From Levilactobacillus angrenensis (lineage in GTDB: Bacteria; Bacillota; Bacilli; Lactobacillales; Lactobacillaceae), in NCBI RefSeq assembly GCF_003946085.1, contig NZ_RHOB01000004.1, forward strand, positions 1 through 64,000: DNA of 64,000 bases, read 5' to 3'. A model generated the notes under the pieces. It did not search any database and had not been told where the DNA came from. It saw only the letters and a program-made list of their open reading frames with translations. Position 1 is the stretch's first letter, and the number at the start of each line of letters is the position of its first letter. Positions 1 to 64,000 of the stretch are shown one piece after another. Made by a program: the position numbers and the translations under genes.

Positions 1-2
1 TT

Positions 3-86
3 AATGTTTATAACGAGAAGTCTCTGAAGCGGATCCACCGAGGGTTCAAAGGACTCCAGGACACCTTGAAAGCATCATTTATTTAA
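3..86 (+). CDS. C-terminal tail of an unidentified ORF cut by the window edge
   Basis: An open frame of 27 codons runs in from the left edge and ends at TAA (84-86). The peptide is basic and contains the string NEKSLKRIHRGFKGLQDTLK. It looks like the end of a larger protein; a transposase tail is one guess because the neighbouring gene is truncated at both ends, but I cannot assign a family from so short a piece. The next gene is convergent. Seen: the open frame and the stop. Inferred: that it is real coding sequence. Confidence 0.3.
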   Translation, partial: NVYNEKSLKRIHRGFKGLQDTLKASFI

Positions 87-121
87 GTTAGATACATATT
101 ATATGTACGAAGGCATTTCAT

Positions 122-853
122 TTACACAAGATTCTTGACGCTACCAATATGTTTGTACATCCCCAAGGATACCAACTTTCGGTTAAGCTTGTGGTAATCG
201 GTAAAACTAAACGCGTTGCTGGACATCATGGCATTCCATAAACGGTTGGCATCTGAGTTTGACCCGTTGAGTGATTCCGGCGAAACAACAATAATTACTG
301 GATCTGGAACACTGCTTGCATAATATCCCATATCTAAGCTCGCTGGATTGTAAGTCAGACGATTTTGATTGTTCTTGACCAAATGGACTGCCACCTTGGC
401 ATTTCCATCTTTAAACATATGACTTAGGCCCATCTGCTCTACATACTTTTGGGCCAATCTATTCGCCTGATTTTTCAGCTTTTCAGGGAATAAGAAATGC
501 GTTACAGCATCATTTGCTTTAAACGACATTCCTTTTCCATGCCCATCCATCACATTATTGAGTCTGAGGTATTCCGCATTTACAACTAAAACATTTCCAC
601 CATTGTAGTAATCTGAATAATCATTGAAGTTTAAATGCCCGGAGCTTTCTGCACTATTATAACCAGCATAATTCGAAATTAAACCGTGATGCTTAGATGT
701 CCATTCCACTAGCTTATAGGTTTGCTTATCTTCCGTATCCTGCTCCTCACTAGTAATATTCATGGAAAGACTTGGGCTATAACGTTCTTGTAATTTTGAC
801 CAAGTTGAAACTTGGCCCTTGATTTCTTGATTTGTAATTAACTGTTGTCCCAA
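122..853 (-). pseudogene. Remnant possibly from a bacteriocin-associated membrane protein, extracytoplasmic part only
   Basis: An open frame of 243 codons begins at a TTG with an in-frame stop two codons upstream and no Shine-Dalgarno sequence. The protein has no hydrophobic segment and is rich in Asn, Ser and Tyr. Its style (strings such as YYNGGNVLVVNAEYL and PVIIVVSPESL) recalls the soluble loop of large DUF1430/bacteriocin-associated integral membrane proteins of roughly 650-700 residues with membrane segments at both ends; I place this by general resemblance only. Both ends appear to be missing, and the region is more AT-rich than its neighbours. I read it as a decayed, probably acquired gene. 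It could instead be an intact small protein of unknown role. Confidence 0.4.
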
Positions 854-927
854 AATTTATTTTTTATATTATTTTCGCCAGAAATTAACGTTTAGAAACA
901 GGCCCTAACAACAATCATTAACTGAGC

Positions 928-973
928 AATAAACGTGCCCCAGTACCGGTCAATTGACCTGGTGCTGAGGCAC
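928..973 (-). terminator. Rho-independent terminator of the phosphatase operon
   Basis: Read on the minus strand, a GTGCC...GGCAC stem of about 16 pairs with a few mismatches and a short loop lies just after the histidine phosphatase stop and is followed by GTTTATT. It closes the Cof-LacI-phosphatase operon. Confidence 0.65.
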
Positions 974-983
974 ATTTGTTAAC

Positions 984-1604
984 TTAGTCTTCTGGCTTCA
1001 CAGCCCAGGCATCAACCGTAAAATGTTGACCGTCAGTCGTCGTCATGATTGTCACACTAGCAGTTGCCAACAGACCCTTCTGCCGAATGGCGTCAAGCGG
1101 CGTCCCGCGTAATGTCTCCAACAGACTGGTCAATAGCAAGCCGTGACTGGCAACCAAGATGTTGGCCGTCGTGGGTTGTTCGTGGCTGATTTGCCGCAGT
1201 GCTTGTCGACCACGAGTCGCCACATCGGCATACGTTTCGGCGTGTAGCCGTTCTCCGGAAAAGCGTGCTGGATGGTCAAAATAATCGGCATATTCCGGTT
1301 CGTTCACGTGACTGGCAATTGGCGTGCCGTCCCAGTCGCCCAGCGCCATTTCCCGCAGTAAGGGGGTGACCATTACTGCTGGCACCGGATGCGCATTTTC
1401 CGCTAAAATCAGTTGGGCCGTGGTCTGTGCCCGTTGCTGAGGCGACACATAGGCTGCATCAAAGGCCACTTGGCGGAGGTACTGTCCCAGACGTTGGGCG
1501 GATTGGCGACCAGCCGTCGTCAGTGGTGAGTCGACCCCACCACCATTGAAGGTATTGGCCTGATTATTTTGGGTCGCTCCGTGACGTACAAAGTAAACTT
1601 TCAT
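984..1604 (-). CDS. Histidine phosphatase superfamily protein (phosphoglycerate mutase-like)
   Basis: A 206-residue protein of the branch-1 histidine phosphatase family. The phosphoryl-accepting RHG motif is at residues 7-9, the acid Glu lies in REMALGDWDG near residue 85, and the second catalytic His is in ASHG near residue 154. The family removes phosphate from small molecules; this branch is usually a broad or unknown-substrate phosphatase rather than the glycolytic mutase, which is longer. It is the last gene of a three-gene operon after a Cof-type HAD phosphatase and a LacI regulator, 10 bp after the regulator. Two phosphatases under one repressor suggest a dedicated sugar-phosphate or similar substrate, which the sequence does not reveal. 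Confidence 0.85.
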   Translation of the reverse strand: MKVYFVRHGATQNNQANTFNGGGVDSPLTTAGRQSAQRLGQYLRQVAFDAAYVSPQQRAQTTAQLILAENAHPVPAVMVTPLLREMALGDWDGTPIASHVNEPEYADYFDHPARFSGERLHAETYADVATRGRQALRQISHEQPTTANILVASHGLLLTSLLETLRGTPLDAIRQKGLLATASVTIMTTTDGQHFTVDAWAVKPED

Positions 1605-1614
1605 TGTTTTTCTC

Positions 1615-2553
1615 CTATCGTAAAATCAATTCCGCCGCGACCGGCACGTGAGCCACCTGCCGACTTGCGGCCAGGTGAAAGGCCGCCGCCCCCACCTGTT
1701 GGAAGTGGTGATCGATGGTTGGCAACCCCAGCAATCGACCGGACAATTGGTTCTCCTGGCCCATCAATGGGGGTACCGTCAGCTGGTGATCTACGTAAAA
1801 CTGCCGTATCCCTGCCGCAATATCGTCACCGTTACTAAAGATAAAATCCGGTTGACTGGCCTGCGTCGTCCACGTTTGTGCCGCTTGGTATCCGTCCGCA
1901 AAGGTCGTGACCCCCAGTGCCACTAAATCTGCTGCCGGGGCATGGCCAAAGGTCGTGGCGTACGTGGCCAGCGTCAGTCGGGTGGTCGCACTTAATTTAT
2001 CCGAACGGCTAAAAGTCAGTCCAATGTGTCGGTAGCCTTGTGCTTGAATCCAGTGAAAGGCCGCCTGGTAAGCCGTGGCTCGCTGTGAATAGGCCGCAGC
2101 CAGGGGATAATCACCGGGGTCTTCACAGCAGATGATGGGGCCATATTTCCGGGCGGCAGCGAGTTCTGATAACGGAATCGCGCGCGAAGTAAAAATCAGT
2201 GCATCAAAGGCTTTACGGTGAAGCTGTTCCAGATAACCGCGCTCCAGGTCGGCATCGTATTTAGACTGTAGCAGGACCACGTTATAATCCGCCGCGAAGG
2301 CTGCCGTGAGAATCCCGTTGAACACCTGGGTGAAGTACGGGTGATTGAGGTGCGGGACCACCACGCCCACGTTGGCGGTACGTCCCTGACTCAGGTCCCG
2401 GGCAATGTCATTGGGCACGTAGTCCAGTTGGGCAATCACCGCTTGAATTTTAGCCGCAGCCTTCGCAGAAACGTAGCCACTGTGATTGATTGCTCGTGAA
2501 ACGGTCGCCGGCGAATAACCGGCTAATTTAGCGACCTCTCTGATGGTTGTCAC
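1615..2553 (-). CDS. LacI/GalR-family transcriptional regulator
   Basis: A 312-residue repressor-type protein. Residues 2-50 form the LacI helix-turn-helix and hinge (TIREVAKLAGYSPATVSRAI, then the YVPNDIARDL hinge helix), followed by a periplasmic-binding-protein-like effector domain that starts at about residue 60. The GTG start at 2553 is chosen because AGGAGG lies 7 bases upstream. It sits between two phosphatase genes in one operon. A perfect 18-bp palindrome in the operon promoter (3417-3434) is the obvious binding site, so autoregulation is likely. The effector is unknown; a sugar or sugar phosphate is the usual ligand class. It is not CcpA by context. Confidence 0.9.
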   Translation of the reverse strand: MTTIREVAKLAGYSPATVSRAINHSGYVSAKAAAKIQAVIAQLDYVPNDIARDLSQGRTANVGVVVPHLNHPYFTQVFNGILTAAFAADYNVVLLQSKYDADLERGYLEQLHRKAFDALIFTSRAIPLSELAAARKYGPIICCEDPGDYPLAAAYSQRATAYQAAFHWIQAQGYRHIGLTFSRSDKLSATTRLTLATYATTFGHAPAADLVALGVTTFADGYQAAQTWTTQASQPDFIFSNGDDIAAGIRQFYVDHQLTVPPLMGQENQLSGRLLGLPTIDHHFQQVGAAAFHLAASRQVAHVPVAAELILR

Positions 2554-2574
2554 GGTCCACCCTCCTTTGTCAGG

Positions 2575-3375
2575 CTAATCTCGCGTTAGTAAATGCGTCA
2601 GCCCGTAAGCCACGCCATTTTCGTCATTGGTCTTGGTCACGTACCGCCCGGCAGCTTGAATCTCCAGGGCGGCATTGCCCATGACGATGGGCAGCCCGAC
2701 TACTTGCAGCATCGGCAGGTCATTGTGACCATCCCCAAACGCCGCTGTCTCTGAAGCCTGAATCTTGCGCTGCTCCAAGATAGCCGCGATGCCCCGCGAC
2801 TTTTGCGCCCGTTCGCTGGTGATTTCCAGATATTCTTGCCCCGACTGCTTGATGCTGACCGGCAGCTTCAGTTGCGTTAGTGCGTGTTGTAAGTTCACCA
2901 TAACCGTTGTGTCGCCGACAATCAACATAATTTTCAAGAGTTGCTGTGTCTGGGCCAAAGTGGCTAAGCTAGTGCGCATCACCACGGGACTTTGGTGAGT
3001 CAACACTTGCTCATGCAAAATGCCGGCGTCCACGTGCTGCGTATACCAGGTCGTCTGGTCATACACACTGACACTCACACTGGGAAAGTCTCGTTCAATC
3101 GTCGTCAGTAAGGCGACACTGGCCGCCTTGGGCAAGGCCTGTTTCAACAGGGCCTGCCCATCGTGCGGCTGAAAGATCAAGCCACCGTTAAAGGCAATCT
3201 GCGGCGCTGTTAACCCCAATTGGCCAATCGCTTGCGCCATCTCCAAGGGGGCTCGCGCCGACACTAAGGTCACCGGCACTGGGCTTTGCTTCACGGCCGC
3301 AATCGTTGTGGCACTCAGTTCACCACGGCTATTTAACAAGGTTCCATCCATATCAGAAAAAATGTGTTTAATCAT
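2575..3375 (-). CDS. Cof-type HAD-IIB family phosphatase
   Basis: A 266-residue HAD hydrolase. Motif I is SDMDGT at residues 7-12, with Asp8 as nucleophile; the C-terminal motif GDGHNDLPML near residue 215 carries the metal-binding acids, and a Cof-type cap domain lies between them. Such enzymes dephosphorylate sugar phosphates or pyridoxal or flavin phosphates in the cytoplasm. It is the first gene of the operon with the LacI regulator and the histidine phosphatase, about 20 bp from the regulator. Its promoter contains the palindromic operator at 3417-3434. Substrate not determinable. Confidence 0.88.
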   Translation of the reverse strand: MIKHIFSDMDGTLLNSRGELSATTIAAVKQSPVPVTLVSARAPLEMAQAIGQLGLTAPQIAFNGGLIFQPHDGQALLKQALPKAASVALLTTIERDFPSVSVSVYDQTTWYTQHVDAGILHEQVLTHQSPVVMRTSLATLAQTQQLLKIMLIVGDTTVMVNLQHALTQLKLPVSIKQSGQEYLEITSERAQKSRGIAAILEQRKIQASETAAFGDGHNDLPMLQVVGLPIVMGNAALEIQAAGRYVTKTNDENGVAYGLTHLLTRD

Positions 3376-3407
3376 GAGAAAACTCCTCTCATCTTTTGAA
3401 TACCCTT

Positions 3408-3438
3408 AGCATACCGTATGGAACGCGTTCCATAGCAA
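3408..3438 (-). promoter_or_regulatory. Promoter with an embedded LacI-type operator
   Basis: On the minus strand a -10 TATGCT (3408-3413) pairs with a -35 TTGCTA (3433-3438) at 19-bp spacing. The spacer and the -35 are overlapped by TATGGAACGCGTTCCATA (3417-3434), a perfect palindrome with the central CG typical of LacI/GalR operators. Repressor bound here would block RNA polymerase. The regulator encoded in the same operon is the natural candidate. Confidence 0.75.
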
Positions 3439-3491
3439 GCAAAACTTTTAGCGACTAGCGACTTGCTAGAGCCAAAACGGCGCCTGAAGCC

Positions 3492-3524
3492 AAAAAGAGG
3501 ACCCAGGAAATCATCCCGGTCCTC
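3492..3524 (-). terminator. Terminator downstream of dnaD
   Basis: Minus-strand hairpin GAGGACCGGG...CCTGGGTCCTC followed by TTTTT, 15 bp after the dnaD stop. Confidence 0.75.
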
Positions 3525-3538
3525 CTACTGTTTAAGAT

Positions 3539-4243
3539 TTAATGATCAGTCAACTTAAAGATCGGCACGTCCGGTACCCCACCGCCACCATTACCGTTGT
3601 CATTAGTTGGGTTGGTCCGTCGCGGTTCTTGGCGTTCTTTTTCGCGTTGGACCTGGGCCGCCGTCTTCAAGTTCTTGCGTTCCCAGGTGAGCAAAATACG
3701 GTCCATATATTTCAAACTGTACGCCTGGCTTAAGACGGCTTCCTTTAAGGCCAATTGAATCAGCTCGGGCCGGTAGTGGTCTTGATCCAGCCACTGGGTG
3801 ATGCTTTCCATTTCCAGTGGTGATAGCGGCCGGCCAAATTCCGTTTCAATCTGGTTGAACACGGCGGAGCGGTCATTACTGACCGTCGCTTTGGCCTCCT
3901 GATGTGTCTCCTGCACGGCTAGTTGACTAAGCTTCTCCGTCAATAAGCGGAAGTCGTAGGCGTCTTGCTTTTGGCCCTGACTATCGGTCACCGTGGTAAT
4001 CGTCATTAACTTATTGGTAATCAATTCATGTAATAGCTGATAGACTTTTTGCTTGTCCCAGCCCAAATGAGCCGCGATCTCATCGGCGTTGGGCAGTTGA
4101 CGGCCGCGGTCCATGTAGCGCCGCAATTGAAAGTAGACCAGCAGTTGGTCGGTCGTCATCCCCACCTCGCGAAAATGGTCGAGCAGGTAGTTAGCCACGC
4201 TGGTCTGCCCCGCCTGCACGTAACGTTGGATAAAGTCATCCAT
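3539..4243 (-). CDS. dnaD: DNA replication initiation protein DnaD
   Basis: A 234-residue protein. The N-terminal half (about 1-110) is a winged-helix domain, with the helix ADEIAAHLGWDKQKVYQLLH; the C-terminal half contains the DnaD/DnaB helical domain ending in YMDRILLTWERKNL, the conserved YxxxI-xxxW signature. The tail is Gly, Asn and Pro rich. DnaD remodels DNA and helps load the replicative helicase with DnaB and DnaI. It follows aspB as in other Firmicutes, but no asnS lies between them. An 11-bp hairpin with a short U-run (4267-4302) separates it from aspB and may give partial termination. Confidence 0.9.
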   Translation of the reverse strand: MDDFIQRYVQAGQTSVANYLLDHFREVGMTTDQLLVYFQLRRYMDRGRQLPNADEIAAHLGWDKQKVYQLLHELITNKLMTITTVTDSQGQKQDAYDFRLLTEKLSQLAVQETHQEAKATVSNDRSAVFNQIETEFGRPLSPLEMESITQWLDQDHYRPELIQLALKEAVLSQAYSLKYMDRILLTWERKNLKTAAQVQREKERQEPRRTNPTNDNGNGGGGVPDVPIFKLTDH

Positions 4244-4266
4244 GGTGAAAGCCTCCTGATTTGAAT

Positions 4267-4302
4267 GAAAACGACCGAACCCAGTGCTGGCGGTCCGATC
4301 GT
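4267..4302 (-). terminator. Hairpin between aspB and dnaD
   Basis: Minus-strand stem ACGATCGGACC/GGTTCGGTCGT, 11 pairs including GU pairs, followed by TTTTC. It could terminate or attenuate aspB transcripts before dnaD. Confidence 0.5.
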
Positions 4303-4313
4303 CATAAACGTGT

Positions 4314-5495
4314 TTAATCTGTTGTCATAAATGTTTGGAGCCGCGCCAGCGCTTCTTTCAACGAAGCCAAATCTGTCGCGTAGCTCAAGCGAATGTGGTT
4401 GGGTAAGCCAAAGGCCGTGCCCGTCACCACCGCCACGTGAGCCTGGTCCAAGACGGCTGCCACAAAATCTTCCGTCGTGGTCAAGCCCTTTAACCGCATG
4501 GCCGCGTGCACATCGGGGAACAGGTAGAACGCCCCCTGCGGCTTATGCGCCAACTGGAAGCCCGGCAAGGCTGTCACCAGCGGGTAAATGGTGTCCAGCC
4601 GTTGCTGAAACGCCGTGCGCATCTGTTCGACCGGTGCCTGGTCCCCCGTTAAGGCAGCTAATGCGGCGGCTTGACTAACCGCTGCCGCATTTCCGGTCAC
4701 GTGCGATAACACCGTCGTTAGTGCGTTCATGATGGGGCGCGGTCCCACGGCATAACCGATCCGCCAGCCGGTCATCGCGTAAGTCTTCGAGACCCCGTTG
4801 ACCAGGACGGTGTGGGCCGCAATGTCTTCGCCCAGCGTCAGCATGGACGTGGCCGGTCGCTGACCTGCATAGATCAAGTCACCGTAAATCTCATCCGCCA
4901 CGATCAGCAGGTCATGACTGACGGCCCACTCGCCGATAGCCCGCAACTCAGCTGGGGTATACACCAAGCCGCTGGGGTTTTGGGGCGAGTTCAAGATAAT
5001 GGCCTTGGTGGCCGGGGTCACGGCAGCTTCTAGTTGTGCTGGGGTGACCTTTAAGCTAGCCGTTGGTGCTACTTCGATGGGCACACCGCCGGCTAATTTG
5101 ACCTGTTCGCTGTAACTGACCCAGTAAGGCGCCGGTAGTAACACGGCATCCCCCGGGTTCAACACCACCTGACACAGGGCGTAGAGTGCTAATTTGGCAC
5201 CCGTCGTCACGACGACTTGGTCCGCGGTAACCGTCACGTGTTGGGTCGCTGCCAAATGGTCGGCGACTGCTTGACGCAACGGCAAGATGCCCGCCGTCGC
5301 CGTGTAACCATCGACCTGGTTGGCCCGAATCGCCGCCACGGTGGCGTCCTTAATAGCGGTCGGCGTCGGAAAATCCGGCTGCCCGACACTCAAGTTGATC
5401 ACGTCGACCCCCGCATCTCTTAACTCTTGGGCCCGTTGCCCGGTCTTTAAGGTCGCGGAAGGTTGAACGGCTAATGCCCGTTTCGAAAGTTGCAT
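4314..5495 (-). CDS. aspB: Pyridoxal-phosphate aspartate aminotransferase
   Basis: A 393-residue class I aminotransferase. Visible motifs: SVGQPDFPTP near residue 37, the NSPQNPSG substrate/PLP loop near 169, ADEIYG with the PLP-contacting Asp201, and the catalytic lysine K237 in NGVSKTYAMTGWRIGY; the Arg in NHIRLSYA near the end binds the substrate carboxylate. The family interconverts aspartate plus 2-oxoglutarate with oxaloacetate plus glutamate. It lies in the conserved dinG-ypmB-aspB-dnaD run, 20 bp after ypmB. Length is normal. Exact substrate range (aspartate versus other amino acids) cannot be read from sequence alone. Confidence 0.9.
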   Translation of the reverse strand: MQLSKRALAVQPSATLKTGQRAQELRDAGVDVINLSVGQPDFPTPTAIKDATVAAIRANQVDGYTATAGILPLRQAVADHLAATQHVTVTADQVVVTTGAKLALYALCQVVLNPGDAVLLPAPYWVSYSEQVKLAGGVPIEVAPTASLKVTPAQLEAAVTPATKAIILNSPQNPSGLVYTPAELRAIGEWAVSHDLLIVADEIYGDLIYAGQRPATSMLTLGEDIAAHTVLVNGVSKTYAMTGWRIGYAVGPRPIMNALTTVLSHVTGNAAAVSQAAALAALTGDQAPVEQMRTAFQQRLDTIYPLVTALPGFQLAHKPQGAFYLFPDVHAAMRLKGLTTTEDFVAAVLDQAHVAVVTGTAFGLPNHIRLSYATDLASLKEALARLQTFMTTD

Positions 5496-5515
5496 CGTTA
5501 CCCTGCCTCCAGTCG

Positions 5516-6052
5516 TTAAATGTTGGAAATTTGTTGCAGCATCTTACCCGTGCTGTATTGGTAGGTCACGTAGCACAGTTTACCACTGCGATTCAAATAG
5601 CTGACTTGCCAAGCAGGCTTACCGTTGAACACGCACAGTGCCGCGGATAAAACCTTCTTGGGATTCTTTTGCCAGACCCGTTGGAGCACCGTGTTGCGGG
5701 ACAAACCGTCCGTTTGCTTCAAGACAGTGACGTTATTGCCAGTCTTGGGCACGATGGCGTAGACCGCTTGCTTAGCCTTGTTCTTCCCCGCCACGGTGTA
5801 GTAGGTCGTATCTAAGTTGGTCCAGTAAAAATTACTGGTACTGGTCAAATGACCCGATTTTTTAGCGACGGCTTCCGCGTGAGCTTGGTTTTGGGTCAGG
5901 GGTTTCGTGGCCTTATTGACCATCACCGCCGCACTGATCAGAATCACCAAGATCACCAGTAGCACGCTCAGCAAGACCCAATGACGCGGCCGCTGACGTC
6001 GTTGATACTGTTGTCTCATCAATTTCCATCGGTCTCCCTTGTCGAATTTCAA
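5516..6052 (-). CDS. ypmB: YpmB-like membrane-anchored protein (DUF5590)
   Basis: A 178-residue protein with a basic cytoplasmic N terminus (about 1-24), one membrane segment at about 25-46 (VLLSVLLVILVILISAAVMV) and an extracytoplasmic domain. The placement between dinG and aspB, size and topology match YpmB of Firmicutes. The role is unknown in the literature I can recall; the C-terminal part resembles a PepSY-like fold (repeats of the type YYTVAGKNKAKQAVYAIV). It is 15 bp downstream of dinG and is probably co-transcribed. Name rests mainly on context. Confidence 0.75.
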   Translation of the reverse strand: MKFDKGDRWKLMRQQYQRRQRPRHWVLLSVLLVILVILISAAVMVNKATKPLTQNQAHAEAVAKKSGHLTSTSNFYWTNLDTTYYTVAGKNKAKQAVYAIVPKTGNNVTVLKQTDGLSRNTVLQRVWQKNPKKVLSAALCVFNGKPAWQVSYLNRSGKLCYVTYQYSTGKMLQQISNI

Positions 6053-6067
6053 TCTTTTCCAATTATA

Positions 6068-8908
6068 TCAGACTTCGGGGGGTGTCACCGAATCGTCCGT
6101 CTTTTTTTCAAAAAAATTAACTAATCCTTGAGCAATCGCACTGGTGTCCCCGGTCGTCTGTGGCAGGTCATCCGGTAAGGCCCGCAAGATGCTTTGGCCG
6201 TAGTGCCGTTCGATCAAGCGTTGGTCCAAGATCACAATGGCCCCGCGATCGTGCGGTGTCCGAATCAACCGACCGATACCCTGCCGCAATTTCAACGTCG
6301 CCGCGGGCAAGGCCGCACTGTAAAACGGATTCTTCCCCGCCGCTTCTAAGCGCGCGTAATTGGCCTTGACGAAGACGCGGTCCGGTGAATCAAATGGCAG
6401 CCGCGTGACGATCAGTAACTCCAGCTGTTCGGCGGGCAGGTCAATGCCCTCCCAGAAGCTGGCCGCCCCCAGTAAAATAGCGCCGTGGCTGGTCGCAAAG
6501 CGTTTGGCAATGCGTTCCCGACTGCCACTGATGCCCTGCGCAAAGATTTCACGCTGCGCAAATTCGGGTTGGGCACACAATTTTTGATAGACCTGTTCGA
6601 TCACGGCTAACGAGTTGAACAGGACCAGCGTCTGCTTATTGACCGCCCCGGCGATCTGACTGATGGCCGCGGCCAAGTAGGTCACGTAATCCGCGGGCGC
6701 AACTCGACTGAGATTCGGCCCGGCATCGCTGATGAACAGCTCGGCTTGCTGGGCGTAATCAAAGCTGGACCGCATTCGGTGCGTCGCCGTTTGGTCACGG
6801 TCCAAATCGAATTGGTCCAAGACGTACTGCGAGCGGCCGGAAGAAAATAACGTGGCCCCAGTCAGCAACACCGGCTGAAAGCCCGCGTACAAGTGGTTGC
6901 GCAAGAAGCCCTCGGTCGCCAGCAAGCCACTCGCCAGCTGGAGACTGTTGCGGTCGCCGACGTGGTTGATGGTCAGCCAAAAGAGACTGGCAGGTGCCTG
7001 GTCAACGACTTGCCGTAAAATAGTCAACAGTTGACTCATTTGGTCATCAAATAAGTGAATCCGGGTATCAACTTGCTCGAACAGGTAGCGTTCGGAAGCG
7101 GCAAACCGGTCGGCCTGGCTATCGAACCGTTGGCGCAAGGCACTGAGTTCGGCTAACAGGTCGTCAGTCGCGGTCGTCGCCTGAGCCACGGCATCCCCGC
7201 GGTCCAGTTCAGCCGCCAGGTCCGCCGCCGGAATCAGCTCTTCAATGATTTGGTTATGATTGTTGGGCCGCTTGCTGGCTAAGAACCGCAAGAACAGCTG
7301 ACTGACCAAGGCGTCCAGTTGGGTCTCCAACGTTTGACTCGCCGCCAAGATGCGGTGTAGGGTCGTCACGGCCGCGGTGTCATTGGCAAAAAGACTCAAC
7401 AGGCTCGGTCCGGTTTCGCGGCCGATATCGCGCTGCACGTGATGCAGTTCGTTGATCAGCTGCGCAAATTTGACCTGGGTCCGCCGTTGCTTGAGCGTGC
7501 TATCCGGCAGGTGCTGGGCTTCGTCGATCACCAGGTACGGCCGATGGAGCCGTTCACCGAGGTCGAGGGCGTGCTCGCTTAGATAAGCGTGGTTGACGAT
7601 GACCATTTGGGCCGTTTCCAGCCGTTGGTCACGTCGCCGCAAGAAGTCATCCGCATAAAACGGATTGTCGGCGGTCACTGCCCCTTCGTGCATGATTTCT
7701 TGGAAATACGGTGCCCGGTAAGTCGCCAAATGCAGTTCATCCAAGTCTCCCGTCGTGGTCATGGTCAGCCAGACCAGCAAGCGTAACTTCAACAGTTGCG
7801 TCTGCTTAGACGTTTCGGCCACCTTGAGCGTCGTCGCAAAACGCTGGAGGTCCAGGTAATGGCGACTGCCCTTGACTAGGACCGCGTTGACCGGAAACGG
7901 CACGATGGCATTTAACAGCGGCATTGTCTGTTCCAGCAACTGCTCTTGCAGCAGCGTCGTCGCCGTACTGATGACCACGGGCCGCCCCGTTTGGCCCAAA
8001 TAGGCCATGGGTAACGTGTAACCCAGGCTCTTACCAATACCGGTCGGCGCCTCGACGATCATCTGCTTGACGGGATGCTGGTCAGCATGCGCGTAGTTGT
8101 TGTAAATATAGTTCATCATCTTGGCTTGTTCCGGCCGCCATTCCAGGTTGTCCGGCATCAATTTTTGCTTTTGTTTCTTGGTCTTGGGATACTTGCTGGG
8201 GGCCGCTAACGTGGTCGTCGGCGTCTCCCCTGGTTTACGCAAGGCCAGGCCGTTCTTGATGTACAAGTAGTCTGGAAGCTTGCGCGGCTGTTGCTCATTT
8301 AGCCGGCGAGCCACGTCAAAAAGAGCCGCCGTTTGGAGCGGTAGATCTGGGTGTAAGTCGATCATCTTCTGTAGCGTGACTTGCGGTAAGGCCCGCAGTC
8401 GCCGGAACAGGAAAATAAACAATTCCGCCGTGGCACTGGCATCACTGTCCGCGGAGTGTGGATTGTCGTGTTCAATGTTGAAGTACCCACTCAAATCCCG
8501 TAGCCGAAAGCTCGGTGACGTGGGCAAAAGAATTTGACTCAAAGACACCGTGTCCAACGCCTCAATCGTGAGTTCAGGGTACCCGACCCGACTAAATTCC
8601 GCGTTGATAAACGGCAGGTCAAAATTGACGTTGTGGGCCACAAATACCGTATTGGTCAACAGACTATACAGGGTCCCGGCAACGTCATCAAAGAGCGGCG
8701 CGTGCCGGACTCGTTGATTGGAGATTCCCGTCAGTCGCGTAATGCCTGCGGGAATCTCGCGTAACGGATTCACGTCCGTTGCGAAGTGATTAATAATTTG
8801 ATTATGCTGGACGAAGACGCACCCAATCTGGATAATGCGGTCGCCATCTGTCACACTGGTTCCGGTGGTCTCAATATCGACCACCGCGTAAACCGTGTCT
8901 TTATCCAT
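6068..8908 (-). CDS. dinG: DinG-family helicase with N-terminal DnaQ-like exonuclease domain
   Basis: A 946-residue protein. Residues 1-175 are a DEDD exonuclease domain: DIETTG at 11-16, AHNVNFDLPF at 91-100 and the HSADSDA block at 151-157. Residues from about 255 are the superfamily 2 helicase: Walker A in EAPTGIGKS (286-294), the DEAQH box near 480, and the late motif GAASFWEGIDLP. It lacks the obvious iron-sulphur cysteines of Gram-negative DinG, as in other Firmicutes. The ATG at 8908 (GGTGAG six bases upstream, protein starting MDKDTVYAVV) is preferred over an in-frame ATG 180 bp upstream, whose extra residues look non-coding. It leads the dinG-ypmB-aspB run. Confidence 0.9.
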   Translation of the reverse strand: MDKDTVYAVVDIETTGTSVTDGDRIIQIGCVFVQHNQIINHFATDVNPLREIPAGITRLTGISNQRVRHAPLFDDVAGTLYSLLTNTVFVAHNVNFDLPFINAEFSRVGYPELTIEALDTVSLSQILLPTSPSFRLRDLSGYFNIEHDNPHSADSDASATAELFIFLFRRLRALPQVTLQKMIDLHPDLPLQTAALFDVARRLNEQQPRKLPDYLYIKNGLALRKPGETPTTTLAAPSKYPKTKKQKQKLMPDNLEWRPEQAKMMNYIYNNYAHADQHPVKQMIVEAPTGIGKSLGYTLPMAYLGQTGRPVVISTATTLLQEQLLEQTMPLLNAIVPFPVNAVLVKGSRHYLDLQRFATTLKVAETSKQTQLLKLRLLVWLTMTTTGDLDELHLATYRAPYFQEIMHEGAVTADNPFYADDFLRRRDQRLETAQMVIVNHAYLSEHALDLGERLHRPYLVIDEAQHLPDSTLKQRRTQVKFAQLINELHHVQRDIGRETGPSLLSLFANDTAAVTTLHRILAASQTLETQLDALVSQLFLRFLASKRPNNHNQIIEELIPAADLAAELDRGDAVAQATTATDDLLAELSALRQRFDSQADRFAASERYLFEQVDTRIHLFDDQMSQLLTILRQVVDQAPASLFWLTINHVGDRNSLQLASGLLATEGFLRNHLYAGFQPVLLTGATLFSSGRSQYVLDQFDLDRDQTATHRMRSSFDYAQQAELFISDAGPNLSRVAPADYVTYLAAAISQIAGAVNKQTLVLFNSLAVIEQVYQKLCAQPEFAQREIFAQGISGSRERIAKRFATSHGAILLGAASFWEGIDLPAEQLELLIVTRLPFDSPDRVFVKANYARLEAAGKNPFYSAALPAATLKLRQGIGRLIRTPHDRGAIVILDQRLIERHYGQSILRALPDDLPQTTGDTSAIAQGLVNFFEKKTDDSVTPPEV

Positions 8909-9159
8909 AATATGCTCACCAATTTCTGCACAATTGCGATAATAACTGGCACTATGATACACCACTTGGCCCGCTAACGCTACGCCTGAGTAGCTGGACT
9001 GACCGCTTTTTTTACGACGGCATTGGTCGGATGGGCTGGTAAGGTCTTGATTGGACCAGCACCGGCAGAAAATTTTACGCAGAAACATTTACCATCGCAA
9101 TTCCGGTCTAGTATGATAGTTAGGTTGTCCTTGACTGAGGTGCTGACAATTAATCGTGT

Positions 9160-9325
9160 TAGCCGCCTGACCGTTCACTGGAGATGATTGGGAACGTGGT
9201 GAGCGGAGTGAGTCAAAGGGCAGTCTCACAGCCTCGCTTTGAGCCGAAGGGCCGCGTCCCAGAGATGCCAGTTCTCGTAGCCATTGATTACCGCTATGCT
9301 TGCCCGACAAAGCTGACCGTCAACA
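9160..9325 (+). repeat. Intergenic structured repeat, type I copy A1 (degenerate)
   Basis: It starts with GCCGCCTGACCG and carries the type I landmarks: the short hairpin GTGAG(208-212 of this kilobase)/CTCAC(9225-9229) around a CAAAGGGCA loop, then CCTCGCTTTGAGCCGAA, then a decayed third and fourth stem. The terminal arms are not recognisable. It lies between the divergent dinG and mvk genes. Confidence 0.7.
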
Positions 9326-9329
9326 CCAA

Positions 9330-9560
9330 TTTTGCCGGAGGAGGCCAGTGATGTAGCCAGCTGTGTCGACCCAGTTAGCTGGCGTTGTTTGCCAGGTTAC
9401 TGGGTGGGGCGACTTCAGAGACACGCGCATTTGGCGTGGCTTTGAAGCGAACCGGAAGCCCGCTCTTCGGCTGGAGGTGTCCCCCATAGCAGGCGGAATC
9501 TCTGGCAGCCGCAGGCACTGGCTTGGTCAGTGTCTGGTTAGCGAACGGTCCGGCGGCCAG
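9330..9560 (+). repeat. Intergenic structured repeat, type II copy A2
   Basis: Landmarks shared with the copy at 58988: GCCAGCTGTGTCGAC, a variable hairpin (here CCCAGTTAGCTGGC opposite GCCAGGTTACTGGG), GGCGACTT, a two-part stem CTTCAGAG (9413-9420)/CTTTGAAG (9440-9447) with inner CACGC/GCGTG, then a conserved stretch beginning CGAACCGGAAGCCCG and running to CCGCAGGC. The stems differ in sequence from the other copy but still pair. Short ORFs over it are by-products of the repeat. Confidence 0.8.
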
Positions 9561-9727
9561 CAACCACACCTCTAGATTGTTTAGTCAATTATCACCGACT
9601 TTCTATAGAAAGGGTTAATTTTTGCGGGAATCCGGGATTTTAAAGGTCAAAGCTAGCGCAACGCCAATCAGTAGAGTATGATATTTTTTGGTAAGTAAAA
9701 TTCGACAAGGAAAGTGAGCGAGGAGAC

Positions 9728-10675
9728 TTGGGTCAAACGGCAAGCGGCAAAAGTAACGCGAAAATCATTCTTATTGGGGATCACAGCGTGGTGTATGGCC
9801 AACCAGCCATCGCGTTGCCCCTGCCGTCAGTGACGACGCGCGTGGTCATGGCACCCGCAGCCAGTGGCCAACGGATCTCTAGCCGCTACTTTGACGGCCC
9901 CGTTGCGCAAATGGGCCAAAACCTGGCGGGCGTGGCCGCGCTCATTGCCACGCTGTTAAATCGTTTTGACGCCCAGGAGACCCCGTTTGCCATGACCATC
10001 ACCAGTGAGCTGCCGGCCGAACGGGGGATGGGTTCCTCAGCCGCTGTCGCCGTCGCCATTACCCGGGCCATGTACCACTTCTTTGACCGGCCACTGACGC
10101 GCGACCTATTGCTGGAGACGGCGGCCATCGCTGAAAAAATCACGCATGGCAACCCTAGCGGCATTGACGCCGCCACCGTCAGCTCCGACGTTCCCATCTG
10201 GTTCGTACCGCACCAAGAAACGCTCCAGATTCCCTTTACCCTCCAAGGCTACCTGGTCATTGCCGACAGTGGCATCAAGGGTCAAACGGGCCAAGCCGTG
10301 GCGGCCGTGGCTCGGCGCAAGATGGCCTTTCCGCAAGAAACGACCCAACAGATTCAACGTCTCGGTGAGCTGAGCCATCAGGCGCGGATTGCCCTGGCCG
10401 CTCCCGACCTGATGCATTTGGGTCAGATCATGAGTGACGCGCAGGACCAATTACGTGGGCTGGGCGTGAGTTCTCAAGAACTGGACCAATTGACCCAAGT
10501 TGCCCGGCAAAATGGCGCCTTGGGGGCCAAATTGACCGGTGGTGGCATGGGCGGCTGTTTGATCGCCCTGTGTCCTGACCTGGCAACGACGCACCACGTC
10601 GAAGCCAGCCTGCGCGCTGCCGGTGCCACCCAAACCTGGACCGAAGCTTTTAACTTAGAGGAGGATCCCCAATGA
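9728..10675 (+). CDS. mvk: Mevalonate kinase
   Basis: A 315-residue GHMP kinase that phosphorylates mevalonate with ATP, the first step of the lower mevalonate pathway. N-terminal KIILIGDHSVVYGQPAIALP (residues 12-31), the ATP-binding ERGMGSSAAVAVA at 98-110 and the C-terminal KLTGGGMGGC near 278-287 are the three GHMP motifs. The start is a TTG with AGGAG only two bases away, an unusually tight spacing, and no better start is visible in frame; the N terminus is therefore uncertain by a few residues. It overlaps mvaD by four bases (ATGA). First gene of the mvk-mvaD-pmk-fni operon. Confidence 0.92.
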   Translation: MGQTASGKSNAKIILIGDHSVVYGQPAIALPLPSVTTRVVMAPAASGQRISSRYFDGPVAQMGQNLAGVAALIATLLNRFDAQETPFAMTITSELPAERGMGSSAAVAVAITRAMYHFFDRPLTRDLLLETAAIAEKITHGNPSGIDAATVSSDVPIWFVPHQETLQIPFTLQGYLVIADSGIKGQTGQAVAAVARRKMAFPQETTQQIQRLGELSHQARIALAAPDLMHLGQIMSDAQDQLRGLGVSSQELDQLTQVARQNGALGAKLTGGGMGGCLIALCPDLATTHHVEASLRAAGATQTWTEAFNLEEDPQ

Positions 10676-11643
10676 CAGCCGTGACTGCACGCGCCCATAC
10701 GAATATTGCCCTGGTCAAGTATTGGGGTAAGGCCGATACCGACCTGATCATTCCCCAGACCAGCAGTTTATCGCTAACACTGGACCAATTTTATACGGAC
10801 ACGACCGTTGCCTTTGATGCGACGCTGACCACCGACACCGTGACGCTGGACGACACGCGTTTGAGCACGACCGCCAGCCAAAAGGTCCACCGGTTTTTGG
10901 ACCTGGTCCGTCAGCGCAGTGGTGAAACCCGGTTTGCGTCAGTCACCTCGACCAACCACGTGCCCACCGCGGCCGGCTTAGCCTCTTCCGCTTCGGCATT
11001 TGCGGCGTTGGCAGGAGCAGCTAGTCGCGCAGCGGGGCTGGACTTATCACGGGCTGACCTGTCACGGTTGGCTCGCCGGGGGTCTGGTTCAGCGACCCGC
11101 TCCATCTTTGGTGGCTTCGTCGAATGGCAAGCCGGCCATGATGACCAGACCTCGGTGGCCGTGCCGTTTCAAGAACACGTCGACTGGCCGATCGCCATGG
11201 TGGCGTTGTTACTAGACCCACACCACAAGAAAATCAGCTCCCGGCAAGGTATGCAAAGCAGCGTGACCACGTCGCCCTACTACCCGGCTTGGAAGCAAGT
11301 CGTCGCCGCCGATCTAGCCGCCATCAAGCCCGCCATTTTGGCCCAGGACTTCACCGCGACCGGCGAGATTTTAGAAGCCAACGCCATGCGGATGCACGCC
11401 CTCACGTTGAGTGCCAATCCGCCATACAGTTACTTCAACGGTGACACCCTGACGGCCATGCAGACGGTCCGCCATCTTCGTGAGGCTGGCGTGGCCAGTT
11501 ACTACACGTTAGACGCGGGGCCGAACTTAAAAGTCTTTTGTCAAACGCCCGACCTGCCTGCCGTCACGACGCAACTGGCTGCCCAATTTGGCGCCAATCG
11601 TGTCGTGGTCGCCCATCCCGGTCCCGGCATTCAGTTTCTGTAG
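10672..11643 (+). CDS. mvaD: Diphosphomevalonate decarboxylase
   Basis: A 323-residue GHMP-family enzyme that converts mevalonate diphosphate to isopentenyl diphosphate with ATP. The N terminus carries ARAHTNIALVKYWGKAD (residues 6-22) and the ATP loop is in TAAGLASSASAFAALA near residues 101-116, both diagnostic of this decarboxylase. The start ATG overlaps the mvk stop by four bases with GGAGG just upstream, so translation is coupled. It is third in pathway order although second in the operon. Length is typical. Confidence 0.94.
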   Translation: MTAVTARAHTNIALVKYWGKADTDLIIPQTSSLSLTLDQFYTDTTVAFDATLTTDTVTLDDTRLSTTASQKVHRFLDLVRQRSGETRFASVTSTNHVPTAAGLASSASAFAALAGAASRAAGLDLSRADLSRLARRGSGSATRSIFGGFVEWQAGHDDQTSVAVPFQEHVDWPIAMVALLLDPHHKKISSRQGMQSSVTTSPYYPAWKQVVAADLAAIKPAILAQDFTATGEILEANAMRMHALTLSANPPYSYFNGDTLTAMQTVRHLREAGVASYYTLDAGPNLKVFCQTPDLPAVTTQLAAQFGANRVVVAHPGPGIQFL

Positions 11644-11730
11644 GTCCCTGTGACCTGTACATAGTGGTTGCCTGACAATCACACTATCATTCACGCTAAA
11701 CGTAAGCGAAACAAGAAGGGACCTGATTTA

Positions 11731-12804
11731 TTGATTTCCGCGCAAGCACCCGGAAAACTTTACATTGCCGGTGAGTATGCCGTGGTCGAACCCGGTTACC
11801 CGGCAATTATTGTTGCCCTCAACCAGTTTGTGACCGTGACCATCACCCCCAGCCAAGACTACGGGCGGATCGCGTCCAAGCAGTACCAAGAAAATTCACT
11901 GTACTGGCAACGCCAAGGAACGGAATTGGTTTTTGACAACCGTGACAATCCCTTCCACTACATTCTTTCGGCCATTCGCTTGACCGAACAATACGCCCAA
12001 GCCCTGGGCAAGCCACTGGCCATTTATCACCTGAACGTGAACAGCGACCTCGATAGTGCCGATGGGAAAAAATACGGCCTCGGCTCTTCAGCCGCTGTCA
12101 CCGTCGCTACTGTCAAGGCTTTGTGCCAGTTCTACGACATTAAAATGAGCAAGGACCGCCTCTTTAAATTAGCGGCCATTGCCCACTTAGACGTCCAAGG
12201 CAACGGGTCGCTGGGCGACATTGCGGCTTCCGTTTACGGCGGCTGGATTGCCTACCAGGCCTTTGACCGCGACTGGCTAGCTTCGGCACGGCGAGAATTA
12301 TCCCTGACCGAACTGCTGGATGCCGACTGGCCGGGCTTACAAATTGAACTGTTAACCCCCCCAGAGTCGTTGCGCTTGATGATTGGCTGGACCGGTACGC
12401 CGGCTTCCACTTCGCATCTGGTCGATAAGATTGCCCTCTTCAAGGCGACCCGCCGCCAGGACTACCACGCCTTCCTCCGGGAAAGTCGCGAATGCCTACA
12501 GCGCATGATCCAAGGCTTCCATGACCAAAATCTCGATGCCATCCAGCACGAGATCGCCGTTAATCGGCAGCTGTTAAATCGCTTGGCCTGTCTAAGCCAC
12601 GTCACGATTGAAACCACCCTGTTGAAGACCATGTGTGATATCGCCGTGCACATCGGCGGGGCCGCCAAGTCTTCCGGGGCCGGCGGTGGTGACTGTGGTA
12701 TCGTCATTATCAATGCCGCCAAGGACCTGGCCCGCCTGCTCAAGGAATGGGAAGGTCGCGGCATCGAACCGTTGAAACTCAACGTTCATCACGTTATCGA
12801 GTAA
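11731..12804 (+). CDS. Phosphomevalonate kinase
   Basis: A 357-residue GHMP kinase, converting phosphomevalonate to the diphosphate. It begins ISAQAPGKLYIAGEYAVVEPG and has the ATP loop KKYGLGSSAAVTVATV near residue 115 and a C-terminal SSGAGGGDCG loop near residue 311. I choose the TTG at 11731 (AAGGG ten bases upstream) because the family starts at this point; a TTG 63 bases upstream would add an unconserved basic stretch. It lies between mvaD and fni, 13 bp before fni. Commonly named mvaK2. Confidence 0.9.
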   Translation: MISAQAPGKLYIAGEYAVVEPGYPAIIVALNQFVTVTITPSQDYGRIASKQYQENSLYWQRQGTELVFDNRDNPFHYILSAIRLTEQYAQALGKPLAIYHLNVNSDLDSADGKKYGLGSSAAVTVATVKALCQFYDIKMSKDRLFKLAAIAHLDVQGNGSLGDIAASVYGGWIAYQAFDRDWLASARRELSLTELLDADWPGLQIELLTPPESLRLMIGWTGTPASTSHLVDKIALFKATRRQDYHAFLRESRECLQRMIQGFHDQNLDAIQHEIAVNRQLLNRLACLSHVTIETTLLKTMCDIAVHIGGAAKSSGAGGGDCGIVIINAAKDLARLLKEWEGRGIEPLKLNVHHVIE

Positions 12805-12817
12805 GGAGTGAACCCTC

Positions 12818-13855
12818 ATGGATCTTGCACGTCACGCTCACCGCAAGGACGAACACCTGTCGTTGGCGGAAAAATTTTACCAACCCGTTGCCGCCAGTCA
12901 ATTCGACCAACTCCGATTCATTCATCAGAGTCTGCCCGAAATCGCCGTGCGCGACGTGGACTTGACCACGCATTTGGGGCCGTTAACGTTGCCCGTGCCG
13001 TTCCTGATTGAAGCCATGACTGGCGGCAGTCCACGTACGGGGCAGGTCAACGCCCAACTGGGGCGGATCGCGGCGGCGACGGGGATGGCCGTGTCCAGTG
13101 GCTCGCAAAGCATTGCGCTCCAAGACGCCAGCACGGTCGAGACCTTTACGCCACTGCGGGAAAATAACCCCGATGGCATCGTCTTCGCCAATATCGGTGC
13201 CGGGCACACGGTCGCCCAAGCGCAGACGGCCATCGACATGCTGGCGGCCAACGCCTTAGAGATTCACGTCAATACTGCGCAAGAGATCGTGATGCCCGAG
13301 GGCGACCGTGATTTTCACTGGCTAGACAGCATTGGCCAGACGGTTGCGGGCGTCAACGTGCCGGTCATCATCAAGGAAGTTGGTTTCGGCATGGCCCAAG
13401 AGACCTTAGCCAAACTAGCGACCGTGGGCGTCCAATACGTCGATCTGGGCGGTCGTGGCGGTACCAATTTTGCGCAAATTGAGAATTTTCGGCGGCCGAA
13501 TAAAGAACTCAGCTATCTGGCCGGTTGGGGCCAAACAACGGTAGAATCCCTCTTTGAGGCGCACCAAGTTCCCCAACTCCAGGTCATCGCGACCGGCGGG
13601 GTCCGTCAACCACTAGATGCCGCTAAGGCGCTGGCACTGGGCGCAAACGTCGTTGGCAGTGCTGGTCATATCCTGCACAGTCTGATCAAGACGGACGAAG
13701 CGACCACGACGGCGATGTTGCTGGACTGGCAAGACGGTCTACGCGACATCATGACCTTACTTGGCACCCGCAATTTGGCGGCATTAAAGGCTCAGCGACT
13801 CTTGTTATCACCAGCATTAGAGAGTTACTGTCGGCAGCGATGTCTCCAATACTAA
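12818..13855 (+). CDS. fni: Type 2 isopentenyl-diphosphate delta-isomerase (FMN-dependent)
   Basis: A 345-residue TIM-barrel flavoenzyme that interconverts isopentenyl and dimethylallyl diphosphate using reduced FMN. Motifs: N-terminal [12 protein letters not shown] (residues 8-19), [10 protein letters not shown] near 65, [11 protein letters not shown] in the middle, and the phosphate-binding [10 protein letters not shown] near 210-220. AAGGAG lies nine bases before the ATG. It is the last gene of the mevalonate operon and is followed by a strong terminator. It completes conversion of mevalonate to both C5 isoprenoid units. Confidence 0.94.
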
Positions 13856-13887
13856 TCCTTTAAAATCAGCTTCTTGTTAGCTGCAAT

Positions 13888-13941
13888 TAAAAAAATACCC
13901 TTTGACGCTACGCCAGGTTTGGCGGGTCAAAGGGTATTTTT
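13888..13941 (+). terminator. Terminator of the mevalonate operon
   Basis: A long stem AATACCCTTTGAC/GTCAAAGGGTATT with an inner GCCA/TGGC hairpin, followed by TTTTTG; A-tracts on the other side make it usable from both strands. Confidence 0.9.
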
Positions 13942-13946
13942 GTATC

Positions 13947-14291
13947 AGTTTAACTGAAGGTTGAAAGATGAAAATCAGCTAGAAGCATTGTCACCACGCG
14001 ACTCATGGCGTAAGAATTAGTCGTTTACAGCTTCGTAGTTTGAGCTGGCCGCCTACCGTCCGCCAACTATGGGTTGGAACGCGGTGGGCGGACCGGACCG
14101 AGCCTGAGGGACGGTCTCGGCCTCGCTTTCAAGCGAACCGGAAGCCCGTTTTTCAGGCTGGAGGTGTTCCCCAGAGCAGGCGGAACCCTGGCTGACGCAG
14201 GCCCTGTTTTCACTAGTTTTGGTGGACAAAACGCGGACGATCCGGGAGTCAAGACATTAATTAAACTTTCAACCTTTAGTCAGTTTAATTA
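13947..14291 (+). repeat. Intergenic repeat, mosaic copy B with terminal inverted repeats
   Basis: The 5' flank (AGTCGTTTAC..CGTAGTTTGAGCTGGCCGCC) matches the copies at 42855 and 56299. The middle is type I (hairpin CCGAG 14098-14102/CTCGG 14116-14120), but it is joined directly to the type II 3' half (AAGCGAACCGGAAGCCCG..GCAGGC). The whole is bounded by AAGGTTGAAAG (13957-13967) and its perfect inverse CTTTCAACCTT (14266-14276). It fills the gap between the convergent fni and methyltransferase genes. Confidence 0.8.
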
Positions 14292-15665
14292 GTTGGCTGC
14301 GGACACGTCATCATCGTAGACCGTAAAGCGTAAACCTTTCGGGAAGAAGTTCTTCACAGTCGTCCCGACGACCTTACCAAAGCCCACTGGTTGACCCGCA
14401 CAAACTAACAGGTACCAGCCCTTCTTTGGCGCCGTCGTCAAGGTGAACGTTTCGCCGTGGACCCAGGCGCGCCACTGTGGATCCGTAATGGCCAGTGTCT
14501 GGGCGACCTGTTGCGGCTCACTGGCTAGTGCCAAGGCATAGGCCGGTTCGAAGCGATTCTTCTTAAAGGTCCCCAGGTGTAGCCCCGGCCGAAAGACGTG
14601 CAGTTTCTTCAAGTTAGGCAATCCCGCTGGCACGGCGAACAACTGGTCCTTGACCGTGACGAGGTTGGCAAATGCTGACCCGCCCAAGACGGTCTGGGCA
14701 AAGTCTTGCCAGAGCTTGCGTTGGTCGCCGGTCAAAGGCGTCCCTAACTTAGCGGTTCCCCGCGGCATTGGCGCGTCACCGGCGTCACGTTCGAGCTTGG
14801 CCACGAAATGCCCTTCACCCTGCAACAGATGAGGGAACAACCGCGCCGCCTTCTTGAGTTCTGGATTACCATCGGCCCAATCCGGCCGAGCGTCGATCAC
14901 GCCACCGACCTTGGTAATAGGTACCAGATGAAACTCGGGATAATTCTTCAGCACCCAAGCCATCATCTGTTCGTCTTCTTCCGGCGCAAAGGTACAGGTC
15001 GAATAGATCAGCTGACCACCAGGCTTGACCATCTTGAGCGCTTCGGTCATGATTTCACGTTGCCGCGCCGCACATTCCTCGACGTAATCCAAGGACCAGT
15101 AGTCCATGGCCGCTGGGTCCTTCCGAAACATGCCCTCACCAGAACACGGTGCATCGACCAACACCTTGTCAAAGAAGTCTGGGAAAACGGGACTCAGGCG
15201 ATCGGGCGATTCATTCAAAATCACCGCCGACTTCACGCCAAACCGTTCCACGTTTTCCGCCAGGACCTTGACCCGCTTGCGATTGATCTCGTTGGTCACC
15301 AGCAGGCCGGTCCCCTGGAGGTAGCTAGCCAAATGGGTGGTCTTGCCACCGGGGGCGGCACACAGGTCTAACACGGTCTCGCCCGGTTGCGGGGCCGCCG
15401 TGGCACCTACAAACATGGCACTGGGTTCTTGGCTGTAGACCGCGCCGCTTTGATGCATCAGCGTCCGCCCGCCGACTGTGCCAAAATGGCCGCGGGGTTC
15501 ATAAGGCACTGCCGGTGCCATCGTCAACCGGTCCGGCAAGTCATGATGTGCCGGGTTCGTGCGGTAGCCACTGAGGCTGGGCGTGTCAAAGCTGGCAAAG
15601 AAATCCGCCGCGTCGGCCCCCAACAGTCGCTGATATTTTGTCTTAAAGTCCTCAGGTAAATTCAC
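14289..15665 (-). CDS. RsmF/YebU-type RNA m5C methyltransferase (NOL1/NOP2/Sun family)
   Basis: A 458-residue SAM-dependent methyltransferase for cytosine C5 in RNA. It opens with LPEDFKTKYQRLLG, has the SAM loop DLCAAPGGKTTHLA near residue 110, the DAPCSGEGMFRKD motif holding one cysteine, and STCTFAPEEDEQ holding the catalytic cysteine. The C-terminal part (about 300-458) is the PUA-like RNA-binding extension of the RsmF group. The start ATG at 15665 follows a region without a strong Shine-Dalgarno sequence. It is a monocistronic gene; the exact target (16S rRNA or tRNA) is not determinable here. A second family member, rsmB, is at 62179. Confidence 0.85.
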   Translation of the reverse strand: MNLPEDFKTKYQRLLGADAADFFASFDTPSLSGYRTNPAHHDLPDRLTMAPAVPYEPRGHFGTVGGRTLMHQSGAVYSQEPSAMFVGATAAPQPGETVLDLCAAPGGKTTHLASYLQGTGLLVTNEINRKRVKVLAENVERFGVKSAVILNESPDRLSPVFPDFFDKVLVDAPCSGEGMFRKDPAAMDYWSLDYVEECAARQREIMTEALKMVKPGGQLIYSTCTFAPEEDEQMMAWVLKNYPEFHLVPITKVGGVIDARPDWADGNPELKKAARLFPHLLQGEGHFVAKLERDAGDAPMPRGTAKLGTPLTGDQRKLWQDFAQTVLGGSAFANLVTVKDQLFAVPAGLPNLKKLHVFRPGLHLGTFKKNRFEPAYALALASEPQQVAQTLAITDPQWRAWVHGETFTLTTAPKKGWYLLVCAGQPVGFGKVVGTTVKNFFPKGLRFTVYDDDVSAAN

Positions 15666-15888
15666 CGTTATGCCTCCATCTTGTTAGATACAATTTTAAA
15701 ATTGCTATATACAGAATGCCATAAATCGTTCATTTCACGTTAACCATTATACCTGTTTCTATCGGTCAGCACTACCCTTTCTTCTCAGCGAAATAGTCGT
15801 AATTTTCTGCGACTTGTGTTACATTGAGAGGGCTAGTTTATTTTTGAACGAAAATCCAATCAACCAATGAAATGTGAGGTGTCTCTCT

Positions 15889-16701
15889 TTGGAAAGAAAA
15901 TTAATCGCCATTGACCTAGATGGCACGACTTTAAACGCGGATGCCCAAATCTCCGCCAAGACCAAGGCCGTTTTGACCCAGGCCCGGGAAGCCGGCCACA
16001 TCGTCAGCATCGTGACTGGCCGACCGAACCGGATCTCCGCTAACTTTTACGATGAGCTCCACTTGGACGGACCGATGATCAACTTTAACGGTAGTCTGGG
16101 GCACATCCCCCACCAGCAATGGGCCAGCGAATACCAATATACCTTCAATAAAGAGGTCGCCTTCGACCTGTTGGCGCACCGCCAAGAACTTGGCATTAAT
16201 ATGATTGCGGCGGAAGGTAAAAACCTCTTCCTGGCCGTCCGCGACCAACCTGTGGAAGTCGGTTTCTTCCCCTCCGTACTACAAAGCAATCAGATTTTAA
16301 ATCAAAAGACTTTAAAGGAAAACCCGACCAGCTTAACAGTGGCGGTCGACCGCAGTCATCAGGAACACCTTTTAAGCTACCTGCAACACAACTTCAGTGA
16401 TGAGGTCGATGCCGCTCCTTGGGGCGGTCCCAACTCCGTGGTCGAACTCGGCGTCAAGGGCGTGCAAAAGGCCACCGGCGTGGAAGTTCTGGCCCACCAC
16501 TATCACGTGGAACGCAAGAACATCATTGCCTTTGGTGATGAACACAACGACACGGCCATGATCGACTATGCCGGTTGGGGTGTCGCCATGCAAAACGCCA
16601 CGACGGCCATCAAGGGCTTAGCTCAAGACGTTACACCGTTGGACAACAACCACGACGGCCTGGCCGACTACCTGCAAGACTATCTCAAGTTGGCCGAGTA
16701 G
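15889..16701 (+). CDS. Cof-type HAD-IIB family phosphatase
   Basis: A 270-residue HAD hydrolase. Motif I is AIDLDGTTL near residues 6-14, and the C-terminal motif is FGDEHNDTAMI near 215. I take the TTG at 15889, seven bases after GAGGTG, because the protein then starts MERKLIAIDLDGT as in homologues; an ATG 15 bases upstream would add MRCLS without support. The family hydrolyses sugar phosphates and similar metabolites. It stands alone between the methyltransferase and the decayed MFS region, with its own terminator. It is distinct from the Cof protein at 2575. Confidence 0.88.
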   Translation: MERKLIAIDLDGTTLNADAQISAKTKAVLTQAREAGHIVSIVTGRPNRISANFYDELHLDGPMINFNGSLGHIPHQQWASEYQYTFNKEVAFDLLAHRQELGINMIAAEGKNLFLAVRDQPVEVGFFPSVLQSNQILNQKTLKENPTSLTVAVDRSHQEHLLSYLQHNFSDEVDAAPWGGPNSVVELGVKGVQKATGVEVLAHHYHVERKNIIAFGDEHNDTAMIDYAGWGVAMQNATTAIKGLAQDVTPLDNNHDGLADYLQDYLKLAE

Positions 16702-16724
16702 GCATTTGAACTCGTAATTAAAAG

Positions 16725-16760
16725 GAAGCTCCGAGAAAATTTCTCAGGGCTTCTTTTTTT
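16725..16760 (+). terminator. Terminator of the Cof phosphatase gene
   Basis: GAAGCTCCGAGAAA/TTTCTCAGGGCTTC stem with TTTTTTT, 24 bp after the stop. Confidence 0.9.
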
Positions 16761-17076
16761 GTCCTACTAAGATTGCCACGACCGGGTCACAATGATTGTC
16801 ACACTTTTTTACTTTACATAACATTAATTATCCGTAGTATCTCTAGAACTCTTATTTTTGCTAGGCCATTCCTCAATAACAAAGGGAAATGTCACTCAGT
16901 TGCCTTCCTTCCGACTTTACTTTGGTCATCAAATCCGGTTATAGCCCATCCTTGCTAGCTACAAGTGACTTGCAATGTCTTCCAAATCCCGCCAGCTCAG
17001 CATTGACACACCTAATTGCCATTTACCAATAATTTGTGCTTGAATCTAATCTTCGTATCACGCTTTTTGCATTCTA
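16761..17076. other. AT-rich gap without a recognisable gene
   Basis: No ORF with a ribosome-binding site, tRNA or repeat-family copy is visible. The base composition is more AT-rich than in the flanking genes. It lies beside a decayed gene fragment and a truncated transporter and is probably degraded sequence. Confidence 0.5.
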
Positions 17077-17140
17077 CAAGTTCAGATACCCCGACAACAA
17101 CTGTTGATATAACGTGATTAAGTCCAAATGCATCTTACTT
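17077..17140 (-). pseudogene. Duplicated C-terminal fragment of the DapE/ArgE-type gene
   Basis: The minus strand reads KMHLDLITLYQQLLSGYLNL followed by a stop. The intact deacylase at 18144 ends QMFLDFITLYQQLLPGYLKL and stop, so this is about 20 codons of a second, diverged copy of the same 3' end. It lies just downstream of the truncated MFS gene, so the MFS fragment sits between two copies of the deacylase end in the same orientation. Confidence 0.75.
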
Positions 17141-17145
17141 GTCAA

Positions 17146-18063
17146 TTAAGCTTTAGCCACCGGTCGCTGATGTTTGCCCAGCAACAAGACGCCGGTTCCA
17201 ATCAGTAAAATAATAATTGAAACCCAATAGGCCGCAGACGGAGAAATTGCATTATAGATGAGGACAATGCCTATACTCCCCAGTGGTGCTGCAATGGTGA
17301 CTGGCGAGCTGACCGTGCCAAAGATCGTACCCACAATATTTTGGTCAGCCAGACTGATAACCTGTGCATACAGCTTGGGATTCATGTTACCCAGACCAAA
17401 GGCAATTGCGAACATCAGGATGATCACCATCCAGTAGCTCTGCACCCAGAGAAAGTTCAGGTAGAGCAAGACCATGACGCCAATCGTCCCAACCATAACC
17501 GTCTTGAACGACTGACGATCTAGAAATCTCACCTTCAGCGTACTCCCCATCACCGTTCCTGCCACGAAAAGGACGTTAACGATAAGAATCGCCAGGCCAA
17601 ATGACAATCCCGTGGCGCGCCCTGGATCCAAAATATACAAATTGATGACAGCGTCTACACTAGCTCCCACGACGTTAACTATGACTACAGCCGTCAGTAG
17701 GCGTATGATACTGACTCCAGATGATTGACCTAGGATATTACTCATCTTTCGCCAAAGCCCTGGTCCCTTCTCTCCTCTTCGAGCTGGCGGTACGGGAATG
17801 GGTGCAATATGAATTGCCCGACGTCCCAGTAGTAAGATCAAAGCAGCTAGGAAAAATGTACCCGCATTGACCAGCGCTGCTAGAGCATAGTCATGAGTCA
17901 CTGCCAAAATAAAAACGCCAATTGACTGTCCCACCGGCTGGAACAACGACGCAATACTCTGGTTTAACCCTAAGACCTGTTGCCAATCATTTTGTGCCAC
18001 CCGTTGACGAATGACAGGCAGGCGCAGACTACTACTAAGGAACCCTAAACCATCAGAAATCAA
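17146..18063 (-). pseudogene. N-terminally truncated MFS transporter
   Basis: 305 codons with about nine predicted membrane segments and the repeated hydrophobic pattern of a major facilitator, ending in ISIIILLIGTGVLLLG. Full-length relatives have about 400 residues and 12 segments; here the first segments are absent. The only start in frame is a TTG inside what should be a cytoplasmic loop, without a Shine-Dalgarno sequence. The frame stays open for 15 further codons upstream (reading ..DGNFRRFATRYD) before a TGA, with a hint of a short duplication and frameshift (repeated TTTAGACG). I judge it non-functional. Substrate unknown; the neighbour on the right is the intact deacylase. Confidence 0.7.
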
Positions 18064-18143
18064 ATCGTAGCGCGTTGCGAAGCGTCTAAAGTTCCCGTCT
18101 AAAGTCCTTCATCTGATCGAAAAAGTCTTCTATGAAATGACGT

Positions 18144-19292
18144 TCACAATTTCAAATATCCGGGCAACAACTGCTGATACAACGTGATGAAGTCCAAGAA
18201 CATCTGCCGGTCTACGTGTTCATCGACCTGATGTGCCGTTTGGTTACCGGGGCCAAAAACGATGAATGGAAATTGGTGGCCCTTATCTTTCAAGAGATTC
18301 GAGGCATCGGTCACGGCTGGCAGCGGTAATTTGGGAATCGGCTGGCCAGCAAAGGGCTCACCCAACTTCGCTGCCAGATTGCTCAACGGATTGTCCTGAG
18401 GTTCCTGGACCGGCCACTGATCCATGTAAATGTCCATGGTCACCTGCGCACCTGCCTGATTCTGGTGGGCGATGAGCTGCGTCAATTCTGCCCGCACGGC
18501 CGCGTTATCAAATTCCGGAATCGTCCGCACATTCATCTCAGCCGTCGCACGTTCCGGAATCGAATTGACCTGGTTGCCGCCATGGAAGATGGTGGTGTTA
18601 AAGGCCAATTTACCCAGCAACGCGTTTTCTTTATCCGTGTGCCGGAAGACTTGGTTGGCTTGCGTCAAAATCGCTAGCAACGGGTCAATGGCGTTGGCGC
18701 CGAGTTCTGGCATTGAACTATGCGCCGCCTGCCCTTGTGACGTCAACCGCACGTCCATCGACCCCTTATGCGCTGAGAACAAATTGTAGCCGGTGGGCTC
18801 GCCAATCAACAGCGCGTCCACATCGTTCATGGCGCCTTGGTCGTAAAAGGCGCGCGACCCGGTCTCACCGACCTCTTCAGCGATCGTGGCCATCAAGCGA
18901 ATCGTCCCGTGTTGGGGTTGCCCGGCTGCGTGCAGTTCAATCAGACTAATGACTAGCGCCGCCAATCCGGACTTCATGTCGGCGGCCCCCCGGCCATACA
19001 ATTGCCCGTTCCGTTCGGTCAGCTCAAAGGGATCGCTTTGCCACTGGGCCACATCGCCGGGCGAGACCACGTCCATATGGCCCGAAACGGCTAGGACCGG
19101 GTGACCGGACCCAATCTCGGCAATGAGGTTCGTCCGGCCTGCAGTCACCGGCAACAGCTGCGCATCAATCTCATGCTCCGCCAAGAGTTGTTGTAAGTAG
19201 GTCGCCACGGCCGCCTCGTTATCATTGACCGAGTGAATCGCCACCAAGTCGCTAAGAATCTGAACTTTTTGTGCATCTGAGAAAACTGCCAT
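18144..19292 (-). CDS. ArgE/DapE-family deacylase (M20 metallopeptidase fold)
   Basis: A 382-residue zinc-dependent amidohydrolase. Metal ligands are visible in AVSGHMDVVSPGD (His, near residue 69), GRGAADMKSG (Asp, near 102) and ATIAEEVGETGS (catalytic Glu and ligand, near 136), plus a late His in GPGNQTAHQVDEH. The family cleaves N-succinyl or N-acetyl groups from amino acids; lactobacilli usually annotate this type as succinyl-diaminopimelate desuccinylase, but substrate is not proven by sequence. The ATG at 19292 is chosen for GGAGG eight bases upstream. Its 3' end is duplicated at 17077. Confidence 0.85.
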   Translation of the reverse strand: MAVFSDAQKVQILSDLVAIHSVNDNEAAVATYLQQLLAEHEIDAQLLPVTAGRTNLIAEIGSGHPVLAVSGHMDVVSPGDVAQWQSDPFELTERNGQLYGRGAADMKSGLAALVISLIELHAAGQPQHGTIRLMATIAEEVGETGSRAFYDQGAMNDVDALLIGEPTGYNLFSAHKGSMDVRLTSQGQAAHSSMPELGANAIDPLLAILTQANQVFRHTDKENALLGKLAFNTTIFHGGNQVNSIPERATAEMNVRTIPEFDNAAVRAELTQLIAHQNQAGAQVTMDIYMDQWPVQEPQDNPLSNLAAKLGEPFAGQPIPKLPLPAVTDASNLLKDKGHQFPFIVFGPGNQTAHQVDEHVDRQMFLDFITLYQQLLPGYLKL

Positions 19293-19439
19293 CACTGATT
19301 CCTCCTTCAATACTACATTCATTGTACCCCGAAAGCGGTTATCAAGCAGTGTGTTGGGACCGGAAAAATTGTCGTTGCCAGTGTCAGTTAGCCGCCTGCC
19401 CCAAAATGGATTGGGTCAGCTACCTGAGACCTCCCCAAG

Positions 19440-19482
19440 AAAAAAAGTGAAACCCAGTCAGTTCCCCGACAGGTTTCACTTC
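19440..19482 (-). terminator. Terminator of glpK
   Basis: Minus-strand AAGTGAAACC/GGTTTCACTT stem followed by a run of T, directly after the glpK stop. Confidence 0.85.
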
Positions 19483-19489
19483 TCTTAAG

Positions 19490-20995
<1,506 letters not shown>

Positions 20996-21060
20996 TCAAC
21001 TCTCCATTCATTCGTTCGTTAGCGACGGCCTAATCTTGCCGTGATGTCGCACTTGTTACC

Positions 21061-21089
21061 AGTATACCTAAAAGAGGTGGTTAAGCCAA
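21061..21089 (-). promoter_or_regulatory. glpK promoter
   Basis: Minus-strand -35 TTGGCT (21084-21089), 17-bp spacer, -10 TATACT (21061-21066). It precedes glpK by about 70 bp. No clear cre site is visible. Confidence 0.7.
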
Positions 21090-21104
21090 ACGTTTTTCAA
21101 AATG

Positions 21105-21146
21105 AAACCGCCACCAACACCGGTATATCAGGGTTGGTGGCGGTTT
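21105..21146 (-). terminator. Terminator of the tautomerase gene
   Basis: AAACCGCCACCAAC/GTTGGTGGCGGTTT, a perfect 14-bp stem; on the minus strand it is followed by CATTTTG. It separates the tautomerase gene from the glpK promoter. Confidence 0.75.
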
Positions 21147-21167
21147 ATAAGTTTTCGCAAATATTTG

Positions 21168-21356
21168 TTACTTTTCGTCACTCTTTAAAACGCCGGCCAC
21201 GCCGTAACGGTTAGGTTGCATTTCGCGTAAGATGACGTGAACGTGTTCTGCGGGTGCGCCCGTGTTCTTGGTCACAGCGGTCGTGACGTCTTGAACTAAC
21301 GCCTTCAATTGGTCTTGTGAACGACCAGCAATTAAGTCGATGTTTACGATTGGCAT
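21168..21356 (-). CDS. 4-oxalocrotonate tautomerase family protein
   Basis: A 62-residue protein of the small tautomerase family. Mature enzymes use an N-terminal proline as general base, here Pro2 in MPIVNIDLIAGRS; the conserved Arg appears in VILREMQPNRYG near residue 44. Size matches the 60-odd-residue subunits that assemble as hexamers. The biological substrate in lactobacilli is unknown. It has its own promoter and terminator and is separate from the YitT-type gene upstream. Confidence 0.88.
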   Translation of the reverse strand: MPIVNIDLIAGRSQDQLKALVQDVTTAVTKNTGAPAEHVHVILREMQPNRYGVAGVLKSDEK

Positions 21357-21389
21357 TTCTCTCGTTCCCTTCTCTGTGTGAATAGTGTT

Positions 21390-21418
21390 ATTATACCGGT
21401 TCCAACGGTCCAGGGCAA
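21390..21418 (-). promoter_or_regulatory. Promoter of the tautomerase gene
   Basis: Minus-strand -35 TTGCCC (21413-21418), 17-bp spacer, consensus -10 TATAAT (21390-21395), immediately after the stop of the upstream gene. Confidence 0.8.
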
Positions 21419-21427
21419 TCCTGAACC

Positions 21428-22324
21428 CTACTTTTGTTGCGTGGTTTGTTTTAATTTCAACTGCTCCGTCTCATTATAGAAATTCCCTTCGATATCCACG
21501 GTGTTGACCAGGTTGACGAAGGCCCCGGGATCGATGTCCTTGACCGCGTGCTCTAATGCATAAAGTTCATACCGTGATATAACGGTCATGAGGACCGCAC
21601 TGTCTTTGCGGGTATACGCGCCGAATGATGGCATCACCGTGATACCCCTAATCAAAGTCTTATTTAACTCGACAATCACGTCATCTTGGCGGGTCGTCAC
21701 GATAAAGGCCGTCAGTTTTTGGTGGCGGGTGTGAATGCTGTCAACGACCCGCGACATTGCATAAATCGAGATGATGGTGTATAAAGCACTCTCCCAACCA
21801 AAGAGGAAGCCGGCCAGGATCACGATACCAAAGTTGATCATCATCATGAGTGTCCCAATCGTTCGGCCGGTCGTCTTTTCTAAGACCACGGCCACAATGT
21901 CCATCCCGCCAGTGGAAAAGCCATTCTTTAAGGGATAAGCCACCCCGACCCCGGTCAGGATACCCCCGAACAACGCGGCCAGTAGTGAATTATTAGAAAT
22001 ATTATTAACGGGGACAATAATGGCCAGCACCGAGGTCAACCCGGCCACCATGATGGAATAGATGGTAAAGCTGCGGCCGACCTTGAACCAGCCCAGCAAG
22101 CCGATAGGAATGTTGAACAGCAAGATGAACCACCCAGTACTCAGATGGACCCCCGTCATGGCCAATAAGGTGGAAATAATCTGAGAAATCCCATTGATTC
22201 CAGCACTAAAAATCTTACCAGGAACTAAGAATTCATTCAGTGCGACCGCCGTAATCACCGCTGACCCCACTAAAATTATGAGATGTTTACCCAGTTCTCT
22301 TTCATTTTCTAATATCTTTCTCAT
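21428..22324 (-). CDS. YitT family membrane protein (DUF161/DUF2179)
   Basis: A 298-residue protein with about five to six membrane segments in the first 200 residues (for example HLIILVGSAVITAVALNEFL and a GINGISQII motif) and a soluble C-terminal DUF2179 domain (about 215-290) ending in DIEGNFYNETEQLK. The ATG at 22324, with GAGGT upstream, is preferred to an earlier one that adds 12 unconserved residues. The function of the family is unresolved; transport is presumed. It is transcribed away from the dipeptidase gene. Confidence 0.85.
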   Translation of the reverse strand: MRKILENERELGKHLIILVGSAVITAVALNEFLVPGKIFSAGINGISQIISTLLAMTGVHLSTGWFILLFNIPIGLLGWFKVGRSFTIYSIMVAGLTSVLAIIVPVNNISNNSLLAALFGGILTGVGVAYPLKNGFSTGGMDIVAVVLEKTTGRTIGTLMMMINFGIVILAGFLFGWESALYTIISIYAMSRVVDSIHTRHQKLTAFIVTTRQDDVIVELNKTLIRGITVMPSFGAYTRKDSAVLMTVISRYELYALEHAVKDIDPGAFVNLVNTVDIEGNFYNETEQLKLKQTTQQK

Positions 22325-22583
22325 TTCGTTTACCTCTCTCAGGAAAGTCATTTTCCTCATTTAACCACATCCCCCGGCCGTTGACCAGCGATACCGCGGG
22401 CTTGGCTGGGTCAATTAACTGGCAAAACGCCGGGAAATTGACATTTTTTCTGTATAAATATTTATTTTTATGAGAAATATAAACAAAATAATTAAAAACG
22501 CCCCGAAATGAATCGCACTGAAACTAAACATGCTAAAATGGGCAATGAACGTTTTTACCTAAACCTTGAAAGGAGCGCTCCCA

Positions 22584-23999
22584 TTGAATTATTCCGCTTG
22601 TACCAGCATTTTAATTGGTCCCAAAGCCACAATGGACGGGTCGGTCATCATCGGCCGGAACGAAGACGCTAAGGCCGCTTGGCCCAAGCATTTCGTGGTT
22701 CACCCCGCCCGGACTGCGACCACCCCGCAACAATTCGTCAGCACGGACAACGGCTTTACCATGCCCTTACCCCTGACGGCCGCCAAGTACACGGCGACGC
22801 CTGAATGGACCGACAAATTCGGCCTATTTGAGGAAGATGGCATCAATGAATACGGTGTGGCGATGAGCGCCACCGAGAGTACCTACTCCAACGAGCGGGT
22901 CTTGGGCGCTGATCCCTTGGTCAAGGACGGTATCGGTGAAGAAGCCATGGTCACCGTCGTCTTGCCTTACGTCCGGACCGCCCGTGAAGGGATCTTGCGC
23001 CTCGGCCAACTGGTCGAAACGTATGGGACCTCGGAATCAAACGGGATTCTCTTCGCCGACCAACAGGAAGCTTGGTACCTGGAAACGGGCGCCGGTCACT
23101 ACTGGGTCGCCCAACGGATCCCGGCTAACGGGTATGCCGTCGTCGCCAATCAAATGGCGATTCAAGCCATCGACTTCAACGACGCCGACAACTTCTTGTT
23201 TGCCCATGACCTGCGGAGCTTTGTGGCAGAGAACCATTTGAATCCGCACAGTGATCGCTTCATTTGGCGCGACATCTTCGGGACCCAAGATCAATCCGAT
23301 CTGTACTATAATACGCCGCGGGTGTGGTACGGCCAACGCCGCTTCACCCCGCAAGTCGCTCAGCAACCGCAATCATTTGACCTACCATTTATTCAGTACG
23401 CTGACCACTTGTTGTCGGTCGATGACGCGCAAGGCTACCTCAGCAGTCATTTCGAAGACACGCCGTACGACCCCGTGGGTTCTGGTAGTGTCGCCGACCG
23501 GAAACGGTTCCGGCCCATCAGTCTGGCCAAAACGCAGGAATCTCACGTCCTCCAATTACGCCCGGATATGGACCCCAGCCTCGCCGGCATTCAGTGGCTC
23601 GCCATGGGTGTCGCCGCGCAGAGTGTCTACGTGCCCTTTTACGCGGGTATCGAGCATACACCAGCCGCTTATCACCTGGGTAAAGAGACCTATGACAGCC
23701 AATCGGCCTACTGGGTCTACAAGCTCGTGAGTGTCTTGCTCGACGCTCACTACCACGACGCCTGGCCAACCGTCAGTGCCGTGCAAAAAGACTTGCGCAT
23801 CGCCTTCAAGCAGTCCGTCAAAGCAACGGACGCCGTGGGGCAACACTTGTCGGGCATCGAACTGAACCATTACTTAACGCAACAAGCCGCGACCAACGCC
23901 GCATTGGGAATTCGACGTTATCGTGAGCTGGCGGCGACCTTGATTACGCAGGCCACCGACCTGGGTCCCTTGAACTATCATCAGGACCTCAACTTATAA
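22584..23999 (+). CDS. C69-family dipeptidase (PepD-like)
   Basis: A 471-residue N-terminal-nucleophile peptidase. The start is a TTG after AAAGGAG; the protein begins MNYSACTSILIGPKATMDG, and Cys5 is the expected nucleophile exposed by processing, followed by VIIGRNEDA. Later motifs EDGINEYGVAMSATES and LETGAGHYWVAQRIP are typical of the family. Cytoplasmic dipeptidases of this type release amino acids from casein-derived or other dipeptides. It is followed after 56 bp by an amino-acid permease on the same strand, which suggests linked peptide breakdown and amino-acid transport. Confidence 0.9.
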   Translation: MNYSACTSILIGPKATMDGSVIIGRNEDAKAAWPKHFVVHPARTATTPQQFVSTDNGFTMPLPLTAAKYTATPEWTDKFGLFEEDGINEYGVAMSATESTYSNERVLGADPLVKDGIGEEAMVTVVLPYVRTAREGILRLGQLVETYGTSESNGILFADQQEAWYLETGAGHYWVAQRIPANGYAVVANQMAIQAIDFNDADNFLFAHDLRSFVAENHLNPHSDRFIWRDIFGTQDQSDLYYNTPRVWYGQRRFTPQVAQQPQSFDLPFIQYADHLLSVDDAQGYLSSHFEDTPYDPVGSGSVADRKRFRPISLAKTQESHVLQLRPDMDPSLAGIQWLAMGVAAQSVYVPFYAGIEHTPAAYHLGKETYDSQSAYWVYKLVSVLLDAHYHDAWPTVSAVQKDLRIAFKQSVKATDAVGQHLSGIELNHYLTQQAATNAALGIRRYRELAATLITQATDLGPLNYHQDLNL

Positions 24000-24055
24000 C
24001 TACGGCTGAGATTAGCCACCACGACTAGTCTCCACCAATTTTGGGAGATAAAAAA

Positions 24056-25567
24056 ATGAATAAGCAAAAAAAGATCGGCTTGTTTAGCCTGATCTTAATG
24101 ATTTTTACGGCCATTTACGGCTTCGCCAACACGACGGTCGCCTATGACCAAATGGGTTACGCCAGCATTATCTGGTACGTCTTAGCGGCCCTCCTGTTCT
24201 TCTTGCCTAGCGCATTGATGCTGGCGGAATACGGGTCATCGTTTAAGGAAGCTAAGGGGGGGATCTACTCCTGGTTAGCCGGCTCAATCGGTGAAAAATG
24301 GGCTTTCATCGGGACCTTCATCTGGTTATCCTCATGGATCATCTGGATGCTGTCTACCTCAACGAAGGTTTGGATTCCTTTGTCCACGTTGCTTTCCGGT
24401 TCCGATCAAACGCAGACTTGGTCCTTCTTGGGCCTGAGCTCCACGCAAACGATTGGTCTGCTGGGAATCTTCTGGATTCTCGCCGTGACCTTCTTCGCCA
24501 CGCGTGGGGTCAACTCCATCGCCAAGATTTCCTCATTGGGTGGGATCTTCGTGATGGTCCTGACTGGCGTCTTCTTCGTGGCCAGCATCGGCATCGTGAT
24601 TTTAAATCACGGCCAACTGGCAGAACCTATCAACGGGATTCACAGTTTCATCGCCTCACCGAACCCCCAATTCTCATCCCCAATGGCCCTGTTGTCCTTC
24701 GTGACGTACGCGGTCTTTGCCTACGCCGGGATGGAATCCATGGGTGGTATCACGGATAGTATGGACAAGCCGGAAAAGACCTTCCCTAAGGGACTGATCA
24801 TTTCCACGATTGCCATTACCATCATGTACTCCCTGTCGATCTTTCTCTGGGGGATCAGCACCAACTGGAGCCAGGTCTTGGGCAAGAGCCAAGTCAACCT
24901 GGGAAACATCACCTACGTTTTGATGAACAACTTGGGTCTGGTCTTAGGTAAAGCCATGGGTCTGACCGGAGCCGCCTCCGTTACTATGGGCCACGTCTTA
25001 GCTCGGTTGACTGGGTTAAGCATGTTCATGGCGTACTTAGGCTCCTTCTTCGTTCTGGTCTATTCACCACTGAAATCCTTTATCGTCGGGTCCTCACCGA
25101 AGTTGTGGCCCGCTAAGATGACGAAGCTAAACAAAGCCGGGATGCCTGGTTTTGCCATGTGGGTTCAAGCCATTGTGGTCGCCGTCTTCATCTTCTTAGT
25201 GGCCTTCGGGGGCAACGCTGCCAACCAATTCTACTTGATCTTGACGGATATGGGGAACGTTTCCACGTCTTTCCCTTACCTCTTCTTGATTGGTGCCTTC
25301 CCGTTCTTCAAGCGGCGGACCGATCTGGAACGGCCATTCGTCATTTTCAAGAGTCACCTGTGGACCAACGTCATCGTGACGGTCGTCTTAATCATCTTGG
25401 TTGGTGGGATTGGCTTCACCTGCCTGCAACCAATCTTGGATCACGACTACATGACGGCCTTTTGGACCATCATCGGCCCTATCTTCTTTGGTGCCGTGGC
25501 TTGGATCTTCTACCACAACGCCCAGAAGCGTTCGGCTAAGGAAAACCAACCCGCTAACGAAAACTAA
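24056..25567 (+). CDS. APC-superfamily amino-acid permease (YjeM-like)
   Basis: A 503-residue membrane protein with 12 to 13 hydrophobic segments, beginning KKIGLFSLILMIFTAIYGFAN. The EAKGGIYSWL motif near residue 70, after transmembrane segment 2, and the FAYAGMESMGGITD motif near 225 are typical of APC transporters of the YjeM/glutamate-GABA antiporter branch. The ATG at 24056 follows GGGAG by eight bases; an ATG 15 bases upstream lacks a Shine-Dalgarno sequence. It is co-oriented with the dipeptidase gene and has its own terminator. Substrate amino acid unknown. Confidence 0.88.
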   Translation: MNKQKKIGLFSLILMIFTAIYGFANTTVAYDQMGYASIIWYVLAALLFFLPSALMLAEYGSSFKEAKGGIYSWLAGSIGEKWAFIGTFIWLSSWIIWMLSTSTKVWIPLSTLLSGSDQTQTWSFLGLSSTQTIGLLGIFWILAVTFFATRGVNSIAKISSLGGIFVMVLTGVFFVASIGIVILNHGQLAEPINGIHSFIASPNPQFSSPMALLSFVTYAVFAYAGMESMGGITDSMDKPEKTFPKGLIISTIAITIMYSLSIFLWGISTNWSQVLGKSQVNLGNITYVLMNNLGLVLGKAMGLTGAASVTMGHVLARLTGLSMFMAYLGSFFVLVYSPLKSFIVGSSPKLWPAKMTKLNKAGMPGFAMWVQAIVVAVFIFLVAFGGNAANQFYLILTDMGNVSTSFPYLFLIGAFPFFKRRTDLERPFVIFKSHLWTNVIVTVVLIILVGGIGFTCLQPILDHDYMTAFWTIIGPIFFGAVAWIFYHNAQKRSAKENQPANEN

Positions 25568-25585
25568 GCAGACAGTCTCATTTCG

Positions 25586-25616
25586 GGAAACCTTTAATCT
25601 TAAGGTTTCCTTTTTT
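25586..25616 (+). terminator. Terminator of the permease gene
   Basis: Perfect 9-bp stem GGAAACCTT/AAGGTTTCC followed by TTTTTT. Confidence 0.9.
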
Positions 25617-25719
25617 ATTGGCCAATAGTTTGCACGGTAAGCCATTTATCTGATACGCTTGATTGGCTCTGTTTCAAATATTCCGGTAACATTAGCAGTA
25701 ACAGGAGGGGGAGATCAGT

Positions 25720-26655
25720 ATGCGAAACCTGTTGAAATGGGGTTGGGGAACCCTACTCATCTTTGGTGTCGTCCTGGCGGGGTGTACCGCTATCGACGGC
25801 CACCAGTCAGTCGCTCAAATTCGGGTCCGCACGCACAAGGTCACGCATTTAGACCGGGCTAAGGTCAAACGCACACGGACCCAGAAAACGAAGACACGTT
25901 TACACCAAGTCGGCTACGCAACGCCCACGTTGTTCATGCATGGATTTGGCGGCAATGCTGGCTCGACCAACCATTTGATCGATAGCGCCCAGGCAGACGG
26001 CTATGCCAACCGAACCTTACTGGCGACCGTCAGTCCCGCTGGCCACGTCGCTTGGAGTGGGGCTTGGCCTAAAGGCACGCGCCATCCAGAAGTTCAAATC
26101 GTTTTTCAGGACAACCGTAACCGTAATTACCACCAAGATGCGCGCTGGCTTAAGCGTGTCATCAAGCAACTGCAACGGCGCTACGGCATCACGAAATTCA
26201 ATTACGTCGGCCATTCGATGGGCAACACGGATATCATGATGTACGAAACGCTCTTCGGCCAGCGGAAACGCCTGCCTCAGCTGCAAAAGTACGTGGCCAT
26301 CGCGCCGCCAATGCTGGGCAATATCGTCATGAATCCCTGGTCGGTCCACACGACTAATGCCGCCAATGGCCGCCCGAGTCACTTCTCACCGACCTTCCAG
26401 CAACTCGTTGACAACCGGCAAAATATTCCGGATAACCAACTTCAGATTCTCAGTATCTACGGGACCCTAGGCAACGGCGCCAACACAGACGGCACCATCT
26501 CAGTCGCCTCTGCCCGCTCGCTGCGCTACCTGGTCCGCAACCGCGCCAAGTCCTTCAAGGAAGTCGAACTCACCGGCGAAGACGCCGCCCACGGGGCTTT
26601 GCCACGGCGAAATCCTGAAGTGGTGCGGGATATGGAAGCATTTTTGTGGGGATAA
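25720..26655 (+). CDS. Alpha/beta hydrolase (DUF915), putative lipoprotein
   Basis: A 311-residue protein. Residues 1-21 are a signal peptide with lipobox LAGC (Cys22), so it is probably anchored outside the membrane. The hydrolase part starts with PTLFMHGFGGNAGS; the nucleophile elbow is YVGHSMGN near residue 166, and a late AAHGALPRRN supplies the catalytic His. DUF915 hydrolases are common in lactobacilli, with cell-surface esterase activity assumed but substrates unknown. AGGAGGGGG precedes the ATG. It is followed by a terminator and then the CRISPR array. Confidence 0.85.
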   Translation: MRNLLKWGWGTLLIFGVVLAGCTAIDGHQSVAQIRVRTHKVTHLDRAKVKRTRTQKTKTRLHQVGYATPTLFMHGFGGNAGSTNHLIDSAQADGYANRTLLATVSPAGHVAWSGAWPKGTRHPEVQIVFQDNRNRNYHQDARWLKRVIKQLQRRYGITKFNYVGHSMGNTDIMMYETLFGQRKRLPQLQKYVAIAPPMLGNIVMNPWSVHTTNAANGRPSHFSPTFQQLVDNRQNIPDNQLQILSIYGTLGNGANTDGTISVASARSLRYLVRNRAKSFKEVELTGEDAAHGALPRRNPEVVRDMEAFLWG

Positions 26656-26686
26656 TTGGGAGTTAGCTTAGAGATATTAGAGACAT

Positions 26687-26731
26687 AGGAAAAGACCCAC
26701 CTGGCCTTGGTTGGCTGGTGGGCCTTTTCCT
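26687..26731 (+). terminator. Bidirectional terminator between hydrolase gene and CRISPR array
   Basis: Stem AGGAAAAGACCCACC/GGTGGGCCTTTTCCT of about 14 pairs. It can end the hydrolase transcript and, from the other side, transcripts leaving the CRISPR array, which runs on the minus strand. Confidence 0.75.
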
Positions 26732-26769
26732 ATACATCTACTCTTTGGAGACATACAGCGACGGCTTGG

Positions 26770-27956
26770 GGATCACCCCTACATCTGTGGGGAATACACA
26801 ATGATTGAGACACTGGACTACGACAAGATGGGATCACCCCCACACCTGTGGGGAATACTTGTTCAGCATCGGCCTTGGTCCGGCCGCCATAGGATCACCC
26901 CCACACCTGTGGGGAATACTCTATAAATTCCACGGACTTATTTGGGACGATAGGATCACCCCCACACCTGTGGGGAATACTGGGCGTTACCAACTGAGAT
27001 TGTGCTAAACAGCGGATCACCCCCACACCTGTGGGGAATACCCACAGTTTACCCTGACAGCAAACTTGATATTGGGATCACCCCCACACCTGTGGGGAAT
27101 ACTTGAACTTGTTGAGCCATTCACTGGCTTCGATAGGATCACCCCCACACCTGTGGGGAATACAACAGCTAGAAGAAGTGGTCGAGAACGACTTGGGGAT
27201 CACCCCCACACCTGTGGGGAATACGGTAAGACTATCCGGCCGGTGCACGGTGATTGGGGATCACCCCCACACCTGTGGGGAATACATAAAAAAGGCCACC
27301 CACAGGCAACCCTTCCAAGGATCACCCCCACACCTGTGGGGAATACGGGGCATACCCGTCACAAACGTCGTGCATCACGGGATCACCCCCACACCTGTGG
27401 GGAATACTTGCGATGGCCGAACCAGACTTGATTGAGAAAAGGATCACCCCCACACCTGTGGGGAATACCAAAATTGAGACTATCAACCCAGACGAAAATG
27501 GGGATCACCCCCACACCTGTGGGGAATACTGATGTAGGCCCGCTGCCCCCAGTACTTAGATTGGATCACCCCCACACCTGTGGGGAATACGTGTCATTTC
27601 TTGAACCCCCATATTTTGTGATAGGATCACCCCCACACCTGTGGGGAATACAAGCATAGAAAATTCATATAACACCTATAAATAGGATCACCCCCACACC
27701 TGTGGGGAATACAGGTAGTAGACTTGCTCGCAGACAAACTCCTGGGGATCACCCCCACACCTGTGGGGAATACCAGGGATGGGACGATGTGAATGTGACT
27801 TGTGAAGGATCACCCCCACACCTGTGGGGAATACGACTGTCGGTCAAGGCAAGCACCTTAAATCGCGGGATCACCCCCACACCTGTGGGGAATACGCTAC
27901 GTGAGGCATACTTTTCACGAATGCGACAGGATCACCCCCACACCTGTGGGGAATAC
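26770..27956 (-). CRISPR. Type I-E-like CRISPR array, 20 repeats and 19 spacers
   Basis: Twenty 28-bp repeats recur at an exact 61-bp period (26770, 26831, 26892 and so on to 27929), so all 19 spacers are exactly 33 bp. In plus-strand sense the repeat starts GGATCACCCCCACA and ends CCTGTGGGGAATAC; its minus-strand form (GTATTCCCCACAGG...) resembles the E. coli type I-E repeat GTGTTCCCCGC. The stem is CCCCACA/TGTGGGG. Repeats look identical except the one at 26770, which has two C-to-T changes, marking the old end. Transcription is therefore right to left with the leader at 27957 onward. No cas gene occurs in the window. Confidence 0.97.
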
Positions 27957-28068
27957 ACTAAACAAACGCCGTCACACCGGGATTATGAAAATTCAAAAGT
28001 CCCGTTTTCATTTAACTTGGTTTTAGCATACACTATCCGACCAGCTTTGACAATCTACTTTCTAAATC
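27957..28068 (-). promoter_or_regulatory. CRISPR leader with promoter
   Basis: An AT-rich leader borders the intact-repeat end. On the minus strand it has -35 TTGTCA (28048-28053), a 17-bp spacer and -10 TATGCT (28025-28030), about 70 bp before the first repeat. The inverted ATTATGAAAATTC/GAAAACGGG tract near 27980-28010 may be an integration or IHF-like bending region, which is speculative. A terminator of kup (28069-28098) insulates it. Confidence 0.75.
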
Positions 28069-28098
28069 AAAAAAAGGTCTCCGGATTTCAGGAGATCT
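28069..28098 (-). terminator. Terminator of kup
   Basis: Minus-strand stem AGATCTCC/GGAGACCT with a short loop, followed by TTTTTTT; it lies just after the kup stop and just before the CRISPR leader promoter. Confidence 0.8.
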
Positions 28099-28111
28099 TC
28101 AATAAATCAAT

Positions 28112-30109
28112 CTATTCCTTCCGCCGCCGTAAAGTCCGGTCCGGATGCTGCCCAATGAACAATGGGACCCGTTCCTCGACCACATCACTGAAGGCTAAGC
28201 CGTACCAGCGTTGTGGTGACAGCGAGATACGTTGTAAGAGCAGTCGGCCGCCAATCAACAAACGGTCTAGCAGTGGCAAGTCCTCTTGGGCACCGAGGTC
28301 TTGGAACTGCTGGTTCAACATGACGAATTTGAAATTACCGACCCGCCGACCAGGGATACTGGAGTAGCGTGGCGTTTGATCATCCAGCACGCCCTCATTC
28401 AGCAAATCATTAACAATTTGCCGCAAGTAGACGTTTAATCTTTGGGGTTTCTTGAATCCCAGGTACAGCTGGACGTCCATCACACTGCGAGCTAGCTGCT
28501 GCACAGTATAAGTGCATTCATACGGCGTGTCCGTTTCATTGACCGTGACGAACCAGTAGACCTTGGCACGCTTGGGCTGCTGGTCCAAAATCGAGTAGAC
28601 CGTGGCCCGTTTGACAGCGTAGTCCTCACCCACGTGACCGATGTACACCAAGTTCGTGGCAAACGGTGGGACCTGGTCATCCTGGCTCAATGCAGCCAGT
28701 TGTGGCACGAAGTCTAATAGGGAGACATTTTCCGTATTGGCCAGGTGCGCGTCTCGCCGCACATTGCCGACGTGCCAGAAGACCATGACCGTGAGAATTG
28801 CCAGCGTCAGCAGGACCGTCACGTACCCACCGTGGACAAATTTTGCCAGGCTGGCCAGTAGGAACAAGCTTTCTAGCAAGCCAAATGCCGTGACGTACAC
28901 GTTAGCCAAAAGCCGGTGGCCGCGTTGCTGGAGGAAGGCGCGTAATAACAGCGTGGTCATCAGCATCGTGATGGTAATCGCCAACCCGTAAGCCGCTTCC
29001 ATGTGCGCCGAGGTTTGGAAATACCATACGATTGATAGCGTGATACCGCATAGCAGCCAGTTAACGGCTCCCACGTAAAGCTGACTCTTGACGTTGCCGG
29101 GAAACTTGATGCGCAGTCGCGGCAATAATTTCAGTCCGATGGCCTCGTGGACCAGTGTGTAAGACCCGGTAATCAACGCCTGCGACGCAATGATAGCGGC
29201 GATGGTCGCAATCACAATTGCAAACATCCGCCAGTGCACGGGCACCATGGCGTAAAACGGGTTAAGTGGTCGGGCGCCCGTAATCAGCGCACCGTGTTGC
29301 AGTACCCAAGCGCCTTGGCCCAGATAACTCAGCATCAGCATCGCGTAGACGAATGGCCAGGTGCCATAAATATTTCGTTTACCAACCTGCCCCATATCCG
29401 AATAAAGTGCCTCGGCCCCGGTGGTCGCCAGGAAGATACTGCCCAGGATAAAAATGCCTTGGCGGTTCTCAGGACTCAACAAGAATTGGACTGCGTAGAC
29501 CGGTGACAAAGCCCGCAACATTAGCGGCACCTGAATCAGATTGTGTAACCCGACCAGGCCGATAAACGTAAACCAAATCAACATCAACGGGCCAAACGAC
29601 CAGCCAATCAATTGTGTGCCGAAACGCTGAACGAGAAACAAAATCAGTAGAATGCCGGTCACGACCAGCAAGACCCAGCTTTGCTCGGTACTAAAATGCA
29701 ACGGCCCCACAATTTGGCCTTTTAGCCCTTCAATCGCTGAGGTGACCGTCACGGCTGGCGTCAACGTACCATCGGCTAGAATGGCCGCCCCACCAACCAA
29801 GGCGGGCACAATCAACCATTTGGCCTGGTTCCGAACCAGCGCATACAACGCAAAAATACCGCCTTCATCGCGGTTGTCCGCGCGCATCGCCAGCAGAATA
29901 TATTTCACAGTCGTAATCAACATCAATGTCCAAAAAATCAGGGAGATGCTTCCCAACATCATGGGTGCCAGCTCCGCGGGCTTTTGTGGACCAGCCGCGC
30001 CGATGATGGCGTTCATGACGTAGAGTGGCGAGGTGCCAATATCCCCGTAGACGATGCCTAGGGTAATGATCATCCCTAATCCTGATAGCGTTCGTGTCGT
30101 GGTTTTCAT
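28112..30109 (-). CDS. kup: Low-affinity potassium uptake protein Kup
   Basis: A 665-residue KUP/HAK/KT potassium:proton symporter. It begins with the diagnostic [18 protein letters not shown] (about residues 18-35), has about 12 hydrophobic segments to residue 450 and a soluble C-terminal region ending RTLRRRKE. The ATG at 30109 is chosen because GGGGG lies about ten bases upstream and because a good promoter (30141-30169) overlaps the only longer start. Monocistronic. I looked for a ydaO-type c-di-AMP riboswitch in its leader and found none. Confidence 0.93.
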
Positions 30110-30140
30110 GGCTTGAGACCCCCTTTGGATTCTGGCACCC

Positions 30141-30169
30141 ATGATACTCATTTCGTATGACGTTGCCAA
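30141..30169 (-). promoter_or_regulatory. kup promoter
   Basis: Minus-strand -35 TTGGCA (30164-30169), 17-bp spacer, -10 TATCAT (30141-30146), leaving a leader of only about 25 bases before the kup ATG. Confidence 0.7.
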
Positions 30170-30281
30170 CGAATACGCTGTGATTTAGTAAGTCATTAAC
30201 CGAATTAAGGGGTAACACGATAGTTCTAGGCGAACACCCCTTTTCTCTGGTATCATCAAGGATAACTTAGGGGGGACGAAC

Positions 30282-31103
30282 ATGGACAATCAGTTGGGGA
30301 CCATCTTAAAGGAAACACGCTTACAGCAGCACCTGTCGCAACAAACCGTGGCCACGGGCATCTGCGCGCAGTCAATGCTATCAGCCATCGAGACGGGCCA
30401 GGCGACGCCGAATGCCAAATTATTGATTCAGTTGTGTCAGCGGCTAAATATCAGCCTCAATGCTATTACCTTGGCACACGATTTTGACGTCAGTGAACGG
30501 GAAAATTTCAACACCCACGTCAGTGACCTGTGTGCGCAACACGACTACCATCAATTACGGGACTACTTGAATAGCGAGGCCGTCCTGTCCGCCATCGCAA
30601 CGGCCGACCAGACGCAGGCGTATTACTACTACCTAGGCGTGACTGACTTTCAATTGGGCAGTCTGACCGCAGCGCAACAAAATTTCCGCTTGGCCCTGGC
30701 CAGTGCGGCGACCAAGCGGCCCACCGCATTGACGCGCCTATGTTACGGCTCCCTTGGGCTGGTCGCGGCTTGTGAGCAAAAACGCCAAACGGCCACGACC
30801 GCCATTCAAGCGGCCCTGGCCTATTTGGATGAGACGCCCTACGAAGAAAATCTCAACTGTTTATTCTATCTGGCCGCCTACGCCCATGAAAAGCTGGGGG
30901 ACTCCGCCATCGCAGCCACCTACCTGAATCAGGGTATCGCCTTTGCCAGTGATCACAACTCCCATTACATGCTGGCCAATGACTATCATTTATTGGCGCT
31001 CTTGAGCACCCGTTCGGAGAATCCCACGTCGCCGTTATTAGCCAAACAATATGAGACCATGTTGACCACGTTATTTCACGAAAAAGTCTACGACGACTTT
31101 TAA
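30282..31103 (+). CDS. Rgg/MutR-like helix-turn-helix regulator with TPR-type domain
   Basis: A 273-residue protein. Residues 5-60 are an XRE-type helix-turn-helix (GTILKETRLQQHLSQQTVAT), and the rest is helical with TPR-like repeats (for example AYYYYLGVTDFQLGSLTAAQ), the layout of Rgg/GadR/MutR regulators, which bind short peptides. GGGGGG lies six bases before the ATG, and an extended -10 (TGGTATCAT, 30248-30256) supplies a promoter. No short hydrophobic pheromone ORF is evident beside it. Its only close partner is a convergent small membrane protein gene ending 3 bp after it. Target unknown. Confidence 0.8.
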   Translation: MDNQLGTILKETRLQQHLSQQTVATGICAQSMLSAIETGQATPNAKLLIQLCQRLNISLNAITLAHDFDVSERENFNTHVSDLCAQHDYHQLRDYLNSEAVLSAIATADQTQAYYYYLGVTDFQLGSLTAAQQNFRLALASAATKRPTALTRLCYGSLGLVAACEQKRQTATTAIQAALAYLDETPYEENLNCLFYLAAYAHEKLGDSAIAATYLNQGIAFASDHNSHYMLANDYHLLALLSTRSENPTSPLLAKQYETMLTTLFHEKVYDDF

Positions 31104-31106
31104 CGT

Positions 31107-31394
31107 TTAGGGAATCAACCGGTGCCGGAGTTCAAGTAAGGCAAATAGCAACAGACTACCACCCAGCCACACCAATCCCATCCCTTGATTTAGCGTCTGA
31201 CCGTTCGCTTGACCGGTCGTGCGAGTAAGCTGGTAAAAGGCCAGGCCAAAGACCCGGAGATCCATAACCGACGCCCGGCCCATCTGCACCCAGGCATTGG
31301 CCGACGAAATGATGATCGTTAATAAACCGGCGGTGACTACCAAACTGATCAGCCCTTCCAGGCTCCAGCGACGCAGATTTGCCTTTACCATCAC
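31107..31394 (-). CDS. Small two-pass membrane protein of unknown function
   Basis: A 95-residue protein with two hydrophobic stretches, about 15-32 (LISLVVTAGLLTIIISS) and 70-88 (GMGLVWLGGSLLLFALLEL). I do not recognise the family. GGGGG lies eight bases upstream of the start. It converges on the Rgg-like gene with 3 bp between stops and no terminator in that gap, so the two transcripts would overlap at their ends. Confidence 0.65.
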   Translation of the reverse strand: MMVKANLRRWSLEGLISLVVTAGLLTIIISSANAWVQMGRASVMDLRVFGLAFYQLTRTTGQANGQTLNQGMGLVWLGGSLLLFALLELRHRLIP

Positions 31395-31488
31395 AATGCC
31401 CCCTCTTTCGGCGCTAATTCTAGCACAGGCCGTTGCGGGGCATCCGGTGGGTGAACAGGTTCAGTCGTTGGATTAACTAAAATCGAAT

Positions 31489-31534
31489 CAAAAAAATCAC
31501 TCACCATTCTTTTGAATGTGCGCGTGATTTTTTA
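31489..31534. terminator. Bidirectional hairpin terminator in an intergenic gap
   Basis: AAAAAATCAC/GTGATTTTTT with an inner ATTC/GAAT stem, T-runs on either strand. It is about 95 bp upstream of the small membrane protein gene and about 290 bp downstream of the secreted protein gene on the same strand, so it could end transcripts of neither closely; it may be a remnant. Confidence 0.55.
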
Positions 31535-31825
31535 CTTTGAGAAGCTTGAATCTATTAACGGATTTCTCTGAGTCAGAGTACCAGCCTTTCTTAAACGCTG
31601 ATAATTAACTTAGTAGAAAACATTTAATCAATACTTACTGTAACTCTGTTACTAACAGTTCAAGGCTATTGTTGAAATTTCAACAGTCGTTGACGTTTTT
31701 CTACATCCATGCAATCCAACAATCATCCGTTTTTTTAATTATCACGGACCACGCCAACGAACGGCCATGCTTGTTGGCAGACAGCAATCAATGAATATTT
31801 CAATTTCTCACCACAAAATTCTGTG
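31535..31825. other. AT-rich gap with one perfect palindrome
   Basis: No gene is visible. It holds TGTTGAAATTTCAACA (31670-31685), a perfect 16-bp palindrome that could be a dimeric-regulator operator, though no promoter or start is near. The rest lacks repeats I can match elsewhere in the window. Confidence 0.4.
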
Positions 31826-32281
31826 CTATCTGACGTGCTTCCATGAATGATAGAATGTTCCGCCGTTAACGTTTTTCATCACGCGAACTTTCTTCCCTTT
31901 AATCCGTTTTGTTGCCAGATAATCAAAGTCAGCATCATCTTGCTTTGCTGAATAAAACCCAAAAATTGCTTCTTTATGCTTGTTAACTTTAACCTTATCA
32001 TGCAAAACAAAGAGTTGTTTGTTTTGCAAATGCCGGGTCTTTTTCCAAGATTCTGAACGCTTGTCTTTTTGGTACCAGGTAACAGCATGTTTTCTAATGA
32101 CAAGTTTTTCATAATTCAAATACGGGACATGACCATACCAGGTTCCTCGCGATTTTACTGGAGTTGCCCGTGTATAATTCATGAATCTTGCATCAGCTGT
32201 CGACAACATTGATAGACAAATTACTGTACCCACAAACAAACTCATTATCAGCAAAATACTTTGTTTAATTCGCTTTGACAT
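31826..32281 (-). CDS. Small secreted protein of unknown function
   Basis: A 151-residue protein with a signal peptide (residues about 1-31: basic KRIKQ, hydrophobic LLIMSLFVGTVICL, then TADA as a possible cleavage site). The mature part is basic and Tyr/Lys rich with no cysteines, with strings such as GTWYGHVPYLNYEK, similar in style to small surface proteins of lactobacilli. GGGAG precedes the start. The gene is AT-richer than its neighbours, suggesting acquisition. No function assigned. Confidence 0.7.
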   Translation of the reverse strand: MSKRIKQSILLIMSLFVGTVICLSMLSTADARFMNYTRATPVKSRGTWYGHVPYLNYEKLVIRKHAVTWYQKDKRSESWKKTRHLQNKQLFVLHDKVKVNKHKEAIFGFYSAKQDDADFDYLATKRIKGKKVRVMKNVNGGTFYHSWKHVR

Positions 32282-32414
32282 TTCTTTTCTCTCCCTTTCA
32301 GCTATAAATTTTCAATCGGCTACCAATAGTAACCAGAGTTAGTATACAAAATGTGGGTGCCATAGTTTGTCACTTTAACTGCAAATATGTAAAAAAACGT
32401 CAATTTTTTCACAC

Positions 32415-32442
32415 AAAAAAACCAACCACCGAAGTGATTGGT
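32415..32442 (-). terminator. Terminator of rplS
   Basis: Minus-strand ACCAATCAC/GTGGTTGGT around a TTCG loop, followed by TTTTTTT; directly after rplS. Confidence 0.9.
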
Positions 32443-32456
32443 CTTTAAAGTGCAAA

Positions 32457-32813
32457 CTAGTTGCGACGGCGTTCTGGAATCCGCGCTGCCTTACCGTTAA
32501 GTTCACGGAGGTAGTAGAGCTTAGCACGACGTACACGACCTTGACGAATAACGTCAATCTTAGCAACACGTGGGGAGTGTAATGGGAAAATCCGTTCCAC
32601 ACCGACACCGTTACTGATCTTACGTACCGTGTAAGTTGCTTGGATGCCAGCACCCTTACGCTTGATTACGACACCTTCGAACAACTGGATACGTTCGCGG
32701 GTACCTTCGACGATCCGGGCGTGAACCCGAACAGTGTCTCCGGCACGGAAGTCTGGAACATCGTCCCGTAATTGTTCTTGGTTGATCTTAGCAATTAAAT
32801 TGTTTTGGCGCAT
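32457..32813 (-). CDS. rplS: Ribosomal protein bL19
   Basis: A 118-residue protein of the 50S subunit at the subunit interface. It has [30 protein letters not shown] and the C-terminal [17 protein letters not shown] typical of bL19. The ATG at 32813 starts [16 protein letters not shown]; an earlier in-frame start adds ten residues encoded by the leader and is rejected. It has its own promoter at 32895-32923 just after the trmD stop, and the leader between can fold as an L19-type control element. Confidence 0.95.
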
Positions 32814-32823
32814 AATATATTCT

Positions 32824-32885
32824 ATCCTTTCGCCAACATTCATTCTCAGGAGCGACAGCGGAATGTTGTTTCTGTGGCTAAACAG
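32824..32885 (-). promoter_or_regulatory. Probable L19 leader (ribosomal-protein autoregulation element)
   Basis: The untranslated leader of rplS contains AACATTC opposite GAATGTT, closing a structured loop with CGCTG and an internal CCTGAG segment, immediately before the Shine-Dalgarno sequence. Firmicutes are known to carry an L19 leader at this place; my assignment rests on position and pairing only. Confidence 0.5.
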
Positions 32886-32894
32886 CCAAAAGTA

Positions 32895-32923
32895 AGTGTA
32901 CCATATCTGAAAATGCCTGTAAA
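32895..32923 (-). promoter_or_regulatory. rplS promoter
   Basis: Minus-strand -35 TTTACA (32918-32923), 17-bp spacer, -10 TACACT (32895-32900), starting right after the trmD stop codon. Confidence 0.75.
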
Positions 32924-32925
32924 GG

Positions 32926-33705
32926 TTATTTTCTTGACTCTGGTTCTGCGGCTTGCCGTTCCTCTTCTTCGATGCGCACGTCCGCCAGCAAATGCTTCTG
33001 TTGTGCGGTCAATTTGTGGTGGTCGATCAAATCAGGCCGGCGCAAATAAGTCCGCCGTAAAGCCTCTTTTTGCCGCCACTCGTCGATTTTACCGTGGTTG
33101 CCACTGATCAAGACGTCTGGGACCTTCATCCCCCGGAACTCAGCTGGCCGCGTGTATTGCGGATACTCCAGCAAGCCCGACGAAAAGGAATCGCCCGGCG
33201 CTGACTCCGCGTTACCCAAAACTCCCGGTAACAGTCGTACCGTCGCATCAATCATGACCATTGACGCCAATTCGCCGCCCGTTAAGACGAAATCGCCCAA
33301 GGAGACCTCATCCGTCACCAGTGTCCGAATCCGCTCGTCATAGCCCTCATAATGGCCACACAGGAAGGTCAAATGCTCTTCGTGGGCAAACTCCTCGGCC
33401 ACGTGTTGATCAAAGGTCACGCCGGCTGGGTCGAGCAAGATGACCCGGCCCTTAGGCAAGCCCTCCGCCGCGGCCTGCTCTTCGGTGGCCTTGAGCGCAT
33501 CGAAAATCGGTTGCGGCTGTAGCAGCATGCCAGCGCCCCCACCAAAGGGATAATCGTCGACGTTGCCGTGTTTGTTGGTCGAATAGTCCCGGAAGTTGGT
33601 CACGGGCATGGTCAGATGACCATTTTCAATCGCCTTACCGACAATCGAGTCATGCATCGGCCCGGAGAACATGTCGGGAAATAAACTTAACACATCGATT
33701 CGCAT
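32926..33705 (-). CDS. trmD: tRNA (guanine-37-N1) methyltransferase
   Basis: A 259-residue SPOUT methyltransferase that makes m1G37 next to the anticodon and prevents frameshifting. Typical motifs: [13 protein letters not shown] at the start, the knot-forming [13 protein letters not shown] near residue 115 and [13 protein letters not shown] near 132. Start overlaps the rimM stop (TAATG). It belongs to the rpsP-khpA-rimM-trmD-rplS cluster that couples ribosome assembly to tRNA modification. Confidence 0.96.
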
Positions 33706-34223
33706 TACTCGAGTCCCTCCATTAATTCGACCGTGACCTGGCCCGCATCGAGGTCAACTTGCTTGACCACGTCGTCGATTTTTGGCAACAAGAGGTCGTC
33801 TTTGCCCGGTCGGTCCACGACCCACACATCGTTGGCGCCCGGCGACAAGATTTCCTTGATTTTGCCTAATTCTTCGCCATCAACCGTCACGACCTTCAGG
33901 CCCACGATTTGGTGGTAGTAGTATTCACCCGGTTGTAAGTCACTGGTCTCTAACTCGTTGTCCGTGACCTTGAGCGTGCTTTGCTTGTAGATTTCCACGT
34001 CATTGATGGATGGCTTGCCCGCGAACCCTAATAAATAGAAGTTCTTGTGCTTACGCATCGTCGCGACCGTCAGCTGGATGGGTTGAGTCTGACCCTTTTG
34101 AAAGGCATAGAGCGTTGACCCGACCGCAAAGCGGCTCTCCGGAAAATCCGTGGTCGCCACGACCCGGACTTCTCCCTTGATCCCGTGGGTGTTCACAATG
34201 GTTCCTACCGTATAATACGCCAT
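33705..34223 (-). CDS. rimM: Ribosome maturation factor RimM
   Basis: A 172-residue 16S rRNA processing factor binding uS19 in 30S assembly. The N-terminal RimM domain begins [19 protein letters not shown], and the C-terminal PRC-barrel holds [14 protein letters not shown] and [26 protein letters not shown] lies upstream of the ATG. It overlaps trmD and lies 81 bp after khpA, with a strong terminator in that gap. Confidence 0.95.
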
Positions 34224-34276
34224 GTCAGTAGCCTCCTTTTTAAGTCATAATTTATTTTAATTTTCTTTTTTAGTTA

Positions 34277-34316
34277 CAAAAAAACTCGAGGAAACGTTGC
34301 CGCCTCACTCGAGTTT
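34277..34316 (-). terminator. Terminator overlapping the end of khpA
   Basis: Minus-strand AAACTCGAG/CTCGAGTTT stem followed by TTTTG. The left arm includes the last codons of khpA. It would reduce read-through from rpsP-khpA into rimM-trmD. Confidence 0.8.
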
Positions 34317-34565
34317 CTTTGCCGGGCGGTCATCAATGATGAGCCGGACCCGTTTATTGCCCTGTACGCGCACGCTATAGACAATCGTCCGGATAGCCTG
34401 TGCGACACGGCCTTGTTTACCGATCACCCGTCCGACATCATCGGGATGAACGGCTAACCGATATTCGTAGAAACGCTCCGTTTCGACCGGTGTAATCACC
34501 AAATCGTCAGGATGCTCCACGAGGGGGCTAACAATCGCTAGAATTAATGCCTTAAAATCGGTCAT
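34305..34565 (-). CDS. khpA: RNA-binding KH-domain protein KhpA
   Basis: An 86-residue single KH-domain protein with the GxxG loop in VIGKQGRVAQAIRTI near residues 49-63. In Firmicutes KhpA pairs with KhpB and affects cell size and RNA stability. It follows rpsP by nine bases. Its final codons form the left arm of a terminator hairpin. Confidence 0.92.
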   Translation of the reverse strand: MTDFKALILAIVSPLVEHPDDLVITPVETERFYEYRLAVHPDDVGRVIGKQGRVAQAIRTIVYSVRVQGNKRVRLIIDDRPAKKLE

Positions 34566-34574
34566 TGCTAATCA

Positions 34575-34850
34575 CTACTTTTTAGTGTACTTAGCTTCAT
34601 GATATTGCTTCATGATCCCTGCGTTAGAGAGCAAAGTCTTAACCGTATCTGAAGGTTGAGCACCATTGTTCAACCAGTTCAAGATAGATTCTTCCTTTAA
34701 CGTCACTTGGGCAGGTTGGGTAACTGGGTTGTAGGTCCCAACTTGTTCGATGAACCGACCATCACGAGGGCTCCGTGAATCGGCAACCACGACCCGGTAG
34801 AATGGGCGCTTCTTAGAACCCATCCGCTTTAAACGAATCTTAACTGACAT
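34575..34850 (-). CDS. rpsP: Ribosomal protein bS16
   Basis: A 91-residue 30S protein. [26 protein letters not shown]-type start and [12 protein letters not shown] are characteristic. CAGGAGGTGTC precedes the ATG. First gene of the cluster, with a strong promoter at 34885-34913. Confidence 0.96.
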
Positions 34851-34884
34851 GTAGACACCTCCTGTATTTCTTTCAACGTGTAAT

Positions 34885-34913
34885 AATATACCAGTTTCTC
34901 GATATGATGTAAA
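34885..34913 (-). promoter_or_regulatory. rpsP promoter
   Basis: Minus-strand -35 TTTACA (34908-34913), 17-bp spacer, -10 TATATT (34885-34890), about 30 bp before the Shine-Dalgarno sequence. Confidence 0.8.
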
Positions 34914-34937
34914 GGGTTTTTTCTTTACACCTTCAAA

Positions 34938-35228
34938 TTATTCAAAATTCCGCTGTAACCAAGCAATATCGTTCGGCGTTAAAGCCTGCTGATGGGCACT
35001 GATCCACGCCTGAACTGCCGCATAATCATTGAAGTCGACGTGACTGTCGCCGACGCCCGCGGCCTGGAGGTCCAGGGCGAATTTTAAATCCGCAATCGTC
35101 ATCGGTGCCTGGAACAACGGGTTTTCTTCGGCCCGGGCGGCCCACTCATCGGCCAAAATTGCCCGGGCATTGCGAAATGCCGCATCTTGCTTGAGTAATG
35201 ATCGTAATTCGCTGGGTGTCAGCGTCAT
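34938..35228 (-). CDS. Small acidic protein of unknown function, third gene of the MoxR-VWA operon
   Basis: A 96-residue, acidic, largely helical protein (TPSELRSLLKQDAAFRNARA; ends TPNDIAWLQRNFE) without cysteines or membrane segments. The ATG at 35228 overlaps the VWA gene stop by four bases, with GGAGG eight bases upstream; an earlier in-frame ATG is less likely. Tight coupling to the VWA and ATPase genes suggests a partner or adaptor of that system. I do not recognise a family. Confidence 0.7.
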   Translation of the reverse strand: MTLTPSELRSLLKQDAAFRNARAILADEWAARAEENPLFQAPMTIADLKFALDLQAAGVGDSHVDFNDYAAVQAWISAHQQALTPNDIAWLQRNFE

Positions 35229-36547
35229 GTTTGTGACCTCCTTAGGGCTTGCCACTGCGGGTCGGCCGTCAGACTAACGACGGTCCCCGGGGCGGGCGTC
35301 ACGGAAAATTCGGTAACGGGGCTGGTCAACAGCCACACCACCGTGACTGGCAGCGTCGGGCGCACGTGTTCTTCACCGTAGCCATCCGTTAAAATAACGA
35401 CCAGCGACTGTGCTTGACCGGCCAACAAGCGCGGCAAACTATCAAACACTGCCTGAAACCGGGTACCGCCACCCCCGGTGCGGAGGAGGCGCTGAGGGCG
35501 CTTCTCCAAGCGAAAGCCCCAGGTCTCGTCCACGACCGTATCAAAGGGGTAAACGGTCACCTGGGCCGGATAAACGGCCAATAACGTGGCCATTTGCCCC
35601 AGTAGGTAGCTGATCTCCTGATTACCCATTGATCCCGACTCATCCACGAAGACCGCGACGCGTTGCCAGGTCCGCACGATTTGGCCAGGCAGGTCCATTC
35701 TGACTGGTTGGCGCCGGTTGAACCGACCATAAGCCGCCTGGCGACCAGCTGGGACCTGCCCTAGCCCCCGTTTCAACACGGCGCGCCAATCCAAGGCCGG
35801 CCGCTGAAGCGTTGGCTGCAAGGCCGCCTGGATGTGTCCCGGTAGCGTGCCGCGTTGCTTAGCCGACAGCGCACTGGCCACGCCTTGAAAGAGCTGAGCA
35901 CGCCACTGCTCACGCGTTTCTGCCGCCTCATCCGTGGCTCTTTGCCAGCCCGCGTGCCCGTCAGCGGCCGTCCCGGTTGTTTCACCCGCGGGGCCACCGA
36001 GAGTCAATTGCTGGTCCGTTTGCGCCTGTTGGGCCTGCCAGTGCCGTAACTGGCGTAGGTAGACGGCCGAGTCTTGTTGCGGGGCCACGGGTTCTTGTAG
36101 CAGTTCGCCTAACCGTCGACTGGTCACAGCATTGCGCGGTAGATCGGTCAAATAGTCGTTGACCGCCGCATCGGTCGCCCAGCGGACTAAGCCGGCCAGA
36201 GCGGGCTTTTGCACCGCGCTGGCGTACCGTTGCGGGTGGCGCCACAGCAAGTGCAATACCGTGTGACGTAACATCGCCAAGAACTGGGCCCCCGTCCAAT
36301 CCGTTTGGGCCAAGGCCCGCGGCTGGAGCTGGAGTTGCCACTCGCTGGTTGACGCCACCAGCCCTAACGGTGAACGCTGCTGGGCGGTTGCTGGAATCAC
36401 GCGTAAGCGGCTGAGCACGTGGCCGTAAAAGGGGTCGTGCTGCAACAGATATAAGACCCCATGCCGATACAATTGCTGAGTTAATTGCGGCTGGTCCGCA
36501 GCTGAACCGCGGTGCAACCGTTGGAGGTCTGCCGTCAGACTAATCAT
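35225..36547 (-). CDS. VWA-domain protein with an N-terminal DUF2201-like pseudo-metallopeptidase region
   Basis: A 440-residue protein. The N-terminal half has HTVLHLLWRHP (95-105) and RWATDAAVNDYL (122-133), the positions where DUF2201 putative metallopeptidases show HExxHxxxxH and the downstream Asp/Asn motif; the catalytic Glu is Thr here, so peptidase activity is doubtful. The C-terminal third is a von Willebrand A-like domain with MIDAS motif DESGS at 302-306. Such proteins work with MoxR ATPases, and a MoxR gene lies three bases upstream, as in RavA-ViaA-like chaperone pairs. Its exact client is unknown. Confidence 0.85.
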   Translation of the reverse strand: MISLTADLQRLHRGSAADQPQLTQQLYRHGVLYLLQHDPFYGHVLSRLRVIPATAQQRSPLGLVASTSEWQLQLQPRALAQTDWTGAQFLAMLRHTVLHLLWRHPQRYASAVQKPALAGLVRWATDAAVNDYLTDLPRNAVTSRRLGELLQEPVAPQQDSAVYLRQLRHWQAQQAQTDQQLTLGGPAGETTGTAADGHAGWQRATDEAAETREQWRAQLFQGVASALSAKQRGTLPGHIQAALQPTLQRPALDWRAVLKRGLGQVPAGRQAAYGRFNRRQPVRMDLPGQIVRTWQRVAVFVDESGSMGNQEISYLLGQMATLLAVYPAQVTVYPFDTVVDETWGFRLEKRPQRLLRTGGGGTRFQAVFDSLPRLLAGQAQSLVVILTDGYGEEHVRPTLPVTVVWLLTSPVTEFSVTPAPGTVVSLTADPQWQALRRSQT

Positions 36548-36550
36548 CGG

Positions 36551-37726
36551 CTACACCTCGATTTCACTACTACGTTTCCCAATGAGGGTCAATTGCTGAT
36601 ACAGCTGCGCCACGGCGGGACGGTCTGCTTGAACGGCCGCCAGGTCCTCCAACAGGTTGGCTTGGTCGGCGATGCGCTGGGCGATGGCAAACTGACCATC
36701 CGGTGGACACGCCGCTAGCAGCTCACCAAACCGCGCAGCCGTCGTTGCCATGGTCAACGGCCAGTCGCTAGCCGCCAGGCAATTTTGCAAAATCGTCTGC
36801 TGTTGCGCGGGCGTCAGCGTCTGAAAGGTCGCGACGGCGTCCGGTGCACCCAAGGCCTGCGTGACCGTCAATCCCGGATGCTGGCGCAAAATCTCACTGG
36901 CAAACGCGGTGCCGACGCTCACGCCCAAATTGCCTTGCATCAACGCGGTCACCACCGCCGTTTGGCCCCAGAGGTGTTGGGCCGTTAATTCCCGCAACGC
37001 CCCGGAGACCCGTTCCCAGGCCCGCGGCGTTGGCTGGAGGTCATCATCCACAGCGTTATCCGTGGCCGTGACCTGTAAGTCCCCCGGATGGTCGCGCAGA
37101 TACGTCGTGACCAGTGGGTCGATCCGCGGTTGGCCGTTTACCGTGGCCGTCGCCCATTTCAGCCAGCTCGGCGTGTCAGCTTGCAAAATCAGCCGGGTGG
37201 TCCGGTCGGCAATCGCTGCATCCCCGGGGGTCACCCCGTAACGGCTCTGGGCAAACCCCGCCATCGTGGCGTCCGGGTTCTCCGCTAAGATCAAATGGAC
37301 TTGGGGTGGCAAGGTCAGCGTATTGATCTGCCGCTGTAAGACCAGGTTCATCAATTCACTTTGCACGGCCTGAGTGCCGCGGTTGAATTCATCTAAAAAC
37401 CAAATGATTTCCTGCTGGGGATGGGCCTCAGCGTAGCGCACCATCGCCACCAGCGTATGGGAATAGCCAAATTGCACGTCGGCTAGTGAGCCATACTGCG
37501 CCGTTCGCACGAAGGAATCGCTGGTCAACGGCGGTACCGGAATCACCAGGTCGCCCTTTTCCACCAGACTGACCACGGTCGTGAACAATTTAGCCTGCCT
37601 GCGCTGTGCCAAATCAGCGACCAGCGCCGACTTCCCAATCCCAGCTTCACCCACGATGGTGGGCACGGCGCCGCTAGCCAAGACCACCTCAGTCGCCTGT
37701 AAACACGCTTGATACGTAAGTGCCAT
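36551..37726 (-). CDS. MoxR-like AAA+ ATPase
   Basis: A 391-residue ATPase. Walker A GEAGIGKS at 26-33, Walker B IIWFLDEFNRG near 110, and the sensor region LILAENPDATMAGF follow the MoxR/dynein-related pattern. GGAGG precedes the ATG. It is first in a three-gene unit with the VWA protein and the small acidic protein. Known MoxR-VWA pairs act as chaperones for assembly or metal insertion into large complexes; that role here is inference. Confidence 0.88.
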   Translation of the reverse strand: MALTYQACLQATEVVLASGAVPTIVGEAGIGKSALVADLAQRRQAKLFTTVVSLVEKGDLVIPVPPLTSDSFVRTAQYGSLADVQFGYSHTLVAMVRYAEAHPQQEIIWFLDEFNRGTQAVQSELMNLVLQRQINTLTLPPQVHLILAENPDATMAGFAQSRYGVTPGDAAIADRTTRLILQADTPSWLKWATATVNGQPRIDPLVTTYLRDHPGDLQVTATDNAVDDDLQPTPRAWERVSGALRELTAQHLWGQTAVVTALMQGNLGVSVGTAFASEILRQHPGLTVTQALGAPDAVATFQTLTPAQQQTILQNCLAASDWPLTMATTAARFGELLAACPPDGQFAIAQRIADQANLLEDLAAVQADRPAVAQLYQQLTLIGKRSSEIEV

Positions 37727-37898
37727 GCACGTTTCCTCCTTTTTCAGTCCACAAGAAAGAGCTTGAGCAAAACGCCCAAACTCTCGTTCACTAACTTCAG
37801 TTAGCCGAAACGTGCGCCCACGGGCAGCCGGTTCAGCTTAACACGAATCGTTGCCTAACCGCCCCTGGTCCCATTCTTGTTTAGGTCGCAAGTTAGTC

Positions 37899-40547
37899 TT
37901 ATTTTAACATGCGACGCTGGAAGAATTTAACGATTTCTACGATGATAATCATCATAAATGAAGCGGCTAAGACGATGCCCCATTGGAACAGGTCCAGATG
38001 CGCCACGTGGAACATGCTGTTCAAGCCCGGCACCAGAATCGTCATGGCCAGTAAGGCAAAGGCAATCAGGATCGCCCAGTTGAAGAATTTATTCTTGAAC
38101 AACCCAACGGTGAAGATCGACCCGTGGATCGACTTAGAGTTGAAGGCGTGGAACAGCTGAATCAAGCCCAACGTTGCAAACGCCATGGTCAAGGCATCGG
38201 CGTGCATCAAACTGCTTGTGGTGTGTACCGGGTAAGTGATCGCCAACCAGTAGACGAACAGGGTGATCCCCCCTTCTAGCAAGCCTTGGTACAAGATACC
38301 GCCCAAGACCCCACCGGAAAAGAAGTTTGACTGACGGCCCCGCGGTGGCTGTTTCATAATGTTTCGTTCCATCGGCTCAACACCCAAGGCAATTGCGGGC
38401 AGCGTATCGGTCACCAGGTTGATCCACAAGATGTGGACTGGCGCCAAGATCTGCCAGCCCAGCATGGTCATCATGAACAACGTGAGGACTTCCCCCAAGT
38501 TGGCGGATAACAGGTACTGAATGGCCTTTTGGATGTTGGCAAAGACTTTCCGGCCTTCTTCTACGGCTACCACGATCGTTGAGAAATTATCGTCGGCCAA
38601 GACCATGTCACTGGCACCCTTGGAGACCTCGGTCCCGGTAATCCCCATGCCGATACCAATGTCAGCGGCTTTGAGGGCGGGGGCATCGTTGACCCCATCA
38701 CCGGTCATCGCCACGACCTTGCCGCGCTTCTGCCAAGCATTGACGATCCGGACCTTGTGCTCGGGAGCGACCCGGGCATAAACGGCGTAATCGCCGACCT
38801 TTTTGGCAAACGTCTCATCGTCCATGGCATCCAATTCGGCTCCGGTAATGACCGAACTCGTCTCACCTTTTTGGATGATACCTAGCCGCGCCGCAATGGC
38901 TGCCGCCGTATCCCGGTGGTCCCCGGTGATCATCATCGGCCGAATCCCGGCTGATTTGGCATCGGCGACGGCCTGAGCGACTTCTGGCCGTTCGGGGTCG
39001 ATCATCCCGACCATTCCGGCCAAGATCAGGTCATTTTCCACGGCCTGGCTGGTCAGGTCAGCAGGCACTTGGTCCACGATGCGATAAGCAAAGGCTAAGA
39101 CCCGCAACGCCTGAGTTGCCATGTCGTGGTTGGTCGTGAGAATCTGTTGGCGTTGCTCGGTACTGAGTGGACCTACGACGCCGGCTTGGGCCAAGCGCGT
39201 GACCCGTTTGAGCAACTCATCCGGTGCCCCTTTCACGGCAATCAAGAAACGCCCATCGGCCAACGGGTGCACCGTCGACATCAATTTACGTTCGGAGTCA
39301 AAGGGAATCTCAGCCACTCGGGGCATCGCGGTCAAGACCTGTTCGACCGGATACTGCCGGTCCAATTGGTACTGGACCAGCGCCGTTTCGGTGGGGTCCC
39401 CCGCCAAACCATCCGTGGTGATTTTCGTATCGTTACTTAAGATCATGACCTGTGCCAGTCGATTTTCTTGGTCGAAATCAACCTGGTGGGCATCCGCCAA
39501 TTGTAAATTCTGGTAAACTTTTTCAACGGTCATCTTGTTTTGCGTCAGCGTCCCGGTCTTATCCGAGGCAATGATGTCGGTGCTCCCCAATGTTTCCACG
39601 GCCGGTAGCTTGCGGACGATGGCGTGACGCTTGGCCATACGTTGTGTCCCCAAAGCCAGCGTGATGGTCACGATAGCGGGTAGCCCTTCTGGAATGGCCG
39701 CCACGGCTAAGGAAATCGCCGTCAGCAGCATGTCAATCAGGCTTTCCGCCTGCCGCCACATCCCCATGGCAAAGACGATGGCCGCAATCACTAAGATTAA
39801 AATGGTCAACGACTTCCCCAGCTGGGTCAAATTGGCCTGCAGTGGCGTGGTCGTTTCATCGGCGGCTTCAATCATGCCAGCAATGCGACCGACTTCCGTT
39901 TGCATCCCCGTGGCCACGACGACCCCGGTTGCTCGACCATAGGTAACGTTAGAATTCATAAACGCCATGTTGTGGCGATCACCGATGGGGAGGTCGCTGC
40001 CAGTCAGCGTGCCGGCCGCCTTTTCCACCGGCACGGATTCCCCGGTCAGCGCGGACTCTTCGACCTTCAACGAGGCCACGTCGATCAGCCGAACGTCAGC
40101 GGGAATGATATCGCCAGCTTCTAGCAAAACGATATCGCCGACGACTAACTCGTCGCTCTTGACCGTCATGACCTGACCGTCCCGGCGAATCGTGGCGTTG
40201 GGCGCCGACATTTCTTTCAAAGCGTTGATGGCTTCTTCGGCCTTAGCCTCCTGAAAGACCCCGAAGACGGCGTTTAAGACCACCACGATCAAGATGATCA
40301 CGGCATCGACGACTTCGCCGGTCAGCCCGGCAATCAAGGCCGCGACCAGCAAGACGATGATCATGAAGTCCTTGAATTGGGCAATAAATTTCTGTAGCAG
40401 TGACGTCGTTTGCTGTTGATTCAACGCGTTCCGTCCATTTTGAGCGAGCCGCTCTTGCGCCGTAGCTGAACTCAGCCCCTGCTCCCCCGTCTGTAACTGC
40501 TGATACAACGCAGCGACGGTTGCCTGATAAAACGGTAATTTGGCCAT
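37899..40547 (-). CDS. P-type cation-transporting ATPase (Ca2+/Mn2+ type, P2A)
   Basis: An 882-residue ATPase. TGES loop at 168-171, transmembrane-4 motif AAIPEGLPA at 283-291, phosphorylation site DKTGT at 329-333, hinge TGDGVNDAPALKAADIG, and the transmembrane-6 motif LWINLVTDTLPAIALG. These match PacL/YoaB-like calcium or manganese pumps, probably exporting the ion. The ATG at 40547 (AGGAGG 9 bases upstream, MAKLPFYQAT) is preferred over a longer frame whose extra 33 residues come from the leader. The leader carries an apparent Mn2+ riboswitch and terminator, so expression should rise with manganese. Confidence 0.9.
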   Translation of the reverse strand: MAKLPFYQATVAALYQQLQTGEQGLSSATAQERLAQNGRNALNQQQTTSLLQKFIAQFKDFMIIVLLVAALIAGLTGEVVDAVIILIVVVLNAVFGVFQEAKAEEAINALKEMSAPNATIRRDGQVMTVKSDELVVGDIVLLEAGDIIPADVRLIDVASLKVEESALTGESVPVEKAAGTLTGSDLPIGDRHNMAFMNSNVTYGRATGVVVATGMQTEVGRIAGMIEAADETTTPLQANLTQLGKSLTILILVIAAIVFAMGMWRQAESLIDMLLTAISLAVAAIPEGLPAIVTITLALGTQRMAKRHAIVRKLPAVETLGSTDIIASDKTGTLTQNKMTVEKVYQNLQLADAHQVDFDQENRLAQVMILSNDTKITTDGLAGDPTETALVQYQLDRQYPVEQVLTAMPRVAEIPFDSERKLMSTVHPLADGRFLIAVKGAPDELLKRVTRLAQAGVVGPLSTEQRQQILTTNHDMATQALRVLAFAYRIVDQVPADLTSQAVENDLILAGMVGMIDPERPEVAQAVADAKSAGIRPMMITGDHRDTAAAIAARLGIIQKGETSSVITGAELDAMDDETFAKKVGDYAVYARVAPEHKVRIVNAWQKRGKVVAMTGDGVNDAPALKAADIGIGMGITGTEVSKGASDMVLADDNFSTIVVAVEEGRKVFANIQKAIQYLLSANLGEVLTLFMMTMLGWQILAPVHILWINLVTDTLPAIALGVEPMERNIMKQPPRGRQSNFFSGGVLGGILYQGLLEGGITLFVYWLAITYPVHTTSSLMHADALTMAFATLGLIQLFHAFNSKSIHGSIFTVGLFKNKFFNWAILIAFALLAMTILVPGLNSMFHVAHLDLFQWGIVLAASFMMIIIVEIVKFFQRRMLK

Positions 40548-40603
40548 TGGCACTTTTCCTCCTGCAGTGTGCTGGTGAAGCTCCCTTTTGCCCATTTGGG
40601 GGT

Positions 40604-40653
40604 AAAAAAAGAGGCTTACGCGTGCACACAAATAATTTGTGCTCACACATAAG
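40604..40653 (-). terminator. Conditional terminator in the ATPase leader
   Basis: Minus-strand hairpin from CTTATGTG (ending at 40653) to CGCGTAAG (from 40615), a stem of about 18 pairs with a few mismatches and AAAT/ATTT at the tip, followed by CCTCTTTTTTT. Its 5' strand CTTATG is the same segment that closes the riboswitch P1 stem, so the two folds exclude each other. Confidence 0.8.
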
Positions 40654-40756
40654 TCTCACTATTTAAGACAATCCCGGATTGAACCACCTTAGCGGGCCAA
40701 AAAAATCTTGCTGACGGGTATTGCCGCAGAAACGTTCTGCTAGTTACTCCCTTATG
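40648..40756 (-). ncRNA. yybP-ykoY (Mn2+) riboswitch aptamer, probable
   Basis: Read on the minus strand the aptamer starts CATAAGGGAGTAAC and ends GTGAGACTTATG; CATAAG and CTTATG pair as P1 and the GGGAGTA element follows at once, as in the yybP-ykoY class. Inner hairpins GCAGAA/TTTCTGC and CAATC/GATTG flank a CCCGTCAGCAAG loop. Position upstream of a P-type ATPase is a known context (Lactococcus yoaB). Class assignment is from memory of the consensus. Confidence 0.75.
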
Positions 40757-40770
40757 GTTGCTTTAGGGGT

Positions 40771-40799
40771 AGTATACCGGATTATTTAGCCGACGTCTA
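40771..40799 (-). promoter_or_regulatory. Promoter of the riboswitch-ATPase unit
   Basis: Minus-strand -35 TAGACG (40794-40799), 17-bp spacer, -10 TATACT (40771-40776), which starts RNA a few bases before the aptamer. Confidence 0.7.
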
Positions 40800-40910
40800 C
40801 CCAAAAGCCATCAAAAAGTTAATAGTATTAGTAAGTTTTTGCTAAATTGACAACAAGTTGGCAGCCTTAACGCTCGCCAGCTAACCGCCTTTTTGCTCCA
40901 CTCTTTTACC

Positions 40911-42359
40911 CTAACGCCGCTTCTTGCGCTTGAGCCGTTTCTTCTTATTTTTCTTCATTTGACGGGTCATGCGGTTCATGGCCATCTTTTGCATCCGACC
41001 ACCGATGCCACCGCCACCCATGCCAGCGTTGCCCATGAGTTGTTCCATCCCGGACATATTGCCCTTGGAAACTTGGTTCATCATTTTCTTCATCTGGTTG
41101 AACTGCTTGATCATGCGGTTCACTTCATGAATCGGCCGACCAGAACCAGCCGCGATTCGCCGCCGTCGTGATGGGTTCAAGACATCGGGGTTGGTCCGTT
41201 CTTGCGGCGTCATCGAGTAGACGACCGCCTTCAAATGGTTCATATCCTTGGGGTCAACCTGGGCATTCTTCAACGCCGGGTTATTGGCCATCCCGGGAAT
41301 CATCTTCATCAGCTCGTCCATCGGCCCCATCTTTTGGATCTGTTCGATTTGATCCAAGAAGTCGTTGAAGTCAAAAGAATTTTCCTGAATCTTTTCGGTC
41401 AGTTCCTTGGCTTGCTTTTCGTCGTATTCCTTTTGGGTCTTTTCAATCAAGGAGAGCATGTCGCCCATGCCCAAGATTCGTGACGCCATCCGGTCGGGGT
41501 GGAAGACGTCTAAATCGGTCATCTTTTCCCCTTGCCCGATGAACTTGATTGGCTTTCCAGTGACGGAACGAATCGACAGTGCGGCCCCACCACGGGTATC
41601 CCCATCTAACTTGGTCAAAACGACCCCGGTGACGTCCAGCTTGCCGTTGAATCCTTCGGCAGTGGCCACGGCGTTTTGCCCAGTCATGGCATCGACCGTC
41701 AACAGGATTTCGTCCGGGTGAGCCAGTTCCTTGATGTTAGCCAATTCATCCATCAGCTGTTCGTCAATCTGCAGACGACCGGCCGTATCAATGATGACGT
41801 AATCATTGTGGTCCTTTTCCGCTTGGGCTAACCCTTGGCGAACGATTTCCACGGGATCCACGTCGGTCCCTAACTGGAAGACCGGGACGTCAATGCCGGC
41901 AGCCACTTGGACCAATTGGTCGATAGCGGCTGGCCGGTAAACGTCACCCGCAATCATTAACGGCCGTGCGTTTTCTTCATTTTTTAACTTCAGTGCCAAC
42001 TTGCCGGCCGTCGTCGTTTTCCCGGCCCCTTGAAGCCCAACCATCATAATGATCGTTGGAATCTTCGCCGACTTGTTCAAAGGAACGGCTTCGTCCCCCA
42101 TCGTCTTAGTCAGTTCTTCGTCAACGATCTTGACGATTTGTTGTGCGGGATTCAAGCCTTCGAGAACGTCGGCGCCCATCGCCCGTTCACGGACCTGCTT
42201 CACAAAGTCCTTAACGACCGTAAAGTTAACATCGGCTTCCAATAAAGCCAGCCGAATCTCGCGCATGGTTTCGCGCAGGTCGCTTTCAGAGACTTTCCCC
42301 TTGCCGCGAAGCTTGCGCATTGCGTTTTGTAGTCGTTCTGTTAATCCTTCAAACGCCAT
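40911..42359 (-). CDS. ffh: Signal recognition particle protein Ffh
   Basis: A 482-residue SRP54 GTPase that binds signal sequences with 4.5S RNA and docks with FtsY. N domain 1-90; G domain with GLQGAGKTTTAGKLA near residue 104, DTAGRL near 188 and TKLDGDTRGGAAL near 245; methionine-rich M domain from about 300, ending in a very basic KKNKKKRLKRKKRR tail. The ATG at 42359 (MAFEGLTERL, AGGTGG upstream) is chosen over one four codons earlier. It follows ylxM closely, the usual pair. Confidence 0.96.
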   Translation of the reverse strand: MAFEGLTERLQNAMRKLRGKGKVSESDLRETMREIRLALLEADVNFTVVKDFVKQVRERAMGADVLEGLNPAQQIVKIVDEELTKTMGDEAVPLNKSAKIPTIIMMVGLQGAGKTTTAGKLALKLKNEENARPLMIAGDVYRPAAIDQLVQVAAGIDVPVFQLGTDVDPVEIVRQGLAQAEKDHNDYVIIDTAGRLQIDEQLMDELANIKELAHPDEILLTVDAMTGQNAVATAEGFNGKLDVTGVVLTKLDGDTRGGAALSIRSVTGKPIKFIGQGEKMTDLDVFHPDRMASRILGMGDMLSLIEKTQKEYDEKQAKELTEKIQENSFDFNDFLDQIEQIQKMGPMDELMKMIPGMANNPALKNAQVDPKDMNHLKAVVYSMTPQERTNPDVLNPSRRRRIAAGSGRPIHEVNRMIKQFNQMKKMMNQVSKGNMSGMEQLMGNAGMGGGGIGGRMQKMAMNRMTRQMKKNKKKRLKRKKRR

Positions 42360-42378
42360 TCGTATTGCCACCTAACTT

Positions 42379-42720
42379 TCATTGTTCTTCTAGATTTTCG
42401 AGTCCCGCTACCAAACGATTCAGCTTGGCATCTTGCGGGTAATTGGCCGCTACGTAGGCCTGAATCTCGTCAGCCTGCGCGTTGCGTGCCGTAAATTCTT
42501 GATAAAGGTGCAGTTTGGCTTCATAATCTTCGAGAATTTTTTCCGTTCGTCGCAGATTATCGTAAACCGCTTGACGACTCACGTTAAATTCTTCCGCAAT
42601 TTCACCCAGTGAATAATCATCACCGTAATATAGCTGCATATAATTATTCTGTTTTGCGGTCAGTAGCGGCTGGTAGAACGCAAATAAGGAATTAATCCGA
42701 TAATTTTTTTCAATTTCCAT
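42379..42720 (-). CDS. ylxM: YlxM/p13-like helix-turn-helix protein
   Basis: A 113-residue protein with helix-turn-helix [22 protein letters not shown] near residues 34-55; members bind SRP components and sit upstream of ffh, as here (19 bp). The ATG at 42720 starts [10 protein letters not shown], preferred over an upstream in-frame start with unconserved residues. Confidence 0.9.
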
Positions 42721-42854
42721 GATGGTCCTCCAGTTCGTGTCACACTCTACCAGAATACCGATTTTTAGCGGTTTCGTCAATTTTTTTCGCTGATTTCACC
42801 AGCAAACGACAAAACAGTTAGTGGGCTAGCGTAAATTATCATCAATAATATCGG

Positions 42855-42985
42855 CCAAGTTGTCCGCCCCCTATTTGGCGGACGGTAGGCGGCCAGCTCA
42901 AACTACGACGCGGTAACCGACTAATTTTCACACCATGAATCGCATCATAACAACGTTTCTAGCTGGCTTTCAGCTTCTAATTTTT
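42855..42985 (-). repeat. Intergenic repeat, short copy G
   Basis: On the minus strand this matches the 5' flank of the copy at 13947 for about 110 bases (CAGCTAGAA, TTAGTCGGTTAC, CGTAGTTTGAGCTGGCCGCC, TACCGTCCGCCAA) but then closes at once in a GTCCGCC/GGGCGGAC hairpin and stops. It looks like a minimal or truncated member. It lies between ylxM and the ftsY terminator. Confidence 0.75.
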
Positions 42986-42997
42986 TAACCGCTAACT

Positions 42998-43035
42998 AAA
43001 AAAACGGCCGCCCACATTTACCAGCGGCGGTCGTT
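42998..43035 (-). terminator. Terminator of ftsY
   Basis: Minus-strand AACGACCGCC/GGGCGGCCGTT stem followed by TTTTT, 12 bp after the ftsY stop. Confidence 0.85.
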
Positions 43036-43046
43036 TACCCTAAAGC

Positions 43047-44522
43047 TTAAGCCTTTTTGTCTAAAGCATTCACGTCGATCAAGCCCTTGAACAAGCCGTA
43101 GACGAACTCGTTCGGGTCAAATGGCCGTAAGTCTGAGATTTGTTCACCCAGACCAATGAACTTCACGGGAACGTGCAACTCGTTGCGAATCGCTAAGACG
43201 ATTCCCCCACGGGCAGTCCCATCCAGCTTGGTCAAGACGATTCCCGTCACGTCCGTGGATTCCTTGAACAGCTTAGCCTGCGTCAAGGCGTTTTGCCCGG
43301 TCGTCGCATCCAAGACCAGTAAGACTTCGTGCGGGGCATCCGGAATTTCCCGGGTGATGATTCGTTTCATCTTTTCCAGCTCGTTCATCAAGTTGACCTT
43401 GTTTTGTAGCCGGCCCGCGGTATCCACGAATAAGATGTCGTAGTCTTCCTTCTTGGCCTTTTGGACAGCGTCAAAGACGACTGCGGCGGGATCCGATTGC
43501 GGTTTACCCGTCACAATGTCCACGTCAGCCCGTTTGGCCCAGACGTCCAATTGCTCGGTCGCCCCGGCTCGGAACGTATCGGCCGCCGCCAACAAGACCT
43601 TCTTACCCGCTTGGTGGTACCGGTTGGCCATTTTCCCAATAGTCGTGGTCTTACCGACACCGTTGACCCCGACAAACAAGATCACGGTCGGCCCGTCAGT
43701 CGCCATGTTCAACGCGGTACTTTCGTTATTCCCGGCTGCATCATAGATTTCGACCAACTTTTCCACCACGACATTTTGCACGTCCGCGGACTTCTTGGCG
43801 TTTTGAAGTTTGACCTCATCGCGCAACTCATCACTGAGCTTGACGGCCATATCAAAACCAACATCGGCACCAATCAAGGTCTCTTCCAAGTCATCGAAGA
43901 AGCTCTCATCAACGTGCCGGAAGTTGGCCAACAAGGCGTTCAGCCGCTGACCAAACGTGGTCCGGGTCTTTTCCAGCCCTTGGTCATAAAGCTGTTCATC
44001 CGTCTTCTCAGTGGGAGCGTCTGCATCAGTCGCCTCAGCCGGGGCAGTCGAAGTGGCGGCCGCTGACGTCTCTGTTGCGGCTGGCGCCTCACTAGTGGCT
44101 GCGGATGCTGGTGTGACATCAGGTGTTTCAGTCGGTGCTGCGGGGGCTGGGGCCTCACTGGCAGCGGCTGAACTGACTGGCGCCGTGCTTTCGGCAGTTA
44201 CCGGTGCCTCGCTAGCAGTCGAGACCGGCGTTGCTGAAGCAGCCGGGGCGACCGAAGCGGCACTGGAAACCGGCGTGCTAGTCGCGACAGACTCTGCGGC
44301 TGACTGTGCCGCTTCACTGGCACTAGATTCTGGTGTACTGGACTCCGGTGTCGCACTGCTAGGGGCCTCACTGACCGCCGCACTACTGGCAACAGGATTG
44401 ACACTACTAGCGCTGTCCAGTGTCGCTTGGCTAGCGGCAGAAACGGCCGCCTCACTACTAGCCGGCGCCTCACTGGTCGGCTCTTTTTTGGCGCGCCGAC
44501 GAAAAATATCAAATAATCCCAT
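43047..44522 (-). CDS. ftsY: Signal recognition particle receptor FtsY
   Basis: A 491-residue SRP GTPase. Residues 1-15 are basic (MGLFDIFRRRAKKE), 16-170 are a low-complexity Ala/Ser/Pro/Thr/Glu tract, and the NG domain runs from about 175: GVNGVGKTTTIGKM at 285-298, DTAGRLQNK, and TKLDGTARGG. It targets ribosomes carrying signal sequences to the Sec translocon. Start overlaps the smc stop (TAATG). The long tract replaces the acidic A domain of other FtsY proteins and is unusual in its composition. Confidence 0.95.
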   Translation of the reverse strand: MGLFDIFRRRAKKEPTSEAPASSEAAVSAASQATLDSASSVNPVASSAAVSEAPSSATPESSTPESSASEAAQSAAESVATSTPVSSAASVAPAASATPVSTASEAPVTAESTAPVSSAAASEAPAPAAPTETPDVTPASAATSEAPAATETSAAATSTAPAEATDADAPTEKTDEQLYDQGLEKTRTTFGQRLNALLANFRHVDESFFDDLEETLIGADVGFDMAVKLSDELRDEVKLQNAKKSADVQNVVVEKLVEIYDAAGNNESTALNMATDGPTVILFVGVNGVGKTTTIGKMANRYHQAGKKVLLAAADTFRAGATEQLDVWAKRADVDIVTGKPQSDPAAVVFDAVQKAKKEDYDILFVDTAGRLQNKVNLMNELEKMKRIITREIPDAPHEVLLVLDATTGQNALTQAKLFKESTDVTGIVLTKLDGTARGGIVLAIRNELHVPVKFIGLGEQISDLRPFDPNEFVYGLFKGLIDVNALDKKA

Positions 44523-47500
44523 TAGGATTGCTTCCTTTCCTGAGTGGTTTCTTGGTCCAAATCAACGGCGACCATTTTCGAGACGCCGGATTCTTGCATC
44601 GTGACCCCGTAAAGGATATCGGCTTGCACCATGGTTTCCTTACGATGGGTGATCACGATAAATTGCGTTTGATCTTGGAATTGGTGGATGTAGCGGGCAA
44701 ACCGGGTCACGTTGGCCGGGTCCAGCGCCGCCTCCACTTCATCGAGGATACAAAACGGGACAGGTTGTACTTGTAAGATGGCAAATAACAAGGTGATGGC
44801 TGTCAATGCCCGTTCGCCCCCAGAAAGTAAGCCCATGTTCTGGAACTTCTTGCCCGGTGGCTGGGCCATGATGTCCACACCCGTCGTCAACAAATCATGC
44901 GGGTCGGTCAAGACCAGTTCGGCCTTACCGCCGCCAAACATCTGCTTAAACGTCGCGGTAAATTTCGCCGCAACTTGGTCGAAACTCGCTTTGAAGCGAC
45001 TCTTGACCTGCCCATCGAGTTCGGTCATGGTTGCCGTCAATTGTTCCTTGGCTGTGACCAGATCATCGCGCTGTTGGGTCAAAAAGTCGTAGCGTTCCTT
45101 GACCTCGCGATACTCGTCGATGGCGTTCAAATTGACCGTACCGATTTCGTCTAAGCCTTTCTTCAACAGCTTCAACTGTACGGCCAGTTCATCAGCCGGC
45201 AAGTCGCTCACGTCTTGTTCCGCAGCGGCCAAGCTCAATTGGTATTTCTCAGCCAATTGATTCTGTTGCTGGTCGATCAGCGCGGCCAGCCGGGTCTGTT
45301 GGACCTGGGCCGCTTGGAAATCATCGTTGGCCAGCTGTAAAAGGCCGCTGGTCCGTTGATTAGCCGTTTCGGCAGCCGCCAGCTGGTCATTGACCGTGGT
45401 CAATTGCTCATCGGTAGCCGTCAATGCCTGTTGCACAGTTTCCCGGTCAGCTTGGGCCTGGGCCAACTGCTGCTTAGCTGCGGCCGGTGTCAACGCGGTT
45501 TGCTGCGTCAACGCGGTCAGCTGGGCGGACACGGTTTTCACCTGGTCTTGGTCAGCCGAAATGTCCGCTTGCAACGACGTCACCGTGTCTTGTTGCTGTT
45601 GGTGGCGTTCCTTGGCGCCGGCTAGCCAGGTTTGTTTGGCTGTTAGGGCCGCTTGTTTTTGCGACTGTTCCGCCGTGACCATGGTGATTTTCTGCTGTAA
45701 ATCCGTAATCGCTTGTTCCGTCTCGGCCACTTGAGCTTCGCCGGCTTGAATCTGCTGAGCCAGTTGACTGCTTTGGTCATCTGCGTCGCTGGCTTGGGCC
45801 TGTTGAATTTCTAATTCAGCCGCCTTGACCTGCCGATTGGCCTGGTCTAACGTCGTTTGGGCGCTCGCCAAGCGGTCGTCTAATTGACGACACTTTGGCT
45901 GCAGGTCATTGATGGTACTTTGGAGGCGCTGACTGGTCTGCTCACTGGTTGCCAATGCCGCCCGCTGCGCCTTGATCTTGGCCTCTTGGGCCGTCAATGA
46001 CTGCTGCATTTGGGCAATGTTGGCCTGCAATTGCTGGAGTTCCTGTTGCTGGCGGAGGACGCTACTATGGTTCTGCCGCGTTTGCCCCCCCGTAATGGCC
46101 CCGCTGGCACTAACCACGTCACCGGCCAGGCTCACCACGCGATACCGGTGGTGGATGCGCTGGCTGATGGCAACGGCCGTGTCTAGGTTGGCCGCAAAAA
46201 TCGTGGTCCCCAACAGGTAGGCCAAAATCGTTTCCGCGGACCGATTGATTTTGACCAAATCACTGCCGACGCCGAGAAAGCCCGGCAGATTGCGGACCTG
46301 TTGTAACGTACTGTGGTCCATTTGCCGGCCCCGTACCGTGCTTAACGGCAGGAAGGTGGCCCGCCCAGCTCGGTGTTCTCGCAAATAGCCAACCGCTGCT
46401 TTGGCCGTAGTCTCATCATCGACCACAACTTGTTGCAGCTGGCCACCCAAGGCGTATTCCACCGCGGTGGTGTAGCGTTCCGGTACTTCCAGCAATTCGG
46501 AGACCGCCCCGAGTAATCCCCGGAAATGGTCCCGTTGCTTTAAAATGGCGCGGACCCCTTGGTAGAAACCGCCATATTCAGCGGAGGACGCCTGTTGGCT
46601 CGCGGCCTTGGTCTGTGCCCGTTGGTAGACTTCGAGGGCTGCTTGCCAGTTGTGCTGGAGCGTTTGGTACTGTTGCTGGTGCTGTTGGTACGCGCCGGCT
46701 TCGGTATCTAACGCTTGTTCGGCTTGGTTCAACGCCTTTTTTTGCGTCTTGGCTTGTGCCGTCAGTTCGGTGACCGTCTGTTGGGCCGCTCTCGCCTTGT
46801 CCTGCAGGGTCGCTAGCTGAGCCGCCACCCGTTGGCCTTGTTGCTGTAAGCGTTCTTGATTTTGTTGTAAATATTGGCGTTGGTTGCGCCAGTTGGCCAC
46901 GGCCTGTTTCTGGTCGAAATACGTCGAGCGCTGGTCTTCCAACTGTTGGCGCAGGGCCGCAATCGTCTGGGGATCCGTGGCTGCCGTCAGTTCTCGGGCT
47001 TCACGTTTCGCCGTCTTCATGGCCGCCGTCAGCTCATCCACGGAAGCCTGGGCTTGGGTCAGGGCTTCTTGGTTAGCGGCCAATTGGTCCTTCAGTGTAG
47101 CCAGTTGGTCCTCTAACCGTTGGCGTTGATCGTCTTGGTGTTTTTGCTGCTCACCGGATAAGTTGACCTGTCCTTGGCGTTGTTCAACCAATTGTGTCGC
47201 CTGGACCAATTGCGCCTGCAAGTCATCTTTTTTCGCTAACAAACTGCTCTGCTGATTCTTGAGCGTCGTGACCGTTTGCGTCTGGGCCTTTTCAGCGGCC
47301 TGATGCTGGGTCACTTGCTGTTGCTTATCAGTGACTTGCGCGTCAGCGGTTTGCTTCTGGGCCATTTCGGTGTGTAATTGCCGCACCAGTTGCGTCCGGT
47401 CCAGCAGCGCAAATTTTTCCTGCTGATCCAAGTAATCTTGGGCCAGGTTACTCTGCTCTTCCAGTGGCTGCACGCGGCCTTCTAGCTCCGCGATGATGTC

Positions 47501-48076
47501 CTCGACCCGGTGTAAATAGGCCATGGTGTCGTCCAGCTCGCGTTGCGCCTTTTCCTTGTGCTTACGGTACTTGTAAACGCCGGCGACTTCTTCAATGATG
47601 TTGCGTCGGTCTTCGGGCTTACTGTTGAAAATGGCTTCAACGCGCCCCTGAGAAATGATGGAGAAGGAGTCTTGCCCCATCCCCGAATCCATCAGGAGTT
47701 CCGTAATGTCCTTGAGCCGACAGCTCTGCCCATTCAATTGGTAATCCGAATCGCCCGAGCGATAGAGGATCCGACTGATGGTCAGTTCCGTGTAATCACT
47801 TTTTAAATAGTGATCGCTATTGTCCAGCGTGATCGACACGGCCGCCCGATTCAACGGGTGCCGGTCAGCCGATCCCGCAAAGATGACGTCGGGCATCTTA
47901 CTTCCCCGCAAGCTTTTGGCGGATTGTTCCCCCAAGACCCACCGAACGGCTTCGGAAATGTTACTCTTACCGCTCCCATTTGGGCCGACGATGCCAGTCA
48001 TCCCCGGCAAAAAGTCAATCCGGGTTTTATCCGCAAAGGACTTGAACCCGCTAATTTCTAATGTCTTTAACCGCAT
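44522..48076 (-). CDS. smc: Chromosome segregation protein SMC
   Basis: An 1184-residue condensin ATPase. Walker A GPNGSGKSNISEA at 32-44, long coiled coils about 165-500 and 680-1010 rich in Gln and Ala, a hinge at about 505-670 with GAITGG-type motifs, and the C-terminal head with LLSGGERALTAI and DEVEAALD. Works with ScpA/ScpB to compact and segregate chromosomes. It is 12 bp downstream of rnc and overlaps ftsY. Confidence 0.96.
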   Translation of the reverse strand: MRLKTLEISGFKSFADKTRIDFLPGMTGIVGPNGSGKSNISEAVRWVLGEQSAKSLRGSKMPDVIFAGSADRHPLNRAAVSITLDNSDHYLKSDYTELTISRILYRSGDSDYQLNGQSCRLKDITELLMDSGMGQDSFSIISQGRVEAIFNSKPEDRRNIIEEVAGVYKYRKHKEKAQRELDDTMAYLHRVEDIIAELEGRVQPLEEQSNLAQDYLDQQEKFALLDRTQLVRQLHTEMAQKQTADAQVTDKQQQVTQHQAAEKAQTQTVTTLKNQQSSLLAKKDDLQAQLVQATQLVEQRQGQVNLSGEQQKHQDDQRQRLEDQLATLKDQLAANQEALTQAQASVDELTAAMKTAKREARELTAATDPQTIAALRQQLEDQRSTYFDQKQAVANWRNQRQYLQQNQERLQQQGQRVAAQLATLQDKARAAQQTVTELTAQAKTQKKALNQAEQALDTEAGAYQQHQQQYQTLQHNWQAALEVYQRAQTKAASQQASSAEYGGFYQGVRAILKQRDHFRGLLGAVSELLEVPERYTTAVEYALGGQLQQVVVDDETTAKAAVGYLREHRAGRATFLPLSTVRGRQMDHSTLQQVRNLPGFLGVGSDLVKINRSAETILAYLLGTTIFAANLDTAVAISQRIHHRYRVVSLAGDVVSASGAITGGQTRQNHSSVLRQQQELQQLQANIAQMQQSLTAQEAKIKAQRAALATSEQTSQRLQSTINDLQPKCRQLDDRLASAQTTLDQANRQVKAAELEIQQAQASDADDQSSQLAQQIQAGEAQVAETEQAITDLQQKITMVTAEQSQKQAALTAKQTWLAGAKERHQQQQDTVTSLQADISADQDQVKTVSAQLTALTQQTALTPAAAKQQLAQAQADRETVQQALTATDEQLTTVNDQLAAAETANQRTSGLLQLANDDFQAAQVQQTRLAALIDQQQNQLAEKYQLSLAAAEQDVSDLPADELAVQLKLLKKGLDEIGTVNLNAIDEYREVKERYDFLTQQRDDLVTAKEQLTATMTELDGQVKSRFKASFDQVAAKFTATFKQMFGGGKAELVLTDPHDLLTTGVDIMAQPPGKKFQNMGLLSGGERALTAITLLFAILQVQPVPFCILDEVEAALDPANVTRFARYIHQFQDQTQFIVITHRKETMVQADILYGVTMQESGVSKMVAVDLDQETTQERKQS

Positions 48077-48088
48077 CGTTAGTCATCC

Positions 48089-48784
48089 TTACTCTTCTTT
48101 CAAATTCGCCAACGCGTGGCGCGCGGCATTTTGTTCCGCGTGTTTCTTCGAGTGGCCGTGGCCCTCGCCCAATAATTTGTCATCCACGTACACGGCGACT
48201 TTGAAGGCCCGGTCATTGTCGGGCCCCTCTTCGTCTAATAACCGGTAATCGATGTCGACCGGCCCGTTTTGTTGGACCAGCTCTTGTAACTCGGTCTTGT
48301 GATCAAAGAACTCATCGAAACGGCCTTCATCCAGCTTGGGGAAGACGACCTTCGTGACAAATGGCACGACTTTTTCCAAGCCTTGGTCCATGTACAGCGC
48401 CCCGATGAAGGATTCAAAAATGTCACATAACAGTGAGTCCCGTTGCCGGGCTTGCGCCTTTTCTTCGCCCTTGCCCAAGCGAATGTACTTGTCGAAATGA
48501 CATTCGCGGGCAAAACTGGCAAAGCTCTGCTCATTGACCATGGCGGCCCGAAGCCGCGTCAAGCGCCCTTGTGGCATCTTAGGGTAGCGCCGGAAAATGT
48601 AATTGGACACGACCAACTGCATCACGGCATCCCCTAAGAATTCGATGCGTTCATAAAATTTCAATCCCTGATTGGGATGTTCGTTGACGTACGAAGCTTG
48701 GGTAAACGCTTCGTCAAGTAACGATTGATCTTTAAAGTGAATATCAAAATTTTCTGCTAACTCTTGATTTAATCCAACAATCAC
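48089..48784 (-). CDS. rnc: Ribonuclease III
   Basis: A 231-residue double-strand-specific endoribonuclease for rRNA and mRNA processing. Catalytic signature ERIEFLGDAV at 45-54, second acidic site DIFESFIGALY near 121, and a C-terminal dsRBD (about 155-228, KKHAEQNAARHAL). Start at 48784 in the rnc-smc-ftsY order common to Firmicutes. Confidence 0.95.
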   Translation of the reverse strand: MIVGLNQELAENFDIHFKDQSLLDEAFTQASYVNEHPNQGLKFYERIEFLGDAVMQLVVSNYIFRRYPKMPQGRLTRLRAAMVNEQSFASFARECHFDKYIRLGKGEEKAQARQRDSLLCDIFESFIGALYMDQGLEKVVPFVTKVVFPKLDEGRFDEFFDHKTELQELVQQNGPVDIDYRLLDEEGPDNDRAFKVAVYVDDKLLGEGHGHSKKHAEQNAARHALANLKEE

Positions 48785-48935
48785 GCGCTAATTCCCTCAT
48801 TTCTGCTCTAAATCTTTCAGTACTCGCTCGTTCATTTGAAGACATACATGTCTATTATACCTGAACCCGGCTCACGCAACGGCAATTTACCAAAAATTTT
48901 CAGTAAATCCCCGAAATCTTCCGCCGTTTAAAGAT

Positions 48936-48974
48936 TGAAAGAGCCCGGGACGAAGTAATCGACGGCCCGGACTC
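48936..48974 (-). terminator. Terminator of acpP
   Basis: Minus-strand GAGTCCGGGCCG/CGTCCCGGGCTC stem followed by TTTCAATC, just after acpP. Confidence 0.65.
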
Positions 48975-48983
48975 GCTCAGTGT

Positions 48984-49235
48984 TTATTTTTCTTGGTTTT
49001 GGTGAGCGTCGATGTAATCAACGACCTCGCCAATCGTGTTTAGCTTCTCGGCATCTTCATCCGAAATCTCAGCGCCAAACGTGTCTTCCAATTCCAACAC
49101 GAATTCCACGAAATCAATGGAGTCAGCGTCTAAATCTTGCTTGAAGTTCAGTTGGTCGTTGATAGCATCCCGGTCGGTTTCAAACCGGTCAGCGATGATG
49201 TCCGCAATCTTGTCAAAAATTTCTGCTTTTGTCAT
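48984..49235 (-). CDS. acpP: Acyl carrier protein
   Basis: An 83-residue acidic protein carrying acyl chains on 4'-phosphopantetheine at Ser39 in DADSIDFVEF; the usual DSL is DSI here. It lies after plsX, which uses acyl-ACP, and before rnc. A second ACP may exist in a fab operon outside the window. Confidence 0.94.
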   Translation of the reverse strand: MTKAEIFDKIADIIADRFETDRDAINDQLNFKQDLDADSIDFVEFVLELEDTFGAEISDEDAEKLNTIGEVVDYIDAHQNQEK

Positions 49236-49310
49236 TGTAATCCCTCACTCACAGTATTCAATAAGTAGTCTAACCGTTTTAGTGGTCCTTGTCTAGCCCA
49301 TTATAGCTGG

Positions 49311-50345
49311 CTACTTCAAGGATTCCTTCAATGCCGCCATCTGGTCACCGTGTTCGGCAAAATACGTGACTAACTGGTCAGCACTCTTGCTGGCGAGCAA
49401 TTCGCGAATCTGACCGATGGTGTTCTTCACCGTTGGCGCCTTCGTGGAGCCGTGGGTCTTGACGACTGGCGCCTTCAAGCCCAACAGGACCGCCCCACCA
49501 TACTGTGAGTAATCCATCGCGCTCTGCACGTTTTTGAAGACCGGCTTTAAGAGGCCCGCCCCCAGCTTACCACCGAGGCCGCCACTCATGATTTCACCCT
49601 TGATCAGCTTCAACATGGATAGCGCCGTGCCTTCGATGGCCTTGAGCGTGGCGTTACCGGTAAAGCCGTCGGTCACGACCACGTCGGCCGCCCCGTTCAA
49701 CAGTTCCCGTGATTCCACGTTGCCGACAAAATTAATTTCGTCCATCGCAGACAAGGCGTCGTGAATGGCGCGGTGGGCCTTGTCGCCCTTGTCCGCTTCG
49801 GTCCCGTTATTCAAGAGGCCCACGCGTGGCTGGGTCACGTGCATCACCGATTGGGCGTAGTACTGGCCCATGATGGCGTACTGGACCACGTTAAACGGCT
49901 TGGTATCGGCATTGGCACCGACGTCTAACATCACGAAGCTAGACTGATCTGGCTTGCGTAAAACGGGCAGTGTCGTGGTCAATCCTGGCCGGTCGATGCC
50001 CTTGATGCGCCCGACGATCAGAAGGCCCGCAGCCAACACGGCGCCGGTATTGCCGGCAGAAAAGAAGGCGTCGGCCTGACCCTCACGCACAGCCGTGGCG
50101 GCCAATACGATACTGGATTGTTTCTTGCGACGTACGGCCCGGACTGGTTCGTCCTCCATGGCAATGACTTCCGGCGCTGAGATCAATTCGATCCGCGTGC
50201 TATCCTGCAACAGCGGTTTGACCTGTTCTTCTTGACCATAGAGTAAAAATTCCAGGTCCGGATAAGCATCCCGGGCCAATTCGATGCCCTTAACGATTTC
50301 TGCGGGGGCGTAATCGCCACCCATTGCGTCTACGGCAATTTTCAT
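49311..50345 (-). CDS. plsX: Phosphate acyltransferase PlsX
   Basis: A 344-residue enzyme converting acyl-ACP to acyl-phosphate, the entry to phosphatidic acid synthesis via PlsY. It opens MKIAVDAMGGDYAPAEIVKG and contains GAVLAAGLLIVGRIKGI and VVTDGFTGNATLKA, both typical. It is followed by acpP, its substrate carrier. An 800-bp repeat-filled gap separates it from recG upstream. Confidence 0.95.
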   Translation of the reverse strand: MKIAVDAMGGDYAPAEIVKGIELARDAYPDLEFLLYGQEEQVKPLLQDSTRIELISAPEVIAMEDEPVRAVRRKKQSSIVLAATAVREGQADAFFSAGNTGAVLAAGLLIVGRIKGIDRPGLTTTLPVLRKPDQSSFVMLDVGANADTKPFNVVQYAIMGQYYAQSVMHVTQPRVGLLNNGTEADKGDKAHRAIHDALSAMDEINFVGNVESRELLNGAADVVVTDGFTGNATLKAIEGTALSMLKLIKGEIMSGGLGGKLGAGLLKPVFKNVQSAMDYSQYGGAVLLGLKAPVVKTHGSTKAPTVKNTIGQIRELLASKSADQLVTYFAEHGDQMAALKESLK

Positions 50346-50435
50346 GAGTACCCTTCCTTTGCATCACGTCTACGTGCTCAGACGGTATTTTTTGGTTTGA
50401 TTAATTTTTTTACTTGGTTGGTGGGGTTGGGCGGA

Positions 50436-50627
50436 GCTGGCGCCTTACCGTTCGCTAAATATGAGCCGGTTCGCTGTGGGCGGACGGGGTGAGCCGAAGA
50501 GCGGTCTCACCACCTCGCCTTTGAGCCGAAGTTCACGTCTCAAAGACGCCAGTTTTCTAAGCGGCTTTACCGCTAAGAAAACTCCCACGGCTGAGTTCAT
50601 ATTTAGCGAACTCACGGCTACGTTTGT
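50436..50627 (+). repeat. Intergenic structured repeat, complete type I copy C
   Basis: Terminal arms GTTCGCTAAATATGA (50450-50464) and its perfect inverse (50597-50611) enclose three hairpins: GGTGAG (50488-50493)/CTCACC (50506-50511); CTTTGAG (50519-50525)/CTCAAAG (50539-50545); and AGTTTTCTAAGCGG (50551-50564)/CCGCTAAGAAAACT (50570-50583). Flanked by GCGCCTTACC and CACGGCTACG. Confidence 0.9.
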
Positions 50628-50745
50628 AGTTCAACCGCAGCAACGGCTAAGAAACCAACCCCTAAGATACAGCATCCTAGACGGCTTATAGCCATGAACC
50701 TAGAACGCTGACCTGACTTACCGACAACGGTTGCGAACACCCACA

Positions 50746-50822
50746 TCGGTCAGCCGAGAGTGGAGCGAAGCTAGGCTCAGCCGGGGAATTTAGTAGCGAC
50801 TTGGGCTACTAAATTGGCTTTA
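50746..50822 (-). repeat. Intergenic structured repeat, type I 3' fragment
   Basis: On the minus strand only the last hairpin, with arms at 50787-50797 and 50805-50815 (AATTTAGTAGC/GCTACTAAATT), and the CGGCTGAGCCTAG tail of a copy like the one at 55848 are present. The 5' half is missing. Confidence 0.75.
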
Positions 50823-50950
50823 TCCCCCAACAACACTTGAACGATTACAGCATAATAGCTTCATACACTACTTTCTCGGCATTATTAAAACCATCAACAC
50901 TAAATTCACCATAACAAATCGATCAGCAGTCAGCATCACCCGCCACAGGT

Positions 50951-51138
50951 AGCCGATAGTTCGACAAATATGGGTTCAGCCGTGGGAGTTCACTTAGCGG
51001 CGGGTTGTGCCGGTTAGTGAACTGGCGTCTTTGAGACGCGTTTTTCGGCTCAAAGCGAGGTGACGAGACCGTCTTTTGGCTCGTCCCGTCCGCCCACCGC
51101 GTTCCAACCCATATTTGTCGAACGGCAAGGCGGCCAGC
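50951..51138 (-). repeat. Intergenic structured repeat, complete type I copy C', inverted to C
   Basis: Terminal arms GTTCGACAAATATGGGTT (50959-50976 on the plus strand) and AACCCATATTTGTCGAAC (51106-51123) are a perfect 18-bp inverse pair. Inside, in minus order: GACGAG/CTCGTC (ends at 51062 and 51085), CTTTGAG/CTCAAAG (51029-51055) and AGTTCACT/AGTGAACT (50987-51023). It faces copy C head to head across 340 bp. Confidence 0.9.
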
Positions 51139-51147
51139 ATCCACTAA

Positions 51148-53181
51148 CTAGTCCATGGTCGTGTTCTGATGGGCAGTGGTGCTGAGGAAGGCGGCGAGAG
51201 CCAGGTTGGCGTCCTTGTCTGCCCAATCCGGCGCAGCCACCGTCTCCTTAGCGGCCTGCTGGGCGGCACTCAAGATGTTCAAGTCCGCCACGGGGTCGCC
51301 CACTTTGAAGTCCGGCACCCCAGACTGCTTTCTCCCTAGAATATCACCTGGGCCCCGCAATTCCAAATCCTTTTGCGATAAGACGAAGCCGTCGTTGGTG
51401 CTGGTCATGGTCGTCATGCGCTCCACGGCCAGTTGATTTTTAGGGTCCGCAATCAAAATGCAAGCCGAGGCCCGCGTTCCCCGACCGACCCGACCGCGTA
51501 ACTGGTGCAATTGGGCCAAGCCGAAGTGGTCGGCATCATAGATCATCATCAACGTCGCGTTGGGCACGTCAACGCCGACTTCAATCACGGTCGTGGCGAC
51601 CAGCACTTGAAATTCATTGGCCTTGAACGCCGTCATGATGGCATTTTTCTCGTCATCTTTCATCCGTCCGTGCAGCAGGCCCACCTTATACTCGGGCTCA
51701 AATTCTTCTTTGAACCGGGTGTAAATGGCCTCGGCATTTTTCATGTCCACCGCCTCCGACTCTTCAATCAAAGGCGTGACCACGTAGGCTTGTGACCCGG
51801 TGCTCAGCTCTGCCTTGACCTGGCGAAGGGTGGCATCGACTTGATTACTGCGAATCCAAGTGGTCTTGATGGGTTGCCGGCCGGCCGGTAATTCGTTGAT
51901 GACTGACACGTCCATTTCGCCGTACGCCGTGATGGCTAACGTCCGCGGAATGGGCGTGGCCGTCATAGCCAAGACGTCGGGCTGTTGGCCCTTTTCGCGC
52001 AAGGCTTGGCGTTGGTTGACCCCGAAACGGTGTTGCTCATCAATCACGGCCAAGCCGAGTCGATGATAGCTCACTTCCGGTTGGATCAGAGCGTGCGTCC
52101 CAATCAAGAGGTCGACGCCGCCCTTAGCAATCTGCGGCAACAAGGTTTTCCGGGCGCTGGCCTTGGTGGCACCGGTCAATAACGCCACGTTGACCGGAAA
52201 GTCGGCAAACAGCTTAGCCAAATTGTTGGCGTGTTGTTCGGCCAAGATTTCCGTCGGCGCCATCAAAGCGGCCTGGGCCCCCGCAGTAATCGCAGCGTAC
52301 ATGGCAATGGCGGCGACCACGGTCTTCCCACTACCCACGTCTCCTTGTAACAGACGATTCATGTGGACCGGCCGTTTCAAATCAAAGCAGATCTCGTTGA
52401 CGACCTTCTTTTGCGCGCCGGTCAATTCATACGGTAGCGAATCAATGAAGGCCTTAAGTTTGGGCAAATCGTAGTGCAGTGCCTGCCCGTGTAGGGTGTG
52501 GTCCTGTTGGCGCACGATTTGTAACCGCAGCTCAAATAAATAGAATTCCTCAAATTTTGCCGTTCGCCGCGCTGCTTGCGCTGCCGCCCCGTCCGCCGGA
52601 AAATGCATATCGTGAATCATTTGCTTGCGGTGTAACAAGCGGTACTGTTCACGTAAGGGCTCCGGAATCAGGTCAACGATGACGGATTCGTAGGCGTCAT
52701 AAGCTGATGTCACCAATTTTTGAATCGTGCCCTGCCGAATCTCCTTGTTGGCGGGGTAAATGGACCCCATGCCGCTGTCAGCGCTGGCCAAGATTTTCAT
52801 CCCCGCCAGCGACTGGCGTTTGGCGTCAAAGCGACCGTAGACCACGATATCATTGCCAACTTCCAGCTTGTCCTTCAACCAAGGTTGATTAAAAAAGGTC
52901 ACCGGAATCACGGTGTGTTCGTCCAGCAATAGCCGAAAGTTCAGCCGATTCTTCTTGCGACCGAACCGCGTCAACACGGGGGCTCCCGCCACGGTACCTT
53001 TGAGCGTGACCTTGGCTTGGTCGGTCAACTCCGCGGGGTCTTTGGCCTGCAGGTCCTCGTAACGGAAGGGAAAGTACGTCAAAAGGTCATTGATATTTTC
53101 AATCTCCAGACTGTTGAGCGCCTGAACCCGTTTGGGACCGACCCCGGCTAATGCCGCCACGCTATCACTTAAACTTGTCAT
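51148..53181 (-). CDS. recG: ATP-dependent DNA helicase RecG
   Basis: A 677-residue branch-migration helicase that rewinds stalled forks. N-terminal wedge/OB domain (about 60-150), Walker A in LLQGDVGSGKTVVA near residue 280, DEQHRFG box near 385, MTATPIPRTLA and the late QLRGRVGRG motif. It follows fakA after a terminator, the standard asp23-fakA-recG order. Confidence 0.95.
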   Translation of the reverse strand: MTSLSDSVAALAGVGPKRVQALNSLEIENINDLLTYFPFRYEDLQAKDPAELTDQAKVTLKGTVAGAPVLTRFGRKKNRLNFRLLLDEHTVIPVTFFNQPWLKDKLEVGNDIVVYGRFDAKRQSLAGMKILASADSGMGSIYPANKEIRQGTIQKLVTSAYDAYESVIVDLIPEPLREQYRLLHRKQMIHDMHFPADGAAAQAARRTAKFEEFYLFELRLQIVRQQDHTLHGQALHYDLPKLKAFIDSLPYELTGAQKKVVNEICFDLKRPVHMNRLLQGDVGSGKTVVAAIAMYAAITAGAQAALMAPTEILAEQHANNLAKLFADFPVNVALLTGATKASARKTLLPQIAKGGVDLLIGTHALIQPEVSYHRLGLAVIDEQHRFGVNQRQALREKGQQPDVLAMTATPIPRTLAITAYGEMDVSVINELPAGRQPIKTTWIRSNQVDATLRQVKAELSTGSQAYVVTPLIEESEAVDMKNAEAIYTRFKEEFEPEYKVGLLHGRMKDDEKNAIMTAFKANEFQVLVATTVIEVGVDVPNATLMMIYDADHFGLAQLHQLRGRVGRGTRASACILIADPKNQLAVERMTTMTSTNDGFVLSQKDLELRGPGDILGRKQSGVPDFKVGDPVADLNILSAAQQAAKETVAAPDWADKDANLALAAFLSTTAHQNTTMD

Positions 53182-53209
53182 CTTGTTCCCTCCCGTCAGT
53201 TAGATAGCG

Positions 53210-53243
53210 AAAAAAAGACTGGACAGTCAGCCCAATCTTTTTT
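53210..53243 (-). terminator. Hairpin terminator between fakA and recG
   Basis: Minus-strand AGATTGG/CCAGTCT stem followed by TTTTTTT, right after the fakA stop; recG must be expressed by read-through or its own promoter. Confidence 0.8.
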
Positions 53244-53253
53244 CGTTTATCGG

Positions 53254-54945
53254 TTATTCAACCGAGATCAAGAATGGGTAAACCGGTTGGTCCCCTTCAT
53301 GAACTTCTGTTTCTAGTTCGTCATCCAATGCGGCGACTTGTTGCTGTAACTGCTGGGCAACGTCAGCCGTCGTATCGGCACCATAAATAATCGTAATAAT
53401 TTCACTGTCATCATCCAACATGGCCTTAACGGTCGCCACAGCGGTCGTTAAGAGGTCGGCGTCAGTCACTTTGAGCGTGCCGTCAACGATTCCCATGTAG
53501 TTGCCTTCCTTGATGTCAAAGCCATCCAATTGGGTGTCACGAATGGCGTGGGTGACTTGCCCACTCTTCACGGCGCTCAAGTTGTCTTCCATGGCTGATT
53601 GATTTTCATCCAGTTCAGCGTCCGGGTTGTAGCCCAGCATTGCGGTCATCCCTTGTGAGACCGTCTTGGAATGGACGATCACGGCTGGAATGTCCGCTAC
53701 CTTAGCGGCTTGTTCAGCGGCTAAGAAGATATTCTTGTTGTTCGGCAACACGATGGCGCGTTTGGCCTGGCTCTGGTTGATGGCATCCACGATATCCTGC
53801 GTACTTGGATTCATGGTTTGTCCACCATTTACCACGTGGGTCACACCCAGGCTCTTGAACAACGTCCCCAAACCTTCGCCGGCCGCAATCGCGATGATAG
53901 CCGTGTCAGCGGGGGTTTCTTCAGGCGCCGCGGCGACCGGTGCGTTACCGGCCTCTTCGTCGTGTTCCATGATGGTCTCTTGTTGCATCCGCATGTTGTC
54001 GACCTTGACCTTGGCTAAGTCACCAAATTCTTGACCCCAAGCGATGACCTTGCCCGGGTGTTCCGTGTGGACGTGGACCTTGACGATTTCTTCGTCGTTC
54101 ACGACCAGCAAGGAGTCTCCCAAGTCAGCCAGGTACTTGTAGAAGGTGTCGTAGTCAAAATCATGCTTGACTTGCTTCCCACGACCGATGCGGACCATGA
54201 TTTCCGTACAGTACCCATACTTGATACTGTTGGGATCCAGCTTACCCTGCACACTTTGGTGATGGGCAGCGTCGATCATTTCGTCCATTTCGGCGTCGTC
54301 TGGCTTGTAGTCGCCCTCTTCAGCCACCCGACCGTTCAATGAGTCGTTAAAGGCTTCGAGCACAAACGTCAACCCTTGGCCACCGGAATCGACCACGCCA
54401 ACTTGTTTCAAGACGGGCAGTAAGTCTGGCGTCTTGGCTAAAGCGGCTTTAGCTGCTTCAAAGACGGCATCCATCACGGCTAAAACGTCATCAGAAGCCT
54501 TAGCGGCGTTTAAACCGGCCTGAGCCCCTTCACGGACAACGGTGAGGATAGTTCCTTCAGTTGGCTTCATAACCGCCTTGTAGGCCGTTTCTGCGCCCGC
54601 TGCGAAGCCATCCGCTAAATCTTGAGCAGTCAACACTTGTTTGTCGGCTAATTTTTTGGAAAAACCCCGGAAAATTTGTGACAAGATGACCCCAGAGTTG
54701 CCCCGAGCACCCATCAGTAAGCCTTTGGCCAAAGCTACCGCTAAGACCCCGACCGCCGTGCTATCAGCATCGCGTTCGTATTTCGCCCCACTTTGTAACG
54801 AGAGGCTCATGTTGGTTCCCGTATCCCCATCGGGTACTGGGAAAACATTAAGTGAGTTAATAAAATCAGCGTTTTGGTTTAGCTTTTGCGAGGCGGCTTG
54901 GACCATCTTACCAAACTCAAGATTAGTAATTTCTGTTACTTTCAA
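53254..54945 (-). CDS. fakA: Fatty acid kinase catalytic subunit FakA (YloV, DAK-like)
   Basis: A 563-residue kinase that phosphorylates exogenous fatty acids bound to FakB proteins. The N-terminal DhaL-like ATP domain has NVFPVPDGDTGTNMSLSLQS (33-52) and MGARGNSGVILSQI; a middle domain and a C-terminal FakB-interacting domain (ending VYPFLISVE) follow. It is 32 bp after asp23. Together with PlsX at 49311 it feeds acyl-phosphate into lipid synthesis. Confidence 0.93.
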   Translation of the reverse strand: MKVTEITNLEFGKMVQAASQKLNQNADFINSLNVFPVPDGDTGTNMSLSLQSGAKYERDADSTAVGVLAVALAKGLLMGARGNSGVILSQIFRGFSKKLADKQVLTAQDLADGFAAGAETAYKAVMKPTEGTILTVVREGAQAGLNAAKASDDVLAVMDAVFEAAKAALAKTPDLLPVLKQVGVVDSGGQGLTFVLEAFNDSLNGRVAEEGDYKPDDAEMDEMIDAAHHQSVQGKLDPNSIKYGYCTEIMVRIGRGKQVKHDFDYDTFYKYLADLGDSLLVVNDEEIVKVHVHTEHPGKVIAWGQEFGDLAKVKVDNMRMQQETIMEHDEEAGNAPVAAAPEETPADTAIIAIAAGEGLGTLFKSLGVTHVVNGGQTMNPSTQDIVDAINQSQAKRAIVLPNNKNIFLAAEQAAKVADIPAVIVHSKTVSQGMTAMLGYNPDAELDENQSAMEDNLSAVKSGQVTHAIRDTQLDGFDIKEGNYMGIVDGTLKVTDADLLTTAVATVKAMLDDDSEIITIIYGADTTADVAQQLQQQVAALDDELETEVHEGDQPVYPFLISVE

Positions 54946-54977
54946 CTAAGTTTCCTCCTTGATTTCAGTACGTCTGG

Positions 54978-55340
54978 CTAATCAGCCAACACCCGCACCC
55001 CTTGGACAATCACATTAACTGAGTTTGCGGTAACCCCCAGCATGGTTTCCAGGTTATATTTGACTTTAGCTTGCACGCTACGGGACACTTCAGAGATCTT
55101 CGTGCCATAGCTGGCAATGATGTACACGTCGATGGCCACGCCATTTTCTTCTTGACGGACGACCACACCGCGGGCAAAATTCTCCCGCCGTAAAATATCA
55201 TTAACGTTATCACGAATCTGATTCTTACTTGCCATGCCCACGACACCATAATTATCAGTCGCGGCACCCCCAACTACGGTCGCAATTACTTCATTGGTAA
55301 TATCAATTGTTCCGTACTGAGTCTTAATCTTAACGGCCAT
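54978..55340 (-). CDS. Asp23/Gls24 family protein (YloU)
   Basis: A 120-residue protein of the alkaline-shock family. The ATG at 55340 (MAVKIKTQYGTIDITNEVIA, AAGGAGG upstream) is chosen over an extended frame reading through the promoter. Motifs VGGAATDNYGVVGMASKN and IDVYIIASYGTKISEVSRSV are conserved. Role in envelope stress or membrane association is not firmly known. First gene of asp23-fakA-recG and divergent from rpmB. Confidence 0.92.
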   Translation of the reverse strand: MAVKIKTQYGTIDITNEVIATVVGGAATDNYGVVGMASKNQIRDNVNDILRRENFARGVVVRQEENGVAIDVYIIASYGTKISEVSRSVQAKVKYNLETMLGVTANSVNVIVQGVRVLAD

Positions 55341-55384
55341 GGAAATAGCCTCCTTGTCTGGATATAAAATCTTAACAGAAATTA

Positions 55385-55413
55385 ATCTTACCACAACCCA
55401 CGCAAAAATAGAA
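55385..55413 (-). promoter_or_regulatory. Candidate promoter of asp23-fakA
   Basis: Minus-strand extended -10 TGGTAAGAT (core 55385-55390) with TTCTAT 17 bp upstream (55408-55413). It would explain why the longer asp23 frame is not translated. Confidence 0.45.
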
Positions 55414-55480
55414 ATAGGAAGACCAAAATGCGTGTTCTGACGGTAAATAAGTGTCAAGCAAAATTACTTGAAAGAAAACA

Positions 55481-55509
55481 TTGCGTTCCACAAAAGAGTA
55501 TGGTAAATT
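55481..55509 (+). promoter_or_regulatory. rpmB promoter
   Basis: -35 TTGCGT (55481-55486), 17-bp spacer, -10 TAAATT (55504-55509), about 50 bp before the Shine-Dalgarno sequence. Confidence 0.65.
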
Positions 55510-55572
55510 AGTCAGGTGAGTAAAAAGCACTGCTTTTTAAAAGTAATGAATCCATAAAGGAGGGTTTACGCC

Positions 55573-55758
55573 ATGGCAAAGGATTTTATCAACGGTAAGC
55601 GGACGCGCTTCGGTAACAAGCGTTCTCACGCTTTGAATTCAAGTCGTCGCGCTTGGAAGCCGAACTTGCAAAAGGTTCGCATCTTAGTGGACGGTAAGCC
55701 AAAGAAGGTCTGGGTTTCAGCTCGGACTTTGAAATCAGGCAAGGTCACTCGCGTCTAG
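55573..55758 (+). CDS. rpmB: Ribosomal protein bL28
   Basis: A 61-residue basic 50S protein: [20 protein letters not shown] and [10 protein letters not shown]-type motifs. It has no cysteines, the zinc-free form. AAAGGAGG precedes the ATG. Divergent from asp23 as in other Firmicutes. Confidence 0.96.
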
Positions 55759-55782
55759 TTAACGACACGATTAATCTTAAGA

Positions 55783-55816
55783 GCACTAACCAGTTTTCGC
55801 TGGTCAGTGCTTTTTT
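55783..55816 (+). terminator. Terminator of rpmB
   Basis: GCACTAACCAG/CTGGTCAGTGC stem with TTTTTT. Confidence 0.92.
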
Positions 55817-55847
55817 ATTGTCCAAAATTCAAATAACGTGTCCTAGT

Positions 55848-56025
55848 CGCCTTACCGTTACGTGAAAGTCTAGGCTGGAACGCTGGGGCAGGACGGCCCG
55901 AGCCAAAGCCCGGTCTCGGACCTTGCTTTGAGCCGAAAACCACGTCTCAAAGTCACCAATTTAGTAGCCAAGAGCGCTACTAAATTCCTCGGCTGAGCCT
56001 AGATTTCACTTCACTCACGGCTGAC
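55848..56025 (+). repeat. Intergenic structured repeat, complete type I copy D
   Basis: Terminal arms GTGAAAGTCTAGGCT (55862-55876) and AGCCTAGATTTCAC (55996-56009) pair with one bulge. Inside: CCGAG (55898-55902)/CTCGG (55915-55919), CTTTGAG/CTCAAAG (55926-55952) and AATTTAGTAGC/GCTACTAAATT (55958-55986), the last a perfect 11-bp stem unrelated in sequence to the same stem in copies C and C'. Confidence 0.9.
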
Positions 56026-56298
56026 ACTGCATTAGGCTAATCCGTTTTCCACCGCATTCCCTAGCTAAATCATCCGACAACACCATATGACACCTAAGCT
56101 AACAGACCAGCACGCTACCACGTAACGCTCCTTGCCAATAGCAAAATTTCTTTTAATTTTTCGTATCTAGTCACTCATTGGTTAAACAAATCAACCATCT
56201 CTTCCATAAGATAGTTTACCAGAAGATGCCGTCGCCTGCTGAGATGAGCATTTGTCTTGGGCCCTTAAAAATTAATAATCACGCAACTGAGTCTGTTG

Positions 56299-56571
56299 GA
56301 ATCAGTCGTTTACCGATTCGTAGCGGTAGCCGATCGCCTACCGTTCGCTAAATACGGGTGGCATGCGGTGGGCGGCTCGGACCTGAAGAACAGTCTCGGC
56401 CTCGCTTTGAGCCGAAGGTCGCGTCTCAAGCCGGTCTCGTAGCCAAAACATGCGCCAATAATCGTCGACTTAGTACTTAGCTATCAGCTAACACAATGTT
56501 GCTGATAAGCATCAACTTGCCGCAAACTCCTGGCTTCACTAATTTTAGTTAACAGAATACTGTCATTCCTG
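56299..56571 (+). repeat. Intergenic structured repeat, copy E, partly degenerate
   Basis: The 5' flank ATCAGTCGTTTACCG..CGTAG matches copies at 13947 and 42855; the core has type I landmarks (CCGTTCGCTAAATACGGG, GTGGGCGG, CTCGCTTTGAGCCGAAGG). The 3' tail CTAATTTTAGTTAACAGAAT resembles the tail of the type II copy at 58988. The inner 3' hairpins are lost. Confidence 0.75.
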
Positions 56572-56576
56572 GCATC

Positions 56577-56625
56577 GAAAACAGAGCCAACCAGACGTAC
56601 TTGCGTCCAGTTGGCTCTGTTTTTG
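56577..56625 (-). terminator. Bidirectional terminator downstream of thiN
   Basis: Stem AACAGAGCCAACTGGACG/CGTCTGGTTGGCTCTGTT with T-runs on both sides, just after the thiN stop. Confidence 0.9.
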
Positions 56626-56659
56626 ATTTTAACTTAACTTAGGGTACCAGTTGTCCAAG

Positions 56660-57334
56660 CTACTCGTGGCGGGCCTCATACGTGTCACAGCTTTGAATCA
56701 CGCACAAGACTCCCGTGTCGAACTGAAATTCCCCCGTCTCGCCCACAAACTCGTTGCTGGCTAGTGAGATGGGATACGGAATGGGTTCGTCATGCAGCTG
56801 GTATTTTTCATCCAACAGGCTCAGATGATCGATGGACGTCAGCGGAATAAAGGCCAGATAGTTTTTATCCGGTTCTTTACGCAACTGGTAGTGTCCCGGC
56901 AGGTAAAACGAAATCGTATTTTGCTTATCGATCAAGCGAATGCGATTGGCATAGCGCTTGTACTGCGGCTCCAACACGATAAATAGGTTCGCTAAAAAGT
57001 GGTCGAGTCGCCCACCCGTGGCACCGTAGATATCGACCTGCTCGGCACCGTAGTCCCCAAAGGCCACGGACACCGCCATTTGGGTATCAGTAAAATCCTT
57101 TTCGGGTTGCGACTGCCGAATATCTTTGACATTTCGCCGGACACGTTGCAGTTCCGGGGCGGCCAGGGAATCAAAATCCCCGATGGCCGCGACCGGTTGA
57201 ACATTGTGTTCGATCAACCGCAAGGTCCCCCGATCAACGCCAATCCAGGGGCCAACGATTTTCTCGGTGAGGTCCACTGGCCAATTTGCCTTCGGGCCCC
57301 CCACCAATAAATTAAACGTTCCGCCCCGGGGCAT
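56660..57334 (-). CDS. thiN: Thiamine pyrophosphokinase
   Basis: A 224-residue enzyme transferring pyrophosphate from ATP to thiamine. Motifs: IGVDRGTLRLIE, AIGDFDSL near 52-58, EKDFTDTQMAV near 79, and GATGGRLDHFLANL near 104. Start overlaps the rpe stop (TAATG). Last gene of the fmt-to-thiN cluster. Confidence 0.93.
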   Translation of the reverse strand: MPRGGTFNLLVGGPKANWPVDLTEKIVGPWIGVDRGTLRLIEHNVQPVAAIGDFDSLAAPELQRVRRNVKDIRQSQPEKDFTDTQMAVSVAFGDYGAEQVDIYGATGGRLDHFLANLFIVLEPQYKRYANRIRLIDKQNTISFYLPGHYQLRKEPDKNYLAFIPLTSIDHLSLLDEKYQLHDEPIPYPISLASNEFVGETGEFQFDTGVLCVIQSCDTYEARHE

Positions 57335-57987
57335 TATTTTGTTGCGTCCTTCAGGGCTTGAATCCGGGCAGCTGGGTCGTCGGCGTTGAAGACGTATGAA
57401 CCAGCTACAGCAACCGTGGCACCAGCGTTTGCGCAGTCAACAACGGTTTGATCGTTGACCCCACCATCGACTTCGATATCAAAGTCGTAGCCCTTGACCT
57501 TCTTGATGGCATCCAGTTCAGCGATCTTAGCGACCGTGCTGTGTAAGAACTTCTGACCACCAAAACCAGGGTTGACCGTCATCACTAAGACTTGACCGAC
57601 CATGTCTAAGACGGGTTCGATCATGGCAACAGGAGTACCAGGATTAATGACAACTTCTGGCGTGGCACCGGCGTTTTGAATCATTTGCAAAGCCCGGTGA
57701 ATGTGTGGCGTTGCTTCGACGTGGACCCCGATGATGTCGGCGCCAGCCTTGGCGAAGTCTTCCACGTAGCGTTCTGGGTTTTGGACCATCATGTGCACGT
57801 CTAAGACCATCTTGGTGATTGGGCGAATGGCTTTGACCCAACCTGGACCGTAAGACAGTGCTGGGACGAAGTTACCGTCCATGATATCGATGTGTAAGAC
57901 TTCAGCTCCCGCTTGGTCCACCTTTTCGATGTCTGGTTGTAAGTTCACATAGTCGGCACTTAAAATTGAAGGCGCTACTTTAATCAT
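57334..57987 (-). CDS. rpe: Ribulose-phosphate 3-epimerase
   Basis: A 217-residue TIM-barrel enzyme of the pentose phosphate/phosphoketolase route. APSILSADY near the N terminus, LHIDIMDGNFVP (32-43), LDVHMMV, and EVDGGVNDQTV carry the metal ligands and catalytic Asp residues. It lies between rsgA and thiN, as in other lactobacilli. Confidence 0.95.
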   Translation of the reverse strand: MIKVAPSILSADYVNLQPDIEKVDQAGAEVLHIDIMDGNFVPALSYGPGWVKAIRPITKMVLDVHMMVQNPERYVEDFAKAGADIIGVHVEATPHIHRALQMIQNAGATPEVVINPGTPVAMIEPVLDMVGQVLVMTVNPGFGGQKFLHSTVAKIAELDAIKKVKGYDFDIEVDGGVNDQTVVDCANAGATVAVAGSYVFNADDPAARIQALKDATK

Positions 57988-57999
57988 AAAATCTCTTCC

Positions 58000-58896
58000 T
58001 CATTTCTTCTTGTTATAAATTGGTTTTTGGTTCTTTAACAACGTGAGTAATTGTAAATAATTGTCGTAACGGCTCTGCATGAGCTCGCCCGCGGCCAGCG
58101 CCGCCTTCACGGCACACCCTGGCTCATTGACGTGCACACAGCCCCGAAAACGGCAATCAGCGGCCAACGCCATGAATTCTGGGAAGTAGTGACACAGCTC
58201 CCGGTAATCCAGCGTCAGCGTTTCGTACGATGAGAATCCCGGTGTATCAGCTACCAGGCCACCCGCAATGGGCATCAAGCTCACCTTGCGCGTCGTATGG
58301 CGGCCCCGGTTGAGCGCGGTCGAAATCTCACCGGTCGCCAGGTCCAAGTCCGGCGCAATGTGGTTCAGCAGGGTCGATTTCCCGGCCCCGGTCTGGCCCA
58401 TGATCACCGTTTCCTTATCCGCTAAGGTCGCCTTGAACTGGTCCAAACCAGCCGTTGAAAAGGGTTCGCGACTCAAAATCACCGGATAGCCGATCTGGCG
58501 ATACCCCGCGGCCAGCTGCTCAAAATACTGGTACCGGTCGTCGTCGATCAAATCGGTCTTCGTAAAGTAGATGACTGGAGCGATGCCGCTAACCTCTAAG
58601 GCAATCAACTGCCGATCAAGTAACCCCGTCGAGAATTCCGGTTGGGCCACGGCGGTCACCACGACCCCCTGGTCAATGTTGGCCACTGGGGGCCGCGTCA
58701 GTGAATTATCCCGTGGTAAAATCTCTAAAATATAGCCCTCTTGCGGCGTCGAACTTTCAAAGGTCACCCGGTCACCGACCAACGGCGTAATCTTACGTTT
58801 CCGAAAATTACCGCGCGCGCGGGTCCGGTACAGCTGACCATCGCTAAAGACATCGTAGAAGCCACTGAGCGATTGACGAATCTGTCCTTCTGTCAA
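58000..58896 (-). CDS. rsgA: Small ribosomal subunit biogenesis GTPase RsgA
   Basis: A 298-residue circularly permuted GTPase for late 30S assembly. N-terminal OB fold (1-70), G4 motif FTKTDLID near 113-120, G1 GQTGAGKSTLLNH near 167-179, and a C-terminal zinc site CRFRGCVHVNEPGC. It is separated from prkC by a repeat copy of about 300 bp, so it is probably transcribed on its own with rpe and thiN. Confidence 0.95.
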   Translation of the reverse strand: MTEGQIRQSLSGFYDVFSDGQLYRTRARGNFRKRKITPLVGDRVTFESSTPQEGYILEILPRDNSLTRPPVANIDQGVVVTAVAQPEFSTGLLDRQLIALEVSGIAPVIYFTKTDLIDDDRYQYFEQLAAGYRQIGYPVILSREPFSTAGLDQFKATLADKETVIMGQTGAGKSTLLNHIAPDLDLATGEISTALNRGRHTTRKVSLMPIAGGLVADTPGFSSYETLTLDYRELCHYFPEFMALAADCRFRGCVHVNEPGCAVKAALAAGELMQSRYDNYLQLLTLLKNQKPIYNKKK

Positions 58897-58987
58897 TGCG
58901 CACCTCCTTTGTGGGTTTGTTTCCAGTTTACACTACTTTTCAGATTGGCACTAGTTTTACTGTGGTTGTGTTAAATATCACAACTAA

Positions 58988-59285
58988 GGCAGTCGTCTCG
59001 CTACCCATCCACTAAAATGCCGCCTACCGTTAGGCAAAATTGCAGCCCTTACCTGGCCAGTCGCCTATGGCTGCCAGCTGTGTCGACGGTGTTGGCTGAG
59101 GTCTTTTCTCAGCCTACAGCGTGCGGCGACTTTGGAGACTGACTGGTTTTGTCAGGCTTCAAAGCGAACCGGAAGCCCGCTCTTCAGGCTGGAGGTGTCC
59201 GCCATAGCAGGCGGAATCTCTGGCTGCCGCAGGCTCCTGGTTTGACTAATTTTAATGAACAGGATACTGTCATTTCGGGAATTAC
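58988..59285 (+). repeat. Intergenic structured repeat, type II copy F
   Basis: Starts GCCGCCTACCG after a short 5' flank. Contains GCCAGCTGTGTCGAC, a hairpin GGCTGAG (59094-59100)/CTCAGCC (59108-59114), GGCGACTT, the stem CTTTGGAG (59130-59137)/CTTCAAAG (59157-59164) with inner CTGAC/GTCAG, then the conserved CGAACCGGAAGCCCG region with TCCGCC/GGCGGA hairpin and CCGCAGGC. Confidence 0.85.
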
Positions 59286-59330
59286 CGCGTTAATGCGACT
59301 TTCAATCTCGTCGTTTAACCCTAACAACGG

Positions 59331-59370
59331 CAAAAAAAGCCCAATTCCCATTATACAGAGAATTAGGCTC
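59331..59370 (-). terminator. Terminator of prkC
   Basis: Minus-strand AGCCTAATTC/GAATTGGGCT stem followed by TTTTTTT, just after the prkC stop. Confidence 0.9.
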
Positions 59371-59386
59371 AAATTGCAGAAATTTC

Positions 59387-61420
59387 TTAATTTTTCGTGA
59401 CATGACTATCTGACGCAATCACGTGACCGTCACGAACCACCTTGTAGGCGCCGGCCTTACCGGAAGCCACAGTAAATGGCAACGTGACGCTGGTGTCAGA
59501 CGTAATCGTCATTTGCTTGTAGACGGTACTTAACGAGTGGTCCTGGTCCTTTAAGTAGATCTGCACCAGGTTGGAGGCCGACGAGCTACTACTGCTACTG
59601 CTATCGTCATCGTCTTCCTCGTCACTGGAGCTTTCGCTAGCACTGTCGTCAAACGGAATCTTCACGTTCACGCTGAACTGATCGACGCTGGAGCTGCTTT
59701 CGCTTTCCATGCCGCGTGACATGGTCAGCGTCACCTCGTCACCTTCTTGGACCACGGCGCCTTCGCCAGGCGATTGCTTAATGACCCGGCCCTTGGCCAC
59801 ATCATTGGAGTAGGCGTAATCAAACGCCAGGTTCAAGTTGTGATTGGTGGCGTAGCTTTGTGCCTGGGCCTTGGTCTTGTTGGTCAAATCGGCCAAGGTG
59901 ACCGTCGCCGACCCGGTCGAAACGGTAAAGGTGATATCCGTGCGGGCAGGCACGACCTTTTTCCCAGCCAAGACGTTTTGTTGCATGATCCGACCGGCGG
60001 GCACACTGGTCGAGTGGACCGACTCACGGTGGACCGTGAAGCCCAGCGCCTCTAATTTCGCGGCGGTACTGGCGTAGGCATCCCCCTGGTAATCAGCCAG
60101 CTGGTAACGCTTGGGACCAGTACTGATCCACAGGTCCACGACCGTGTGCCGTTTCAGCTGGGTCCCGGACCGCGGTTCTGTGCGCACGGCCCGATGAACC
60201 TTGACCGAAGCACTCGCCGTCTTGTGGACTTTGCCCACCGTCAAGTAGGCGTCTGTCAAACGGCTCTTTGCCACCTTTTCCGTTCGCCCGGACACACTAG
60301 GCACGCTGGTCATTTGCGGCCGAAAGAGCGCCATGCCAATCAAGATGCCCGCCACTAACAGGAGGACGACTAACCCAGCCAACAAGAACTTACGGCGACG
60401 GGGATGGCGGGTCTTCTTACGGCCCTTTTTTCCCTTAGCCTTCACCGGTGTCTCGTCTGAGGCCGTCTTTTCTTGGGGTTGCGTCTGGGTGGCCGCCTCG
60501 GCCGACGTCGGCGTCAGGCTACTCAACGCACTGAGGGGCAGGACCTTGGTCTCACCATCATCGTCTTGTGCCGGTGTGAATTTGACTTCACCCGCGCGCT
60601 TCGGTGACAGCGAAGTCTTCAGGTCCGCCGCCATACTCGCCGCATCGGCGTAGCGGTCTTCGGGCCGTTTGGCCGTAGCCTTGAGGACCACGTTTTCCAA
60701 TGCTTGGGGAATGCGGGGGTCGATTTCTCTGACCGACGGAATCTCCGATTGGAAATGCTTCAAGGCAATCGAGACCGCCGTTTCCCCTTCAAAGGGCACC
60801 GTACCCGTCAACAATTCATAGAGGATGATCCCCAGTGAATAGATGTCGGACTTCTTCGTCGCCATCCCCCCGCGGGCCTGTTCCGGTGACAAATAGTGCA
60901 CCGAACCCAGCACCGTGTTGGTCTGCGTCAGACTGTGCTCTGACAAGGCGACGGCGATACCGAAGTCGGTAATCTTGGCCACCTTGTGTTGGTCGATCAA
61001 AATATTTTGCGGTTTCAAATCCCGGTGAATGATATTGTGCTCATGCGCCGTTTGGACCGCGCTCAAGATCTGCGTCATGATGTGAATGACTTCTTGATAG
61101 GCAATCGGAAAATGGGCCTTGATGTACGCCTTGAGGTCGGTCCCCTCGACGTACTCCATGACCAAATACTGCATGCCATTTTCCTCACCGACATCATACA
61201 CCTGAACGATGTTAGGATTGACCAGTTCGGTCGCGGCCAGCGCCTCGCGTTGGAACCGCCGAATCGTGCTGGGATCATCCCGCAGATCAAGTCGTAATAA
61301 TTTCACTGAAACGTCACGATCTAAAATCAAATCGTGCGCTAAATACACGTTGGCCATACCACCCTCGCCGAGCGCGCGAACGATGCGATACCGGCCACTT
61401 AACGTATAACCTGTCCGCAT
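59387..61420 (-). CDS. prkC: Membrane Ser/Thr protein kinase with PASTA domains
   Basis: A 677-residue kinase sensing cell-wall precursors. Kinase domain 1-265: GEGGMANVYLAHD (18-30), catalytic Lys40, HRDLKPQN, DFGIAV and GSVHYLSPEQ. A basic juxtamembrane KKGRKKTRHPRRRKF leads into one membrane segment near 350-370; three PASTA repeats follow (about 375-580). After them is a Ser/Asp/Glu-rich linker (SSSDEEDDDDSSSSSSSS) and a short C-terminal domain. Start overlaps the stp stop, the classic phosphatase-kinase pair. Confidence 0.95.
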   Translation of the reverse strand: MRTGYTLSGRYRIVRALGEGGMANVYLAHDLILDRDVSVKLLRLDLRDDPSTIRRFQREALAATELVNPNIVQVYDVGEENGMQYLVMEYVEGTDLKAYIKAHFPIAYQEVIHIMTQILSAVQTAHEHNIIHRDLKPQNILIDQHKVAKITDFGIAVALSEHSLTQTNTVLGSVHYLSPEQARGGMATKKSDIYSLGIILYELLTGTVPFEGETAVSIALKHFQSEIPSVREIDPRIPQALENVVLKATAKRPEDRYADAASMAADLKTSLSPKRAGEVKFTPAQDDDGETKVLPLSALSSLTPTSAEAATQTQPQEKTASDETPVKAKGKKGRKKTRHPRRRKFLLAGLVVLLLVAGILIGMALFRPQMTSVPSVSGRTEKVAKSRLTDAYLTVGKVHKTASASVKVHRAVRTEPRSGTQLKRHTVVDLWISTGPKRYQLADYQGDAYASTAAKLEALGFTVHRESVHSTSVPAGRIMQQNVLAGKKVVPARTDITFTVSTGSATVTLADLTNKTKAQAQSYATNHNLNLAFDYAYSNDVAKGRVIKQSPGEGAVVQEGDEVTLTMSRGMESESSSSVDQFSVNVKIPFDDSASESSSDEEDDDDSSSSSSSSASNLVQIYLKDQDHSLSTVYKQMTITSDTSVTLPFTVASGKAGAYKVVRDGHVIASDSHVTKN

Positions 61421-62166
61421 TAGTCCGCCACCTCCCGCGAGAAGTTGGTCAGGAGCAAGACGGTAATGTTATCGAGGCCCCCGGCATCATTGGCCAATTC
61501 TACCAAGTAATCACATTTTTCTTCCGTCGAGCGGTCACTGGTCAGGACCGCTTGAATCGTTTGGTCATCGACCATGTTGGTCAACCCATCCGTACACATC
61601 AACAGTTGGTCGTTTAAGACCAGCGGATAGGTGTTGAGGTCAAAGTGCGCATCGTCAGAAATACCCAGCGACCGAATGATGACGTTCTTTTGGGGATGGT
61701 GCCGCGCTGCTTGGCGACTGATCTCGCCACGTTTGACCAGTTCATTGACCAACGAGTGGTCTTCGGTCAGCTGGCGCAGTTGCCCGTCGCGTAACAGGTA
61801 GGCTCGCGAATCCCCAATGCTAGCGATGACGACTTCTTCCGTGAAATACAGCGCCGCCACCAACGTGGTCCCCATGCCGTTCAGATCAGCAAATTGATTG
61901 GATTTGTCAATGATCGACTGGTTTTCCGCGGTAATCTGTTGCGTAATCCACTCACTAGCCGTTGCGGGCGTGGTGAGCCGGGTCTGTTCAAACTCGTGGC
62001 CCAAGTGGGAAACGGCCATGGCACTGGCCACGTCGCCGCCCTGATGCCCACCGATGCCATCCGCGATAATGGCCAAGTGTTGCCCGGCTAAATTCGTGAA
62101 AACATCGACATAGTCCTCGTTGTCATTGCGCTGTTTACCAATGGACGTGCGGTATGCCACTTTCAT
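61420..62166 (-). CDS. stp: PP2C-family Ser/Thr protein phosphatase
   Basis: A 248-residue Mn2+-dependent phosphatase that reverses the kinase. RNDNEDYV (13-20), IADGIGGHQGGDVAS near 34-48, SIGDSRAYLL and CTDGLTNMVDD hold the metal-binding Asp residues. It is 12 bp after rsmB and overlaps prkC by one base. Confidence 0.95.
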   Translation of the reverse strand: MKVAYRTSIGKQRNDNEDYVDVFTNLAGQHLAIIADGIGGHQGGDVASAMAVSHLGHEFEQTRLTTPATASEWITQQITAENQSIIDKSNQFADLNGMGTTLVAALYFTEEVVIASIGDSRAYLLRDGQLRQLTEDHSLVNELVKRGEISRQAARHHPQKNVIIRSLGISDDAHFDLNTYPLVLNDQLLMCTDGLTNMVDDQTIQAVLTSDRSTEEKCDYLVELANDAGGLDNITVLLLTNFSREVAD

Positions 62167-62178
62167 GACGACTCACCC

Positions 62179-63522
62179 CTACTTTTTCTTCCGAAAGGCA
62201 CTGACGAAGAACCCATCTGAATCGAAATCATCCGGATAGATGTTCAGCGTGTCCGTGGTCCGGTCAGCCTTCACGTCTAAGGCCGTTTGGACCCGCATGG
62301 ACTCAAAGTCGGGATGGGCGGCCAAGAACTTGGCGGCCACGTCCGCGTTTTCCGTGTCCAAAATGGTGCAGGTACTGTAGACCAGGATGCCATTCGGCTT
62401 TAATTTTTCACTCACTGCATCCAAAATACCCAGTTGAACCCGTTGTAACTGCTGGATATCTTGGGCAGTCTTTTCATAACGAATTTCTGGTTTCCGGCGA
62501 ATCAGGCCTAACCCAGAGCACGGTGCATCGACTAAGATCCGGTCAAATTGCTTCTTCGGGAACTTGTCGTTGATCTTGCGGGCGTCTAACGCCACGGCGT
62601 CGACCCGGTCGGCCACGTGCAAGCGTTCGGCGTTGGCTTCGATCAGGTTGACCTTCTTAGGATGCAAATCTAAGGCCGTAACTTTCCCTCCAGAATGGGC
62701 ATCGAGTAAGGCCGCAATCTGGGTAGTCTTGCCACCAGGGGCTGCACAGGCGTCTAAGACCTGGTCACCTGGCCGGACCTGTAAGGCCTCGACTGGCAAC
62801 ATGGCACTCTCGTCTTGAATCGTCAGCTCGCCGGTCTCAAAGACGTTGCTTTGGTTGGCGGCTTTGTCATCTAGCCGAAAGGCGTTGGCCGCAACCACAC
62901 TCGGCGTCACGGTGTAGCCTTGATCCGTCAGGGATTGGGCGACTTCTTCCTTAGTGGCCACCGCCGTGTTGACCCGCACGGACTGCGCGGCCGGTTGGTT
63001 GATGGTCTCTAAAATGCTAACGGCTTTGTCGTCGCCGACTTGCTTTTGAATCGCCGTTACCAGCCATTCCGGCACGGAATACTGCAGGCTCAACCGCTTG
63101 GTAGCATCTTGAATCTGGCTGATGTCGGGTAAGCCTTGCCGGTCAATGGCGTGCAGCACACCGGTAATAAAGCGCCGAATGCCTTCGTGGCCCCGGTCCT
63201 TGGCCAATTGAATGGCTTCATTAAAGATGGCCCGCTTGGGTACCCGGTCCAAATAAAGTTCTTGGTACAAGGCCACCAGCAAGGTCATTTTGACCCACGG
63301 CAGGACCTTTTGGTTGGGCTTGATGAAGCCAGCTAAGTAGTACTCCAGCGTCAATTGATGTTGGATGGTCCCGTAGACCAAGTTGGTCACAAAACGCCGA
63401 TCCACGTCACTTAAGTTGTGACTTTCTAATGTCTGTTCCAGTTGTAAATTTGAGTAAGCCCCGTTTGCGACTCGGGTCAGTGCCTCGACCGCTAAAGCCC
63501 GCGGTGTTGTGTTTTTTGTCAT
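62179..63522 (-). CDS. rsmB: 16S rRNA m5C967 methyltransferase RsmB
   Basis: A 447-residue enzyme. NusB-like RNA-binding domain 1-130 (TPRALAVEALTRV, FVTNLVYGT); methyltransferase domain with VLDACAAPGGKTTQIA near 257, DAPCSGLGLIRRKPE near 330 and STCTILDTENADV with the catalytic Cys. Overlaps fmt by one base. Second NOL1/NOP2/Sun member in the window. Confidence 0.94.
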   Translation of the reverse strand: MTKNTTPRALAVEALTRVANGAYSNLQLEQTLESHNLSDVDRRFVTNLVYGTIQHQLTLEYYLAGFIKPNQKVLPWVKMTLLVALYQELYLDRVPKRAIFNEAIQLAKDRGHEGIRRFITGVLHAIDRQGLPDISQIQDATKRLSLQYSVPEWLVTAIQKQVGDDKAVSILETINQPAAQSVRVNTAVATKEEVAQSLTDQGYTVTPSVVAANAFRLDDKAANQSNVFETGELTIQDESAMLPVEALQVRPGDQVLDACAAPGGKTTQIAALLDAHSGGKVTALDLHPKKVNLIEANAERLHVADRVDAVALDARKINDKFPKKQFDRILVDAPCSGLGLIRRKPEIRYEKTAQDIQQLQRVQLGILDAVSEKLKPNGILVYSTCTILDTENADVAAKFLAAHPDFESMRVQTALDVKADRTTDTLNIYPDDFDSDGFFVSAFRKKK

Positions 63523-64000
63523 TATTCAGCCACCTGTTCGCCAATTGTCAATGCGTCACTCGTCCCGTTCAGAAAGTCCGTGATGCTTAATTTGGGCTTG
63601 CCTGCCGGTTGAATCTCGTCTAACCCTAATACGCCGTGTTCGCCGGTCGCAATCGCCAAGTGGTGCTTGTCATGGCTGACCAGAGCCCCTGGCTGCAGGT
63701 CGGTCGTCTGATCTAAGACCGTGACCTGCCACAGCTTGGTGCGCACGCCATTCAGGTAAATGTGGGCGATGGGGGCTGGCCGCAATGCGCGGACCTTGCA
63801 GTCGATGAGGTGAGCACTGAGATTCAAGTCAATGCGTTCTTCATCGGACTTGATCGTCGGTGAGAAGGTCACCAAGTCCTCGTCTTGTGGGACTGGCGTG
63901 ATCTCTCCCGCCAACAGTTTAGGCAACGTCTCTAACAAGAGGTCGCGGCCCAAGTCGCTGAGCTTGTCAAACATCGTGCCCACATCATCTTGGTCCGTAA
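63522..64000 (-). CDS. fmt: Methionyl-tRNA formyltransferase, C-terminal part (cut by window edge)
   Basis: The frame is open to the right edge, reading ..TDQDDVGTMFDKLSDLG. About 159 codons are present: the linker helix DLLLETLPKLLAGEITP and the C-terminal OB-type domain that binds initiator tRNA (PAPIAHIYLNGVRTKLW, TGEHGVLGLDEIQPAGK). The catalytic formyl-transfer domain lies outside the window. It leads the rsmB-stp-prkC run. Confidence 0.93.
   Translation of the reverse strand, partial: TDQDDVGTMFDKLSDLGRDLLLETLPKLLAGEITPVPQDEDLVTFSPTIKSDEERIDLNLSAHLIDCKVRALRPAPIAHIYLNGVRTKLWQVTVLDQTTDLQPGALVSHDKHHLAIATGEHGVLGLDEIQPAGKPKLSITDFLNGTSDALTIGEQVAE

What the first reader, a model, noticed from the sequence alone, without database searches (positions are those of the whole stretch)
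50436..51138. Type I intergenic repeats keep their hairpins while both stem arms change sequence
Complete copies at 50436 (+), 50951 (-) and 55848 (+) share one layout: terminal pairing arms, a short hairpin, the CTTTGAG/CTCAAAG hairpin, then a longer hairpin. The terminal arms (GTTCGCTAAATATGA, GTTCGACAAATATGGGTT, GTGAAAGTCTAGGCT) differ, yet each pairs with its own inverse 120-150 bases away. The last hairpin stem is AGTTTTCT, AGTTCACT or AATTTAGTAGC, each matched by its partner, and the short hairpin is GGTGAG/CTCACC, GACGAG/CTCGTC or CCGAG/CTCGG. Coordinated change of both arms in several stems points to selection on the fold (RNA or cruciform DNA), as in BOX-like or small non-autonomous elements. 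I know of no described family that fits.
Basis: partly seen in the sequence, partly recalled or inferred. Interest (0 to 1): 0.88.

Follow-up and report, generated by a model that had tools for sequence, protein, structure and literature searches.

The report
Hairpin DNA repeats in lactic-acid bacteria
A short stretch of non-coding DNA, copied well over a hundred times around the chromosomes of some lactic-acid bacteria, keeps the same folded shape although the letters of its stems keep changing in matched pairs, and the pattern of changes looks more like a constraint on folded DNA than on RNA.

Summary
The three window copies belong to a family with about 150 copies scored (the cap) in this Levilactobacillus genome and again in L. 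brevis CD0817. It occurs in 32 of 35 genus genomes and 11 of 40 sampled genera of the family. No Rfam match, and no plasmid or phage match to the queries tried.

Layout: conserved ends, variable terminal stem P1, short stem P2, three hairpins; H1 and H2 share a bulged T. Covariation is overwhelming (876 double-change cells, shuffles 232 sd 12) and occurs in place: seven same-locus pairs between species hold 12 compensated pairs (about 0.5 expected).

Pairs are almost purely Watson-Crick. G.T is no commoner than A.C (tRNA control 31:3) and does not follow the transcribed strand, so RNA folding is disfavoured, not excluded. Blind arm-to-arm copying is disfavoured by the invariant bulged T.

Copies are modular and mobile: in the young subfamily the core sits in a MITE of up to ~640 bp with 14-bp terminal repeats and 6-9-bp target duplications (25 of 35; shuffled mean 1.4). 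Interval 50436-51138 is a 703-bp unit of two head-to-head copies. The trans-acting factor is unknown; no IS200-type transposase was found in this genome.

The parts
50436..51138 (.). 703-bp unit: two Type I copies head to head, bounded by inverted ends GCTGGCGCCTTACCG / CGGCAAGGCGGCCAGC
50440..50620 (+). Type I core, copy 1 (190.2 bits, highest score in the own-genome list)
50450..50464 (+). P1 5' arm of copy 1
50597..50611 (+). P1 3' arm of copy 1
50476..50480 (+). P2 5' arm (GTGGG)
50584..50588 (+). P2 3' arm (CCCAC)
50488..50511 (+). hairpin H1 (GGTGAG/CTCACC), bulged T at 50505
50519..50545 (+). hairpin H2 (CTTTGAG/CTCAAAG), bulged T at 50538
50551..50583 (+). hairpin H3 (AGTTTTCT/AGAAAACT)
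50950..51133 (-). Type I core, copy 2 (187.9 bits)
55847..56023 (+). Type I core, copy 3 (162.3 bits; GTTACGTGAAAGTCTAGGCT subfamily)
9163..9344 (+). degenerate Type I copy (59.6 bits) followed by a Type II module; inverted end at about 9543-9561
13954..14279 (+). 326-bp MITE with 14-bp terminal repeats (CTGAAGGTTGAAAG), deleted Type I core inside (14048-14205), 9-bp duplication TCAGTTTAA at 13945-13953 and 14280-14288
56333..56490 (+). degenerate Type I copy (48.9 bits)

Best explanation
A family of small, modular, non-autonomous chromosomal repeats (MITE- and BIME-like in behaviour) whose ~180-nt core works as folded DNA: a cruciform, or hairpins on single-stranded DNA, with a variable base stem (P1), a short P2 and three hairpins, two of which carry an identical bulged T. 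Proposed working: when the DNA is negatively supercoiled or single-stranded the core extrudes, and a trans-acting protein reads its shape plus a few fixed letters (the bulged-T motif GAGCC..GGTCTC, the linkers, the ends). Stem sequence is therefore free to drift as long as both arms still match in Watson-Crick fashion. Shown: the family, the fold's covariation, covariation in place after insertion, the absence of wobble preference, transposon-type insertion of the long form. Inferred: that extrusion happens in the cell and that a protein reads it. Not known: which protein, and whether the result is transposition, recombination or a chromosome or gene-boundary function.
For: Covariation: 149 copies from 98 loci of named Levilactobacillus, Lactiplantibacillus and one 'Lactobacillus sp.', 96.6% of cells paired, 876 double-change cells vs 232 sd 12 shuffled, slid controls 37-50% paired; 28 copies from 19 genomes of eight other genera, 95.4% paired, 272 vs 69 sd 7. 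In place: 12 double Watson-Crick changes in 7 same-locus pairs, about 0.5 expected if sites changed independently (my arithmetic); core 80-93% identical where the sequence to its right is 37-53% (5 of 5 pairs). No wobble: own copies G.T 102, A.C 107; other species 63 vs 113; tree events 49 vs 89; mismatches inside G.U-free folds 154 vs 177 over 303 copies; tRNA control 31 vs 3; rare mismatches in copies between two + genes G.T 8, A.C 11 and between two - genes 15, 18. Bulged T: 125 of 125 own copies in both hairpins, 34 of 34 across species, and in the 149-row set T in 144 (5 gaps) for H1 and 145 (4 gaps) for H2. Mobility: 35 of 125 own copies with both terminal repeats, 25 of 35 with a flanking duplication of 6-9 nt (shuffled mean 1.4, largest 4 in 200); own-only insertions relative to L. 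brevis.
Against: Nothing shows extrusion in cells. A.C exceeds G.T in most counts (89:49 tree events), driven by H1 (34:4), where the alignment is gappy; A.C on this strand is G.U on the other, and co-directional neighbours lean to the minus strand (60 vs 44 over three overlapping sets), so a minus-strand RNA is not excluded. No target duplication was found at the short TIR-bounded units. No partner enzyme was found: no autonomous element with the same ends, no IS200-type transposase in this genome. A strict search for excision stumps found none. Stem sites change only 1.7 times more slowly than unpaired sites in same-locus pairs (6.6% vs 11.3%), and the left flank is not always more diverged than the core (53-97%).
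Confidence: 0.5

Rival explanations
1. A structured RNA: copies are transcribed (3' UTR, leader or small RNA) and the RNA fold is selected, perhaps on the minus strand. A both-strand form (bidirectional terminator or stabiliser) would also disfavour wobble pairs.
For: Very stable predicted folds on both strands; A-rich hairpin loops; copies are intergenic and commoner between convergent than divergent genes (own 24 vs 6, other loci 22 vs 11, L. brevis region 2 vs 1); T-runs enriched 20-50 nt upstream of the left end; A.C over G.T (89:49 events) would be G.U over A.C on the minus strand, and co-directional neighbours lean to minus (own 29 vs 20, other loci 22 vs 22, L. brevis region 9 vs 2).
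Against: Outside H1 the events are 55 A.C to 45 G.T, against 31:3 for wobble in tRNAs; no turn of the ratio with gene direction: rare cells 8:11 and 15:18, all cells 19:32 and 24:50; transversion-type pair swaps (140) nearly as common as transition-type ones (155); no Rfam match.
Confidence: 0.2
2. Mutational concerted change: template switching between the arms of a quasi-palindrome copies mutations from one arm to the other, so covariation arises without selection on the fold.
For: It predicts Watson-Crick-only pairs, no strand bias, frequent transversion swaps and change in place, all seen.
Against: The bulged T would be erased but is kept in 125 of 125 own copies in both hairpins; stems change more slowly than unpaired sites and the core more slowly than the sequence to its right, whereas copying alone does not slow change; linkers and hairpin feet are conserved.
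Confidence: 0.2
3. Structure constrained only during spread: an active master element must fold to be mobilised, and resident copies drift.
For: Subfamilies share arms within a genome and differ between species; the long form has transposon hallmarks.
Against: Copies at the same locus in two species show compensated changes and slow change.
Confidence: 0.1

Closest known systems
BOX elements of Streptococcus pneumoniae (PMC3049150, passages read)
   Same: High-copy modular intergenic repeats with extensive secondary structure; over-represented between convergent genes; slow current movement.
   Different: No direct alignment to BOX was made, so sequence relation is untested. The passages I read report RNA expression, and the word 'compensatory' does not occur in that text. 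Here pairing is almost purely Watson-Crick.
REP / BIME / REPIN repeats (recalled)
   Same: Extragenic palindromes in >100 copies, sometimes in inverted pairs (of 7 neighbouring pairs within 700 bp among the 150 listed L. brevis copies, 5 are + then -, 2 are + +, none - +).
   Different: Core is ~180 nt with three hairpins; no dependence on a Y1 (RAYT-type) transposase.
MITEs (review PMC10969869, passages read)
   Same: Long form has terminal inverted repeats, 6-9-bp target duplications and no conserved reading frame through the core.
   Different: Contains a separately conserved folded core that is also found without those ends and in other genera; no source IS found.
IS200/IS605 hairpin ends and their non-autonomous derivatives (recalled)
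   Same: Hairpins with an unpaired T read as single-stranded DNA (recalled, not tested here).
   Different: No Y1 transposase match in the own genome; presence of the gene across the genus does not follow copy number.

Membership tests
MITE (long form only) | terminal inverted repeats | tested here: met
   35 of 125 own copies have both CTRAAGGTTGAAAG-like ends within 3 mismatches; exact end 83 sites vs 0 for the reversed pattern
MITE (long form only) | target-site duplication | tested here: met
   25 of 35 have a repeat of 6-9 nt at the ends, 21 of 35 of 7-9 nt; re-paired flanks give mean 1.4 and at most 4 in 200 shuffles
MITE (long form only) | autonomous IS with the same ends | tested here: not met
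   exact ends only, own genome; the one inward pair a few kb apart (C61:64627 and 68532) is not one element, because the first end is closed by its own partner 470 bp away
MITE (short GCTGGCCGCC-bounded units) | terminal inverted repeats | tested here: met
   inverted end downstream in 57 of 288 copies, reversed control 1 of 288; 74 exact ends vs 0 in L. brevis
MITE (short GCTGGCCGCC-bounded units) | target-site duplication | tested here: not met
   longest shared flank strings no longer than shuffled pairings in 49 units; ends may lie ~25 nt further out, where it was not retested
REP/RAYT system | Y1 transposase in the same genome | tested here: not met
   PF01797: 0 matches in the own genome (draft, 62 contigs); 23 of 35 genus genomes positive without evident relation to copy number
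Structured RNA family (Rfam) | match to a curated family | tested here: not met
   0 matches: window at gathering scores, 50400-51170 at E<=1
Structured RNA | G.U wobble tolerated over A.C | tested here: not met
   on the plus strand; tRNA control; a weak excess exists for the minus strand
Structured RNA | transcript present | not testable with these tools
   no expression data
BOX element | boxA/boxB/boxC sequence modules | not tested
   no BOX sequence was aligned

The most novel reading that the evidence does not exclude
A chromosomal element spread over many genera of Lactobacillaceae that acts as folded DNA in place: a cruciform or single-stranded landmark, kept by selection for Watson-Crick matching in freely drifting stems and read by shape (bulged-T hairpins) by an unknown conserved host protein. 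If so, covariation analysis of bacterial repeats can report DNA folds, and the G.T to A.C ratio separates them from RNA.
Probability: 0.3. Interest if true: 0.85.

Novelty: new variant of a known kind. Interest (0 to 1): 0.66.

Why it matters
The family adds a hundred or more structured elements to several food-bacterium genomes, and the listings of ten full-text searches showed no paper describing it in the open-licence library; subscription journals were not covered. It gives a natural experiment with a hundred or more replicate folds per genome for asking whether cruciforms or ssDNA hairpins are under selection in chromosomes, and a simple sequence test (G.T versus A.C) that separates DNA-level from RNA-level constraint. 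It also warns that strong covariation alone does not prove a structured RNA.

Tried and rejected
IS200/RAYT transposase as partner: suggested by the bulged-T hairpins, rejected for this genome because no match was found while copies abound; genomes G011 and G024 have the gene and no copies at E<=1e-10. Plasmid or phage carriage: no match for the window core in 72,556 plasmid and 50,697 phage records, nor for one 634-bp long copy in plasmids. Replication-strand preference: 82 vs 68 of the 150 listed L. brevis copies, p=0.29, replichore boundary assumed. Protein coding: at most 38 of 130 own copies have any one frame open through the core. Excision stumps: seemed visible at a few loci, but a strict pattern found none, so not used. 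Hypervariability: the element at 50440 looked fast-changing beside an apparently identical coding flank, but the block around it is ~88% identical to L. brevis, so it is not. The A.C excess in H1 is at least partly register shift in a gappy stem. Autonomous relative of the long form. Papers: passages of PMC2267715, PMC3049150 and PMC10969869; others only as search listings. Taxonomy look-up, protein-family scans and structure prediction were not used.

One search used 145 of 149 rows (4 short ones dropped). The 303-copy set includes five weaker own copies and one L. brevis copy twice (L050 and the fetched region). One search listed 27 flank pairs; I judged 8 by eye to be the same element at the same locus and used 7; the others were neighbours in one locus, one duplicate, or different subfamilies at one locus. 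The context test excluded P2; one search includes it (without it G.T 59, A.C 100). One search's motif search required a slot for the bulge (268 and 255 of 303 copies matched), so the bulge claim rests on alignment columns instead. The tRNA control is small (25) and the tRNA finder itself expects wobble pairs.

Full report
OBSERVATION. The finding's own interval, 50436-51138, is one 703-bp unit: two cores head to head, bounded by the same end in inverted orientation. It lies between two minus-strand reading frames, 51148-53181 and 49311-50345, which I take to be recG and plsX; these names are recalled and were not tested by a family search. In four more distant relatives whose sequence I printed (L242, L245, L246, L250) the two genes are almost adjacent.

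FAMILY. BLAST gave 41 matches in the own genome with 40 of 163 candidates scored. A covariance model from 34 copies (R1) gave 150 of 150 scored candidates at E<=0.001, of 1017 first-look candidates; one place is counted on both strands, and 132 score 115 bits or more. The three weaker window copies are not in that list, so the list is not complete. In G030 all 150 scored candidates of 1155 reached 145 bits and lie on its main contig; that contig has the length of L. brevis CD0817 CP032931.1. In the genus 32 of 35 genomes have matches at E<=1e-10; over the family 55 of 251 sampled genomes in 11 of 40 genera, own genus included, at E<=1e-8 with stricter filters. Rfam gave nothing; plasmids and phages gave nothing for the queries tried.

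ANATOMY. From 34 aligned copies: CGCCTTACCG, P1 5' arm, a conserved linker GGAACGC, P2, hairpin H1, CCTCG, hairpin H2, ACGCCA, hairpin H3, P2 3' arm, CTGA, P1 3' arm, CTCACGGCTA. H1 and H2 share a loop-proximal stem GAGCC..GGTCTC with one unpaired T on the 3' side. In alignment columns that T is present in 125 of 125 own copies in both hairpins, in 34 of 34 copies across species, and in the 149-row set in 144 (5 gaps) and 145 (4 gaps); in other genera H1 has it in 23 of 28 (5 gaps). H2 is conserved in most copies but in one subfamily it too changes in matched fashion (for example CTTGGAG/CTCCAAG). Twenty stretches from 19 genomes of eight other genera keep P1, H1 and H3 as far as folds show; those of about 155 nt appear to lack H2. 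Their P1 arms are mostly quite different sequences, still matched.

COVARIATION. On 149 copies from 98 loci of other genomes: 96.6% of cells paired, 876 double-change cells against 232 sd 12 in shuffles, partner-slid controls 37-50% paired. On 28 copies from other genera: 95.4%, 272 against 69 sd 7. Because related copies inflate such counts and model-fitted alignments lean to their structure, I also compared the same element at the same locus in two species, with helices from wobble-free single-sequence folds. Seven pairs gave 342 unchanged pairs and 36 changed: 12 Watson-Crick double changes, 8 single differences to A.C, 5 to G.T, 7 to other mismatches, 4 others. With 50 of 755 paired sites changed, independence predicts about 1.7 double changes and 0.5 Watson-Crick ones (my arithmetic). 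Examples in the window copy at 50440: G-C against A-T in P1 and T-A against C-G in H1 of L. brevis.

DNA OR RNA. An RNA fold tolerates G.U but not A.C; a DNA fold formed by both strands, or by either, gains nothing from the distinction. Own copies: G.T 102, A.C 107 (without P2: 59 and 100). Other species: 63 and 113. Changes on a tree of 145 copies: 49 to G.T, 89 to A.C, 295 Watson-Crick to Watson-Crick (155 transition-type, 140 transversion-type). Single mismatches inside wobble-free folds of 303 copies: 154 and 177. Control, 25 distinct tRNAs from the fetched loci: 31 and 3, a small control from a program that expects wobble. If RNA of whichever strand is co-transcribed mattered, the ratio should turn with gene direction; rare mismatches give 8:11 between two + genes and 15:18 between two - genes, all mismatches 19:32 and 24:50. 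The A.C excess is G.U on the minus strand: it is carried by H1 (34:4 events), where registers shift, and is 55:45 elsewhere. Co-directional neighbours lean to minus (own 29 vs 20, other loci 22 vs 22, L. brevis region 9 vs 2). So a minus-strand RNA is disfavoured but not excluded.

SELECTION OR COPYING. Template switching between arms would also give Watson-Crick-only covariation. Against it as the whole story: the bulged T survives; in same-locus pairs stems change in 50 of 755 sites and unpaired sites in 57 of 506; the core is 80-93% identical where the 31-150 nt to its right are 37-53% (5 of 5 pairs; left flanks range 53-97%). The stem-loop contrast is modest, so a mixed model remains possible.

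MOBILITY. In 35 of 125 own copies the core sits in a longer element (355-644 bp, most near 640) with both CTRAAGGTTGAAAG-type ends, and 25 of these have a 6-9-nt duplication, against a mean of 1.4 and at most 4 when flanks are re-paired. The window has a deleted member at 13954-14279 with a 9-bp duplication. Other copies belong to units whose far end is the left end inverted, 57 of 288 against 1 in the control; no duplication was found there, and weak conservation extends about 25 nt further out. Own and L. brevis regions (about 80-98% DNA identity per block) share some copies and differ in others. Copies are commoner between convergent than divergent genes (own 24 vs 6), and T-runs are enriched 20-50 nt upstream of the left end, as for insertions tolerated behind terminators. 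The partner enzyme is unknown; no Y1 transposase match here.

VERDICT. Real, high-copy, strongly covarying in place, with a DNA-like rather than RNA-like pairing signature. As a kind it stands beside BOX, REP/BIME and MITE repeats; only the long form meets tested MITE features. What is unusual is the combination of freely drifting stems, fixed bulged-T hairpins and the absence of wobble preference across a bacterial family.

Noticed in passing
window 9345-9540; L012, L013, L018: A second (Type II) module, GGAGGCAGCCAG..GGTGGAGCCAGCTGTG..GCAGCCGCAGGCAC, recurs beside or inside Type I units; it also looks palindromic and is missing from some long copies.
   Followed up: partly
window 13954-14279: 326-bp MITE with CTGAAGGTTGAAAG ends and a perfect 9-bp target duplication, apparently an internal deletion of the long element.
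   Followed up: yes
G030 main contig: Among the 150 listed copies, neighbours within 700 bp are + then - (5) or + + (2), never - then +.
   Followed up: partly
left flanks of 257 copies without the long-form end: TTTTT runs are two to four times more frequent 20-50 nt upstream of the left end than further out, suggesting insertion just behind intrinsic terminators.
   Followed up: partly
L020 (own C10:13618-13841): A copy with a ~37-nt internal tandem duplication of the P1/H1 region.
   Followed up: no
window 50751-50852: Apparent remnant of the third subfamily (AATTTAGTAGC hairpin; only 12.9 bits) lies between the two head-to-head copies; L. brevis has two copies of that subfamily in the corresponding gap.
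   Followed up: partly
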